From assembly GCA_021209875.1 (NCBI GenBank), contig JAGYVD010000012.1, positions 62,001-126,000 on the forward strand: a stretch of 64,000 bases of DNA, in the 5' to 3' direction. The position numbers and the translations under genes are program-made. Below the pieces are notes generated by a model. The model had not been told where the DNA came from. It did no database searches and saw only the letters and a list, made by a program, of their open reading frames with translations. This document shows positions 1-64,000 of the stretch, piece after piece (within the stretch, counting starts at the first letter, position 1; each line of letters starts with the position of its first letter). This stretch comes from Rosellinia necatrix. Its lineage: Eukaryota > Ascomycota > Sordariomycetes > Xylariales > Xylariaceae.

Positions 1-2815
1 GTCTTTTTAGTATTAGATATTTTATTATTTTATATCTTTTTTGAATCAATCCTTCCTCCCCTGTTCTTATTATTAGGACTTTTTGGATCTTCAAACAAGG
101 TTAGAGCTAGCTTTTATCTTTTCTTGTATACATTAAAAAAATACCTTTTTCAGTGTCAAAGAGCCAAACTACGGGGAAGCCCTAAAGCTCTAGTAACCAA
201 AGTTGCAGAGGAAACTCTACAGCCGGCCCCTTTAATGCCAGGGGGTAAGGTAACATCACTAGTTTTCATTACACCGCGCTTCGCATGAAAACCCTGCTTT
301 GCAGGGAGATGAGGGGGCGCTTTGCCCCTTAAATGGGTGATCACGTATCTAAATCAGATTATCCCGGTTACGCGGGAATCTGTAAAAGAGCAACGAGTAG
401 ACGGTTCTTCAGAATCTAGGATTTTAGATTTTGTAAGGTGTACTCTAGTCGCTGGGAAACCAGTTTTTTTGAGAAAAATTTCTTTCCATTCTTATAACCG
501 CAGAGTTGTAATGGGGCTTTTTAGCGTAGCACAAAAAGCTTTTATACATTCAACTATACCTACACAAAAAAACATAACTTTGGACTACACAGAACAAGTA
601 AATAATACTACGATCTCAGTAAAATCTATGGCAGGACCTGATAAGTTAGATCCTTGATTTATTACGGGATTTGTAGACGCAGAAGGGTGTTTTACTTTAG
701 GGATATTCGCAGATAGTAATTATAAAATGGCTTATAGAGTTCAAGCTATTTTTAAAATTACTTTAGATAATAAAGATTATGATTTATTATGTCAAATTAA
801 AGATTATTTTGGGGCAGGAAGTATTACAAAACATGGCAATACTACCTTACAATATACGATTAAATCTTTGAAATATTTAAACCTAATTATTTCTCATTTT
901 GATAAATACCCCCTTATTAGTCAAAAATGGGGTGATTACCAGCTTTTCAAATCAGCGGTTTTATTACTTAAAAATAAAGAACATCTAACTAGAGAAGGGT
1001 TTAATAAGATACTTAGCATTAGATCTTCTATTAATCTAGGTTTATCCGAGGAATTAAAGCTAACTTTTCCTAATGTTACTCCGATGGCTAGACCTTTACT
1101 TTTAGATAGAAGTGTTAAAGATCCTAATTGGTTAGCAGGTTTTACTAATGGAGAAGGATGTTTCTTTATTTCTATACGAAAATCTTCTACAACTAAATTA
1201 GGTAAAGCTGTATTATTAAAATTTCAAATAGCTCAACATAGTAGAGATACTGAGCTTATGAATAATATAATAACTACTTTAGGATGTGGTAGAATTGAAT
1301 TAAACTTATCTAGATCAGTTGTGTATTTTGTAGTTACAAGATTTGAAGATATTACTCATAAAGTCTTACCCTTTTTTGGAAAATATCTCATTAAAGGAGC
1401 GAAAATCTCAGATTATTACAAATTTAAAAAAGCGGCTATTCTAATAAATAAGAAAGCTCACTTAACAGAACAGGGATTATCTGAAATTCAATTTATAAAG
1501 TCAAATATGAATTTTGTCCGTAATACATCTGAGAAATAAAAGTTCCGTTTGAGATATTTGCCTATCTTAGGTTTATTATATTAATTGTATGACTAAATTA
1601 ATCTTTTTTTTTTTACGTTAGGATATTATAACTTGATCTTTGTTACTAACGATTGCGTATTTAGGTTGCACAATTACAATAATTTGCAAGGATGGATTTA
1701 ACCGGTTAGTCCGGTAGGAATTAAAGTAACTAAAAATTAAAGATAACATAATAGTCTGTTCGCGCCCTGGCGATTTTTATGAACATAAAAATTAAATTCT
1801 TAACATCATAAGGACAAAAATTATGTGCGTGTTCGGTTCTCTTTTTTTATTGTTATCTATTTTAGCTATGTCTTCTATAATGGGTACTACTGATTTTGAT
1901 GCTTTGTTTAAAACAAATTTTGATTATACTACACAAATTTTATTGTTTTGTGGTATTTTTTTTGCGATCGCAGTAAAAACTCCTGTATATGGATTAAACA
2001 GTTGATTGCTAAAAGCTCACACAGAAGCGCCTCTTAGTGGTAGTATAATCCTTGCTGCGATTGTATTAAAACTAGGTTTATATGGAATTATGAGATTAAT
2101 ATTACCTATTATACCTAAAGCTTCTTTAGATTTAACTTATATAGTGTACGTTATTGCAGTTATTACAGTAATATATTCTAGTTTAAGTACACTTAGAACT
2201 TTAGACATTAAAGAGATGATAGCTTATTCTTCTGTAGCTCACGCGGCTATTTATTTAATGGGTGTTTTCAGTAATACAATAGCAGGTATTGAAGGAGCAA
2301 TTGTCTTAGGGTTAGCTCACGGATTTGTTTCTAGTGGACTATTTATATGTGCTGGAGGAGTCTTGTATGATAGATCAGGTACCCGTTCAATTGCTTATTA
2401 TAAAGGTATGGCTCAAATGATGCCTTTATTTTCTATCTTGTTCTTTATCCTTTGCTTATGTAATTGTGGTACTCCTCTTACATTAAATTTCATTGGGGAA
2501 TTCTTATCTCTTTACGGTGCATTTGAAAGAATGCCTGTTTTGGGTGCTTTGGCTGCTTCTTCTATTGTTTTCTCAGCGGCATACAGTATTTACTTATTTA
2601 ATAGAGTAGTTTTCGGAGGAACCTTTAGTAAATTTTTCTCTCAAAGTTTTATGGATTTAAGTAAAAGAGAATTCTTCATAATATTTTCACTAGTATTCTT
2701 TACGGTGTTATTTGGTATCTACCCTAATTTTATATTAGATGGTTTACATTTTAGTGTATCTAGTTTAATATATAGTGTTAATTTAGATCAATCATTTTCT
2801 TTAATAGCTCCTTAA
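1..2815 (+). CDS. nad4: NADH dehydrogenase subunit 4 (5' partial, two exons)
   Basis: NAD4 is a proton-pumping membrane subunit of respiratory complex I in the inner mitochondrial membrane. The window opens inside the gene: exon <1..133 encodes a hydrophobic stretch ending FYLFLYT, and exon 1830..2815 resumes with FGSLFLLLSILAMSS and includes the family-typical WLLKAHTEAP, GLYGIMR and AYSSVAHAA segments, ending at TAA 2813-2815. The boundaries were chosen so that exon 1 ends in T, the intron ends in G and the split Leu codon (t+tg) is restored; they could be off by a few bases. TGA encodes Trp in KTPVYGLNSW. The N-terminal part of the gene lies upstream of the window. Very confident of identity. 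Confidence 0.97.
134..1539 (+). CDS. LAGLIDADG homing endonuclease, nad4 intron
   Basis: This intron-encoded site-specific DNA endonuclease spreads its intron and may help splicing. It reads in frame 1 straight from nad4 exon 1, with TGA codons as Trp, to TAA at 1537-1539. Two LAGLIDADG helices are visible: FITGFVDAEGC near 658 and WLAGFTNGEGC near 1130, each followed by the usual module with HFDKYPL and EHLT signatures. The mature start is unclear; proteolytic processing of the exon-fused precursor is typical for the family. No internal stop was found, so it may be active. Confidence 0.85.
134..1829 (+). mobile_element. group I intron in nad4 with in-frame LAGLIDADG ORF
   Basis: The intron interrupts nad4 between FYLFLYT and FGSLF. 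It carries the core segment shared with seven other introns here: a ccaaa-ctccgggga-like tract near 165, gagcaacgagtagacgg near 388, and a gtgtactctag tract near 438. The upstream exon frame stays open through the core and into the endonuclease. Residues of a GC-rich insertion (accgcgcttcgcatgaaaacc region, 273-320) lie in the same stretch. The 3' end (1540-1829) is noncoding. Confidence 0.85.
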
Positions 2816-3354
2816 GTACTTAGTTAAGTAGCAGTAACTATTTGGCATTGAAAGATTTGTAAGTTATACAACCTTTAGTCAGATTACTCTTGCTTCCCTA
2901 TAGGTAAGAACTCTAACTACTTTAGTTAATAAGCAAACGCGCGGCGGCGGCGGCGGCGGCTTCGCACGCACGCACGCACGCACGCATAAAAATAGAATTT
3001 TTTGGCTGACGTAGTATCATAAAAATGCGCGAGCCGGAGGCTAGTTATCATAAGTTTGTTGTTACGTCTCATTGATAGCTGGGTTTCATATAAGGTGAAG
3101 GTTTATTTTCTTATCAAGATAAAACAGGTACCTTAATTATGGCTATTACCCTCGCCTTCGTGCGATTTTTCTGTATAGAAAAATTAAAAGAAAATAAAAC
3201 TTTATTGGACGCTATTTTAGCTTACTAGCTTAGTTTAGCTAAGTCTGAAGATTAAGATTGTATTACTCTAGTTACATTTCATTAACCTAAATTTTCGTTT
3301 AACCGTAAACGCAAATACTACTTTTAGTATTAAATGTTCTAATTATTAATTAAT
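2816..3354 (+). other. nad4-atp8 spacer
   Basis: There is no gene in this stretch. It holds a GGC/CGCACG GC element at 2938-2987 and a copy of the hairpin element with the tttttctgtatagaaaaa palindrome at 3165-3190, set in AT-rich DNA. No tRNA fold was recognised. Confidence 0.7.
2938..2987 (+). repeat. GC element, family A (GGC)n-ttcg-(CACG)n
   Basis: The array is gcgcggcgg.. followed by ttcgcacgcacg.. and then cataaaaa. The same compound element recurs at 21202, 23071 (reverse), 25416 (reverse), 44027 (reverse), 47393 and 49643. Confidence 0.85.
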
Positions 3355-3507
3355 ATGCCTCAATTAACACCTTTTTATTTTATAAATGAAGTAACTTTTG
3401 CTTTTGCTATAATAATCATAACAATATATATGTTATCTAAATATATATTACCTAGATTTGTTCGTTTATTTTTAGCTCGTACTTTTATATCCAAATTATT
3501 TAATTAA
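3355..3507 (+). CDS. atp8: ATP synthase F0 subunit 8
   Basis: This is a small F0 membrane subunit of mitochondrial ATP synthase, part of the peripheral stalk. The 50-residue product begins MPQLTPFYFINE, the family signature (MPQL-PFyF), then has one membrane helix and a basic tail ending FISKLFN. That length is close to the 48 residues usual in fungi. It lies directly upstream of atp6, as is normal. It contains no intron. Confidence 0.96.
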   Translation: MPQLTPFYFINEVTFAFAIIIITIYMLSKYILPRFVRLFLARTFISKLFN

Positions 3508-3694
3508 TATTTATATGCGGACGCTTGCACAGCATGGACAAAGTAATAAATATTAATGAATTTTTTTTATCTAGATTTTCTTTTCTTTATCAAAATTTAG
3601 ATCTTTTTATTAAAATTTACATTTCTTTATCTGAATTTACATTTCGATTTTTTTTTTTGCATCAGGTATATCAAATCCAAATGCTGTACCTGTT

Positions 3695-5870
3695 ATGTAT
3701 ATAAACATCCTTATTCCTTTGAATTATTATAAGAATTTTACAATGGAACGTTTTTCGTTCGCAAATTTAAATAGACAGGTAGTTAGTCCTTTAAATCAAT
3801 TTGAGATAAGAGATTTATTTAGTTTAGATGCACCAGTATTAGGTAACTTACATATCTCAATAACTAATATAGGATTATATTTAATGATAGGTGCTTTTTT
3901 TATATTAGCTCTTAATCTTTTAAGTACAAACTATAATAAATTAGTAGGTAACAATTGATCAATAAGTCAGGAATCTTTATATGCTACAATACATAGTATA
4001 GTTACAAACCAAATAAATCCTAAAAATGGACAAATGTACTTTCCATTTATATATGCTTTATTTATATTTATATTAATAAATAATTTAATAGGAATGGTAA
4101 AAGGTGCCTTTGATTTTTATTATTTTTGTCTCAAACAATCTTTTAGAACGTGCGTAGCACAAAACAAAAATTATATTCTTCATATTCATATGTATCTACT
4201 AATAAGTCAAACAAGCCTGTAGGGGCCATGGTCGGCCCTCAGGTTAGATATAGTTTTAATAATAAAAATACTTTTTATCTTAACCCTGATTATATCACAG
4301 GGTTTGTAGACGGAGAAGGTTGTTTTTCTATTTCTATCTTTAAAGATAGTAGAAGATTAACTGGTTGACAAGTTAAACCTATTTTTAGTATATCTTTACA
4401 TAATAAAGATCTAAATTTATTAGAAAGTATACAAAGAACTTTTAACGTAGGTAAAATATATAAGCATGGTGTTGATTCTATGCAATATCGTGTGAGTTCT
4501 TTAAATAATTTACAGGTAATTATAAAACATTTTGATAAATATCCCTTAATCACTCAAAAACAAGGAGATTATCTTTTATTTAAAGAAGCTGTAAATTTAA
4601 CAATAAATAAAGAACATTTATGTTTAACAGGTTTATTAAAACTGGTGGGTATTAAAGCTACGTTAAATTGAGGTTTATCTCCTAAGTTTAAAGAAGCTTT
4701 TTCTTCTGTAAAACCAGTAAATAGACCTAAAGTTGATAATACTAAAATTAAAAACTTAAATTGAATTAGAGGGTTTATAGAAGCTGAAGGTAGTTTTCAA
4801 GTAATAACTCTAAATATTAATAATAGAACTAATATTAGTTTAAGGTTTTCAATAAGTCAACATATTAAAGATGAGATACTGTTAAATAATATGGTTACTT
4901 ACCTTAATTGTGGTAGATATTATAAGTCGCTAACTCGTAATGAAGGGCAATATTTAGTAACAGTTTTTTCAGATATATATGAAAAAATTATACCTTTATT
5001 AAAGGAATATCCTTTATTAGGTAATAAAAAACAGGATTATTTAGATTTTGTACAAATAGCTGAGTTAATAAAATCGAAAGATCATTTGACTGAACAAGGA
5101 GTACAAAAAATAAAATTAATTCAAAATAATATGAATAAAAAAAGAATATAAAAAATAAAAGATATGTTTAGATAATTGTAGTATCATAGATAAATAAAAT
5201 AAAATTCAACCAATTTCACTATATGCTGGAAACTTTTAATACCTTAAGTACCCGAAGGGTAAAAATCTTAATGGATGAAACAATGAACAATCAGCAGGAA
5301 ACCAAAATAACCAGCCTTGTTATTAGTAGGATCCTCAGAGACTAGACGTGAAAGATTACTTTATCTTATTTTACAATGATAACTAAGTAATTAAGATATA
5401 GTCCGATTTGATAAGTCTATATGATTTGTCAAATAGTCCTTACAGTTTTGCTTCTACAAGTCATTTTGTATTAACTTTTGCTTTAAGTTTTACTATAGTT
5501 TTAGGTGCAACAATATTAGGATTCCAAAAACACGGTCTAGTTTTTTCTCTCTTTAGTTCCTGCAGGTTGTCCTTTACCTTTATTACCCTTATTGGTTTTA
5601 ATAGAATTCATTTCATATTTAGCTAGAAATATTTCTTTAGGTTTAAGATTAGCTGCAAACATTTTATCAGGTCACATGTTATTAAATATTTTAGCAGGTT
5701 TCACTTATAATATTATGACTTCAGGTATAGTTTTTTTTTTTTTGGGTTTGGTACCCCTGTCTTTTATAATAGCTTTCTCTGGTTTAGAACTTGGTATTGC
5801 GTTTATACAGGCGCAAGTTTTTGTGGTTTTGTCTTCTGGCTATATAAAAGACGGGTTGAATTTGCATTAA
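3695..5870 (+). CDS. atp6: ATP synthase F0 subunit a (two exons, frame break in exon 2)
   Basis: ATP6 forms the proton channel against the c-ring. Exons are 3695..4098 and 5437..5870, joined within a Val codon (gt+t) so that INNLIGMV continues into [10 protein letters not shown]. Start 3695 gives a leader before MERFSFANL; 3743 is an alternative ATG. Conserved [18 protein letters not shown] and [10 protein letters not shown] are present. Around 5541-5555 the frame slips: HGLVF is in one frame and [10 protein letters not shown] in another. Two bases appear to be missing from two T runs; with these the family consensus would read through. This is either sequencing error or a real lesion; atp6 is essential, so error is more likely. 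Confidence 0.93.
4099..5436 (+). mobile_element. group I intron in atp6
   Basis: The intron begins after the gt of a split Val codon and ends in G at 5436. The ribozyme core lies at the 3' end: agagactagacgtg near 5338 and aagatatagtcc near 5393 resemble the conserved P7/S-type elements. The endonuclease ORF occupies the 5' two thirds, unlike the core-first family found in nad4 and nad2. Confidence 0.85.
4228..5151 (+). CDS. LAGLIDADG homing endonuclease, atp6 intron
   Basis: The ORF is in a different frame from the atp6 exon. It is open from 4147; the first ATG is 4228 (MVGPQVRYS) and GTG 4150 is an alternative start. It has two LAGLIDADG motifs, [11 protein letters not shown] near 4290 and [11 protein letters not shown] near 4762, with [11 protein letters not shown] and KEYPLLGNK in the two halves. 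Four Trp positions use TGA. It ends at 5151. No disabling mutation was seen. Confidence 0.85.
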
Positions 5871-5887
5871 AAAAAAAAACAAAGGAT

Positions 5888-6940
5888 ATGTGTAAAATAA
5901 ATAAGATGTCCGTGTCCATGTCCCCTAGATTTGGGGTTGCGAACTTTTTGGTATCTGGATCAGGATCCGCGTTAAAATTTCCGGGCACATGTAGGTTTTA
6001 TTCTATAAATAAAAGAAAATTACACTCAGAGGACCCGGGTAATAAAGAAATTAAGAGTAAATTAAAGAAAAAAATGTTACTTAATATTTTATGTATACTT
6101 ATTTGTGTAAGTTTGTTTTATTCATTTCCTTTAAAATTTTTAATTAATTTATGTGGTGCCTCTGTTTATTTAGTATATGCATTGTCAGGCTTTATAGCGT
6201 ATGTTCAATTTAAATTAGTTCAAATATTAAAAGATAAAAATCAAAATTCAAGTACAATTGAATTTTTTAAAGTATTTTTTGCACATATATTCTTAATGGC
6301 TTTCCTGGTTGTATTAGGTTATCCTTTTATGATAAGTATAGCTTCACTTTTTTATATTATTATGACTGAGGATTTGTCAAGATTATTTAAAGATTTATTT
6401 TATGAAATCTTCACGAATAAATATCTATACATGGGGGATCCTATTTCACCGTATAAGGTTTCAGATAAACCAGGAAAAAGTACTTTAGGCGTAGTTGAAG
6501 TTTTAAATATGGATAGTACAGCAGGGGGGTCAAATAGTACAGTAGGGGGGTCATATACTACAGCAGAGGGGTCAAATAGTACATCAGGGAGGTCAACTGT
6601 CGATTTACCTCTTATACCTGGACCGCTACCTCACCCACTCGAATCAAGATGTAGAGGAAAATTGGCCAAAATTCAGATGGACCCTACTTGATTTAAAGTT
6701 TCGATATCTAAGGATATGAATTCTCTTAAAAACCGTGTTGAAACACCAGGTGAATTTACTAAAATTATACGTCGTTTGAGTTGTTTAGATGAACCATTTA
6801 TATTACCTCCGTATGCACTTCCTGCTATTTTTCAAAATCATGCAAAAGCTACTGGTCCAGTTATGGAATATGATGCAAAACTTAAAAAATGTGAGAGACA
6901 TTTTTATAGTACTGTGGTTATAATAGAAAAACGTTCTTAA
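5888..6940 (+). CDS. unknown mitochondrial membrane ORF, 350 codons
   Basis: I do not recognise this protein. It starts at ATG 5888, 17 bases after atp6, and reads through TGA (Trp) at 6689 to TAA 6938. Visible features are a short Ser/Arg leader (CRFYSINKRK), a membrane segment from LLNILCILICVSLFY through the FLINLCGASVYLVYALSGF region, further hydrophobic stretches around FFKVFFAHIFLMAFLVVLGY, then a Ser/Thr/Gly repeat tract (STAGGSNSTVGGS, roughly residues 212-235) and a basic C-terminus. The AT-rich codon use matches neighbouring genes, so it looks resident rather than newly arrived. Function unknown. Confidence 0.6.
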
Positions 6941-7550
6941 AGTAATAAGGTTACTCCCTATATACGTTTTTATACTTATTTAGATAGATTTAATAATACT
7001 TCGGTTAATTCCATGTACTTTAAAGGTTAGATAAATTTAAATTTAATTCCCCGCACGTTGCGCTAGCGTGGCAGGCCCTATCCTGCGAAGCCAGGACTGC
7101 TTAGCGAGCCGGAGGCTAGCGCATTTTTACGAAGTCGGAGTTCCCCTAAAAATATATTTTTTTTTATAAGGCCGCGTAGCGGCCTGGGTAGCTTCACTAT
7201 GGATATAAAATGTATAAAAAAAAAATTTTTTTTTTATCTTTATATTAGACTAAATTTTGGTTTAGAGATAATAATAGACTAAATTTAAAATAATTTAAGT
7301 AAAGTTATAGTAAACAATATGTATGTATTATATTACTTTAAGCGAAAGGTTTAGGTATAAAATAGAAAATAAAATAAATTTATAGATAATTTTATCTTAA
7401 TATATAATTTAAAAGCTAGCTACGCAAAGCTTACATAAAACGATATTTTAGAAAGACATAACTTTTCTAGAAATAGCTTGCTTTTGTCCGAAATCTTATA
7501 TAAAAATAAATAAAACTAAAAAATATATAGTGATGGACTTTACCATCAAA
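6941..7550 (+). other. spacer before rns
   Basis: There is no gene here. It contains GC-rich fragments at about 7050-7200 (a cgttgcgctagcgtggcagg tract, a gagccggaggctagcgc piece and an aggccgcgtagcggcctggg palindrome), then very AT-rich sequence up to the rRNA. Confidence 0.7.
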
Positions 7551-7554
7551 AAAA

Positions 7555-9015
7555 AAATAAAGATGAGTTTGGTGATGGCTCTGATTGAACGCTGTCAAAG
7601 TGCTTGACACATGCTAATCGAACGTTTAATTTAATGAATAATTTAATTAAAAGTGGTGAACAGGTGAGTATAGATATCCGGCCTACCTTAAAGAGAGGGA
7701 AAAATCCCTCATGATCAAAAGGTGTAATACCGCTTTAAGAGGACTTAAGGAAATATCGTCGGGATAGGTAGTTGTTAAGGTTATTACTTAACAAGCCTTA
7801 ATTCTCGTAGTCGAAACTGAAACGGTTGATCGACCACATTGGGTATGAAAAAAGCCCAAGGCTACTGAGTACAGCAGTGAGGAATTTTGGTCAATGGCCT
7901 AACGGCTGAACTGGCAACTTTGAGGAATGTAGATTAAAAGATCTATAAATTGATTTATCGAATAAAATTCTAAATGTTTATTGATAATGACGATAAACAG
8001 ATTGATGCCTTGACTAATTACGTGCCAGCAGTCGCGGTAATACGTAAGAGGCTAGTGTTATTCATCTTTAATAGGTTTAAAGGGTACTTAGACGGTAAAA
8101 TTTTTCCTTTATAAGGTACGGTTTTACTAGAGTTTTATGTGAGAAGGTAGTACTTAAGGTGTAGAGATAATATTCGTTGATACCTCAGGGACTGATAAAG
8201 GCGAAGGCAACCTTTTATGTAAAAACTGACGTTGAAGGACGAAGGCACAGAGAACTAACAGGATTAGATACCCTAGTAGTCTTTGCAGAGAATGATGAAT
8301 GCCATAGGTTAGGTTTAAATAACTTGGTCTATAAATGAAAGTGTAAGCATTTCACCTCAAGAGTAATGTGGCAACGCAGGAACTGAAATCACTAGGCCGT
8401 TTCTGACCCCAGCAGTGAAGTATGTTATTTAATTCGATGACCCACGAAAAACCTTACCACAATTTGAATGTTATTAATATCAATTAATAATACAAGTGTT
8501 GCACGGCTGTTTTCAGTTAATGTTGTGAAGCTGCGGATACGTCCGTGGAATTAACGAATACCCGGGCTTTATTTCTAAATTATTAATATAGAGCATTTCC
8601 TGATATGTTACAATTGTCAGGGCAAAAGGGAATAAGACAAGTCATCATGGCCTTAATATTGTGGGCTATAGACGTGCCACATATTCCTAGACAAAGAGAA
8701 GCAAAAATGCGAATATGAGCTAATCTCAAAAAATAGGATAAAATATGGAAATGGATTGTAGCCTGAAATTCGGTTGCATGAATAAGAAATTGCTAGTAAT
8801 CGTGAATCACCATGTCACGGTGAATAAAACTTCGGATTGGTACTAATCACTCGTCGCATGCTGAAAAGAGTTGGTGCAATAAGTTTGCTTTTTTATTCTA
8901 AGTACTTGAATGATCGAATTTAAATCTTATAATAGAGATCTTCGTATGCGCGATTCTAATTAGTGTTAAGTCGAAATACAGTTCGTGTAGTGGAAGTTGC
9001 ACGGGATTAATAAAA
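7555..9015 (+). rRNA. rns: small subunit ribosomal RNA
   Basis: This is the mitochondrial 16S-type rRNA. The 5' region matches the universal start (gatggctctgattgaacgct near 7574, then acacatgctaatcgaacg). The 530 loop gtgccagcagtcgcggtaat is near 8020, the 790 region attagataccctagtagtc is near 8264, and the decoding-site 3' region (gtgttaagtcgaaatac) is near 8962. No intron is seen. The ends are estimated from homology to E. coli and may be off by 10-20 bases. Confidence 0.95.
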
Positions 9016-9032
9016 ATTAACAAAAAAAAACA

Positions 9033-9108
9033 TGAAGGTTCCGTTTGTAGGTGTGACGGTTGAATTATATCAATTGCATTCTATAGAGTTCAAATCTCTA
9101 ATCTTCAT
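9033..9108 (+). tRNA. tRNA-like gene, identity unclear
   Basis: The acceptor tgaaggt/atcttca, D arm ccgt/acgg and T arm tagag-ttcaaat-ctcta pair well. The anticodon arm (ttga-attata-tcaa) leaves a six-base loop without a clear anticodon. It may be a degenerate tRNA or have lost a base. Confidence 0.45.
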
Positions 9109-9361
9109 ATCTAAAAATTTTTTTATATTCAAACTATTTACCCTCTCTCACCTCCTTTTCCTTCGTATTGGAAGCCAGGACGCAGCCAAAAATTAAAAAA
9201 AAAACAGGACGCAAGGCCCTAATGGCCCTGTGGTCGAAGGGCTGAAATATAAGATATAGGGCTAAATATATTATATTAAATTTAATAACTTTATTTAATG
9301 TAATTACCAGAGTGTAGTTTAATTATACGTAAAAAAAAATCTAACTCTATTTTGATATATA

Positions 9362-9446
9362 AGGAGGGTTCCTTTATTGGTAAGAAGGGCTGAGCTGTAA
9401 ACTCAGTAGTAATATACTTTTAAGAGTTCGAATCTCTTGTCTCCTA
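9362..9446 (+). tRNA. trnY: tRNA-Tyr (GTA)
   Basis: Class II tRNA with anticodon arm ctgag-ctgtaaa-ctcag, long variable arm, and T arm aagag-ttcgaat-ctctt. The acceptor aggaggg/gtctcct has one mismatch at its base. Confidence 0.92.
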
Positions 9447-9453
9447 ATAATAA

Positions 9454-9524
9454 GTCTCTATAGCTCAAAGGTAGAGCTTGATACTGTTAATATCATGATA
9501 GATGTTCGATTCATCTTAGGGGCG
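9454..9524 (+). tRNA. trnN: tRNA-Asn (GTT)
   Basis: The acceptor gtctcta/taggggc pairs with several G-U pairs. The anticodon arm gatac-tgttaat-atc gives GTT. Confidence 0.9.
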
Positions 9525-9543
9525 TTATATTTGTTAAAAAAAA

Positions 9544-9615
9544 GGGGTATTAGCATAATGGTAGTGCATATGACTTTTAATCATTACTATACGAGTTCGA
9601 ATCTTGTATACCCTA
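9544..9615 (+). tRNA. trnK: tRNA-Lys (TTT)
   Basis: The acceptor is ggggtat/ataccct. The anticodon loop cttttaa gives TTT. T arm acgag-ttcgaat-cttgt. Confidence 0.9.
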
Positions 9616-9621
9616 AAGATA

Positions 9622-9692
9622 GCAATTATAGTTTAATGGTAAAACCCTCGTCTTCCAAATGAGTTTCGTCGGTTCAAGTCCGACTAATTGTA
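9622..9692 (+). tRNA. trnG: tRNA-Gly (TCC)
   Basis: The acceptor is gcaatta/taattgt. The anticodon arm ctcgt-cttccaa-atgag gives TCC. Confidence 0.92.
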
Positions 9693-9715
9693 TTATATTT
9701 TTAAATAAAAATTTG

Positions 9716-9835
9716 CTAGCCTCCGGCTCGCTAAGCAGTTCTGGCTTCTAATCCGAAGGATAAGACTTCGTGAGGGGGCCAGCCACGCTAGCGCGGCAGG
9801 CCAAGGACCTAGTCCTTGGCCTGGGCCGAGAGGTA
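9716..9835 (+). repeat. GC element, family C
   Basis: The element begins ctagcctccggctcgctaag, continues through ccgaaggataagacttcgtg and ends near ccagccacgctagcg. Related copies occur at 22076, 23190 and 25905, and a fragment in reverse near 7090. Confidence 0.8.
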
Positions 9836-9845
9836 AACATTTTTA

Positions 9846-9905
9846 GGCATTAATAACTTAAAAGGTAAAAGGACTACTACTGTGACAGAGTAGTAGATGT
9901 CCACG
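9846..9905 (+). pseudogene. degenerate tRNA-Asp copy
   Basis: attaataacttaaaaggtaa plus a disrupted ctactactgtgacag anticodon region closely resembles the intact trnD at 11567, but the GTC anticodon loop is altered and the T arm is lost. It is followed by a trnW copy, as is the other trnD region. Confidence 0.6.
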
Positions 9906-9934
9906 TAGTCCTCTTTTAGGTTATATGCTTTTTT

Positions 9935-10005
9935 AAGAGTATAATTTAATGGCAAAATATGGAGTTTCAACCTCCCAATTCTCAGTTCAAGTCTGGGTAC
10001 TCTTG
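9935..10005 (+). tRNA. trnW: tRNA-Trp (TCA), copy 1
   Basis: The acceptor aagagta/tactctt is perfect and the anticodon arm ggag-tttcaac-ctcc gives TCA, which reads UGA and UGG and fits code 4. It is followed by gagttatcctttgcggagg, which is also found after copy 2 at 11764. Confidence 0.92.
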
Positions 10006-10046
10006 TGAGTTATCCTTTGCGGAGGTTAGATATGTAAAATACAAAA

Positions 10047-11443
10047 ATGTATTGTTTAGCTATTCTAAATGAAACTGGTACAAATGGGTTTATGACAGAT
10101 ATAGTAGGTTTTCTTTCATTGTTAGGTATTTCATGTGGTATACTAGTAATTGTAAGTAAAAATCCTATTGTATCTATTTTATTTTTAATAGGTTTATTTT
10201 CATTTATATCTTGTTATTTAATTTCGTTAGGTTTAACTTTTATAGGTTTAGTGCGCCGTTTGGTCGAATAATTTTAAGGGATCATAGGATCTCGGGTACT
10301 ATCTCATTAAGGTATTTTGTGCGAAGCGGATATATGTAAATAATCTGAAGCACCTAAAAGGTAAAAGAGTTATATGATCGGGCCGTGCCTACAAATATAA
10401 TGTCCGCTTTAGAATGAATCATCATAAGATAGTCAGAATATACTAAGGTACTCCCAACGTCAACGTTATCCTCAGGGGAAAGCCCTGAGAGGAACATAGC
10501 ATCGTTGAGAAAGGGGGAGCATGATTAAACTAGGTAATCAGAAATTCTCTCCCGAGTTGTGCTATCTATGGTTAAAGCTATACTGCCTGAAGAATACCCA
10601 TCTGAGTCCTGAAATAAAGGGATTGTAGGAAACCAATCATAACTACTATCTGATAGTAACAATACCTGATAGACCGGTAATGTTAGGAGATCGTCAGAAT
10701 CGGATTACAATAAGTAATCTCAAGGTGGGGAAAGTTCAACCTAAGGATAGCCAAGGAATTATTAGGATACTGCGGGAAGACCTAAGGAAGGAAACGACTA
10801 AGGTCTCAGAGGAATCATAGTACCCGCTCATCAATGAATACTGGATCAGTAACTTGATCGCAAGGGGAAGGGTTCCAGCCACTAAGAATAAGAGTAAGTC
10901 CTTCGCGAAAGTTTCGCTAAGTTTTAAACTAAGGGGGTCCGAGGGTATATTCAGTCCGTAATTTCGGATACTTAGTGGCGGAGAGCCGTATGATAGGAAA
11001 CTATCGCGTACGGTTCGGGAAAGAGCCACGTACAGGTAAAAGGTGCGGAGCGTTTAGTTCATTCTTATTTAATAGTTTATATAGGAGCAGTTTCTATACT
11101 ATTTTTATTTATTTTGATGTTAATAAATATTAGAGTTAGTGAATTACAAAGTATTACTAGTAACAGTATATTTTTAGCTATGTCTATAGGAATAATCTTT
11201 AATTCTCCTGTTTTTGATTCATCACTTCATAATATTACTAATCTATATAGTTTAGATCTGAAGAATAAAATATTATTAGTAACTAGTATAATATGAGATG
11301 GTTATATGGCCGAAAATAACCATATAACCAGTATAGGTAATATTATGTATACTAATTATAATATTTGATTAATATTAGCTAGTTTTATATTATTATTAGC
11401 AATGGTAGGTGCAATAGTTATAACAATAAAACCGAAAAACTAA
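10047..11443 (+). CDS. nad6: NADH dehydrogenase subunit 6 (two exons)
   Basis: NAD6 is a membrane subunit of complex I. Exon 1 is 10047..10250 (MYCLAILNETGTNGF.. to SLGLTFIGL) and exon 2 is 11063..11443 (SYLIVYIGAVSILFLFILML.. to VITIKPKN). The join restores the conserved FIGLSYLIVYIGAV region. The splice sites follow group II rules (GTGCG..AT). The product is 194 residues, somewhat short for the family. The gene is flanked on both sides by trnW copies. Confidence 0.95.
10251..11062 (+). mobile_element. group II intron in nad6, no ORF
   Basis: The intron starts GTGCG at 10251 and ends AT at 11062. Domain V is plain: gagccgtatga..aaactatcgcgtacggttcggg at about 10982-11020. No reverse transcriptase is encoded. 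Its domain V and both boundary motifs nearly match the RT-bearing group II intron in nad2, so it is probably spliced or mobilised with help from that protein. Confidence 0.9.
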
Positions 11444-11481
11444 ATATAAGAGAGATTAAGTCAAATGTATATTCGAGGCTA

Positions 11482-11562
11482 GGAAAAGTTACTATAGGTA
11501 GAGTGAAATATTTGCTAAATATTGTGTTTATACATATGGGTGTTCGAATCACCCCTTTTCCG
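11482..11562 (+). tRNA. trnS: tRNA-Ser (GCT)
   Basis: Class II tRNA. The acceptor is ggaaaag/cttttcc and the anticodon arm aatat-ttgctaa-atatt gives GCT. Confidence 0.92.
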
Positions 11563-11566
11563 TTCA

Positions 11567-11639
11567 GAATTAATAACTTAATTGGTAAAGGACTACTTTG
11601 TCACAGTAGTAGATGTCGGTTCGAACCCGATTTAATTCG
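11567..11639 (+). tRNA. trnD: tRNA-Asp (GTC)
   Basis: The acceptor is gaattaa/ttaattc. The anticodon arm ctact-ttgtcac-agtag gives GTC. T arm gtcgg-ttcgaac-ccgat. Confidence 0.92.
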
Positions 11640-11666
11640 AATAGAGAATAATAGAGCAGATAGTTA

Positions 11667-11755
11667 GGAAAAGTTACTCCATGTAAAGGAGGGTTTTTAC
11701 TGAAAACCGTGTTTATGAGTATAGGAGTTTAAATTTACCTAGTTTTGAGTTATAT
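11667..11755 (+). pseudogene. degenerate class II tRNA, tRNA-Ser-like
   Basis: It begins ggaaaagttact like trnS(GCT) at 11482 and keeps a hairpin ggttt-ttactga-aaacc and a longer variable region. The acceptor 3' strand and T arm do not pair properly. It is probably a decayed trnS duplicate. Confidence 0.4.
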
Positions 11756-11763
11756 GCTTTTTT

Positions 11764-11834
11764 AAGAGTATGTTTTAATGGCAAAATACGGAGTCTCAAC
11801 CTCCAAGTCTCAGTTCAATTCTGAGTACTCGCAA
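11764..11834 (+). tRNA. trnW: tRNA-Trp (TCA), copy 2
   Basis: The anticodon arm ggag-tctcaac-ctcc gives TCA. The acceptor tip (aa against gc) is mismatched, unlike copy 1 at 9935, so copy 1 is more likely the functional gene. Confidence 0.7.
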
Positions 11835-11874
11835 GAGTTATCCTTTGCGGAGGTTTTTTAAATAAAATTTTAAA

Positions 11875-12459
11875 ATGAAAGGGTATGAAATAATATTAAG
11901 CATAGTTGACACTAGTACAGTTATAGGTGTGGAACCAAATTCAGATCTTTTGGAGATATTAAGAAAAAACCTGGTACATGCACAAGCATTAGAAAAGAGT
12001 ATAAGTAAAAGGGCAGATATACTTGGGGCTACTTATACATTTGTAAAAGATTCTCCTTATTTTGAGTCGCATTTAAAATTGTTTCATTATCAACAGATGC
12101 ACGAGTATATGACTTGAACATTGAAGTCAGATTGGGAATATCTTAGGTGGATTTTTAGATCTTGTGAATCAGCAGATATATTAGCGACAAAAGAGTATTC
12201 GTATTTCCATTCTGTAGCAGATGCTCTATTCAATAGCGAAGCATTATCGAAAGCAGAAGGGCTAATTAAAGAGATTAGAATTGAGATGATAAAATACCAT
12301 AGAGAAGGTATTACTAATTGGGATTCTTATAGAGTGAACAGTACGGGTGAATCTATATTAAAAACACATGCAGGTGAATTTAAAAAGGCTTGAACTGTAG
12401 CAAAATTTGAGTGAAATAACGTTCATAGACTTAAATACCCCCTAACAGGAATAAATTAA
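11875..12459 (+). CDS. unknown ORF, 194 codons
   Basis: I do not recognise this protein. It starts at ATG 11875 after trnW copy 2 and is open to TAA 12457-12459 when three TGA codons are read as Trp. It is soluble-looking and helical, with charged stretches (RKNLVHAQALEKSISKR, EGLIKEIRIEMIKYHREGI). Use of both TGG and TGA suggests an established mitochondrial gene or a decaying one. No motif was identified. Confidence 0.55.
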
Positions 12460-12504
12460 AGTCTTTTTAATTAGTAGCGCTTGTAATAAAAATATTTTTT
12501 TGTG

Positions 12505-12615
12505 CGAAGCATTTTATTTTTTAATCTCTAGGCTTTATTCAGAGGTTTTTGTTCGAAGCATTTTATTTTTTAATCTCTAGGCTTTATTCAGAGGTTTTTG
12601 TTCGAAGCATTTTAT
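12505..12615 (+). repeat. 49-bp tandem direct repeat
   Basis: Two full 49-bp units and a partial third start with cgaagcattttatt at 12505, 12554 and 12603. Each unit holds atctctaggctttattcaga. Confidence 0.9.
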
Positions 12616-12686
12616 TAATTTTTATATAAATAAAATTTAGCGGTATGTAGCTATGCAGTCTAAAGGTGCACACAAGGTGTAACCTA

Positions 12687-12758
12687 AAGAGATTAACTCA
12701 ATGGTAGAGTAGCTGTTTTACACACAGTAAGTTAAGGGTTCGAATCTCTTATCTCTTA
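12687..12758 (+). tRNA. trnV: tRNA-Val (TAC), copy 1
   Basis: The acceptor is aagagat/atctctt. The anticodon arm ctgt-tttacac-acag gives TAC. Confidence 0.88.
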
Positions 12759-12782
12759 TATTAGTATAAAAGTTAATTTTTA

Positions 12783-12854
12783 GAGAGATTAGCTCAATGT
12801 TAGAGCTACCGTGCTACACATGGTTGGTTAGGTGTTCAAGTCACTTATCTTTCA
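12783..12854 (+). tRNA. trnV: tRNA-Val (TAC), copy 2
   Basis: The acceptor is gagagat/atctttc. The anticodon arm ccgt-gctacac-atgg gives TAC again. It differs from copy 1 at many positions, so the duplication is not recent. Confidence 0.85.
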
Positions 12855-12914
12855 ATCTATATCTTTTTTTTAGCGGATACTATGTATTAATTAAAAGAAA
12901 ACTAAAGGAGAATT

Positions 12915-13724
12915 ATGACTCTAGCATTAAGGAGTAATTTTCAGAATCATCCCTTTCATTTAGTTTCTCCTTCACCTTGGCCTATGTACACAAGTATGAC
13001 TTTATTTAGCTTAGCCACAAGTGGAGCACTATCTATGCATAGTTTTAGTGGTGCATATAATATATTTTATTTAGGTTTAATTATGGTCGTATTTTCTATG
13101 TCATTTTGATTTCGTGATATCATAACAGAGGGTACTTTTTTAGGTAACCATACCCTCGCAGTTCAAAAAGGATTAAATTTAGGTATTATTTTATTTATAG
13201 TATCTGAGGCTTTATTCTTTATGGCTATATTTTGAGCATTTTTTCATAGCGCTCTAACACCTGCAGTAGAATTAGGGGCTCAATGACCTCCTTTAGGTAT
13301 CGAGCCGGTTAATCCTTTTGAATTACCCTTATTGAACACAGTAATATTATTGTCAAGTGGAGCTACAGTAACCTACGCTCATCACTCTTTAATTCAAGGG
13401 GACAGAAAAGGATCTCTATATGGTTCTATAGCTACTGTTTTTTTGGCACTTATTTTTACAGGCTTCCAAGGATTAGAATATAGTGTTTCATCTTTTACTA
13501 TTAGTGATGGTGCTTTTGGTACATGTTTTTTTTTTGGTACGGGTTTTCATGGGTTACACGTAATGGTAGGATCCGCTTTTTTAGCTGTGGCTTTATGAAG
13601 AATATACGCCTATCATTTAACAGATCATCATCATTTAGGTTTTGAAGGGGGTATTTTATACTGACATTTTGTAGATATTGTGTGGCTTTTGCTATATATA
13701 TCTGTGTATTATTGAGGTTCTTAA
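12915..13724 (+). CDS. cox3: cytochrome c oxidase subunit 3
   Basis: COX3 is a core membrane subunit of complex IV. The gene is intron-free and encodes 269 residues from [21 protein letters not shown] to YISVYYWGS. Landmarks include [47 protein letters not shown] and [12 protein letters not shown]. Several Trp codons are TGA. The 3' end overlaps a downstream ORF in another frame. Confidence 0.98.
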
Positions 13725-14401
13725 TTAAGTATGTGCTCAATAATACAGTATCAAAGATCATAATTAATATACCCATACTTGATATAACTAATCCTTCAAT
13801 TTTATTGGCAAATCCTAATAATCTTCCTGGTGAACTTGATGATCCTAATAATCTTCCTGGTGAACTTGATGATCCAGATTCAGATGACTTTAATGATGAA
13901 ATAAATGAGGGTTTATCGGATAAAAGTGATGATTCTGAGGGAACTTTAGAGCTTAAGCAAAGAATTAGGGAAAATAAAAGTTGACTAGATGAATTGAAGG
14001 AGGTTAGAAAAGAAATTAACGATGATCATAGTGCAGCACAGGATGTAAGTGATAGTGAGCAAGAGGAAATAGAACTTGATAGACTCTTGACCATAGATAT
14101 TGAAATAGAAAATCATAAAGAGAACCTGCACTTAGAAAAAGAGGAATTAAAAAGTAAAGAAGATAATAAACGGAAAAGAGATTTGGACGACGAGGGTGAT
14201 AACAATAGAAGAGGTGGTCCATCCGCAGGAACTACAGGAGGGCCTTCTGAAGGAGCAGGAGGGTCTTCTGGAGGAGTAGGAGGGTCTTCTGGAGGAGTAG
14301 AAGGGTCTTCTGCTTCTAGAGTAAAATCAGAATCTCCTATGGATTTTGTCCTCGAAAAAGAAAGTCTTGATTTTCCGTCTTTTTTAGATGATATAGAATA
14401 A
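13682..14401 (+). CDS. acidic low-complexity ORF overlapping cox3
   Basis: I do not recognise this protein. The frame is open from a GTG at 13682, inside the cox3 3' end, through a TGA (Trp) at 13982 to TAA 14399. There is no early ATG; GTG 13733 is the first start candidate past cox3. Features in order are a hydrophobic N-terminal stretch (if 13682 is used), a duplicated PNNLPGELDD unit, a long acidic and coiled-coil-like section with a KRKRD patch, and a Gly/Ser repeat (GGSSGGVGG). A real gene or a low-complexity open frame are both possible. Confidence 0.4.
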
Positions 14402-14467
14402 TCTTATAAGCTTGGTTATTTTAATTTATTAATACCTAATTAATGCTATTATTTATTCTATAAAAAA

Positions 14468-14539
14468 GATTCTTTAATTTAACTGGTAAAATGCATTTTT
14501 GATAAGAATGATATTCAAGTTCAAGTCTTGAAAGAATTA
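14468..14539 (+). tRNA. trnI: tRNA-Ile (GAT)
   Basis: The acceptor is gattctt/aagaatt. The anticodon arm cattt-ttgataa-gaatg gives GAT. Confidence 0.92.
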
Positions 14540-14612
14540 AAATTATACATTATAATTAGATAGTTTTACAAAATCAAATGTAAAAAATAAAAATTTTATA
14601 TTAATGTAATAA

Positions 14613-14698
14613 AGAGAATTGGCCGAGCGGTTTAAGGCGGCTAGCTTGAGTTTAGTTATAAATTTAAATTATCATGGGTTCGAATCCCATATTCTCTG
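14613..14698 (+). tRNA. trnS: tRNA-Ser (TGA)
   Basis: Class II tRNA. The acceptor is agagaat/attctct and the anticodon loop cttgagt gives TGA. T arm atggg-ttcgaat-cccat. Confidence 0.93.
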
Positions 14699-14740
14699 TA
14701 ATGTTTTAATCATATATTTTTTATATTTAAGTATAGTGAA

Positions 14741-14811
14741 TTCTCATTAGCTCAAGGGTAGAGCGGAATACTTCTAATATTCAGATTTTAGTTCGAGTCT
14801 AAAATGGGAGT
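14741..14811 (+). tRNA. trnR: tRNA-Arg (TCT)
   Basis: The acceptor is ttctcat/atgggag. The anticodon arm gaata-cttctaa-tattc gives TCT. Confidence 0.9.
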
Positions 14812-14884
14812 CTTTACATTAAGTCTTTTGTTAATCTGAGGGCGCTCCGCTCTTAATTTTATTAATTAATCTAAATAATTTTTA

Positions 14885-15000
14885 GTCCCGGGCGGGCGCC
14901 CGCGCCCGCGCTTCGCATAAAAAAAATATTTTTTTTATTAATTTTTCTATACAGAAAAATCGCACGAAGGCGAGGCGCCTGGGACCGGCGGAGCCGAGGT
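14885..15000 (+). repeat. GC-rich hairpin elements before trnP
   Basis: The stretch is cccgggcgggcgcccgcgcc and neighbours, followed in reverse orientation by the tttttctatacagaaaaa palindrome element with its gcacgaaggcgagg tail. Confidence 0.75.
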
Positions 15001-15075
15001 TGTAATAGACTTCTCGTTCGCCTACAAGGACAGATGATGTACCATTACTTCTAATCCTTTGGATAAGGAGGAAAA

Positions 15076-15147
15076 CGGATTAGGGCCGGGAGGTTAGGCG
15101 CTGCACTTGGGTCGCAGTTAAGTTACGTTCGAGTCGTAATAATCCGA
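15076..15147 (+). tRNA. trnP: tRNA-Pro (TGG)
   Basis: The acceptor cggatta/taatccg is perfect. The anticodon arm ctgca-cttgggt-cgcag gives TGG with one weak pair. T arm ttacg-ttcgagt-cgtaa. It stands just upstream of rnl. Confidence 0.9.
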
Positions 15148-16741
15148 TATAGAAAATATATAGTGATATAGTGTACTAGATATAGAAAAAAGTTTATATA
15201 TAATATAAATAAGTATACAAAGAGATTATTAAGGATCCCTGTAAGAAGCTATGTATTAAAGAGTATGTAAAATTATTGAAAAGTTATGAATAAAACATAT
15301 AAACTCTTAGAGAAATTAAATAATAAACGAAGGCGAATTGAAATATCTTAGTAGCTTCAGGAAAAGAAATCAAACGAGATTCTACAATTAGTGTGAATGA
15401 AAGTAGAGTAGCCTATATACCGAAAGTATATAAATAAGTAAAATGGATACAAATCTGTTTAAATATTAAGGGGAACCTTCCTCTAAGGCTAAATATAATA
15501 CATAAGCGACAGTGAATAAGTACCGTGAGGGAACGGGTTGAAATAGTAGTTTTATAAGCAGCTCGAGTTAAGGCTAGAGCGTACCTTTTGCATAATGGGT
15601 CACCAAGTTAACATTAGATGCGAGCAATTTGCGTAGTTAAACCGATGATCAAAAATGAATTAGTGTCTAAAGTTAGACCCGAAGCTAGGTGATCTTACTA
15701 TAGTCAGGATTATAAAAGTCCGAACGGGTTATCGTAGCAAAGATATCCGAAGAATTGTGGTAAGTATAGTGAAAGACAAAACTGACCTAGATAGCTGGTT
15801 TTCTGCGAAACCTATAATAGTAGGCAATTTAAGTAACATCTTCGCAGGTACAGAACTTAATCTCAGGCAAGATGTAAAAAATTTTAGGATAAGTATAATA
15901 AACTTATTAAAAAATCAACATTTTACTTTGTATATATCGGGGGGTCGTAGAGACTTTATCGGTGAGTATGTAGACTCGGAATGGCAAAGATGAATCTTGA
16001 ATTATCAGACATAGAATGATAAGGTTGTATGTCAAAAGGGAAACAGCCCAGAACAAGAGTTAAGGTTCCGAAATTATTGTTAAGTGAAATTAAGAAAGTC
16101 TTTATTCAAGTCGACAAGGAGATGGGCTTAGAAGCAGCCATAATTCAAAGACCTCGTAACAGAGCGCTTGTTAATTTTTAAAGGCGTCGAAAATTTAACG
16201 GATCTAAACAATGTACCGAAACCTTGTCCATATTTGATAATAATAAATAAATTATTGTCTTTTACTGGGGTAGCAGAACATTGAGTAAACCTGCTTCATT
16301 ATATTATTTTATAATAAATGAGTATCACTAACAGCAAACTCAAGAGATAATGGTGACATGAGTAACAAAAAAGAAGTTGTAAGTCGTTCTTTCTTTAAGG
16401 AGAAAGAAATCATACGATATTTCAACTCTCGCCTAAAGCTTATGGTTTATTTAAAGTAACGGCCTCTAAGTTTACAATCCCAAAGGTTGAAACGATGAGA
16501 AAATCTTATTACTTAAAGGACAACATTTATAAAGTGAAAAGTGTGCTGGAAAAATTAAGTAATATATTAATATTTAACAATAAACTAAAAAAGATGAGTT
16601 TAATATTGATGAAAAATAACCGTACCTAGAAACTGTGACAAGTAAGCTAGTGTAGAATACGAAGGCGTAAATGAGCTAACAATCATAAAGGAACTCGGCA
16701 AACTAACTACCGTAACTTAGGGATAAGGAGGGCTCGCTCGT

Positions 16742-16768
16742 CCCAGCGCGCGCTTTTCGCGCGCTGGG
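16742..16768 (+). repeat. perfect GC hairpin inside rnl
   Basis: An 11-bp perfect stem (cccagcgcgcg/cgcgcgctggg) with a ctttt loop sits in an otherwise AT-rich variable region of the rRNA, after gggataaggagggctcgctc. It looks like a GC-cluster insertion tolerated in an expansion segment. Confidence 0.85.
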
Positions 16769-17834
16769 TAAGAAGGAAGAAGCATAAAATAATGTTGTAC
16801 GACTGTTTAATTAAAACAAAGCACTTTGCATAAAGACTTAAAGTCTAAGTATAGAGTGTGATTTCTGCCCGGTGCCGGCTGGCTAACGAAAATAACTAAC
16901 TTTAAAAGGTTTGGTACTGTAGGAACCCCCGGTTAATGGCGGCCTTATCTTGAGGGTCCTAAGGTAGCGGAATACCTTGACTGTTAAATGCAGTCTTTGC
17001 ATGAATGATGTAACGATACAACAGCTGTCTCTATGATTGACTCAGTGAAATTGGCATAACTGTGCAGATACAGTTTACCTCTAGTTAGACGAGAAGACCC
17101 TATGCAGCTTTACTGTTACTAATTATTAGGTATGGTTGGGGACAAATTTTAGTAAATAAGGTAATTGATAAGATAGAAATGTAATACCTTTATTTGGGGA
17201 TCGTATTGTATGGATAAATTAATCCTCTTCTTTTTTGTTACAAAAAAGACCGGTAACCTTAGAAAGGAAAAATTGCTAGGAGACAGTTTATGCGGGGCAC
17301 AGACCCCACAAAGAGTAAATGGGAGTGTCCAATTATGTTTTACGCCTATTGTTTATGGATGTATCACTAAATAAAATTTTAAATGTAATTTTTTGTTTGT
17401 AATAGTAGATAGCAATACGCTATATTCTATCTTATATTTGTATTGATGTACAAGCCTAAACACAAAATGTGTTTAATGATTATTGCTTTTTTGTATCTAA
17501 ATACTTTTTCGGTATGGATTTACAAAACTTTAATGAGGAGCAAAAATTTTTTTTATTAGGTAGGATTTTGATTAAGGTGAAATTAGTCGTAGTTAAATTA
17601 TTATGAAGGCTTTATATAAAAATCTATATATTTTTTTTTAGAGCTCTTCTAATAATTTATTAGCTATTATATGTCAGTATTTAATGGTTATGTAGAATAC
17701 TTATCAAGTTTAATGGCTTAATCCTGCCTTACTGTTTGACCACCAACAAGTCTTACAGTCGCGTAAGCGGGGCATAGGATCACAAGGCACAAAAAGGAAA
17801 GGTCTTGGATTATTGGAAAAGCTACGCTAGGGAT

Positions 17835-19525
17835 GTTTGTCCTTCAATGTTTAAAACCATTGTTATTTAATTGGGTTAATTTCAAAAATTACTTATACCT
17901 AGTTGTAAGTAGATTTGAAGCGAAGTTTATCTTAAGATAAAATCGTTCAACGACTATAGACACCCAACATTTTTTGAATTATGTCTAAAAAAAATTTTTT
18001 TTATTAGTTTTTAGAGTATTTGTATAATAATGTAAACACTTTTTTATTTAGAAAAAAAATAAATAGTGATTATAAGTTAGTACCTTTTAAGGTATCTATT
18101 AATCTTGTAGGTAGAACGAAATATCTACCTCCTGTAGCTAAAGAATGAAAAAATACTGTTTATAACTTTAACTCTAATAATTTTGTTAACTATCCTGTTT
18201 ATGATTTAAAAATAAATTCTTTAATAAAAAGTTATTTTAATTTATATTTTAATCATAAATTTTTAAAAAATAAATACATATCTCGTAAAAAAAAAAGTCA
18301 ATCTTTAAATAAAATATACGTGAGTAAAGCTGAAATAAAACATACAAACTCTAAAGCTATAGTAACAATTTATGTATATAATAAAGAGAGATTTATTTTA
18401 TTAGGTAAAATAAGAAAATTTAGAAGAATTATCCTAAAGGGAATAGGTAGATTTGTTAGAATAGTAAAAACTAAACATATATTTACTAAACTTATGATTT
18501 TATATCTAAATAAAAATAAGTTAATGAAGTTTTTATTTTTACCTTGAATAATTCAAAGTAAAAATTTAAAAGATTCTAGTATTTTATGAAGATTAGCTAA
18601 TTATAGATTAGAGGATAATTTTAATAAAGTAGATAGTACTTTATATATTAGAATGAGACGTTTAACTAAAAAATTAAACAAAATTTTGGTTATAATTAGA
18701 AGATATAGATTAAGATTAAGCTTAAATAAATTTAAATTTGAAGATATGTTTTTATATAGATTAAGTATATTAATAAGTAAATATTATGGTAAAAAGGTAG
18801 AATTTAATATTGTAAATCTTAAGTCTATAACTTTTAATGGCGATATCTTTACTGAAATTTTAACAAAAAAAATAAAAAATAAAAAAAAAAATGCTAGTTT
18901 CTATTTAAATTCTTTATTAAGAAAAGTAAGGTTACCTATTACAAATAGAGTTATAGAAAGAAGTAGAATAGAAAAAACTCCAGATTTAAATCTAGTATCT
19001 AATAAGTATAAAAATGTTAATGTAAGTTCTGTGCTTCATAATAATAATTTGTTTAATTATAGTTTAAACAAATTATTACATAGCATATATGATGTAAGTA
19101 CAGATAAAAAAGAAAGTAAATTAACTGTGTTACCTAATCAATATGATCTACGAGATATTATACTTGATAATATAAATTATAAAAATATGGGAGGTGCAAA
19201 ATTAAGAGTTAAAGGTAGATTAACTAAACGTTATAGAGCAGATAGAGCTGTATTTAAATTAAGGTGAAAAGGAGGGTTGAAAAATATAGATTCTGCATTT
19301 AAAGGATTATCTTCTGTGGTATACAGAGGATATCTAGATTCTAATGTAGAAAAAACAATATTAAGTTCAAAACGTCGTATAGGATCTTTTGCAGTTAAAG
19401 GTTGATTTAGCAGTAAATAATATTAAATTTAATCATCACGTTATAAAAACATAAGGAAAAAAATTAAGAAATAGTCTGAACCATTTTGTGAAAAATGGAA
19501 ATAATAATTTTATGATAACAAGTTG
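17835..19525 (+). mobile_element. group I intron in rnl carrying rps3
   Basis: The intron is inserted after ctacgctagggat and before aacaggctaat, equivalent to E. coli position 2449, the classic rps3-bearing site of Pezizomycotina. Core elements are gttcaacgactatagacacc near 17945 and aaatagtctgaacc near 19469. Confidence 0.93.
18008..19420 (+). CDS. rps3: ribosomal protein S3 (intron-encoded)
   Basis: This is the small-subunit ribosomal protein encoded in the rnl intron, usual for filamentous ascomycetes. The basic, AT-rich protein ends with the recognisable C-terminus: MGGAKLRVKGRLTKRYRADR, then KGLSSVVYRGYLDSN and GSFAVKGWFSSK. TGA is Trp at several positions. The frame opens at 18008, just after an in-frame TAG at 18005-18007. 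An ATG at 17981 in the same frame (MSKKNFFY) is cut off by that TAG. Translation either uses a non-ATG start, or the A8/T8 homopolymers here hide an error. Confidence 0.9.
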
Positions 19526-20132
19526 AACAGGCTAATTTGCGCAAGAGTGTACAAAATGAGTGCGCGGTTTGGCACCTCGATGTCGGCTTAACTTATCCTC
19601 ATGGACGCAGGAACTATGTAGGGTACGACTGTTCGTCGATTAAAAAGTTACATGAGCTGGGTTAAATACGTCGTGAGACAGTATGGTTTCTATCTTCTAG
19701 AGGGAATTAGAATAAAATAAGGAATAACCTATGTACGCAAGGAACTTGGTATATTAATATATTGATATTAATATTGAAATAGCATAATTATTAATCTCTG
19801 GTTTACCTGTTGTTTATATGTCTTATATAATTTATATGTCTAAATAATGTAAATTATATAAGACTATCCTACTTTCACTTGAGTAGTTATATAGTATAGG
19901 CATGGCAGGAAAGCTATGTTAGTCAAAGATAAGTGCTGAAAGCATATAGGCACGAAGCTTACCTTAAGATATTTCTGATATACGTAATATAACATTACGA
20001 GCATAATAATCTAAATCTTAGGGTTTAGAATATTATGTGAATAGGCTTTATTTGTAAGAATCTAGAGATTTTGAGGAATAAAGTACTAATTTTGTAAAAC
20101 ACTAAATATTTTATATATATCTTACATTTTTT

Positions 20133-20203
20133 GCCTTGTTAGCATAAAAGTAATGCCATTGTTTTGTAATCAATAGAAGCAAGTGCGATACTTGCACGAG
20201 GCT
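20133..20203 (+). tRNA. trnT: tRNA-Thr (TGT)
   Basis: The acceptor is gccttgt/acgaggc. The anticodon loop tttgtaa gives TGT. Confidence 0.88.
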
Positions 20204-20209
20204 GTTACA

Positions 20210-20281
20210 GGATTAGTGGTCAAGTGGTACGACATGGCTCTTTCAATGCTACTATCGCGGGTTCGATTCCCGTCTAATCTA
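20210..20281 (+). tRNA. trnE: tRNA-Glu (TTC)
   Basis: The acceptor is ggattag/ctaatct. The anticodon loop ctttcaa gives TTC. T arm gcggg-ttcgatt-cccgt. Confidence 0.9.
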
Positions 20282-20604
20282 ATTAATTATAATATAGTAA
20301 AATAATTTATAATTCGAATTCGACAATTCACTATATTGGTTTATTTACCTGAAATTTATTTAGTACAAAATTTAAACTAATTTATTAACCTAGCTGGCTA
20401 ACAAAGTATGCAGCGCTTAATCCTAAGGCTAACGTAGTCTAATCCTAATCCTAACCCTAAGGATATGGATAAGGAAAATAATAAATCTAAAATTAACAAA
20501 AAAAAAAACAGGACTAGGTCCAGGTTCAGGTTCCCTGAGAATTAAGACAAATATAAGCTAATTATATAAAATTATTAGTGATAGTGGTTACTAACAAATA
20601 AATA
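20282..20604 (+). other. spacer with taatcc/ggatat repeats
   Basis: There is no gene. It contains ctagctggctaacaaagtatg and a taatcctaatcctaac tract (20431-20470) seen also near 23281 and 27242. Confidence 0.6.
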
Positions 20605-20675
20605 TGCGGATTAGTGTAATAGTAACATATTTGACTCATGATCAAAAGATAAAGGTGCAATTCCTTTATACGCAT
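20605..20675 (+). tRNA. trnM: tRNA-Met (CAT), copy 1
   Basis: The acceptor is tgcggat/atacgca. The anticodon arm tttga-ctcatga-tcaaa gives CAT. Confidence 0.92.
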
Positions 20676-20820
20676 CTGAACTTATAAAAAGATATAATAA
20701 GGACTATCTAAGATATATATTGGAAAGTTTAAATATACATTATATAAGGTTCGCTGGCCAACGAAGTATGCAGCACTAAAATTTTTTAATAATTCATATT
20801 AGTTCCCTTATGTAATAAAA

Positions 20821-20862
20821 GAGGCTATGGCTTAATCGGTAAGTGCGCTGCTCATAACGATC
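20821..20862 (+). pseudogene. truncated tRNA-Met
   Basis: gaggctatggcttaatcggt and ctgctcataa repeat the 5' half of trnM copy 2 (22203). The sequence then departs abruptly after the anticodon, and no T arm or 3' acceptor strand follows. Confidence 0.8.
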
Positions 20863-20865
20863 CCT

Positions 20866-22202
20866 GTCCTATTTAATTTAGTTAATTATAATAAAGTTAA
20901 TAATCTAAATGTATGTATGTAATTTCATATGCTAACCTTTTGCTTTTTTGTTGTTGTTTTTTTGTTTTGTTAACCTCGCTTCACACTAACGTAGTACGTA
21001 GTACGTAGTCCTTCGGACTTCGACTACGTTAGGAGTAAAAAAAAATTTTTTTTTTATCTAAAATTCTTCCTATTGAATATGTGGCCCGTTTATAATTTAT
21101 CGATTAAAAATAAGAACTTATAGAAAAAGTGTTAATTCCTTTTTTCGAACCTATGGCCTTACATAGTAAGAAAGAATTAGATTATTTAGTCCGAAGGAGC
21201 TCGCGCGGCGGCGGCGGCGGCGGCTTCGCACGCACGCACGCACGCACGCATAAAAAAAAATTAAAATATATTTTTTTTTTAGCTCTTATTCTTTGAATTA
21301 ACTTCGTGAAGGGAGCCCCTCGCCTAAAAGTCCGTGCGATTTTTCTGTATGGAAAAATTAATAAAAAAGATATTTTTTTTTTATGCGAAGCGCGGCTAGC
21401 ATACTTCGTTAGCATGCAGCATAAAAAAGATATAAATATAAATTTATATTAATTTTTGGCTGCGTCCTGGCATCTAATCATTTGGATAAGGAGCCAGCGA
21501 TACATAAAAATGCGCTAGAGCAGCAGGCCTAGGACCAGGTCTTTAGAAAATAAATTTAATTTAATTTACGTAGTCTTTTTATATAGCGGCCAAGGTCGAA
21601 AGGCAGAAAAACAAGAAAAAGGCAAAATCTTAATTAAGTCATCTAATAAGTATAGTTTTAGTCGACTACGTAGAAGGTGTGTAGCTTAGAGATCCGTCGC
21701 TGCTGCTGCGAAGCCAGCCAGCAGCTGTGGATTAATATTTAAATAATTTAAATCCATAATTAGCTGCGCGAAATGGGGGTATGTTATCATACCATAACGC
21801 AAAAAACTAATAAACCAGTATCCTTTAATAATAAAGAATACTATCTAAAAATAATGAATAAAAGTAGTATAAGTTGCTAAATTCTAAACTATTTTATTAC
21901 TAAGTTAAAATAATTCTTAACACTTAGGTTAAATGGGTTTACCTATACAGTTAGCGTATCTACTCCCTGCTGCGTAAGCGAGCAAGCTTCCCTTCGGACT
22001 TCGACTACGTTAAAAGTTAAAAAATTCTATTTTTTTTTTTTACGAAGTCATTGCTTTATACCTAAAAATGCGCTAGCCTCCGGCTCGCTAAGCAGTCTTG
22101 GCCACTAATCCGAAGGATAAGACTTCGTGAGGGGGCCAGCCACGCTAGCGTATAGATGGTAGGGTAAATATGTTCCATAGAGGTCAGAGCTCGCTTCTCT
22201 AA
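20866..22202 (+). other. GC-element-rich spacer
   Basis: No gene is recognised. The stretch is a mosaic: acgtagtacgtagt repeats (20990-21030), a family A element (21202-21251), a tttttctgtatggaaaaa element (21345), gctgctgctgcgaagccagc (21694, also at 26283), and a family C element (22076-22147). Confidence 0.65.
21202..21251 (+). repeat. GC element, family A
   Basis: Full-length (GGC)n-ttcg-(CACG)n copy followed by cataaaaaaaa. Confidence 0.85.
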
Positions 22203-22275
22203 GAGGCTATAGCTTAATAGGTAAAGCATGCTGCTCATGACAGTACCACTAAGTGTTCAAGTCACTTTAGCCTTA
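22203..22275 (+). tRNA. trnM: tRNA-Met (CAT), copy 2
   Basis: The acceptor is gaggcta/tagcctt. The anticodon loop ctcatga gives CAT. Its 5' half is duplicated at 20821. Confidence 0.88.
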
Positions 22276-22358
22276 ATCCGAATGGTGAAATTGGTATACA
22301 CAACAAGTTTAAGCTTTGTCGGTTAGCAGCCGTGAAGGTTCGAGTCCTTTTTCGGATA
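22276..22358 (+). tRNA. trnL: tRNA-Leu (TAA)
   Basis: Class II tRNA. The acceptor is atccgaa/ttcggat and the anticodon arm acaag-tttaagc-tttgt gives TAA. It directly abuts trnM. Confidence 0.92.
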
Positions 22359-23409
22359 CCGAGATATAGATTTTATTAATAGAGAATATTCCCGCGCTGG
22401 CATACTTCTATACTTCTAACGAAGTATAGAAGTATAGAAGTATGGAGCATAAAAAAATATATTTTTTTTTATAAGGCCGCGTAGCGGCCTGGGTAGCTTC
22501 ACTAGAGGTAATAATATCTAAGTTAATATATTACTTTTAATTTTTCTATACAGAAAAATCGCACGAAGGCGAGGGAGATATACTGTTATATTTTTTGTTA
22601 TTTATTCTCTTTTGTAGCATATAGCTTAGGTAATAGCAGCAGTTACTTGGATTTATTTTGTTCTTTATTCTCTTGAATATCTTATATAGACAGTGACCAC
22701 ATGATTCGTATGCTATGTAGATTTTTTTGGTTTTTCTTCGTATAAGCTTTTTTCATATAAACTCTGGAGGTTTAACTACGTAGTGGTTTTCCATTTACGA
22801 AGCCCTTGCTTTTTTAGTTATAAATATAATAATAAGATTACCCTTTACGTAGTACGTAGTTTTATTTATTTATTAATTTTTTGCTGACGTAGTATCATAA
22901 AAATGCGCTACTACGTAACGCAGCTTAATGGTTGTAGCACTAAAAAGTAAGATTTATTATACGATGTGTAAATATTAGCCTTAAATAATCTTAGGTTATA
23001 CTTAAACCTGATCCTTTTATTAAAGAAACTTTAAATTCTAGTGGTTATACGGCTGTTTGATCTATTTTTCATGCGTGCGTGCGTGCGTGCGTGCGTGCGA
23101 AGCCGCCGCCGCCGCCGCCGCGCGGGTTCTATATTAGTAATTGTAAATGCGCAATTAGCAATAAAGGAAACGGATCACACTTTAAGTGATCTGGCCTCCG
23201 GTTCGCGGAGCAGTCCTGGCTTCTTATCCGAAGGATAAGACTTCGTGAGGGGGCCAGCCACGCTAGCGCTGCAGGGGGTGCTTCTAATCCTAATTCTAAT
23301 CCTAATCCTAATCCTAAGGATATGGATATATATAAGAGAAAGGAAAAAAAAATAAACCTAATAAGGTTTAAATCTTATTTTTATATAGCTGATTAGGCTT
23401 CGCACCAAA
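22359..23409 (+). other. spacer with GC elements
   Basis: No gene is recognised. It contains a tandem gaagtatagaagtatag tract (22420), the aggccgcgtagcggcctggg palindrome (22473), a reverse tttttctatacagaaaaa element (22542), a reverse family A element (23071-23124) and a family C element (23190-23270). Confidence 0.65.
23071..23124 (-). repeat. GC element, family A (reverse)
   Basis: Reverse-complement copy of the element at 2938: (GTGC)n then gaagcc and (GCC)n ending gcgcgg. Confidence 0.85.
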
Positions 23410-23480
23410 GGGGACATGGTTTAATGGTAAAACTGTAACTTTGCAAGTTATTAATTTGAGTTCGATTCTCAATGTCTCCA
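23410..23480 (+). tRNA. trnA: tRNA-Ala (TGC)
   Basis: The acceptor is ggggaca/tgtctcc. The anticodon arm taac-tttgcaa-gtta gives TGC. Confidence 0.92.
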
Positions 23481-23596
23481 TTAGTGATATAATTTTCATA
23501 AAATTCTATGGTTTTAATTATAACTTGTAACTCCTTACGAAGTAGGCTTATTTATAAAGTTAAATAAATTAATATTTGTTATAGGTCTTAGATTTA

Positions 23597-23669
23597 GCTT
23601 GAGAAGCTCAATTGGTAGAGCAGAGAATTGAAGATTCTTTGGTTGTAGGTTCAAATCCTATCTCAGGCA
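23597..23669 (+). tRNA. trnF: tRNA-Phe (GAA)
   Basis: The acceptor is gcttgag/ctcaggc. The anticodon arm gagaa-ttgaaga-ttctt gives GAA. Confidence 0.93.
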
Positions 23670-23672
23670 ATA

Positions 23673-23758
23673 AAGGTAATGATGGAATTGGTAGACATGA
23701 ACAGCTTAGACCTGTTTGAATTTAAAAAATTTTATCCGTTCAAGTCGGATTTACCTTA
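23673..23758 (+). tRNA. trnL: tRNA-Leu (TAG)
   Basis: Class II tRNA. The acceptor is aaggtaa/ttacctt and the anticodon arm aacag-cttagac-ctgtt gives TAG. Confidence 0.93.
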
Positions 23759-23775
23759 TATGTTGTGGACTAATA
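23758..23775 (+). pseudogene. 5' fragment of tRNA-Gln
   Basis: atatgttgtggactaat repeats the first bases of the intact trnQ at 25792. No tRNA body follows. It marks the left edge of about 2 kb of inserted material between trnL(TAG) and trnQ. Confidence 0.75.
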
Positions 23776-23834
23776 AAATAAATAAAAAAAAAAATAACTA
23801 AGTTTAAGTATAGATTAACGTAGTCCAAAAATTA

Positions 23835-23905
23835 TTAGTGGTATAGTTACTAACTAACGACTTAAGGTAGTTTTAATTGGTTCGAACCCAATCGTTTCTA
23901 ATTAC
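23835..23905 (+). pseudogene. possible 3' tRNA remnant
   Basis: The T arm attgg-ttcgaac-ccaat is present, but the upstream part does not give a matching acceptor strand or clear anticodon arm. A related ttattagtg..ggttactaac tract occurs near 20570 without a tRNA. Confidence 0.3.
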
Positions 23906-24179
23906 AGATCTATTTTATCGAATTATTACTGCGAACATTACCCTTTTAACGTTAGAAACGAAAGGGAATATACTCGGTTTACCGGATCTAGGGGCGTTGT
24001 ACTTGACCTGAAAATATTCTCATATAAGTAAGTCTGAGCCTGCTGTTATTTACAATACCGGGATATATTCTATCCGTAAGGTTAGTTTAAAGATAGGTTG
24101 TATAAAAAGGGTGCATAACTTAAAGGCTGAACATAGCCATTTAATTACTTATACTAGAGATAATTTGGTTTTCTGGCTA

Positions 24180-25740
24180 CGCAGAAGTCGCTGGACTTTT
24201 TAGATTGATTTAGAGGTTTTACGGATGCTGAGCAAGGAGGTTGTCTTCTTGTATCTCCAAATAAAGCGTCAAGGGCCTTGGCCCGCAGACGCGGCGCCTC
24301 GCCTTCGTGCGATTTTTCTGTATAGAAAAATTAATAAAAAAAAATATATTTTTTTTTATGCGAAGCGCGGCTAGTTCTTTTACTTTTAAATTTAAAATTA
24401 AACTTCACATAGATGATCTAAATGTTTTAAATTTTATAAAAGATAATTTAAATATAGGAAAAGTTATTGTTAGTCAAAGCAAACCAAAAGCTATTTTCGA
24501 GGTTAATCGCTCCGCACAAAGTGAAATTGCAGTTATTGTGTCGATTTTATCGGCTCCGCAGCCTAGGTCCCTGCTATGCAGGGATACCGTAGGGCTAAAT
24601 ATAACTTAAACAGTACAAAACATCTTACGTAGTAATTTTTTGGATTTTTCACGTGCATTCTACGGAGTACGGAGTACGGAGTTAATATACTACCCCCTGC
24701 TGGCCCTGGTGAGGAAAATAATAGCGGTGAAGCTCGTAATGAAGTAAATAATTATATAGAAAGTAATAGAGAAAATATGAATTCTAGTAGATCTAATTTT
24801 AATTTACCAGAAAACCATGAAATAAATATAACTTCTTATTGATTACTAGGTTTCGTATAAGGACTTCGTAGACGGTTCTTTTTATTTTGAATCTCATAAC
24901 TACGTAGAATGCTTTATTATTAGGTATTAAACAGAAAGGTAATAAAGATTTATTAGTTGAAATACAAAACTTTTTTTACAATTTCGCCATAGTTAAAAGT
25001 AATTTAAGCCGCGCGCCGCGCCAGCGGTGCAAGGCACCTCGGCGCTATAATAAAGAAGGCGATATAAGAATTAACATGAAAGAGAAAGGTCTGTTTCTTT
25101 TAAGTGTAAAAGGTATGTATTTTTTAGATTCTGTGGTAATTCCTTTATTTGATGGTGTCACATGACAAAGTAAAAATTATCAGGGTTGCTGTGATTGAAA
25201 AGTTCTCTTAAATATTTTTAAGTTAGGGATTCTGCCAGAAGGTAAACACTTAATAAGCCGTATTATAAGTCAAATGAATAAGAATCGTTTGCCTACCTCG
25301 AAGTCTCCTAAAATAGATAGAGATCTATTGTTATCTGAAATAGCGTCGAGGGCCTTGGCCCTCGCCTAAACGCGATTTTTCTGTATAGAAAATTAAAAAT
25401 ATATTTGTTTTTTTTATGCGTGCGTGCGTGCGTGCGTGCGTGCGAAGCCGCCGCCGCCGCCGCCGCGCGGACGCGGCCTGGCGGCTAATTTAGTAAAGGA
25501 CTCTTCTCGTTCTAATTATGAAATAAAAGAAGGAAGAACTTTTATCAAGTCATTAGGGAAGTATCGAACGAATACTAGACCTATAGTTGTACAATTATTA
25601 AAGGTTTCTAATTAAAATTTTGTTCATTCTTTTGACTCTAAAGTTAAGCTTGCTAAAAATTTAAACGTATCATATCCTACAGCCCATAATAGGTTATCTT
25701 CAGGTTCTAGTTTTATTTTTTAAGATAAAGAGGTTTATAT
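24180..25740 (+). pseudogene. decayed LAGLIDADG endonuclease with NUMOD1 tail
   Basis: Broken frames read like the cox2 intron 2 and 4 enzymes: TDAE and GGCLLVSPNK (24220), FKFKIKLHIDDLNVLNFIKD (24385), ITSYWLLGFV (24830), VVIPLFDGVTWQSKN (25135), and a C-terminal IKEGRTFIKSLGKY (25530). The frame is broken many times, by GC elements (a hairpin element near 24299, family A at 25416) and by 7-base cttcgta/tacgtag insertions near 24865 and 24900. It cannot be functional. It is not inside any gene, so it is a relic in tRNA spacer. Confidence 0.8.
25416..25470 (-). repeat. GC element, family A (reverse)
   Basis: Inserted in the 3' part of the decayed LAGLIDADG gene, next to a truncated tttttctgtatagaaaa hairpin element at 25376. 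Confidence 0.85.
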
Positions 25741-25791
25741 ATGTAAAAAGGAAAAATAATAAAGTTACTTTTTATAAAAGTAAATGTAAAA

Positions 25792-25865
25792 TATGTTGTG
25801 GACTAATCGGGTAAGTCATAAATTTTTGGTATTTATTATTGAGTGTTCGAGTCACTCCAACATAA
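25792..25865 (+). tRNA. trnQ: tRNA-Gln (TTG)
   Basis: The acceptor is tatgttg/caacata. The anticodon loop tttttggt gives TTG. T arm gagtg-ttcgagt-cactc. Confidence 0.88.
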
Positions 25866-25904
25866 GCTATTAATTTAACACTATCCGTTTTAATATTCAG
25901 CCCG

Positions 25905-25990
25905 CTAGCCTCCGGCTCGCTAAGCAGTCCGGGCTTCTAATCCAAAGGATAAGACTTCGTGAGGTGGTCAGCCACGCTTCACGAAGTCCG
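25905..25990 (+). repeat. GC element, family C
   Basis: ctagcctccggctcgctaag through ccaaaggataagacttcgtg to cagccacgcttcacg, with base changes relative to the copies at 9716 and 22076. Confidence 0.75.
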
Positions 25991-26412
25991 AAGGACTTCG
26001 ACTACGTTAGTAGCATAAAAAAAAAATTGTTTTTTTTTTTGTCCAGGCTTCGCAGACCCAGGTCCAAATACCCGGGGGCTGGATCGACTTTGCAGGGGCC
26101 CTGGGGAAAGAATAAATCTAAAATAACCCAAAAAATTTTTTAGAAAGGCATAAAGTTAATTATAGAGTTCCATAATAACGGCATTGTTAATAAGGAATCA
26201 TATAAACCAGATATCACTGGACTTCGTAAGTAGAATCTTCAAAACACACGCTAAAAATTTTAACTCTACAAGAATGCGTCGCTGCTGCTGCGAAGCCAGC
26301 CAGCAGCGGTGAAAAATATAAATGACACCATAAAGAATAATTAAAAAAAGGCGGTTTTAGGTTGTCTGAGTTAACAGTATTGAGGTTAAATTAAATTAAA
26401 AAATACTCCGTA

Positions 26413-26487
26413 GGATGATGTAGCTCAATAGGTAGAGCACTTGAGTGTGGGTCAAGCTGTTCCCTGTTCGAGTCAGGGCATTATCCC
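26413..26487 (+). tRNA. trnH: tRNA-His (GTG)
   Basis: The acceptor is ggatgat/attatcc. The anticodon arm cttga-gtgtggg-tcaag gives GTG. Confidence 0.93.
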
Positions 26488-26639
26488 TAATAAAGATAAA
26501 CCTTATATAATTTTCGCAACTACGTACTGCGTACTACGTAAGTGGCGAAATACTAATCTAGTATCTTTTTTATAATTATTATATTTAATCAGGGCCTTCA
26601 CACACTTTGTAGCACAGCTTACGTAGTAGCACAAAAATT

Positions 26640-27360
26640 CCATTTTATATAAATTTCCTTATTTCATTACAGGTTTCGTAGGCTTAGACGGTTAATTTAA
26701 TTGTATAATTTATAAAAAATCTTTAGTAAATGTGGGTTTAAGAGTTCTAGTCGTTTTTGCTATTAGTCTTCATTCATTTACCTTTTTAGTGCTGCATACT
26801 TTGTTAGCCAGCGAATATTTCTTTGAAGGTATTGGTAATTTTAATAAAGATAGTGAAGATTCTTTTCAATTTGCTATTACTAAGTAAGATGTAATTATTA
26901 CGTATTTTGATCATTATAATTTTATAACTCAAAAAAAGCAAACTTTATGCAATAAATATAAGATATTAGACATAATAGTTTACAAGGAATACTAAATATT
27001 CAGGCTTCTATCTACAAAGGTTAAAAGCCTTTCAAATTACTATACCTATAGTTAAACCTTTAGTATAAAATCCAGTAGTACCATACCTTTATTGAAGGGT
27101 AGGGTTTACTGCAGGTGAAGGATGTTTCCATATAAATACCGCTTGCGCAAAAAAAGACCTACGCGCATTTTGTGGCGCAGGTAATTTATTTAACACTACA
27201 TATAAGAGATTAAAATCAGGTTGCATATTTTGATTGCTTTACGTAGTCTAATCCTAAGGATATGGATAGGGATAAGGAGGCGAGTATACGGGCCAAGGCC
27301 CTGGACACTTTAAAGATTTATGAGATGCAATTCGTATAGTAAAAGATAAGCATCATCTTA
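26640..27360 (+). pseudogene. decayed LAGLIDADG endonuclease
   Basis: Remnants only: ITGFVGLDG (26675), a degraded LHSFTF region, and FTAGEGCFHINTA (27110) as the second motif, with many stops and GC or taatcc repeats interspersed. It lies free in the trnH-trnM spacer. Confidence 0.6.
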
Positions 27361-27513
27361 CTCATTAACATATCCGCTTCGCACATGATGTGAATCATAA
27401 GCATATGCATAAGTGTAGTAGATTTATTAAATAGTGGCTCAGTATGTTCTCGGTCAAGTCCAGGTATTTAGCCTTAAACAAACTAAATTATTTATATAAC
27501 TATTATTTGTAAA

Positions 27514-27584
27514 ATCAGGATAGTTTAAAGGTAAAACCTTAATTTCATGCATTAAAGATGAGAATTCGATTTTCTCTCCTGGTT
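27514..27584 (+). tRNA. trnM: tRNA-Met (CAT), copy 3
   Basis: The acceptor is atcagga/tcctggt. The anticodon arm ttaat-ttcatgc-attaa gives CAT. T arm gagaa-ttcgatt-ttctc. Three trnM genes are normal in these fungi. Confidence 0.9.
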
Positions 27585-27628
27585 GAGTCCGAGGTTAGGT
27601 CTCTTTAAATAAATATATAATTTATATT

Positions 27629-30600
27629 ATGATAACTTTATCTATATTATGTTTATTATTTTCTAATGCCGTCACTTTAAGACGAGATATGGCTATACTT
27701 TTTAATAGAATAGCTATTATTGCTTTAATCTATTGCTTTTTACATGAAATAGTGAGTTTATCTCTTATAAATAAAGGGATTGGTTTACACGGAGGTTTAC
27801 TTCATGTAACTAATATAACTCAAATATTTCATATATTTGTTTTTTTAGTTTGCGTATTAATATTACAACTTACTAGTTTTTTTCCTAGAAAAGTTTGAGT
27901 TAAAGAACATTCATCCTTAAAAGATTTATTATTTAATAAATTTATATTCTATAGAACAAAAATTATAAATAAAATGGGAGAACATTTAAAGATTATAGAA
28001 TACCCTGCCCAGCAGCTTGGGAAATTGCTATCATTGTGGGGAAAACTGCCAAATTCCGGGGAAGTCCTAAAGCTTTTGATACCAAATCTGGAAAAAATTT
28101 TCCGCGGTGGATGAATTAATTACTCATGTATGGTAACAAGTCAAAAGATGGCTCTTCACTTGTATTCGTTAAGGTACAGTAATGACGAGTTGTATCACTC
28201 AAGGGCCGTCGAGACACAATCTCGAGAAATGGATAATCGCGGATCTAAGTCTAATAAAAGTAACGCTTTATTTGTAAAAGAGCAACGAGTAGACGGTAGT
28301 TGATTATTAAATACTCAGAGATTTAATAATTTAAGGTGTACTCTAAGAGGGTTCGAAAGAATAACCTTATATGGAATCCCTTCTATTAAAATTCTAAATA
28401 AAAAACTATATTCAACAATTAAGGATTCAAAAAACCTTATACAAAAATTACCGGCTCCGCACCCCTGGTACCGTTTAGGAGACCGTAGGGCTAAAGACCA
28501 AAATATTTTTAATTTAAACCCTTGATTCTTAACAGGTTTCACAGACGGGGATGGTTCATTTGCTGTTTCTATCACTAAGAAAAAATCCGGTACAGGCTGA
28601 AAAATTGTACCCTTATTTACTATAGGGTTAGACCTCAAAGATCTAGATCTTTTAGTACAAATAAAAGCTTTTTTTAAAACAGGTAATATTTGTACTAGTA
28701 AAAGAGGGATAGTATACTACACTGTAGGTTCTGTAAAAGATTTAATAAAGTATATCTTACCTCATTTCGATAAATATCCTTTAGTTACTCTTAAACTAAA
28801 AGATTATCTTTTATTTAAGGAAATAATCCTTCTTATGGAAAAAGGGGAACATAACTCCTTACCTGGTTTATTAAAAATCTTTTCATTAAAAGCTAATTTA
28901 AATAAAGGATTACCGGATATAGTAAAAGCGGAATTTCCAGATATTACCCCTTCTGCTCTACCGGAATTTAAGATACCTTTTGACTTTAATCCTCTTTGAT
29001 TATCCGGATTTATAACCGCCGAAGGATCTTTCTTTATTTCTATCTATGCCAATGAGAAAAGAAAAGCTGGGTACGCAGTAAGTTTAGTTTTTTCTTTAAG
29101 TCAACACATTAAAGATATAGAGTTACTAGAAAGACTAGCTAAATACCTAGAGTGTGGGGTAATCAGGAAAGCCGGTAGTCGTGAAACCGCGGAATGAGTT
29201 ATCACTAAGTCTGATTATATTAAGCTAAAATTAATTCCATTCTTAACAAAATATACTCTTTCGGGGTTAAAACTTTTAGATTTCGAGAGATTTAAAAAAG
29301 CCCATTTTTTAATAGAGGAAAAAATACACTTAACTTCAGATGGTATTACGTTAATAAAAGCTATTAAAGATGCAATGTATAAAAGGTAATTGTGTACAGA
29401 GGCCCTTCTAATCAGGTCCCGAAGGATAACTTCGTACTTCGTACTACTAATCAGGTCCCAAAGGATAAGGAGTGATATATAGATTAATTTAGAATTTGTT
29501 AGATAAATCCAGTTTACCTCGTTAATTTTATTATTTGTAATTAGTGGTGCAATTTTTTTAATGTCTACTAATGATTTAGTTTCTATTTTTTTATCAATAG
29601 AGTTACAAAGTTATGGCTTATATCTGTTAAGTACAATTTATAGAAATTCAGAATTAGCTACCACAGGAGGTTTAATTTATTTTTTATTAGGTGGTTTAAG
29701 TTCATGTTTTATCGTGCGCTTCTGTGCTGATTATTATCATGCAAGTATACATTGTAGATATTATCCTTATATATCTCCGGCAAGGGAGTTAGGTAGTGGG
29801 GAAAGCTCATTGCTGAACTTAGCATCTCCCCATAAAGCAAGGTACGGGTTGAAACAGATAAATCTAAGAACCTTGCGAGCCGAGTTATCCATGAATAAAG
29901 CTAAACTGCTTGAATTTAATCTACTAGGGTCCTTAACATGAGGGATTTGTCGTATCTGTTATAAGACATATATATTGTGCAGCATTTTGGGATGAAGAAT
30001 ACTGCAAAAGGATCAATATAACCGGGTTACAATAAGCAATCTTAACGTAGAGAGTTGAAATTCTAAAGATAACATAAAGATAATAATCGGAACTGGAGGA
30101 TTGCCTAAAGTTCAAAAGAACCATGGTAACAGAGGAGTCATAATACCAATAACGGGAAGGACTCCAGCAGTAGGTATCTGCAATTTTTCGACGATTGCTG
30201 ACGGTGTCAGTACGGTTTCAACCGACGGTCTAAGAAAAATACAGAAAATTAATGAATTATGCAGAGAAAGGGAAGATTTTATTGTTTCGGACAAACTGTA
30301 TAATATATTATACGATAAAGAACTATACTATGTAGCATATCAAAAACTAAAAAGTAATCCTGGTAACTTGACTCCAGGGATCAATCCGACTACATTAGAT
30401 GGATTATCTGAAGAAGTAATACTGGAAATAATCTCCAAAATAAAGGATGAATCATTTCAGTTTAGTCCCGGTAGAAGAGTTTGCATCCCTAAAGCTTACG
30501 GTGGAGAAAGGCCTCTTACAATTGCCCCTCCTAGAGACAAACTAGTACAAGAATGTATGAGAATGATTTTAGAAGCAATATACGAACCTAGTTTCCACGC

Positions 30601-33600
30601 GAGAAGTCACGGATTTAGACCCAACCTAAGTTGTCACTCAGCCCTAAAAGAAGTTCGTCGAAAATTAGGAATGGCAAGATGATTCATTGAAGGGGATATA
30701 TCTAAATGTTTTGATTCCTTAGACCATGAAAAATTAATGAACATCCTGGGGGAGCGAATCAAAGATAGAAGATTCCTCGATTTAGTGCGTAAAGCCCTAA
30801 GAGCCGGATACATGGAATTCAGAAGATATTCCCACTCTGTAGTCGGAACACCTCAGGGATCAATAATTAGCCCAATACTAGCCAATATATTCCTTGACAA
30901 ACTGGATCGTTACATTGATACCGTTAGAGAAGAATTCAATGTAGGTAACAAAGCTACGATAAACCCAGAATACAAACGTTTAAGCAGTAAAAAGGAAAGA
31001 ACGGACTCAGTGGAAGAAAAGAAAAACATCCGCAAAATATTACTAATAACACCTTCCAAATTACATATTGATCCAAATGCTTCGCACAAAAAGCTGGAAT
31101 ATATAAGATATGCAGATGACTGGATAATAGGTGTTAGAGGATCTTTGGAAGACTGTAGGATCATAGTAAATAAAATCGACAAATTTATCAATGAGGAGTT
31201 GAATTTAGACTTATCGAAAGAAAAGACGAAAATCACCAACGCTGGTAAAGAAGTTGCAAAGTTCTTATCTGTTGACATTCACAGAAAAACACATCGAACA
31301 TACAGAAATAATAATGGAATAATCCGTAGGAATGTCAACAATCTCCGTCTAGCAGCCCCTATCCAACACATCTCGAAAAAATTACAGACATATGGATTCT
31401 TGAAAGGGAACATTCCTTATCCTAAATTTAAATGAATGAATGAAGATAAAGATGCTATCATCCTACTATACAATTCAATATATAGAGGGATTGTTAACTA
31501 CTACCGATTCACAGATAATTTTAATGAATTATCATCAAAAATCTATTTTATACTTAAGAACTCGTGTGCTAGACTACTCGCGGCAAAATTTAAAACTACT
31601 CAAGGAAAAATCTATAAGAAATACGGTAAGAACCTTAAAGGTGGGTATAAACATCCTTTTATAGATATTACCTTGGGAATAAGAACAAACGCGTTCTCTA
31701 TAAAATCCAAAGACACATTAATTAGATTTAACGCGGAAGGTATGTCGAAAGCCAGCTTGGAGGGACTAGCATGTACAGTATGTGAATCAGAATATCGTGT
31801 AGAAATGCATCATATCAGAAGGATGAAGGATCTTGATCAAAAAAAAAAGCCTGATGGACAGACTTATGATAAAGAAGAGAAGGAAACAGATACCTCTTGG
31901 TCGGAAATGTCATATGGCTTAACACAACAATAAGAAAGAACAACAATAAAAAAAAAACATTCCCTACCATCTAATTAGTAATTAATTTCAGGCCTATTGT
32001 GGAGAGCCGTATGATGGGAAACTATCACGTACGGTTCGGGAAAGGGGCATATAGTTGGTAAAAGACTATATGCTCTAGTTCATCTATTAGGATCTGCATT
32101 ATTATATGCAAATTCAGGTACAACTAATATGGACGGTTTATACATTATAACTAGTATAAGTGATAATATAAATTCTTGATATAAACCTTATTATATAAAC
32201 CACTCTTTACTTATTTTTAGTATAGGATTCTTATTTAAAGTTAGTGCTGCACCTTTTCATTTTTGATCTCCTGAAGTTTATGACGCAATACCCACAATAG
32301 TTACTACTTTTGTAGCTATAATCGCTAAAATATCTATCTTTATTTTATTATTAGAAATTGTGTATTTTACAAGTAATTCTTTTTCTGAATTTAATTGAAC
32401 TTTTGGTTTGTTAATGAGTTCTTTATTATCCTTAATAATAGGAACAGTAGTAGGTTTAACACAGTTTAGAATTAAAAGATTATTGGCATATAGCACTATT
32501 AGTCATGTAGGTTTTATATTATTAGCTTTAAGTATAACAAGCATAGAATCAATACAAGCTTTTGTGTTCTATTTAATGCAATACTCAATAAGTAATTTAA
32601 ATGCATTTATTATATTAGTGGCCATAGGATTTTCTTTTTATTTTTATGTTACAGATAATAAAGAACATAAAGAATTATTAGATAAAAACAATTCTCCTGT
32701 TTTGAGGTGTGGGAAACCTCTGTTAAGGGATTTATGGCCAAACTCCGGGGAAGTCCTAAAGCTTCTGAAACCAAGCCTCAATCGAAAGGTTGGCGGTGGA
32801 TGAATTAATCACTCATGTATGGTAATAGGTCAGAAGATAATCGAAAGAGCAATGGAATACCGTGGATCTAAATCAGTGTTATGTGAAAATATCGCTGTAA
32901 AAGAGCAACGAGTAGACGGTCATAGATGTGTGAATTTAACATTCTTAACACATTTAAGGTATGCTCTAATGGGTTTCGAAAGGAACTATCAAATCAGAAT
33001 CCCTTCTAACCACTTAATTACATTAAGAAGATCATATACTTCTTTATCTACAAATTTAGATACTATACCTAAATTAAATAATTTAAATCCTTGATTTTTA
33101 ACTGGTTTTTCTGACGGTGAATCTAGTTTTACTGTAAGAATATTTAAAAGTAAGACATCAAAAATAGGCTGAACTATACAACCTGTTTTCCAAATTGGCT
33201 TACACAAAAAAGATTTGAATTTATTAAAAAAAATTCAAGAATTTTTAGGTGTAGGAGAAATTTACCATAAAGAAGAATCTAGTAATTATATGGTACAATC
33301 TTCAAAAGGTATAAAGGTTATTATAGATCATTTTGAAAAATATCCCCTTTTAACTAAAAAACGTGAAGATTTCAATTTATTTTCACAAATAGTTACTTTG
33401 ATAAATCAAAAAGAACATTTAACTCTTTCTGGTTTACATAAAATTGTATCTCTAAGAGCTTCTCTGAATGCAGGTCTTTCTTCATTATTGAAAACAGCCT
33501 TTCCTGATGTTATACCAGCTATAAGACCATCGCGTTCTGATGTAATTTTATTAAATTCAAAAATCGATCCTAATTGATTGGTAGGATTTACAGATGCTGA

Positions 33601-34650
33601 AGGGTGTTTTAGTATTAGAATTACTAAATCAACAACAAAAATAGGACTTCAGGTACAACTAAGATATCAAATAACTCAACATTCTATAGATAAAATATTT
33701 ATGAATAGTTTAGTTAATTTTTGAGGTTGTGGTAAAGTCTTTTTAAGATTTAAAGAAAAGAAAGTTGATTTTCAAATTTTAAAATTTAAAGATTTAACCG
33801 AAAAAGTTATTCCATTGTTTCAAAATATACCTTTACAAGGTATAAAACAGCAAGATTTTGTAGATTTTTGTAAAGCAGTAGAAATAATGAAAGAAAAAGG
33901 ACATTTAACTCATGAAGGGTTAAATCAAATATCTCTATTAAAAAATGGTATGAATAGAGGTAGAGAATTTGAATAGAGGTAGTGCCCCGACTTCGTACGA
34001 AGTCGGACGCATAAAAAAAATATGTTTTTTTATTAGCCACTGCGAGGTTGTGACCTGCTTCTAATCCTTTGGATAAGGAGAATCTTAAAAAAGAATCTTT
34101 AGGATTCTTTTTTATTTCTTTTCTTGTGTATATGTAAAATGTAATTATTTATATGATAAATCTGACCACCGTGATTCAATTAATTAGTCAATTAAAAGGA
34201 TATTTTTATGTTAACCCTATTTTAGCTTTAAGTTTAGCTATTACTATATTTTCTTTTGTAGGTGTTCCACCTTTAGTTGGATTTTTTGCTAAACAGATGG
34301 TATTAAGTGCTGCTTTAGATAGTGGTTATGTTTTTTTATCTTTAGTCGCAATATTAACTAGCGTAGTAGGTGCAGTTTATTACCTTAATATTATAAAAGA
34401 AATTTTCTTTTATAAACCTGAATATAAAATAAATTCCTTATTAAAAACTAGAATATTATTAGGTTATATTTATAATAATAACGGTGTTTTAATAAAAAAT
34501 TTAGATTTAAAATATAATAATATAGTTATGTCAAGTCCTATCTCTATAACAATATCTAGTATAACTTTAATAATATTATTATTTATATTTATGAATAAAG
34601 AATGATTAAGTATGGGTACTATATTGGTACAGATTTTATTTAATAATTAA
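27629..34650 (+). CDS. nad2: NADH dehydrogenase subunit 2 (four exons)
   Basis: NAD2 is a proton-pumping membrane subunit of complex I. Exons are 27629..28006, 29522..29713, 32084..32698 and 34174..34650, about 553 residues in total. Joins restore [38 protein letters not shown] and [17 protein letters not shown]. Landmarks are [23 protein letters not shown] and [17 protein letters not shown]. The last exon runs from the PIQLISQ join to QILFNN. Introns 1 and 3 are group I with LAGLIDADG ORFs; intron 2 is group II with a reverse transcriptase. TAA 34648-34650 directly abuts the nad3 ATG. Confidence 0.95.
28007..29389 (+). CDS. LAGLIDADG homing endonuclease, nad2 intron 1
   Basis: In frame with nad2 exon 1 and open to TAA 29387-29389 with TGA as Trp. 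Motifs are [12 protein letters not shown] (about 28523) and [11 protein letters not shown] (about 29000), with [11 protein letters not shown] and [11 protein letters not shown] in the two halves. A short GC-rich stretch coding [11 protein letters not shown] (about 28450) is an in-frame insertion relative to relatives. It looks intact. Confidence 0.85.
28007..29521 (+). mobile_element. group I intron 1 in nad2
   Basis: The exon ends in T and the intron ends in G. It has the shared 5' core (ccaaattccggggaagtcct near 28048, gagcaacgagtagacgg near 28280). The exon frame stays open through the core into the endonuclease. Confidence 0.88.
29714..31933 (+). CDS. group II intron reverse transcriptase/maturase
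   Basis: The protein helps splice and retro-mobilise its intron. The frame continues without TAA/TAG from nad2 exon 2; an internal start at TTG 30101 is possible. Domains in order are an N-terminal RT-0/finger region ([29 protein letters not shown]), [15 protein letters not shown] (RT motif A), [15 protein letters not shown] (RT motif with QGS), YIRYADDW (catalytic YADD, codons 31109-31120), then a domain X thumb (YYRFTDN, KYGKN) and a C-terminal [16 protein letters not shown] zinc/HNH-like motif. The tail after MHHIR is short, so a full HNH nuclease is uncertain. It looks intact and likely active in splicing. Confidence 0.9.
29714..32083 (+). mobile_element. group II intron 2 in nad2
   Basis: The intron starts GTGCG at 29714 and ends AT at 32083. 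Domain V (gagccgtatgatgggaaact through gtacggttcggg) is at about 32000-32040. It encodes a reverse transcriptase. Domain V is almost the same as in the ORF-less nad6 intron. Confidence 0.92.
32699..33976 (+). CDS. LAGLIDADG homing endonuclease, nad2 intron 3
   Basis: In frame with exon 3 to TAG 33974-33976. Motifs are [12 protein letters not shown] (about 33092), where the usual GxG pair is altered to GES, and [11 protein letters not shown] (about 33577). [11 protein letters not shown] is also present. Otherwise intact; the altered first motif could reduce catalysis. Confidence 0.85.
32699..34173 (+). mobile_element. group I intron 3 in nad2
   Basis: It lies between SP (exon ends in T) and IQLISQ (intron ends in G). 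It has the shared 5' core (ccaaactccggggaagtcct near 32739, gagcaacgagtagacgg near 32904). The 3' part holds a GC-rich insert gacttcgtacgaagtcgg near 33989 and a ctaatcctttggataagg tract. Confidence 0.88.
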
Positions 34651-37600
34651 ATGAGCAGTATGACTTTTTTCTTTTTATTTGTATCTATATTAGCTTTAGT
34701 TTTTTTAATAGTTAATTTGTTTTTAGCTCCTCACAACCCTAAGAATTGAATAGGGAAATCAATAATTTGGGGTAAATTGCCAAACTCCGGGAACTCCCTA
34801 AAGCTTCTGGTACCAAGCCTTATATGAAAATATATTGGTGGCTGAAGTAATTACTTAGGTATGGTAACAAGTCAGAAGATATACGAAAGTTTAATGGGTA
34901 ATCGTGGATCTAAGTCAAATAAAATTAACACTTTATTTGTAAAAGAGCAACGAGTAGATGGTAGTTACATTGGATATTTAAATAAAAAAAATAATTCCAT
35001 GTTAAAGTGTACTCTAGTGGGCTTCGAAAGAAGTTATCAAGTCAAAATCCCTTCTAACCCTATAAATTTAACAAGGAATTTTTCTATGCTAGAATCTAAA
35101 CTAGATCCTTCATACGTTACTGGATTTACAGACGGTGAAGGTTCTTTTATATTAACAATAATAAAAGATAATAAATACAAATTAGGTTGGCGTGTAGCAT
35201 GTAGATTTGTAATAAGCTTACATAAAAAAGACTTAATATTATTAAATAGTATTAAAAACTTTTTTAAAACTGGTAATGTTTTTCTTAGGGGTATAGATGC
35301 TTCACAATATCGTGTTGAATCTTTAAAAGGTTTAGATATTATAATTAACCATTTTGATAAATATCCTTTAAAAACTAAAAAACAAGCAGATTATATGTTA
35401 TTTAAGTTAGCTTATAATTTAATTAAAAGCAAAAGTCATCTTACAAAAGATGGATTATCAAAGCTTGTTGCTTTAAAGGCTGTTATGAATAATGGTTGAA
35501 ATGATGAATTAAGAATTGCTTTTCCTGACATTATTCCTGTATTAAGACCTGAAACTCTATTATTTAAAAATATAGATCCTTTTTGATTAGCAGGATTTAC
35601 TGATGCCGAAGGTTGCTTTAGTGTTGTAATATTTAAATCTAAAACATCTAAATTCGGTGAAGCAGTGAAATTAAGTTTTATTTTAACTCAAAGTCTTAGA
35701 GACGAGTTTTTAATCAAAAGTTTAATTGAATATTTAGGATGTGGTTATACAAGTTTAGATGATAGAGGAACAATTGAATTTAAAGTATCTGATTTTTCTA
35801 GCATAAGAAATATTATTATTCCATTTTTCGTTAAATATCATTTACATGGTAATAAAAGTTTAGATTTTTCAGATTTTAGTTTAGTTGTATCATTAATGGA
35901 AAATAAAAAACATTTAACCAAAGAAGGTTTAGATGAAATAAAAAAAATCCGTACTAGAATGAATACAAATAGAAAACAATAGTTTAATATAAATCCCCTC
36001 GCCTAAAAGTCCATGCGATTTTTCTGTATAGAAAAATTAATAAAAAATATATTTTTTTTATAAGGCCGCTAGGCGGCCTGGGTAGCTTCGCTAAGGGACC
36101 GGGACCGGGACCGGGACCGGGACCGGGACCGGGACCGGGACCGGGACCGGGACCGGGACCGGGACCGGGACCGGGACCGGGACCCGGTGTTAATTTATAG
36201 GTATGAGAAATTTGACTCCAACGTATCAAGAAAAATATTCTATTTTTGAATGTGGTTTTCACAGTTTTTTAGGTCAAAATAGAACACAATTTGGTATTAA
36301 ATTCTTTATGTTTGGATTCATTTATTTATTATTGGATTTAGAAATTCTTTTAATTTTCCCTTTTGCTTCAAGTGAATATGTAAATAGTATTTATGGTTTA
36401 TCAATGGTATTAATTTTTACATTAATATTAACTTTAGGATTTACATATGAAATAGCAAAAAATGCATTAAAAATAGAAAGTAGACAAGTTAGATTTGATT
36501 TATTAAAAAAATCAAATGAGGTTACAGAACTATTAGGTAAAACTTCTGACTTTTCTAAGCTTGAGTGCGTACTAAAAAATATAAATAATTCTCCTGGATC
36601 TAATAATTTAGATAACTCTTTAAATAATTCTTCTGAATCAAAAATTTTAAATAACTCTTTAAATCATCATTTAAAGAAATATTACTTAAAAATAGTTAAT
36701 GCAAAGGGTCATTACTTGTATACGGAAGATGGCAGAGAAATTTTTGATGCCGCTTCAGGTGCAGCAGTCGCTTGTATAGGTTATGGTAACGAAAAAGTAA
36801 TAGAAGCTATATGTGATAAATATAAACAAGGAGTTCATTATTTATCCACATCTTATTGAAAAGATGAGGATGTTTTAAAATTGAATGATTTTCTTTTAAA
36901 AAGTACAGAATATAAAATGTCGAAGGTCTTTATAACAGGGTCAGGTTCTGACGCAATAGAAGCTAGCATAAAGGTAGCTCGTCAATATTTTTTTGATATG
37001 GATAAAGAAACTCAACGTCATGTGATTATTGCTCGTGAAAATTCTTATCATGGTAATACTCTTGGTGCTTTGAGTGTGTCAAATTTTATTGTTAGACAAG
37101 AACCGTACTATCCTATTATGACGGACAATGTTGAACACATTAGTTCTTGTAATCCTTACCGTCAACAAATAGAAGGTGAATCCGATGCTGCCTTTATAGC
37201 TAGAAAAGCCCAGGAATTGGAAAATAAGATTAATGAAATAGGACCCGAGAAAGTTATGTGTTTTATAATGGAACCTGTCAGCGGAGCTGCACTTGGATGT
37301 GTTCCAGCTCCATTAGGCTATTTAAAAGCTATGCAAGAAGTTTGCCATAAGTATGGTGTTCTTTTAATTTTTGATGAAATTATGTGTGGCATGGGTAGAA
37401 CTGGTACTTTACATGCATGAGAGGTAGAGGGTGTTGTACCTGATATAATAGTAATAGGTAAAGGACTTGCGGGTGGATATTTCCCTCTTTCGGCTATCTT
37501 AGTAAATACTAAAGTATGTGAAGGCTTGAAAACTCAAGAGTTTATTCATGGACATACCTTCGATGCCGTACCTGTGGGGGCGGTAGCTGCACTGATTGTT

Positions 37601-37975
37601 CAAGAAATTATTAAAAAATGGAATTTGCTAGAGAATGTATCTAAACAAGGAGTTTATTTACGGGATAGCTTAAAAGCTAAGTTAGGGGATCATCCCAATG
37701 TAGGAGACGTTAGAGGTATAGGTCTTTTTATTGGTATAGAATTAGTCAAAGACAAAACAACTAAGGAACCTTTCGATACCAATGTAGGGGTGGCTCAAAT
37801 AATTGTTGACTTGGCTTTGTCAGAGTATAATATGACAATATATAAAGGAACTGGCGGAGCAGATGGGTTAAATGGGGATCATATTATGATTCAGCCGCCT
37901 TTTACCATTACAGCCAAAGATGTGGATCATATAGTAGAAGTGGTCACAGCTGTAATTGAAAGAGTTTTCGAGTAA
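34651..37975 (+). CDS. nad3: NADH dehydrogenase subunit 3 fused to class-III aminotransferase (two exons)
   Basis: NAD3 is a small membrane subunit of complex I. Exons are 34651..34740 ([10 protein letters not shown] to LFLAPHNP) and 36224..37975. The join restores [23 protein letters not shown]3 identity runs to [10 protein letters not shown] (36487), where this protein normally stops. Here the frame continues without a stop: a Asn/Ser-rich linker (about 65 residues) leads into a complete PLP enzyme ending at TAA 37973-37975. The whole product is about 613 residues. Whether it is cleaved after translation is unknown. NAD3 identity is certain and the fusion is read directly from the sequence. 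Confidence 0.95.
34741..35982 (+). CDS. LAGLIDADG homing endonuclease, nad3 intron
   Basis: In frame with nad3 exon 1 to TAG 35980-35982. Motifs are [11 protein letters not shown] (about 35113) and [11 protein letters not shown] (about 35584). [11 protein letters not shown] and [11 protein letters not shown] are also present. Trp is mostly TGA. No lesion was seen. Confidence 0.87.
36095..36185 (+). repeat. (GGGACC)n hexanucleotide array
   Basis: About 15 perfect GGGACC units run up to some 40 bases before nad3 exon 2, inside the intron 3' end. This is extreme GC in an AT-rich genome. Confidence 0.95.
36488..37975 (+). CDS. class-III PLP aminotransferase module of the nad3 fusion
   Basis: The fold type I, class III aminotransferase family (ornithine, 4-aminobutyrate and similar amino-group transfers) is clear. 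Visible in order: a [21 protein letters not shown]-terminal segment, [15 protein letters not shown] (phosphate-binding), [11 protein letters not shown] (ring stacking), [26 protein letters not shown] (Asp codon 37373 contacts the pyridine nitrogen), [14 protein letters not shown] (Schiff-base Lys codon 37460-37462), GHTFDAVP (phosphate Thr), and a C-terminal small domain to ERVFE. All key residues are present. TGA encodes Trp at 36857 and 37418, so it is adapted to mitochondrial decoding. Codons look slightly more GC-rich than nad3. Substrate cannot be told from sequence. Origin by transfer from a nuclear or bacterial gene is inference. Confidence 0.9.
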
Positions 37976-39792
<1,817 letters not shown>

Positions 39793-39841
39793 TTATTAAG
39801 ATTAAGAGAAAAAAAAATGTTTACGGAGTAATCAAAAAAAA

Positions 39842-42247
39842 ATGTTTAAATTATTTATATTAGGTTCAACCTTTATTATTACTAGTCTGTTATTTGTTTG
39901 GTTATTTGATAAAGAAATTTTCATTAATTTATCTTATGTTATTAATAAGAGCTGTTTCTTTAATGATATTATAGTTCCTGTTGTAGGTTATATATTTATA
40001 TTATTAACTTTACTAGGGGTAAGTGGTCCCCGTTTATATTTAGAAATATGACCTCTTATTTTAAATATATTTTTAGAAATATATTTAAATAATAAGTTAC
40101 GAGTTGAAAAGTATTTTAAGTGAATATTAGCTTTTTTTTTTATAATTCATCTATGTTTTAACACTCTTGTATTTACGATTTATGAGATAAACGTAATAGA
40201 TTATTTGTTTAATTTTTTACCTTTTATTGGCTTAATAGGATTAGGTTATATTAACCCGGCTTTAGTTAAAAATGAGTTAATATTTAGATTTAATCTTTTT
40301 TCTATTCTGTTATCAATATGTTTTATTTTAGGGGTTTTCTTTTTTACGTTTATTTATATTTATGAACCTTACTATTTAAAAATTTATATTTCGTTGTTTT
40401 TTTTTTTTAGATTTATTTGTATAATATTAACCCTTGTTTATACTATTATTTATTGGGTTTATATCCCTTTAAAAAAGGAGAATCTAATTAAATTTGGTGT
40501 TTTGTTATTTAGCTTATTACTTGTTGGTACTTTATTTAACACAATAGGGAAATTATCATCATATATATTTTTAAATATGAAGAACCCAGTTCCTTACCTG
40601 TTTAAGAATAATTCTCTTTATACAGACCTGGAACATCCAAAAGTGGATTTTAATAAATTATATGATGAAATTTTACCAGGTAGAGATCTATCCAGTGAAG
40701 ACTTATTGGTAATTAATGTTAATAATAATTATAAATGACCTAAGTCTTCTATATTTGATTTAATCGAACTTTCATGCTTAAAATATGTAAAGGTTAATGA
40801 AAATTTAGTTAAATTTAATTATCAAGGACATTTAGAAGGTAAATTACCTAAGATTAGTTTATTTAAAGGGTTTATTGCATTAGATCTAAATAAACATATA
40901 GCTAAGAGTTTTTTACTTTCAGATACTAGATTGTTTGATTTTTCCCCTTCTATTTGAAATACACGTCCTGAATTAATAAAAAATTATTATAGATACATCG
41001 AAGTTCCAGCTATTTATGAAAAGAATGGTTTTTGATGCTTTGATCTAAAATTAAATCACAGTGTAATACTTGTAAGATATGATCCTTATCTTCAAGAAGG
41101 TTTTAAGATTCAAAATTCTAATGGTAGAAGAGAAGTATATAGTTTTAAAGTAATTTTTCCCTATAAAGAATCAGGTTCGCTTTATAAAAAAATGAATATT
41201 ATTAATAAATTAGCCAAAATTGAGTCTATTCTTTTGGACTCTTCTTTTGATAATCGTTATTTATTAGACATACCTAGAAGTTATTATTATAAAAATAAGG
41301 ATAATTCTAGTATATTAGTAACCCTTCCTTTTAATATTCAAATCGCAAATTTAAATCCTCTTATTACGGACAGGCTTATTCTTAGACCTCTGAGTCTTTT
41401 AGATGCTGAGGCCTATAGTGAAATATTCAATGACCCAGAAAGTAATTGAAATAATAGCTTAACTTTTAGTAACCTTAGCGTAGCCTGGGCTGAATCGCAA
41501 ATAAAGCGTAATATTAAGACTTATGAAGAAACAAATGCAAGTATTTCTTTAGGTGTATTTTTAAAGAATATGCAAGGGGGAGAAGGTGAATTAATAGGTG
41601 AAATGGAAGGATCATTATACACGGGACGTAGTGAATTTTTCCCTACTGTTTCTTACATATTAAAAAAAGAGTACTGGGGTAAAGGATACGGGAGCGAAAC
41701 TTTAGAAGCATGAATAAATTATTATTTTAGTCTTCCAACCAGAGAAGTTGAGTTCAAACTACCTGTTAATTTTATCGAAGCTAAATATAAAAATAAGACA
41801 ACTAATTTAATGAGTGTTACAACTTTTGATTTTAATTATAGAAGTATTAATTTGCTGAAAAAAATGGGGTTTAAATTATGGTACTTAAATCAAACTGTTT
41901 GGACAACAGAGGATAACTTAATCAGGCGTTTAGTGGAGAATAGGGGGTTTGATTTGCTGGAGCCTACAGGGTATAAAGTATATGATACACTTTTTACCTT
42001 TTGAATATATTTTGATAATAAATATATGGAAGAATTTAATATCTATGTTTATTGATTTTTCTTTTTATTAGCTAAAGATGAGCTATTTATTACTAAATGG
42101 TATAGTAATGATAATAATTGTAAGCCTCTTGAGTCTAATGGGTATCTACAAGGTAAATACAATCTTAAGGATAATAAAGATTTGCATATGTATGTATGAA
42201 TATTATCTGAAGATGAATTTAGAAAAAAAAAAAGAGGTAATACATAA
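39842..42247 (+). CDS. membrane protein with C-terminal GNAT acetyltransferase domain
   Basis: A free-standing 801-codon ORF between atp9 and cox2, open from ATG 39842 to TAA 42245 with TGA as Trp. The N-terminal third has about six hydrophobic helices (from FILGSTFIITSLLFVWLF to FGVLLFSLLLVGTLF). The middle is soluble and unrecognised. The C-terminal part is GNAT-like of the RimJ/RimL type: ITDRLILRPLSLLDAEAYSE near 41366, the acetyl-CoA loop KKEYWGKGYGSETLEAW near 41664, and RSINLLKKMGFKLWYL near 41842. GNAT ORFs are known from some ascomycete mitogenomes as I recall. The substrate is unknown. The AT-rich, TGA-using codons indicate long residence. Confidence 0.75.
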
Positions 42248-42346
42248 GGTATATTAATAAAAATCTACTTATTTAATTTTTTACGGGTTCGCACTCCATA
42301 TCCTTTGGATTAGAAACCAAGGGATCGACTTCGTAAGGGTAAAAAA

Positions 42347-42417
42347 AGTGTGTTAGTTTAAAGGTAGAACATAGTAGTACGGTCACTATTGTATAAGTTC
42401 GAATCTTATATACACTT
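42347..42417 (+). tRNA. trnR: tRNA-Arg (ACG), copy 1
   Basis: The acceptor is agtgtgt/atacact. The anticodon region tagtagtacggtcacta gives ACG. T arm ataag-ttcgaat-cttat. Confidence 0.88.
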
Positions 42418-42575
42418 AAGGTTTAGAGGCGATTTATTATAAATTATTTTTATTAATTTGTAATAGGTTAAATTTAAGCCCCATCTTTATCTATGGCTCT
42501 ATTTTTCGATATTAGTGTATGATCTATACAAATGTTTTTTTTTTATGAATTTAGAGATTTTTATTTTTATCTATT

Positions 42576-45500
42576 ATGTTATTATGTAGCTTTTTTTTTA
42601 ATATAAATATGGATGTTCCTACTCCTTGAGGTATTTATTTTCAAGATAGCGCAACTCCTCCTTCTAAGTGATCTGGTAAATCACTTTTATTGGGGATTAA
42701 ATTACCAAACTCCGGAAAACCCTTAGAACTTCGAGTACCAAGCCACCCATGAAAATGGATAGGTGGATGAACTAATCACTCATGTATGGTAACAAGCTTG
42801 AAGGCTTCTGAAAAGAACGTAGGCAATCGCGGATCTAAGTCAGTAATAGGTGAAAGTATTACTGTAAAAGAGCAACGAGTAGACGGTAGTTGATGTGGGT
42901 GCGCAAGTTATCCATATTTAAGATGTACTCTAACGGGTTTCGAAAGAAATTATCAGATCAAAATCCGTACTACTCAATTAGTTAATAAAAGAAGTTATTC
43001 TACATCTTTCATTAATGATGCCAGAGATAGTAATAACCAGGGGACCTGTTTAATAATAGATCCTAATTTCTTAACAGGGTTCACAGACGCAGAAGGTTCA
43101 TTTGTTTTAAGTATTACAAAAAGTAATACTGTTAGATCAGGTTGAATAATCAAACCAAGATTTCAAATACATTTACATAAAAAAGATTTATTTATCTTGG
43201 AAGCTATTCAAAAGTTTCTTGGTGTAGGTAAAGTATATATTCAAGGTACAAATTCAGCAGTAGAATACAGAGTATTCTCTATTAAAGAATTAGGGGTAGT
43301 TTTAGATCACTTTGATAAATTTCCTCTTATTTCCTATAAATATGGAGATTACTCTTTATTTAAACAAGCTTATCTATTATTAGTTAACCAAGAACATTTA
43401 GAACCTGAAGGTTTACGAAAAGTTATATCAATAAAAGCATCTATAAACAAAGGTTTATCTGAACCTTTAAAAGAAGCTTTCCCTGATGTAACACCTGCTG
43501 CAAGACCTGTAAGAGAAAATATTTTTATTTATGACCCCCAATGACTGGCTGGGTTTACTAGCGGAGAGGGATCATTTATGGTTAAGGTAAGAAAACCAAA
43601 TGGTAACAGTAGAGCTGTTATTGAATTGGTCTTTCAAATAAATCAACATATTCGAGATAAACAACTAATGGTTTACATTGCTCAATATTTAGGATGTGGT
43701 AAAATATATAAACATTCTATGAATGCAGTAATGTATAGTGTATCCAAGACGTCTGACTTAACTGAAATAATTCTTCCTTTTTTTTTTAAATATCCTATAT
43801 TAGGAATAAAAGCTTTGGATTTTAAAGACTTCTGTTCTGTATCTGCACTAATTAAAAGTAAAGCTCATTATACTAAAGAAGGACTAGATCAAATTTTTCA
43901 TCTTAAAGCTAATATGAATACAGGTAGAGTTGATTACTAGCCCAGTAAATATAAACCCTACCTCGCCTAAGTGCGATTTTTCTGTATAGAAAAATTATAA
44001 AAAAAAATTCTATTTTTTTTTATTAAGCGTGCGTGCGTGCGAAGCCGCCGCCGCCGCCGCACGCACGCATAGAAAGGACGCTTAATAAAAATCGCCTCCT
44101 GCGGAGGCGAGCCAGCAGTGGTTTATGTAAATAGAAATATTATCTCTCCCTGCTTATAGTATTTTAACTAATTGAACGTTTAATTTGATTTTTTATGCAA
44201 ATGGAGGGATTGGTTGAGTTGCATGATAATATTATGTATTATCTAGTTATAATATTATTTGCTGTGGCATGAATAATGTTATCTATAATTAGAAATTACG
44301 CTGAAACTAAGTCACCTATATCTCACAAGTATTTAAATCATGGTAAAATAGTGCCTACTCAAAAGTGTTTTAAGTTTAACAATAGATCAAATATAAATTA
44401 TATACGTTTTTATAGTACAAAACCTTATTTAGATCTACCTCGCTTAGCTGTAAAATTTTACGATGATGCTTTTTCTGCACAAGCTAGGAAATTAATTATA
44501 AAGGATAATAAAAATAAATCTGGAATTTATAAATGAACCAATAAATTAACGAATGATATATATGTTGGGCAATCCTCCTCTAAGGAAAGGTTTACATGTC
44601 CACAACCTAAAGAAGATTTAAATAATTTTTATGAATGATTCACTGGATTAACAGATGGAGAAGGTTCATTCAATATTGGAATACGTAATACTCAAAATTT
44701 TGCATTTTCATTTCAGATTACTATGCATATAGATGAAGAAGACCTATTGAAGTTTATTCAACAAACCTTAGAGATAGGTAAGGTTTTTTTAAGTGGAAAC
44801 ACTGCTAGATTATCTGTTAATAGACGTGAAGATATATCTAATATAATAAGTATTTTTATAAAGTATCCGTTACAGTCAACTAAATACTTAAACTTTTTAA
44901 GTTTTAAAAAAGCTTTTGAGCTTTACGATAGTTCATCTATAAAATCTAAAGAATTATTTGAAGAAATTTCCAAAATTAAGGCTAATATGAATACCTTAAG
45001 AACTGATTTTAGTGAAATGGAAACTCTAAAATTTTCTATTACTCCTTCTTGAATATTAGGTTTTGTAGAAGGAGAAGGTTCTTTCACGGTCGCCAAGAGA
45101 GATTATACATTGTTATTTATTCTTGCTCAATCTGCTAAAGATTTACGTTTAATGGAAGAAGTACAAAACTTCTTTTTAAGTTTATGTAATGATCAATTTT
45201 ATGGGAAATATGAAGATAAAGGCGTAAGACTTTATAGAGATACTAAAAGTAATACTGATGCTGTTTATCTAAGTATTGGTCGTGAAGATATTATAACTAA
45301 AATTATAATACCCTTTTTTGATTCTTTATCTTGACATAGTAAAAAGGAAAAAGATTATCAAGATTGAAAAACCATATTAAGATTAAAACAATTAGGTCTT
45401 CATTATACCGATGAAGGTATAAGAGTTATAAATCTTATATTAAATCAAATGAATTTAAAAAGATTATCTAGTTCAAATTCAGTTAAAGTAGATAAGGAAT

Positions 45501-48500
45501 CTTTAAATAAATCTATTGTAAATTTATTAAATGGACCTTCTAATATAGAAACACATGAAGACGGTAGAATATTTGTCAAATCTTTAAATAGATACTTTAA
45601 CCCTGCAGCTAGAGATAAAATTCAAGTAGAAGTTAAAGATGAAAGCGGACTAACTGTAAACATATTCGATTCTATTACTTCATGTGCAAAATATTATAAT
45701 GTATCAAGAAGTACATTGCAATGAAAACTTAAAAATAACCAACTCGCTACAATTGATGTTAAAGATACAACTTATCGTGTTTTTATTACAACTGTTGCTG
45801 AAGAAAACCCAACTTCAGTAGCCTACGGGGGCACTAAAAGTAGAGAAGATCCGCCTACACATAATTCGTCAGATAAGGTTGATAGTAGCTCTTCCGTCTT
45901 TTATTCACTTCTGTCACAAGCACATTCCCAAGGTAGTAATCAAAAAAAGAATAGTTCAATAATTCAATCTCCTATTTATGTTTCAGAAAAATGTTCTAAA
46001 GAAGGGTTTAAAGTAATAGGTTGTTTTCAATCTGCTAAAAAGATTGCTAAAATTTTAGGAACTAGTACTAATGAGATTATAAAATTAAAAAATTCAGGGG
46101 AAATATATAAAGATAGATATAAATTTACTTAAATGATTGTTTATTATCTGGATTTGGATCTTTGGATACGAAGTTTTTTTTTACAATCAGCAGTAAAACT
46201 ATGTTTAATTACGACGGTAAATAAAAACAAAAAAAAAAATAAACCGCTCCCTTTACGCTCATCTCCTTCTACTAATCTTCCTCCATCTAATGATCTACCC
46301 CCATCTCTTTCTCCATATCATTATTTATAAAAGGTGCAGGTCGACGAGTTGCTATATGTTGGAACATCTCCACGATCCACTTCCCATGGTTTGGATTCCG
46401 AAGATCAAAAAGAGCATCAAAGTGATAGTTCAGAGCTTCTGACCATAAATTATTTGTTGGTTGGCGCCCTCCCATATCATCGTTATGTATCGCTATAATC
46501 CCGTCAGGATAATTATGAGTGACCTCTGGGATTAGAGGAGAATCAAAATCTCCAGGGTAGATAGAGGGTTGCAAAAGGGATTTGCAACCCCACAAATGTT
46601 CATAATTTGGATTATTGCCGAGATGAGTCTGCCAATCCAACTCCCAAAAGGATATTTTGGTGCCAGCAATCACCACAAGATATCTCGTGGGATTTATATC
46701 GTTCAAGGAAGGGGCGACCGATTTGACAAGTTGGTGTAGGGCCTTGTAGGTACGGTCTCCGCCCGGTTTCTTGAATTCCATGCTCAACCATGGAATTAAC
46801 TCGAGGCTTGAAATATTAAGGTCGATGGCTTCAACCGTATAGTCGGGTGTTAAGTTGGAGGCCGATTCTCTCTGCTCAGAGGTGAAAATCCAAAGATATT
46901 CTTGGGTATTATTTAGTAATACATGGTGGAGGAGGGTGATTCCAAAGGACGCGACCCGATGTTCTTGGAGTGGATCGTCGTCTTCGTTTACGAGGAGGCG
47001 ATGCAAAGCGGCATTGACCGCGGGGTAGGGGTAATTAGCCATAGTGAAAAAGGTGATAGTTGTCTTGCGATGATGGCGTAGGTAAGGTAAGTTGCGTAGG
47101 ATGGTAGCCGTGCGTAGGATGATTTGTTTACGAAATAGAAGATGAAGAGTGAGAGAATTCTTTGTCCTTATATGCTTTTTGGAAAGAGATAAACCTTGAT
47201 AGTAATCGCTCCCTACAAAGGTGTTTGTTAGTAAACCGTCCTTACGTCCTTCCTTTCTTACGCCTCTTCCGTTATCTAACCTTCTAAGGATCCGTTATGA
47301 TTCAGCGATCGTCAATCTAAGTGATTGGTGGCGGACAGGAAGCAAGTGGAGGCCTCTTCATGAGGGAGACATGTAACCTAAAATGAAACCGAGCGGCGGC
47401 TTCGCACGCACGCATGAAAAAGAGATAGCGTGATTTGATATGATTGAACCCAAAGATAAGTAAAAGTGGTGTAATATGGTCATGCGCCTGTATGGAGATA
47501 AGTAAAAGTGGTGTAATATGGTCATGCGCCTGTAGGGAGATAAAGGAAAGTGGTGTAATTCGCCCATACACCTGCTTGCGGTTAGGATGTCCTGCTGGTC
47601 ATGCCCCTGTCGGGGCATGCAAGGCAAGGTTATGCGCTGGTTGGAGAGCATCAGGATGTGATCTCTAATCCAACCAACCAACCCAATAACCACCTTCCTC
47701 TCCTTCCTCCTTCCTTCCTCCTTCTTTTTTGATAGTGGAAAATGGATACGAGGGGGCGCTCCGCTCTAAATTATTCGATCACTTTTAGGAAGGAATATTG
47801 TCACATGCAGATCGCTGACAAGCCTTCCTAATTTACCGATCAGCTGCAAAGGATTTTACCAGGATCAGCTCATATGGATTTCCAATCCTATCTAATCCAA
47901 TCCAATCCAGCTGACATGATAGTGAGATCCTGATTCAAGGATCGACGTTGATTCGGCGTCTGCTGGAGAATGACTACGTGTGTAGGGAAGTACGACAACG
48001 CATTCTTGGAAAGAAATACAAGGTATACGAGGTTGGGTGGATTGTACATCAATATAAAGGGTCTGATCTTGTTGATGGCGGTAGTGGCGGTCAATGACTC
48101 ATGGTCTCATGATCAAGATGATGTTGGATGCTATAATGATCGAGTGGGTTGATTATCCTCCTTCTATATTTAGACTTTGATTTACATTTTCTTTGATTAT
48201 TACCGATGCGGTTTGAAGAAGGAGAATAAGAAGAAGATTGTTAGCGATGCGATCTGATCATCTCCAAGATTTACAATAGATCTCTATGGTTCATGATAAC
48301 ATATAGTTATCTAAGGTTCCAGGTTACATGACTTCATGATCATCAAAAGCGGTCTAATATCATGAAAGAAGAAAGAAAGATTTATGAGATATTTTAATCT
48401 TAGTTATTTAAAAAATAGAGAAACTCTTGTAATAAGCAGAGCTTTAATTAAATACGGATACTTTAATTTTTCACTAGAAATATTAGAATATTGCGATATA

Positions 48501-51500
48501 ATTAACTTAACAGAAAGAGAGCAATATTATTTAGATAAATTAAATCCTAAGTATAATACTTTGAAAATAGCAGGTAGTTCTAGCGGTCATAAACTAACTG
48601 AAGAGACTAAAACCAAAATTAGTCAATCATTAAAAGGAATTTATGTTCAAGAAAAATCTGCTTTATATGGTCGTACTCATTCTGAAGAAACTAAAGCACT
48701 TATGGCTTTAAAAAAATCTAAGGAAAATAATCCGTTATTTGGTAAAAATCATACTGAAGAAACTAAAGATTTAATGAGACAAAAAGCTTTAGGCAGAAAA
48801 CATTCTGAAGAAACTTTATTCAAGATGAGTGTTAGCCGAGGTTATCTTGTAGACATACATGAAAAATGTGATTCAGAAGGATTTAAACTAATAGGTAGTT
48901 TTGTTTCTATAAGAAGAGCTGCTAAATTTTTAGGTATTAGTAGTAATACTATAAGAATTTATATAAATTCTGGTGAAATATTTAAAGATAGATATAAATT
49001 TACCGGGGGATCTCCAAAATAAACTTAAAAAAACTATGAGTAAAATTCCACTGTAAGCTGGAAACTCCTAAAGCCTTTAGGTACTATAAATATAAGTTTT
49101 ATCAGTGATAACCCTAAAGGATGTACAATGGATTATCAGCAGGAAACCTAGAGTATTAGTATAATCCTTTCCCTGCGATTCCCTTCGGCCGCGTAGCGGC
49201 CTGGGTAGCTTCGCTAAGGGAGATAGGTACTCATTAATATATGGGTGCTACGCGGGGTTCATACGAAGGTAGGGATCCTCAGAGACTAAACGTGGAAACT
49301 TTATCTATATATAAGGTAAGATATAGTCCGGTTAAGTATGAAAGTACTTATGTTTATCGACTTTAATAGAATTAATATGAACTATAACACCTATTTATTA
49401 AAATCTTATAATTGGGTAAAACTGCCAAACTCCGGGGAAGTCTTAGTAATTTATGGTACCAAGCAATATCCGAAAGGTTATTTGTGGCTGAAGTAATTAC
49501 TCAGGTATGGTAACAAGCCAGAAAGATTTCAATTTTTGAAATGGAGATTATCGCGGATCTAAGTCAATTGTATATTTATTTATTACAATTGTAAAAGAGC
49601 AACGAGTAGACGGTAGTTACATTGTCTTAAAGTTTAATTAGTCCGCGCGGCGGCGGCGGCGGCGGCTTCGCACGCACGCACGCACGCACGCATAAAAAAA
49701 CAAATATATTTTGAATTTTCTATACAGAAAAATCGCGTTTAGGCGAAGGCCAAGGCCCTCGACGCTAATATTTATATAAGACAATGTTAAGGTGTACTCT
49801 GTGGAATATATATAATTTCAGAACAGAAATATTTTGATCAAAAATACTTTTAATTCTCCTTTATCTCCGGTTACTTTAGCAGTGACGGATAAAACCAAAA
49901 TCTTTAAAAGATCTTACTCTAGTCCAGCTAAATCTAGCTCTAGTTTAGTTAAATCTAACACTTTAATAAATAAAGTAAATGTAAAATCTAAAATGGATCC
50001 TTGATTTGTCACAGGACTTATAGATGCTGAAGGTTCATTTACTGTAAGTGTATTAAAAAGTTCTTCAACTAAAACAGGTTGAGCTGTTAATGCTAGATTT
50101 AAAATTACTGCACATATATCTGATTTAGATCTTATGTTAAACCTTAAAAATTTTTTAGGTAGAGATCTAGGTAAAATGGTAATTTTTAAATATACTTGTA
50201 CTTATCGTGTGGATAAACTAAAAGATATTTTAGAAGTTATTATACCTCATTTTGATAAATATCCGCTTGCAACACAAAAGTTAGCCGATTTTATTTTATT
50301 TAAAGAAATAATAAGTATAATGAAAAATAAAGAACATTTGACATTAGACGGTTTAAATAAAATTTTATCTTATAAAGCTTCGTTAAATTTAGGTTTATCT
50401 GAGGAATTAAAAGAGAAATTTTCAAATATAGAAGCTGTAAAAAGACCTTTAATAATTAATAAAGATATACCTTCACCATTTTGAGTGGCAGGTTTTACCA
50501 CTGGTGATGGAAGTTTTTATTTAATTATTAGGGCAAATGAATTAAATAAAATACCTCGAACAGACATAGGGTTTACAATAACTCAACATTCGAGGGATAT
50601 ATATTTATTAGAAAAATTTATTACTTTTTTTAATTGCGGTAGAATAAAAAAAGATTCTAGATATTCTGTATATTATTATGTAGTTACTAATATTAAGGAT
50701 ATTACAAGCAAAATTATACCTTTTTTTAATAAGTATAACACTAAAGGTGTTAAACATTTAAATTTCGCAGATTGATGTACGGGAGCTGAAGTAATTAAAT
50801 GTAAGGCTCACCTATCTAAGGAAGGAGTAGAACAAATTCGTACTATTCAAAGTAGAATGAATAGTAAAAGATCTGAATCTGATGTTTAATAAATTTTTAA
50901 GTAGTTATTATAATTTTATTTAATTTATTAGTTATTCTAAATTATAATATTACACGGCAGTAATTTTAATATTAATTGCATTTCCTTCATTTAAATTATT
51001 ATACTTAATGGATTAAAGATTTAGTCCACCTTACAACTAGAACTTGTAAGTTAAATAAAGAGGATGAATTTCAAGAATAACTGATATAAATTTCAGTCTA
51101 CTTGAAGCGTAGCTTGTAAAAATAGATAATTGTCATTAAATGATGTTAAACAAGAACGTTCAACGACTAGAAAATAAATCTTATCTAACGGTTATTTATT
51201 TTCCTATTAGTTATATTGTATCTACTTAAAAATTAAGATGTAAAATTCTCATTTTTTAATTTATGTATGTTTAATAGAGTATCCTCCGTGAATTAATAAA
51301 AATAAAGTAATTTTATTTAAATTTTTACGATGACATAGTCTGAACCATATTGAGAGATATGGAAATTAAAGTATAACCTTTAATTAACAACACTGATAGT
51401 TAATAAGAGGTTTACAATGTTAGTGAAATTTATAAATTTCCTGAATGTTAAACCTAAATTAAATTTTAAACTTGCTCATTTATACAAATTTAAAAGATAT

Positions 51501-54500
51501 AATTGCTATAATAAAAATAGTCTTATATCGCCTAATTATTTTAGATATGTGTCTTTAAAACAGACCCTAGACGCCGGGCTTATACATACCTATAATCTTC
51601 GTATTAGGATTCCAGGTAGAAAAAAAGGTATTTTTTTTATTAGTCCGCAGGCCAAGGCCTTTGACGCTTTTTCTTTTAATAAAAGTTTTTCAATAAATTA
51701 TAGCATTCTATCTTCAACAGCTGGATCAAAAGTATCCTGTTCAACTGATTCTTTCGAGAGAGAAATGAAAAATTTCTATGCGTGATTTAGCGGTTTTACT
51801 GATGCAGAGGGATCTTTCTATATTGCTAAAAGTAAAATCTGTTCTTTTAGATTTCAAATTAATTTACATAAGGATGACTTAAATGTATTATATTATATCC
51901 ATAAATCATTAGGATTTGGAGAGGTTAGATTATACAATAATTACGGATCTTTTACTGTTACTAGGTTAAAAGATATAGCTCAACTTATTAATATTTTTGA
52001 TAAGTACCCTCTTCAAGGTTCAAAGTGGCTTAATTACAGAGATTTTGTGTTGGCTTTTGAGCTCTATACTAATTCAAATCCTAGTACTGATGTATTAAAT
52101 GAAATCGCTAAATTAAAAAACAATATGAATCGTTTAAGATTAGATTATACAATACCAAAAGATAAAGTTATTAATATAACACCTTACTGGTTTTTAGGTT
52201 TTATAGAAGGAGAAGGATGCTTTAGTATTAATAAACATAATAAATATAGATTAGATTTTAGTCTAACTCAGTCTTCTACTAATTTTGAGTTAATGAAAAG
52301 TATTAAAGTATACCTCGATAATCTTCCTAGTACAGAAGGTGATTATACAAATGCAATAGGTATTTCTGAAGTTAGATCTAAGAATCCTAATCACGAATCA
52401 GTTACAAGAATTGAAACCACACGTATCCTATTTATCTCTGATGTTTTTATACCTTTTTTAGATAGTCTTACTTGACAAAGTAAAAAATATTTAGATTATC
52501 TAGATTGAAAAAACATTTTTAAATTAAAAGAACAGGGTATGCATTTATCTGAAAAAGGTGTAAATTTAATAGATCTTATAATAAGTCAAACTAATAATAA
52601 CAGATTATCAACATCTTTAAATCATGTAGTTGTAGATAGAGAACAGTTATTAGCAAAAGTTAAAGAATTACTTAATGGACCTTCAAATTTCGAGATAAGA
52701 AATGGAAAAAAATTTGTAATTTCATTAAACAAATATTATCATTCTTCTCGTCTAAATGTATGTGTTATACTAGAAGATGAAAAAGGTAATACTTTACACA
52801 GTTTCGATTCACTAGGAGATTGTGCTAAATTTTTAAAAGTAGATCCTAGTACAATATCTAAAAGAAAAAGTAAAGGTATACCTTTTATATTTGAAAATCA
52901 AACTGTTTACATAAAAAATGCGGACTACGTAAGTTAGTTATAAAAAAAAAAGTATATATTAACGTAGTCTTTTTTTTTTATTTACTCTTACTTCGTAGAT
53001 TATATTTAAATTTGTATAAATGACAGTGAATAATATTAACATATACCTTAGTGATAATAACATAATTGGAAGTTAATGATGCTTCAATGTCAGTTTTAGC
53101 TGAGGGTCACCAATGATATTGAAGTTATCAATACCCAGATTTTTTAAATACAGACGAAGAGTTTATTGAATTTGACTCGTATATGGTGCCAGAATCTGAT
53201 TTAGAAGACGGAGGCTTAAGAATGTTAGAAGTTGACAATAGAGTTATTCTACCTGAATTAACACATGTTAGATTTATAATTACTTCTGGTGATGTTATAC
53301 ATTCTTTTGCATGTCCAGCTTTAGGTATTAAATGTGATGCATAAAAAAAATGAAAGTAGGCTATTCATTTAATGTGCAAAAGAGCCAAATTCCGGGGACA
53401 CCCTAAAGTCTTAGTAACCAAAGTTATAAAGGAAACTTTATTACAGGCCTGATTAATGACTCAGGGTATGGTAATATCACTAAGGATGATGGTAACTGAA
53501 ATGGGTTATCGCGGATCTAAATCAGTAGTAGTCAATAGTTACTTTACTGTAAAAGAGCAACGAGTAGACGGTTCTTTAGTTATTTCCATCAGTCTGGTAA
53601 GTTATAACTATAAGGTATACTCTAGTCGCCGGGAAATCCGGTTCTAGGATCATAATAAGCTAAATAGTGTGAACTATTTATAAAAGTAATTCTAGATTAA
53701 AGTTACTACAACGGCCTTGACCTTACGGTATAAGTTGTCCTACGATTTACAAATAATATATATTTTGATTTTATTGATGATGTTAATATATTTAAATAAA
53801 CTATATTTGGGGACATGATTAAATTCATATAATGGTCCAAATATAGATACTAGTAAAGTAGAATATATTACTAGTAAAAGTCTAGCACGCACTTTGTTAC
53901 GTAGCGACCGTTTAGAAAAAAAGTAGGGTTATGTTATAATAAAAGTTATAATGCAGGTATGTTTGACAAAAAGTATTCTAATGATTATCTATCCTTATAT
54001 AGATTTAAATCAGATCTTTCTACATCTAAACAAAAATTAGAATATCGTCCAAATTCTTTAGCATTAGAACACATTAGTAGCGGTAACCCTACAACTAGTG
54101 AAGTAATAAATAGTCTATTACTTAACCAAAAAGTTTATATTGCTCAAAAAGAATTAGACGTACTTTTATCTCTTCCTAGTGTAACTTTTGATTTACCTAT
54201 TACAGATCAAACTTATCCGGCTTTATTAGTATTAATAGGTAAACCGGGATCTAAACGTAGTAATGCTGGGATATATTTTTTTCACATAAGTATTTGGATA
54301 AAAAATATGTAGGATCTAGTAATGATTTAGCCAGAAGATTTAAACAATATTTTGAAAAAAATGTATTATTTAATAATAAAGATACAGGTAAACTATTACC
54401 TATGATAGAAAAGGAAGAGTTGAAAGCGTTTACTTTAGAAATTACAGTCATACCTTCTTCTTACCCTAAATACTCTCATTGTTTTTTAGAACAGTTTCAT

Positions 54501-55188
54501 TTGTTAAATAAAAAATTGAATTTAAATAAACATAAAATAGTAAATTTTAGAGTAAATCAAGGGGACCTGTTTAATATATATTTATATGATAAAGATTGTA
54601 AAATATTGTATTATTCTAGTAATTCTTTAAATGCTTTTTGTGCAGATTTAGGTGTACATCATTCTTCATACAAAAAACATATAGCTAATAATAGTCCTTT
54701 TTTAGATTACTTTACTATATCTAATCTTCTAGTAGCAGATGCAACCCTAACTAATTTAACCGAAATAGAAGTACGAGAATTAATTGATGAACGTAGAAAA
54801 ATAAGTTTAAATAAATTACATTTATCATACGGTAAATATATAGAGGTATTAGATTCTGATACTAATACTACGGAAATTTACGAATCTTCATATAAAGTTG
54901 CAACTAGATTTGGTTTTAGTAGAAGTAGTTTAAGAAACTATATAGCTAGCGGTAAAGTATATAAAAATCGTTACATATTTAAATATGCTAAACACACAAC
55001 TGACCATTAGGCTTAAGTTGTATAACGATCCGGGTAGGTTAAATCAAGTCTCTGTTTTTGTGAATAGAGAAGGAATTTTCTATGGTCAATGTTCAGAGAT
55101 TTGTGGAATTTTGCATAGTTCTATGCCTATTGTTATAGAAGCTGTTAGCTTGGAAAAATTTTTAGAATGATTAAGTCAAGAAAATTAA
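42576..55188 (+). CDS. cox2: cytochrome c oxidase subunit 2 (six exons)
   Basis: COX2 carries the CuA centre that accepts electrons from cytochrome c. Exons are 42576..42659, 44198..44344, 49360..49392, 50957..51013, 53069..53342 and 55028..55188; the sum gives exactly 251 residues. The product runs from [20 protein letters not shown] through [53 protein letters not shown] and [15 protein letters not shown] (CuA ligands) to LEWLSQEN. Every join follows the T-end/G-end group I rule. Exon 3 is only 33 bases and exon 4 only 57. Confidence 0.96.
42660..43940 (+). CDS. LAGLIDADG homing endonuclease, cox2 intron 1
   Basis: In frame with exon 1 to TAG 43938-43940. Motifs are [11 protein letters not shown] (about 43071) and [11 protein letters not shown] (about 43543), with [11 protein letters not shown] and [11 protein letters not shown]. 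Intact. Confidence 0.87.
44027..44070 (-). repeat. GC element, family A (reverse, variant)
   Basis: gcgtgcgtgcgtgcgaagcc followed by (GCC)n and then acgcacgcat, so that CACG repeats flank the GCC core on both sides; a rearranged copy. Confidence 0.8.
44345..46132 (+). CDS. LAGLIDADG endonuclease fused behind a GIY-YIG N-terminus, cox2 intron 2
   Basis: The frame continues from cox2 exon 2 to TAA 46130-46132. It begins with a GIY-YIG start: [20 protein letters not shown] ending SSSKERF (44514-44591). It then switches to a double LAGLIDADG protein: [11 protein letters not shown] (about 44638) and [11 protein letters not shown] (about 45049), with PFFDSLSW and [10 protein letters not shown]-terminal NUMOD1-type segments follow: [19 protein letters not shown] (45667) and [20 protein letters not shown] (46002), ending YKDRYKFT. 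The LAGLIDADG part looks intact; the GIY-YIG catalytic domain is only a stub. Confidence 0.83.
46287..47042 (-). CDS. unknown 251-residue protein, PD-(D/E)XK-like motif
   Basis: It reads ATG 47042 to TAG 46287 on the minus strand without any TGA-as-Trp; all Trp codons are TGG and codons are GC-tolerant, unlike mitochondrial genes around it. It is soluble. [10 protein letters not shown] followed about 18 residues on by [10 protein letters not shown] gives a D..ExK spacing reminiscent of PD-(D/E)XK nucleases, a weak motif-level hint. I do not recognise the family. With TGG-only codons and minus orientation it is probably a passenger from the nucleus; expression in mitochondria is doubtful. Confidence 0.5.
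   Translation of the reverse strand: MANYPYPAVNAALHRLLVNEDDDPLQEHRVASFGITLLHHVLLNNTQEYLWIFTSEQRESASNLTPDYTVEAIDLNISSLELIPWLSMEFKKPGGDRTYKALHQLVKSVAPSLNDINPTRYLVVIAGTKISFWELDWQTHLGNNPNYEHLWGCKSLLQPSIYPGDFDSPLIPEVTHNYPDGIIAIHNDDMGGRQPTNNLWSEALNYHFDALFDLRNPNHGKWIVEMFQHIATRRPAPFINNDMEKEMGVDH
47393..47415 (+). repeat. GC element, family A (short) inside nuclear-like insert
   Basis: gcggcggcttcgcacgcacg followed by cat: a truncated member with the same order of GGC and CACG repeats as mitochondrial copies. Confidence 0.7.
47454..47590 (+). repeat. 42-bp tandem repeat
   Basis: Units start agataag/agataaa at 47454, 47496 and 47538, each containing agtggtgtaat; the third unit is diverged. Confidence 0.85.
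48366..49022 (+). pseudogene. 3' part of split GIY-YIG endonuclease, cox2 intron 2
   Basis: The frame reads KKERF then MRYFNLSYL and continues [20 protein letters not shown], the second part of a GIY-YIG domain as in the intact nad5 intron 2 enzyme. NUMOD3-like repeats ([24 protein letters not shown]) and a C-terminal NUMOD1 ([18 protein letters not shown]) follow to TAA 49020-49022. The missing N-terminus (GIY/YIG) is at 44514-44591, which ends with the matching SKERF. Without it this part cannot cut DNA. Confidence 0.85.
49643..49692 (+). repeat. GC element, family A
   Basis: Inserted in the core of cox2 intron 3, followed by a reverse ttttctatacagaaaaa element at 49720. Confidence 0.85.
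49993..50889 (+). CDS. LAGLIDADG homing endonuclease, cox2 intron 3
   Basis: ATG 49993 (MDPWFVTGL) to TAA 50887-50889; the frame is open further upstream without an ATG. Motifs are [12 protein letters not shown] (about 50002) and [11 protein letters not shown] (about 50484). [11 protein letters not shown] and [11 protein letters not shown] are also present. The GC insertions upstream leave the catalytic domains untouched. Confidence 0.83.
51014..53068 (+). mobile_element. group I intron 4 in cox2
   Basis: It lies between YLMD and EVNDASM. Core-like gttcaacgactagaaaataa (51157) and gacatagtctgaaccat (51332) precede the ORF. Confidence 0.87.
51417..52937 (+). CDS. LAGLIDADG endonuclease with NUMOD1 tail, cox2 intron 4
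   Basis: ATG 51417 to TAG 52935-52937, 506 residues with TGA as Trp. Motifs are [11 protein letters not shown] (about 51784) and [11 protein letters not shown] (about 52189), then PFLDSLTWQSKK and a NUMOD1 DNA-binding segment ([19 protein letters not shown]). Same subfamily as the enzyme in cox2 intron 2 and the relic at 24180. A short GC-rich [10 protein letters not shown] stretch near 51640 is an in-frame insertion. Confidence 0.87.
53343..55027 (+). mobile_element. group I intron 5 in cox2
   Basis: It splits the Tyr codon of KCDAYPGR (t+at). It has the shared 5' core (gagccaaattccggggacac near 53381, gagcaacgagtagacgg near 53555), but unlike its relatives carries a GIY-YIG ORF. Confidence 0.88.
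53959..55010 (+). CDS. GIY-YIG homing endonuclease, cox2 intron 5 (frame break)
   Basis: The first frame (53959..) ends [10 protein letters not shown]; the second frame carries [19 protein letters not shown] and continues to TAG 55008-55010. The join falls in a 7-T run at 54276-54282, where one missing T explains the shift. After the catalytic part come [16 protein letters not shown]1-like segments ([36 protein letters not shown]) and a basic tail. It is either a homopolymer error or a broken gene. Confidence 0.8.
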
Positions 55189-55343
55189 AATGAAAATATT
55201 TACTCCTCCGTATTACATAGGGAGGTTGTGTGGGTAATTTTTTGGTCAAGTTACTTCGTATAAGATATATTCCCTCCGGCCGCTAGGCCTGGGTAGCTTC
55301 GCTAAGGAATTAAAAAAATTTTAAGTAATTTAATAAAATATCA

Positions 55344-55414
55344 GGTGTATTAATTTAATGGTAGAATATAGTAGTACGGTCACTTTAGTATAAGTTCGAG
55401 TCTTATATACACTT
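55344..55414 (+). tRNA. trnR: tRNA-Arg (ACG), copy 2
   Basis: The acceptor is ggtgtat/atacact. It has the same tagtagtacggtcact anticodon region as copy 1 at 42347, so a trnR copy lies on each side of cox2. Confidence 0.85.
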
Positions 55415-55495
55415 ATTTTATTTATTATATTATATTTAAATAAAAAATTACTAGGGAATAAGAATAGTAATAAAAACAAATCTAATTTTTTTTTT

Positions 55496-55575
55496 AGGTA
55501 GTTAGTTTAAAAGGTAATACTTTAAAAATAATAAAATTTAGATTTAAAATATAAGTTCGAGTCTTATACTATCTT
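55496..55575 (+). tRNA. tRNA-like gene, identity unclear
   Basis: The acceptor aggtagt/actatct and T arm ataag-ttcgagt-cttat pair well, but the middle is A/T-only (ctttaaaaataataaaattt) and no proper anticodon arm can be drawn. Its T arm equals that of the trnR copy just upstream. Confidence 0.4.
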
Positions 55576-55751
55576 CCATAACAATTTGTTATGGGTATTA
55601 ATTAGGAATCTTCTAGCTTATATTTCTATTTTCTATTTAAATATAAGTGAACATGTCTAATCCTTTCCCCAGCGAAGCTGGGGATGGGATAAGCAAGCGT
55701 CCGTTTTTCTTTTATATTATTTTTTCAATAGTTAAATTTATAAAATATACA

Positions 55752-57566
55752 ATGAATATTACACTAATACTTTTTTTGATCGGAATTTTAGGTTTCGTGT
55801 TGAATAGAAAAAATATTATATTAATGCTTATTTCAATTGAAATAATGCTTTTAGCTATAACATTTTTAATATTGGTAAGTTCACTTAACATTGATGATAT
55901 AATAGGCCAAACATATGCTATATACATAATAGCAGTAGCAGGAGCAGAATCTGCTATAGGTTTGGGTATTCTAGTAGCTTTCTACAGATTTATTAACTCC
56001 AGGGCCCCTGTTAAAAATCCAAGATCAAAATCTTCTTATTCACACTTTAATTCATTACCTCTAATTTCACCCTGTAATTTTACCATATCAAGGAATTTTT
56101 CTAGCGGAGGTAAACTCCGTCTACCTCACAAGCCGGAGGCTAGTTTTTCGTAACTCGAAACTTGTGAAAGTAAAATAGTTTTAAATCCTTCATTTATAAG
56201 CGGGTTCTCTGATGCTGAAGGTTCTTTTGTTGTAACTATTTTAAAGCCCGGCCCTGGCCAGGGCCAGGGCCAGGTCCAGGTCCAGGTCCAGGTCCAGGTC
56301 CAGGTCCAGGTCCAGGTCCAGGTCCCCCTAGATATAAAATAGGGTGAAATGTACAAGCTAGATTTAAAATAAAATTACATGAGGTAGATAGAGCTTTATT
56401 ATTATTAATTAAAAATTATTAGGATAATATTGGATATATTTCTAAATTAAATGATAAGTTAACCGTTGAATTTAGAGTTAGCTATATAACTAGTTTAAAT
56501 AAATTAATTACACCTCATTTTTAAAAGTATAGATTAATAACTAATAAACATAAAGATTTTATATTATTTAAATAAATTGTTTCGTTAATGTCAAAAAATA
56601 AACATACTACTTTAGAAGGATTAAAAGAAATTTTAGCACCTAGAGCATCTCTTAATGGAGGTTTATCTGAAAATTTAAAGATATCTTTTCCGCCGGGGCC
56701 CTCCGGGATTTTTTTAGTAAAAAAATTGATATAATACCCGTTAAAAGAGTAGAAATTGAGGCTAATTTTTTAAGTAATCTATCTCCTGATTGAGTAGCTG
56801 GTTTCTCTACAGGAGAATCAAATTTTTATATTGCTATATCGGGTACTAAAGTATGATTACGTTTTTCTATTGCCCAAGATTCAAAAGATAAATTATTATT
56901 AAAAAGTTTAGTTGAATTTTTTAATTGTGGTTATATAACTCAATATAAAAATCGTGAAGTGTGTGAATTTGTAGTTACAAAAATTAAAGATATAAATAAG
57001 TGTATTATTCCTTTTTTTAATCAATACAAAGGGGCGCTCCGCTGGCGCACCGCGATTTTTCTGAATAGAAAAATTAAATATAAAAATTATGTTAAATTTA
57101 AAAAAGCTGCTATTCTTATTAATAATAAAGAACATTTAACAGAAAAAGGTTTAAACGAAATAATAGAGTTAAAAAAGTCTATGAATAAGTATGATGAAAA
57201 TTGTCTTGATTAAAAAGGGGTTCAATCTTGATCATTAAAGGCGAGGTGAACCTTTGTCTAGTCTTATATAAGGCGAAACTCTCAAAATGCGGGAAACTCT
57301 TAAAAACAAATCTACCAAGTTAATATAGTAATATAATTAATGGAACAGGTAATGACTCGTTGTATGGTAAAAACGATTTGTATATGTAGAAAATCTGCTA
57401 CCAAGCACCTAGTATTCTAAGGAATAAGGGTGTGCAGTTCATCGACTAAACGTGAGTTGGTTTTTTATTAATAAAAGATATTAATAATTAGCTTAAGATA
57501 TAGTCAGGCTCAATATATGAATATTGGGGTAAACGAAGAGGAAGTATTGCCATAGAATATAAATAA
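55752..57566 (+). CDS. nad4L: NADH dehydrogenase subunit 4L (two exons)
   Basis: NAD4L is a small membrane subunit of complex I. Exons 55752..55990 and 57536..57566 join within a Leu codon (tt+a) and give exactly 89 residues from [20 protein letters not shown] to [15 protein letters not shown]. An in-frame upstream ATG at 55647 would add a GC-rich leader and is unlikely. The stop TAA shares its last A with the nad5 ATG, the usual nad4L/nad5 overlap. Confidence 0.95.
56150..57213 (+). pseudogene. decayed LAGLIDADG endonuclease, nad4L intron
   Basis: [18 protein letters not shown] (near 56193) is the first motif; it is followed by an in-frame GQ/VQ hexanucleotide expansion and then resumes [18 protein letters not shown]. 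Later TAA codons (56420, 56522, 56573), a frame break near 56700, the second motif [15 protein letters not shown] (near 56793) and a hairpin-element insertion at 57035-57075 make it non-functional. Confidence 0.82.
56263..56325 (+). repeat. (CCAGGT)n / (CCAGGG)n array
   Basis: About ten hexanucleotide units, the first few ccaggg and the rest ccaggt, inserted in multiples of three inside the LAGLIDADG relic. Confidence 0.93.
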
Positions 57567-60500
57567 TGTATTTAAGTATAATAATTTTACCTTTATTAGG
57601 TTCTATAGTGTCTGGCTTTTTTGGTAGAAAAGTTGGGGTAAATGGTGCACAAGTTATTACATGTTCAAGTGTAATAATAACTACAGTCTTAGCGATTATA
57701 GCTTTCTTTGAAGTAGGTTTTAATAATATACCTGTTTCAATTGAATTATTCAGGTGAATCGACTCTGAATGGTTCAATATTTTATGGGGTTTTGAATTTG
57801 ATAGTTTAACAGTGTCTATGTTGATACCTGTTTTAATAATAAGTTCTTTAGTTCATATATATTCTATTAGTTATATGAGTAATGATCCTCGGGGTTACGT
57901 TAGGGGAGAACGTAATTGTGGGGATAAACTGTCAAATTCCGGGGAACTCCTAAAGCTTCTGGTACCAAGCTCTAGTCGAAAGACTATAAGTGGCTGAACT
58001 AATTATTCAGGTATGGTAATAAGTCAGGAGATTTGTGAAAACAAAATGGACGATCGTGGATCTAAATCAGTAGTAGTGGATCGTCACTATACTGTAAAAG
58101 AGCAACGAGTAGACGGCAGTTGATCTGTTAAATTTGAACATCTAATAGATTTAAGGTGTACTCTGCAGGGTTTCGAAAGAAATAGAGGTATAAAACTCGG
58201 TTTCGGTCTTGCTCTCCTTCCTTTTTTGAAGGAGACACAAAAAGATTTAAACACCTTTGTCAAAATCCCGTCTAAGCAATTCGGTTTTAAAAATTTTTCT
58301 ACATATACGCAGGAGTCTATTCATCCTGGTGTTTGATCTGGTTTGATAGATGGTGAGGGTTCTTTTAGTATATTAATTGTTAGAGATAAAACTCGTAAAT
58401 TGGGCTGACGTACGGAGTTGAAGTTTCAAATAGGTCTTCATTCAAAAGATCTTAACGTATTATATCTATTACAAGAATATTTAGGAGGTATTGGTTCTAT
58501 TCATTTAGTTAAAAACGGAGAAGTAGTTAATTATTCTATAGATTCAATTGGAGATTTAAATAAACTTATTTTTCATTTCGAAAAATATCCTTTATTAACT
58601 CAGAAGGGTGCTGATTTATTTTTATTTAAAAAAGCAGTACAACTTGTTAATAATAAAGCTCACCTTACCTCAGAAGGTTTAATTAAAATGGTAAATATCA
58701 AAGCCTCAATGAATAATTTAGGTTTATCTGATACGTTAAAATTAGAATTTCCTGAAAATACTCCTGTTGAAAAACCTATAATTAATTCAGATAATGTAAG
58801 TTTGGATCCTTATTGAATTTCAGGTTTTGTCAGTGCTGAAGGAAATTTTGATGTTCGTATGCCAAAACGGCTAAAGGTCTGCATCGTAGAGTACAATTAA
58901 GATTTAGAATATCTCAACATATTAGAGATATTAAATTAATGGAAAAAATAGTTGAATATTTTCAAGCTGGTAAGATTTACAAATATAGTGGAGGTAAGTC
59001 TGCGGTTAGTTTATCCATAGTTGATTTTTCGGATATTACTAATAAAATAGTTCCTTTTTTTAGCCTAAATCCTATAATTGGTGTAAAATTATATGATTAT
59101 CTTGATTGATGTAAAATTCAGAGTTTAATGGTTAAACGTGCTCATCTTACAGTTCAAGGAATAACTTCAATAAGTGAGATCAAATCTGGTATGAATAGAG
59201 GTAGAAAAATTTCCGATAAATAACCATTGTTATTAAGGTGTAAGCTTACTTCGTTATAGTTTGCGCCTGGTAAAATCAATTGTAAGATAAATTTGATGAG
59301 TAAGCACATACAAAGATTTTTTAGTTATTTAAGTTTATTCACTTTTATGATGATTATCTTAGTAACAGCGAATAATTATTTGTTAATGTTTGTAGGATGA
59401 GAGGGTAAGTACTTAGGTTTAACAAAATTATTATTAATATTATTAACAGTCATTGGTTTTTTTTTTAATTTAAGGTATGACGCATGCTACGTAGCAGAAA
59501 AATCTTCTATTAAGGCACAAGCTCTGAACAGGTCCCAACCTAAAAAAAGTTTCAAACATAATGTTATTAATTCTTCTAATAGTATTACTACAATTTATTC
59601 TAAAAGTACATTATGATTTAAATATTTTAATAATAAAAAAGAATTATGTAGATATTATTCAACAAATAAATTATCTAAAGAATATAAAGAAGGGTGTGAA
59701 TTAACACCTGAACAAAAAGAAATACTTGTTGGGGTTATCTTAGGAGATGGTTTTTTAGAAAAATTAAATGTAAGATCTAATACAAGATTAAAAATTGATA
59801 ATACTTATCCTGATCAAGAAGAATTTGTAAACACATTAAGAAAATTGTTTGATCCAATTACCAATATGGAATCTAAAATTTTAACTAGAACAGACAAAAG
59901 ATCAAATAAAGTTACACAATCTATATATTTTGAACTTTAACTTTACCTTGTTTAAACTTTTATCATGAATTATTTTATAAAGATAGAATTAAATTAATTC
60001 CAAGTAACATTGGAGAATTGCTAACGGAAAAAGGATTAGCTTTTGGATTAATGGGAGACGGGTTTTATAGAAAAGATAGGGAGGAGTTTTAATTTGTACA
60101 GATTCTTATAGTTTAGCAGATGTTAAATTATTAAGAACAGTTTTAATTGAAAAGTTTGGACTTGTAGTATCAATACAAAAGCGTAGAGAAAATGTATATA
60201 GAATATATATAAATAAAACAAGTACAGAAAAATTAATAGATCTGGTTAAGCTTTATTTTATCCCGAGGATGTTCTACAAACTTGGAATATAAAAATGTTG
60301 ATAATATTGATTGTAAGTTAAGTTACCCTAATAGCCCTAAATGACTAAATTGAAATAAATATACAATTCTTAATCAAGGCGACCAAGCCGCCAGAAATAG
60401 ATCGCGCACTAAAGAGGTAGAAAATAAGAATGCTCAGGATACTTCTTTAATAATAGGGTCATTATTGGGTAATTCTTATTTAGAAAAGAATGAAAAAGGC

Positions 60501-63500
60501 GTCAGAGTTGTCTTTATAAAATGTAGTGGTAATATAGAATATTTAATTAATTTTTATTCTCATTTAAGTAAAATAGGGTGACTTCACCGTAAAGCAAAAA
60601 AACCTTATTTAAATAAAGTTATTTCTAAAAATAATAAGTTATTATATTATTGAAGAGTAGAAAGTGATTATTTAACCGAATTTGACTGATTATATGAAAT
60701 GTTCTATAAAGATGGCTCGGCCATAAAAACTATACCTTCAAATTTAAAAGATTATTTAACACCTTTATCTCTTACTATATGATATTTAGATAATACAGAT
60801 AAGTTATATTTATCCAGTCACCAAAGTTTTCATTTAAATAATGAAAATTTAAATTATATATCTCAAATATTAAAAGATAAATATGGTATTAATACATCTT
60901 ATAGATTAGAAAGTAAAGGTAAAGTTGGTTTTTATTTTGAAAACCATAGCTTAAGTAATTTTAGAGGGATAGTAAAGCCTTATATTTCTGCTTCTTTACA
61001 ATATAAATTAAACGAACCACATAATAAATTAAGTATGTGAAGTAATTTAGGGTTGCTTTTAAGCAAAAGTACTACTCCTTTAGTGCAGAATAGATTGCTT
61101 GGGCAGAGAAATTATTCTACTAGTGTAAAAAATATAAAGTACTCAACTACATATAAAAAAGAATATATATTGACTCAGTAGCTTGCGCACAAAAAGAAGC
61201 ATTAATAGGTATAATATTAGGTGACGGTTTATAGAAAGATCCAAATCTACTCATAATGCCCGAATTAGAATAGAGCAATCTTATCCTGAAAAAAGTGAAT
61301 ATTTAAAAAGTTTACATGAATTATTAGAACCTTTGACTGCAATGGAACCTACATTATTAACAAGAAAAAATTAAAAGAGAGGTGTTATAACTCAATCCTT
61401 GTATTTTAGAACTTTAGCTATGCCTTGTTTAAATTATTATTACGAATTATTTTATAAAAATAATATAAAAGAATTCCTAATAATTTAGAAGAATTATTGA
61501 CAGCTAGAGGGTTAGGCTTGCGCACCGTGTTAAAAAAAGATGTTTTTTTATACCGCTCCTGCGTATCCATACCCTAATCCTTTTTGGATACGGATCAGGA
61601 TCAGCAAGGGACCTTGGAGCTAAATATTAATAGGTGATGGTATAAAAAATTAATAAGTGATGGTATATAAAATTTATAGTGATGATGGAAAAAGTATTTT
61701 TATTTAATTTGGATAAAATGCAATTTTCATACAACCCTACGTTATGAAATTAACGTATGTTATTACAATAGTTTAATTTTTAAATATACAATGTACATTA
61801 CACTAATACTTTTTTTGATTGGAATTTTGGTATTCGTTTTAAATAGAAAAAATATTATATTAATATTTATCATCGTCTCGTTTTATTACGAGATAATGGT
61901 ATTAGCTATATCATACCTTATATTGGTAAGTTTTTTAAATACGGAAAAGGGCGAAACCTGAATGATTTGCATTATTGCTTTAGTTTATGGTTTAGGTAAT
62001 TTAGCAGCTTTTTATAGTTTAAGATTAAGTTTGAATCTTCAACCTATGTATTTAAATAGAATAACTTTACCTTTATTAGGGTCTATAGTTTCTGGCTTTT
62101 TTGGTAGAAAAGCTGGGGTTAGCTCTACACAGTTACTTATTACATATTCTAGAATAATGACTACAATATTAGAGCTTATAGCTTATTTTGAGGTAGGCTC
62201 TAATACTATATATAAGTCTAAATTTCATAGTTTAGGCACTAATCGTAATATAAAATTTATATGCAATAATAAGGTTTATTTTTCAACAAGCGCGCGTAGC
62301 GCACTGGGCTGCGGAGCCGGGGATATCAATAACCTAGAATCTAAAGTATTTTACTCTAATACTGATGTTGATAAAGAAAAAATAGTTAAAGAAAATCAAA
62401 ATAAATCTGGAGTTTATCGATGAACTAGTTTAAGTACAAAATATGCGTATATAGGAAGTAGCGTAAATCTAGGTAGAAGATTTAAAAATTATTATAGTTA
62501 TTCTTTTCTTACTAGAAATAAAAATATGAATATATCCAGAGCTATTTTAAAATACGGTTATTCGAACTTTAGTCTTGAAATATTAGAATATTGCACACCT
62601 GAAGAGTGTATTAAAAGAGAACAGTATTTTATAGATAATTTTAACCCTGAATATAATATATTAAAGATAGCAGGTTCAACATTAGGTTATAAACATACAG
62701 AAGAAACCTTAGCTAAATTTAAAGAAAGGAAATTAACACCTAATCACTTGGAAAATTTAAGAGCTCATTTAATGATATTAAATCAAAGCGAAAAGCTTAG
62801 ATCAGGTGCAAAGGAGCGAATGTTAAAATTAAATGAGGCAAAAGGTATAAAGGTAGAAGTAACTGATATTAGAACAAATGAAACTATAATATATAAATCC
62901 TTACGTGATGCAGCCAAAGCTTTAAATACAGATTTAAAAGCAATGCATTATAATGAAAGAATACAAAAAGAAAGAGGTATATCTGTACCCTTTAAAAAAA
63001 CATTATTATATAAGGATAAAAAGAGATTAAATATTCTCGTTCTTTTAGTAGGAGGATGACGGAGGTAAATCCGTTCACCATCAGACTATCCTTCATACTA
63101 GAGCATTTAGTAAAGAAGATGTTGAATATCGGCTTCGCACAAACAGTTTTGAATAAAAATTTTGAATTAATCACAAGATTAGAAGAGAAAACACAAGATC
63201 AATGAGTTATATATATACCTGTTCTGAGCCTTCGGCTCTCGCCTTCGTGCGATTTTTCTGTATAGAAAAATTAAAAAAATAAAGTTAAAAGATATTGTAG
63301 GTCCATATATGCATAAATCTATGTTGTATAAAGTATAAGTTTAGTTATAGTTAGTAATAAAAATATATTAAATAATAATAAAATAGAAAATATATTATAA
63401 ATATTGCATAATTTAAACATGTAAATTTAGATTATTACTAGCAATATCGTTGAAAACGATTAAATAAATAGAGTTAATTTATAGATCGTAGGTTATTTTA

Positions 63501-63819
63501 TTAGCCGCGACAGACTGGTTCAACGGTAGGTGTCTGAAATGATGCTTAATGTACAGTCGGAATCTTTATATTTAAATAATTTAAATATACCAAGGCTTTA
63601 TGTAAACCGTTTTGGTTATAAAGTACAGGGGGGGGGTATATTAACTCTTAATGTATATGCTTTTTAGATTTGGTAGGTGTTTGTTCATATCTTTTAGTGA
63701 GTTTCTGATTTACTAGAATAGCGGCAAATCAAAGTTCTCTTTCAGCCTTTTTAACTAATAGAGTAGGTGATTGTTTTTTAACTATAGGTATGTTTGCTAT
63801 TTTATGATGTTTAGGTAAT
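57566..63819 (+). CDS. nad5: NADH dehydrogenase subunit 5 (3' partial, exons 1-3)
   Basis: NAD5 is the largest proton-pumping membrane subunit of complex I. Exons are 57566..57889 ([20 protein letters not shown] to SYMSNDP), 59305..59406 ([20 protein letters not shown] to GWEG) and 63673..63819 ([20 protein letters not shown] to WCLGN). The gene then enters a third intron that runs past the end of the window. Joins and T/G ends are consistent. The rest of the gene lies outside. Confidence 0.95.
57890..59223 (+). CDS. LAGLIDADG homing endonuclease, nad5 intron 1 (frame break)
   Basis: In frame with exon 1. The first motif is [13 protein letters not shown] (about 58335) and the second is [17 protein letters not shown] (about 58813). 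Immediately after this the frame slips at a 4-A run near 58865; the other frame continues [20 protein letters not shown] to TAA 59221. One missing A explains it. It is either a base-call error or early decay. Confidence 0.8.
57890..59304 (+). mobile_element. group I intron 1 in nad5
   Basis: It lies between SNDP and HIQRFF. It has the shared 5' core (caaattccggggaactcct near 57932, gagcaacgagtagacgg near 58100), open in the exon frame into the endonuclease. Confidence 0.88.
59407..60292 (+). pseudogene. LAGLIDADG endonuclease (single-chain two-motif type), frame breaks
   Basis: It starts in frame with exon 2. [14 protein letters not shown] (near 59728) and [14 protein letters not shown] (near 60035) are the two motifs; [17 protein letters not shown] and [12 protein letters not shown] are typical of this family. 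The frame breaks at about 59933 (one A short in a run) and about 60082 (one G short in a run). The rest is well conserved, so it may be intact in reality. Confidence 0.72.
60240..61181 (+). CDS. LAGLIDADG endonuclease, second ORF of nad5 intron 2
   Basis: Open from 60240 to TAG 61179-61181 with nine or so TGA codons as Trp, but no clear ATG start. [18 protein letters not shown] (near 60447) and [17 protein letters not shown] (near 60768) are the two motifs, with [19 protein letters not shown] between. The start may be in frame with the preceding broken gene, which would make one double-length protein. Function presumed homing or splicing. Confidence 0.7.
61190..61545 (+). pseudogene. decayed second copy of the 59407 endonuclease
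   Basis: [28 protein letters not shown] and [16 protein letters not shown] segments align with the gene at 59700-60020, but are broken by stops and indels, and the copy ends in a GC element block at 61530. Confidence 0.72.
61791..63068 (+). CDS. chimeric ORF: nad4L-like + nad5-like + GIY-YIG endonuclease
   Basis: One open frame from ATG 61791 to TAA 63066-63068. It begins [20 protein letters not shown], a diverged NAD4L. It continues as [20 protein letters not shown], a diverged NAD5 N-terminus, and switches near 62205 to an endonuclease. GIY is NKSGVYRW, YIG is [14 protein letters not shown], then [18 protein letters not shown], a NUMOD3-like [11 protein letters not shown] and a C-terminal [14 protein letters not shown]. 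The catalytic GIY-YIG part looks intact. The nad4L/nad5 part is too diverged to be functional. Confidence 0.8.
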
Positions 63820-64000
63820 AAGAAAAAAAATAATGTTTTCAAATGTGAATATTCTAGTGCTAGTTATACTTACGTGGCTGCCCTTCGGATTAGTAAAGCC
63901 GCAAAAAAATAATAGAAATATTTCTTCTCGTTCCTACGAAGCGGGCTATCCTCTGGAAGTCCTGGGCGAAAGGCAGATAAGAAGATATTCAACTAGTTTC
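63820..64000 (+). mobile_element. start of nad5 intron 3 (cut by window end)
   Basis: After WCLGN the sequence no longer matches NAD5. It reads on as KKKNNVFKCEYSS to two stops. It contains a cgtggctgcccttcggatt GC fragment near 63873. The rest is outside the window. Confidence 0.7.

Follow-up and report, generated by a model that had tools for sequence, protein, structure and literature searches.

Mitochondrial genomes are generally regarded as coding for little besides respiratory, ribosomal, and mobile-element proteins, with a separate open reading frame (ORF) for each, and the nad3 locus of Rosellinia necatrix raises the question of what it means for such a gene to run, without a stop codon, into a metabolic enzyme. 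The window, that is, the whole stretch of DNA analyzed here (64,000 nucleotides; positions 62001-126000 of contig C12, from an assembly of 49.1 Mb in 12 contigs), lies on a contig that looks mitochondrial from its tRNA clusters and respiratory genes, and whose features repeat about 114.7 kb apart, as if a circle had been assembled more than once round. In a single reading frame, nad3 without a stop is followed by a tail, a linker, and a complete class-III PLP aminotransferase (AT), and the ORF at 36203-37975 comprises 590 aa with two TGA codons (code 4). The locus is composed as follows:

34651..34740, + strand: nad3 exon 1, 30 codons, with the first transmembrane (TM) helix (ORF list; boundary inferred by protein homology)
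34741..36223, + strand: intron of nad3; exon 1 is continued in frame by a LAGLIDADG ORF that stops at 35982 (motif read in the translation)
36224..36487, + strand: core of nad3 exon 2, with two further TM helices (Pfam PF00507, hydropathy)
36488..36541, + strand: native ND3 C-terminal tail, 18 residues (alignment with other nad3 proteins)
36542..36649, + strand: Asn/Ser-rich linker, about 36 codons (alignment; mostly pLDDT < 50)
36650..37972, + strand: class-III PLP aminotransferase domain (PF00202, E 1.1e-82 over 36677-37954; model and fold match)
37973..37975, + strand: TAA stop of the fusion (sequence)
38404..38589, + strand: first exon of atp9, the next gene downstream of the fusion (41.1 bits, above the cut-off)

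The nad3 start at 34651 directly adjoins the nad2 stop, and a GIY-YIG-bearing stretch follows the first atp9 exon. With exon 2 starting at about 36224 (Tyr), as placed by protein homology, its joining to exon 1 gives a spliced product of about 613 aa, and the Met at 36203 that opens the 590-aa ORF lies inside the nad3 intron, in which no Rfam group I match was obtained at the gathering threshold. Pfam located Oxidored_q4 (nad3) at residues 7-90 of the 590-aa ORF (E 6.5e-19), exon 2 alone exceeded the PF00507 cut-off (68.4 versus 23.3 bits), and the hydropathy of the spliced nad3 revealed three hydrophobic stretches, corresponding to three TM helices. A search of the 49.1-Mb assembly at E ≤ 10 gave the exon-2 part a single match, so the fusion ORF must be the source of ND3. 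The earlier note on this DNA, which ended ND3 at 36487 and allowed a linker of some 65 residues, drew this boundary too early, since positions 36488-36541 are matched in alignment by the C-terminal ends of other nad3 proteins and the true linker therefore extends from about 36542 to 36649. A 39-bp tandem repeat (36582-36664) accounts for part of this linker, and the linker's low pLDDT in an AlphaFold2 model suggests that it is flexible or disordered. At a stop rate of 6.3% per codon, 54 open codons are expected by chance with p 0.03 and 495 open codons with 1e-14.

The enzyme half was found to be full length, as Pfam placed Aminotran_3 at residues 159-584 of the 590-aa ORF, with 278.4 bits against a cut-off of 30.5 and coverage of profile positions 8-402 of 403. 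AlphaFold2 gave a pLDDT of at least 90 to 390 of the 590 residues, almost all of which belong to the AT, and the predicted model matches solved transaminases of fold type I (best Foldseek E 1.4e-41), the best 50 PDB matches being aminotransferases, several of which are titled omega-transaminase. The best NCBIfam model, NF005685 (PRK07483), was missed (473.3 bits versus 485), and hence no substrate is claimed. Residues were compared in an alignment of 83 rows, the last five of which (nad3 proteins lacking an AT) were left out, leaving 78 ATs:

36857..36859, + strand: TGA = Trp219, Trp in 48/78 aligned ATs (AT alignment)
37373..37375, + strand: Asp391, 78/78 (AT alignment)
37418..37420, + strand: TGA = Trp406, Trp in 77/78 aligned ATs (AT alignment)
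37460..37462, + strand: Lys420, 78/78 (AT alignment; aligned with solved transaminases)
9934..10006, + strand: tRNA with anticodon UCA, labeled SeC by ARAGORN (ARAGORN)

K420, D391, G248, S249, T452, and R504 were identical in every one of these ATs, and S247 in 77. We take Lys420 to be the PLP Schiff-base Lys and Asp391, by its role in the family, the pyridine-nitrogen Asp, and the remaining residues of this set presumably have the family's other roles, phosphate binding among them. Two of the three Trp codons in the AT part are TGA, for which the UCA tRNA would be the expected reader. These data agreed with the earlier proposal that the frame needs the mitochondrial code and carries an intact active site, with the Asp at 37373, the Lys at 37460, and the TGA codons at 36857 and 37418 all confirmed.

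We gave almost no credence to an artifact, be it a fault in the assembly or in single bases or the false joining of a nuclear AT to nad3, as no support for any of these was found. The same 590-aa ORF is on record in UniRef as P0001, a Dematophora (Rosellinia) necatrix protein called 'NADH dehydrogenase subunit 3', which differs from the window's product at 3 of 590 residues (99% identity) and thus places the window in that species or very close to it; similar joins are present in other records, and the TGA at 37418 falls on a Trp kept in nearly all ATs. P0001 presumably stems from the published mitogenome, for which the available part of the paper gives a mean Illumina depth of 3622x (PMC11404375). 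Moreover, the nuclear homologue in this genome, on contig C7, is per exon 40-52% identical to the window AT versus 79-94% to the Xylaria nuclear gene, which argues against the misassembled nuclear contig that had been named as a danger. Thus, the in-frame nad3-AT fusion in mtDNA proposed at the outset is upheld by one open frame, both Pfam domains, and another record of the same ORF from the species.

AT genes in fungal mtDNA are already known as separate genes. The class-III AT of Annulohypoxylon stygium lies between atp9 and cox2, with an additional fragment (PMC6140425, part available), Pestalotiopsis fici is stated to have a stand-alone aminotransferase in its mtDNA (PMC11277600, part available), and intron-encoded aminotransferases are mentioned in the available parts of PMC7902536 and PMC8393795. 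The D. necatrix mitogenome paper reports 14 protein genes, rps3, and nat1, and its available part mentions neither an AT nor a fused nad3 (PMC11404375). No nad3-AT fusion was present in the available parts of PMC8260586, PMC8706829, and PMC11889515, or was found in print elsewhere in the part of the literature that was searched. In databases, however, the fusion protein is on record as subunit 3 under its UniRef name, and JGI names P0003 and P0156 after both halves, so the earlier note was right to suspect that relatives might already be annotated. As far as our searches reach, what is new is the repeated attachment of a metabolic enzyme to genes of complex I, together with processing-like motifs at some of the junctions.

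Three protein searches, each scoring a capped set of candidates and with the best 120 matches of each retained, yielded 316 proteins, and all counts derived from them are minima. The junction to be looked for in related species was indeed found, and it is both shared and recurrent: at least nine database proteins combine nad3 with an AT (P0001, P0121, P0002, P0003, P0016, P0124, P0132, P0139, and P0156), at least one combines nad4L with an AT almost without a linker (P0027), and at least two combine nad5 with an AT (P0022 and P0237). The window AT is 71-74% identical to those of P0002, P0003, and P0121; for P0002 the AT and ND3 identities are 74% and 72%, and for P0003 they are 71% and 76%, so that the two halves are about equally conserved, which speaks for their belonging to one polyprotein. 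P0121, annotated as 'NADH-ubiquinone oxidoreductase chain 3' of Nemania diffusa (892 aa), resembles the window in that an AT, 71% identical to the window's, continues the nad3 frame, and differs from it by a diverged nad3 core (53% identical) and by some 200 additional residues that form a membrane domain between the two halves. This domain separates nad3 from the AT in P0002, P0003, and P0016 as well, precedes the AT in P0009, P0004, P0005, P0007, and P0084 (and, in part, in P0006), all of which lack nad3, and is absent from the window and P0001. In the predicted model of P0121 (mean pLDDT 76.9) the spacer forms about five long helices, too few to fix its topology. The A. stygium AT-like gene (P0009) shares with the window its AT lineage (a 12-row clade), its location in mtDNA, the same order, and the nad3-atp9-cox2 neighborhood, whereas it differs by being a separate gene with the N-terminal membrane domain and no nad3.

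Two further candidates from these comparisons were rejected. ATs fused to atp9 were seen by eye in P0005, P0256, and P0089, and as Pfam supports P0256 alone, at E 0.077 and under the cut-off, such fusions are not claimed. A membrane domain common to the AT proteins and the neighboring nat1 ORF was given a probability of 0.1% by hhalign, and the weak BLAST matches between them were obtained with composition correction and masking off. A scan of viral contigs for DNA of relatives found none.

Where the enzyme came from was addressed with two trees. In a tree of 194 rows, 117 rows including the window formed a mitochondrial-type clade and the other 77 were of nuclear type (SH-aLRT 100 for each of the two groups), and the same split was recovered in a 50-row tree (100/100), whose bootstrap analysis grouped the window with P0002, P0003, and P0121 (100/98). 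Both trees and the nuclear copy on C7 speak against an AT that is nuclear or recently nuclear-derived, and the phylogenetic comparison with nuclear homologues that had been called for thus sets the window AT apart from the one in its own genome. Instead, the AT would come from a lineage already resident in fungal mtDNA. The earlier idea of a metabolic gene captured by fusion to nad3 is therefore sustained as to the fusion, which is real; the AT itself need not have been captured in this way, as AT genes are known in fungal mtDNA and the window AT lies in the mitochondrial-type clade. That clade also contains one branch of 27 rows, 14 of them presumably nuclear (contig >0.4 Mb) and its named genera presumably Leotiomycetes, as well as two proteins from Diaporthe, whose contigs measure 0.65 and 2.95 Mb, indicating that the gene also moved between mtDNA and nucleus, in one direction or the other.

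The joining to nad3 appears to have a more complex history than a single event. With the rows grouped by fusion partner after the first tree had been seen, and with the window standing in for P0001, forcing the nine nad3-AT rows into one clade cost 143 log-likelihood units (p-AU 5.2e-7), while a single clade was not rejected for group A with P0016 (p 0.159) or for group B (p 0.185). The tree requires at least 4 changes between nad3 and any other state, and at least 6 changes of fusion partner. With one clade for all nad3-fused ATs rejected, the join must either have more than one origin or have been dissolved repeatedly; the simplest reading of the trees would be that it arose at least twice, the alternative being one old join lost repeatedly.

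The variety of what is attached to nad3 bears on whether the AT has any function. Among long nad3 proteins, we examined 120 matches of 451-1435 aa, a size range to which the counts below apply; 38 were set aside as not fitting the complete-nad3 pattern, and of the other 82, each a complete nad3 with an extension, one had an extension shorter than 120 residues. The resulting 81 extensions form 38 groups without BLAST similarity to each other, and in P0124, P0132, and P0156 identical nad3 cores (79/79) carry ATs that are merely 47-50% identical, the cargo having been either exchanged or evolving very fast. Such turnover would suit an AT that is a passenger or decaying ORF riding on nad3 with no enzymatic role, which we nonetheless consider improbable, as the domain is full length, its active site is invariant in 78/78, and identity to the ATs of P0002, P0003, and P0121 remains at 71-74%.

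We slightly favor the interpretation that nad3 encodes a polyprotein that gives rise to ND3 and a soluble, dimeric AT after proteolysis in the matrix. Mitochondrial ribosomes would begin at the nad3 start and translate the spliced ORF of about 613 codons, and ND3 would enter the membrane with its C-terminus facing the matrix. The loop between TM1 and TM2 of ND3 lies on the matrix side, and with three TM helices the C-terminus should lie there too, so that the AT domain would fold in the matrix. Cleavage of the tail or the linker by a protease of the matrix or membrane would then release ND3, which could join complex I, and an AT that could dimerize as usual. The active sites of class-III ATs lie at the interface of a functional dimer, which favors release. 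The join to nad3 would probably have been kept because it supplies the AT with a working translation start.

This polyprotein reading is supported by the lack of an in-frame ATG able to start the whole AT, as none occurs between 36488 and 36917, and position 36917 is already within the AT fold. Expression of nad3 and the AT apart from each other, by RNA processing or from a non-ATG start, was judged quite improbable: in-frame ATA (36581 and 36692), ATT (36644), and TTG (36716 and 36881) codons do lie close to the AT start, and related mitochondrial-type ATs also occur as separate ORFs of about 460 aa, yet no ATG is near, and a nad3 message without a stop would lack an end. Support for a matrix role was also sought from the nuclear AT copies of Leotiomycetes and failed, since 17 of the 19 N-termini examined carry at least two acidic residues in the first 30, unlike targeting peptides.

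If the chain is cut, a processing site may be visible at the junction. The published consensus of MPP plus ICP55 is RX(F/Y/I/L)|(S/A)(S/T), and internal MPP cutting is described as conserved among fungi and plants (both from the available part of PMC8847149). In the window's junction no site of the R-x-[FYIL]-[SA]-[ST] type was found, and the tail and linker contain no R-x-[FY]-[SA], a motif that is present in P0016 as R-F-F|S; this is the chief weakness of the polyprotein reading. Within the first 120 residues, however, 17/81 nad3 extensions have R-x-[FY]-[SA] versus 4.6 in shuffles (0/200 shuffles reach this number), while no excess was observed for the control motifs (lysine, 11 versus 12.1; acidic, 6 versus 9.2; reversed, 4 versus 4.9) or the distal part (7 versus 13.4). 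This test was not blind, the idea having come from reading P0004, P0005, P0012, P0016, P0084, P0123, and P0137; without 15 proteins read earlier the count was 14/66 versus 3.9 (0/1000 shuffles), an exclusion that does not cover the other proteins, the first 75 residues of whose extensions had been seen before the test. With one protein per group the excess was modest (5/34 versus 1.57; 22/1000), and for the published R-x-[FYIL]-[SA]-[ST] it was not significant (2/34 versus 0.70; 150/1000).

The in-frame intron-encoded endonuclease ORFs of fungal mtDNA are comparable to the fusion in that the host frame continues into a cargo protein, although their host part is one exon, while in the fusion the whole ND3 comes first and the cargo is a metabolic enzyme. 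In the 30 plus-strand stop-to-stop frames of at least 150 codons in the window, R-x-[FY]-S-[ST], a pattern picked after the sites had been listed, occurred 6 times versus 0.66 (0/300), in several cases directly ahead of an endonuclease domain, compared with 3 versus 1.24 for the K control (41/300) and 15 versus 6.97 for the looser R-x-[FY]-[SA] (5/300). It is plausible from these motif counts that the presequence machinery processes part of the mtDNA-encoded fusions. Internal cleavage by MPP is reported for imported polyproteins (Friedl 2020; Oshima 2005), and the fusion would act alike if its chain is cut in the matrix. Those polyproteins are nuclear-encoded and imported, whereas the fusion is encoded in mtDNA, begins with a membrane protein, and has no MPP-type site in its linker.

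The missing R-x-[FY]-[SA] leaves room for permanent tethering, with an uncut fusion in which complex I carries the AT domain on the matrix side of ND3. We hold this to be rather unlikely, as AT dimers would link two complexes or the enzyme would be left monomeric; nevertheless, it accords with the linker lacking the canonical cleavage motif found in P0016 and being long and disordered in the predicted model, with the expected matrix-facing C-terminus of ND3 (topology and three TM helices), and with the nad4L-AT protein P0027, which has almost no linker.

Taken more widely, a possible though tentative picture is that filamentous fungi repeatedly use mtDNA respiratory genes, chiefly nad3 but nad4L and nad5 too, as polyprotein platforms for unrelated C-terminal cargoes, including the AT, and that many of these are released via the MPP/ICP55 pathway, which normally trims imported proteins; D. 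necatrix, with neither the membrane spacer nor a visible cut site, may keep a true ND3-enzyme hybrid. In this fungus, a core complex I gene that was found once in the assembly also encodes a metabolic enzyme in its reading frame, and the same enzyme is joined to three different complex I genes. Annotation as plain 'nad3' hides such ORFs. If the chain is cut, it would be a matrix-processed polyprotein encoded in mtDNA; if it is not, complex I would bear an enzymatic extension.

Among database proteins in which a complete nad3 is followed by further sequence, the extensions were long and of many unrelated kinds (e.g., P0128, P0137, P0122, and P0203): 81 proteins carried at least 120 additional residues, and BLAST similarity divided these extensions into 38 groups. 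The 3′ end of nad3 looks like a collecting place for extra reading frames.

The D. necatrix nad3 intron (34741-36223) also contains repeats, listed here in order:

36014-36062, intron piece of ~35 to 50 bp, found in many copies (87 to 98% identity) on both strands of the mitochondrial contig
36095-36184, perfect (GGGACC)x15 hexamer array a little 5′ of exon 2, the sole array of its kind within the window

The former is a member of a dispersed repeat family.

Outside mitochondrial DNA, 25 of the 120 best-listed proteins of one protein search combined the class-III aminotransferase (AT) domain with following exo70 domains (PF00202 with PF03081 and PF20669; nuclear proteins P0249, P0251, P0252, P0264, and others), and the D. 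necatrix nuclear AT homologue, located on contig C7, matched this AT-exo70 type. The arrangement is either a genuine nuclear fusion or a gene-model merge that recurs across species.

A second fusion of an enzyme with a membrane domain was observed in the same mtDNA as AT:

39842-42247, 801-aa ORF with six hydrophobic stretches, a middle region, and then a GNAT acetyltransferase domain (PF13302)

This ORF is probably the nat1 of PMC11404375. Kinship between its membrane part and that of the AT proteins was not detectable.

Read by eye, a diverged nad4L-like stretch and a nad5-start-like stretch at 61791-63068 lead in frame into a GIY-YIG ORF; a nad4L match exceeding the cut-off lay apart from these, at about 55758.

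Finally, R-x-[FY]-S sites, resembling MPP/ICP55 cleavage motifs with the cut before S, occurred a little upstream of endonuclease domains at 35083, 42999, 44414, 49918, and 59659, in ORFs that continue host exons. Such sites may perhaps constitute a general release route for intron-encoded proteins.
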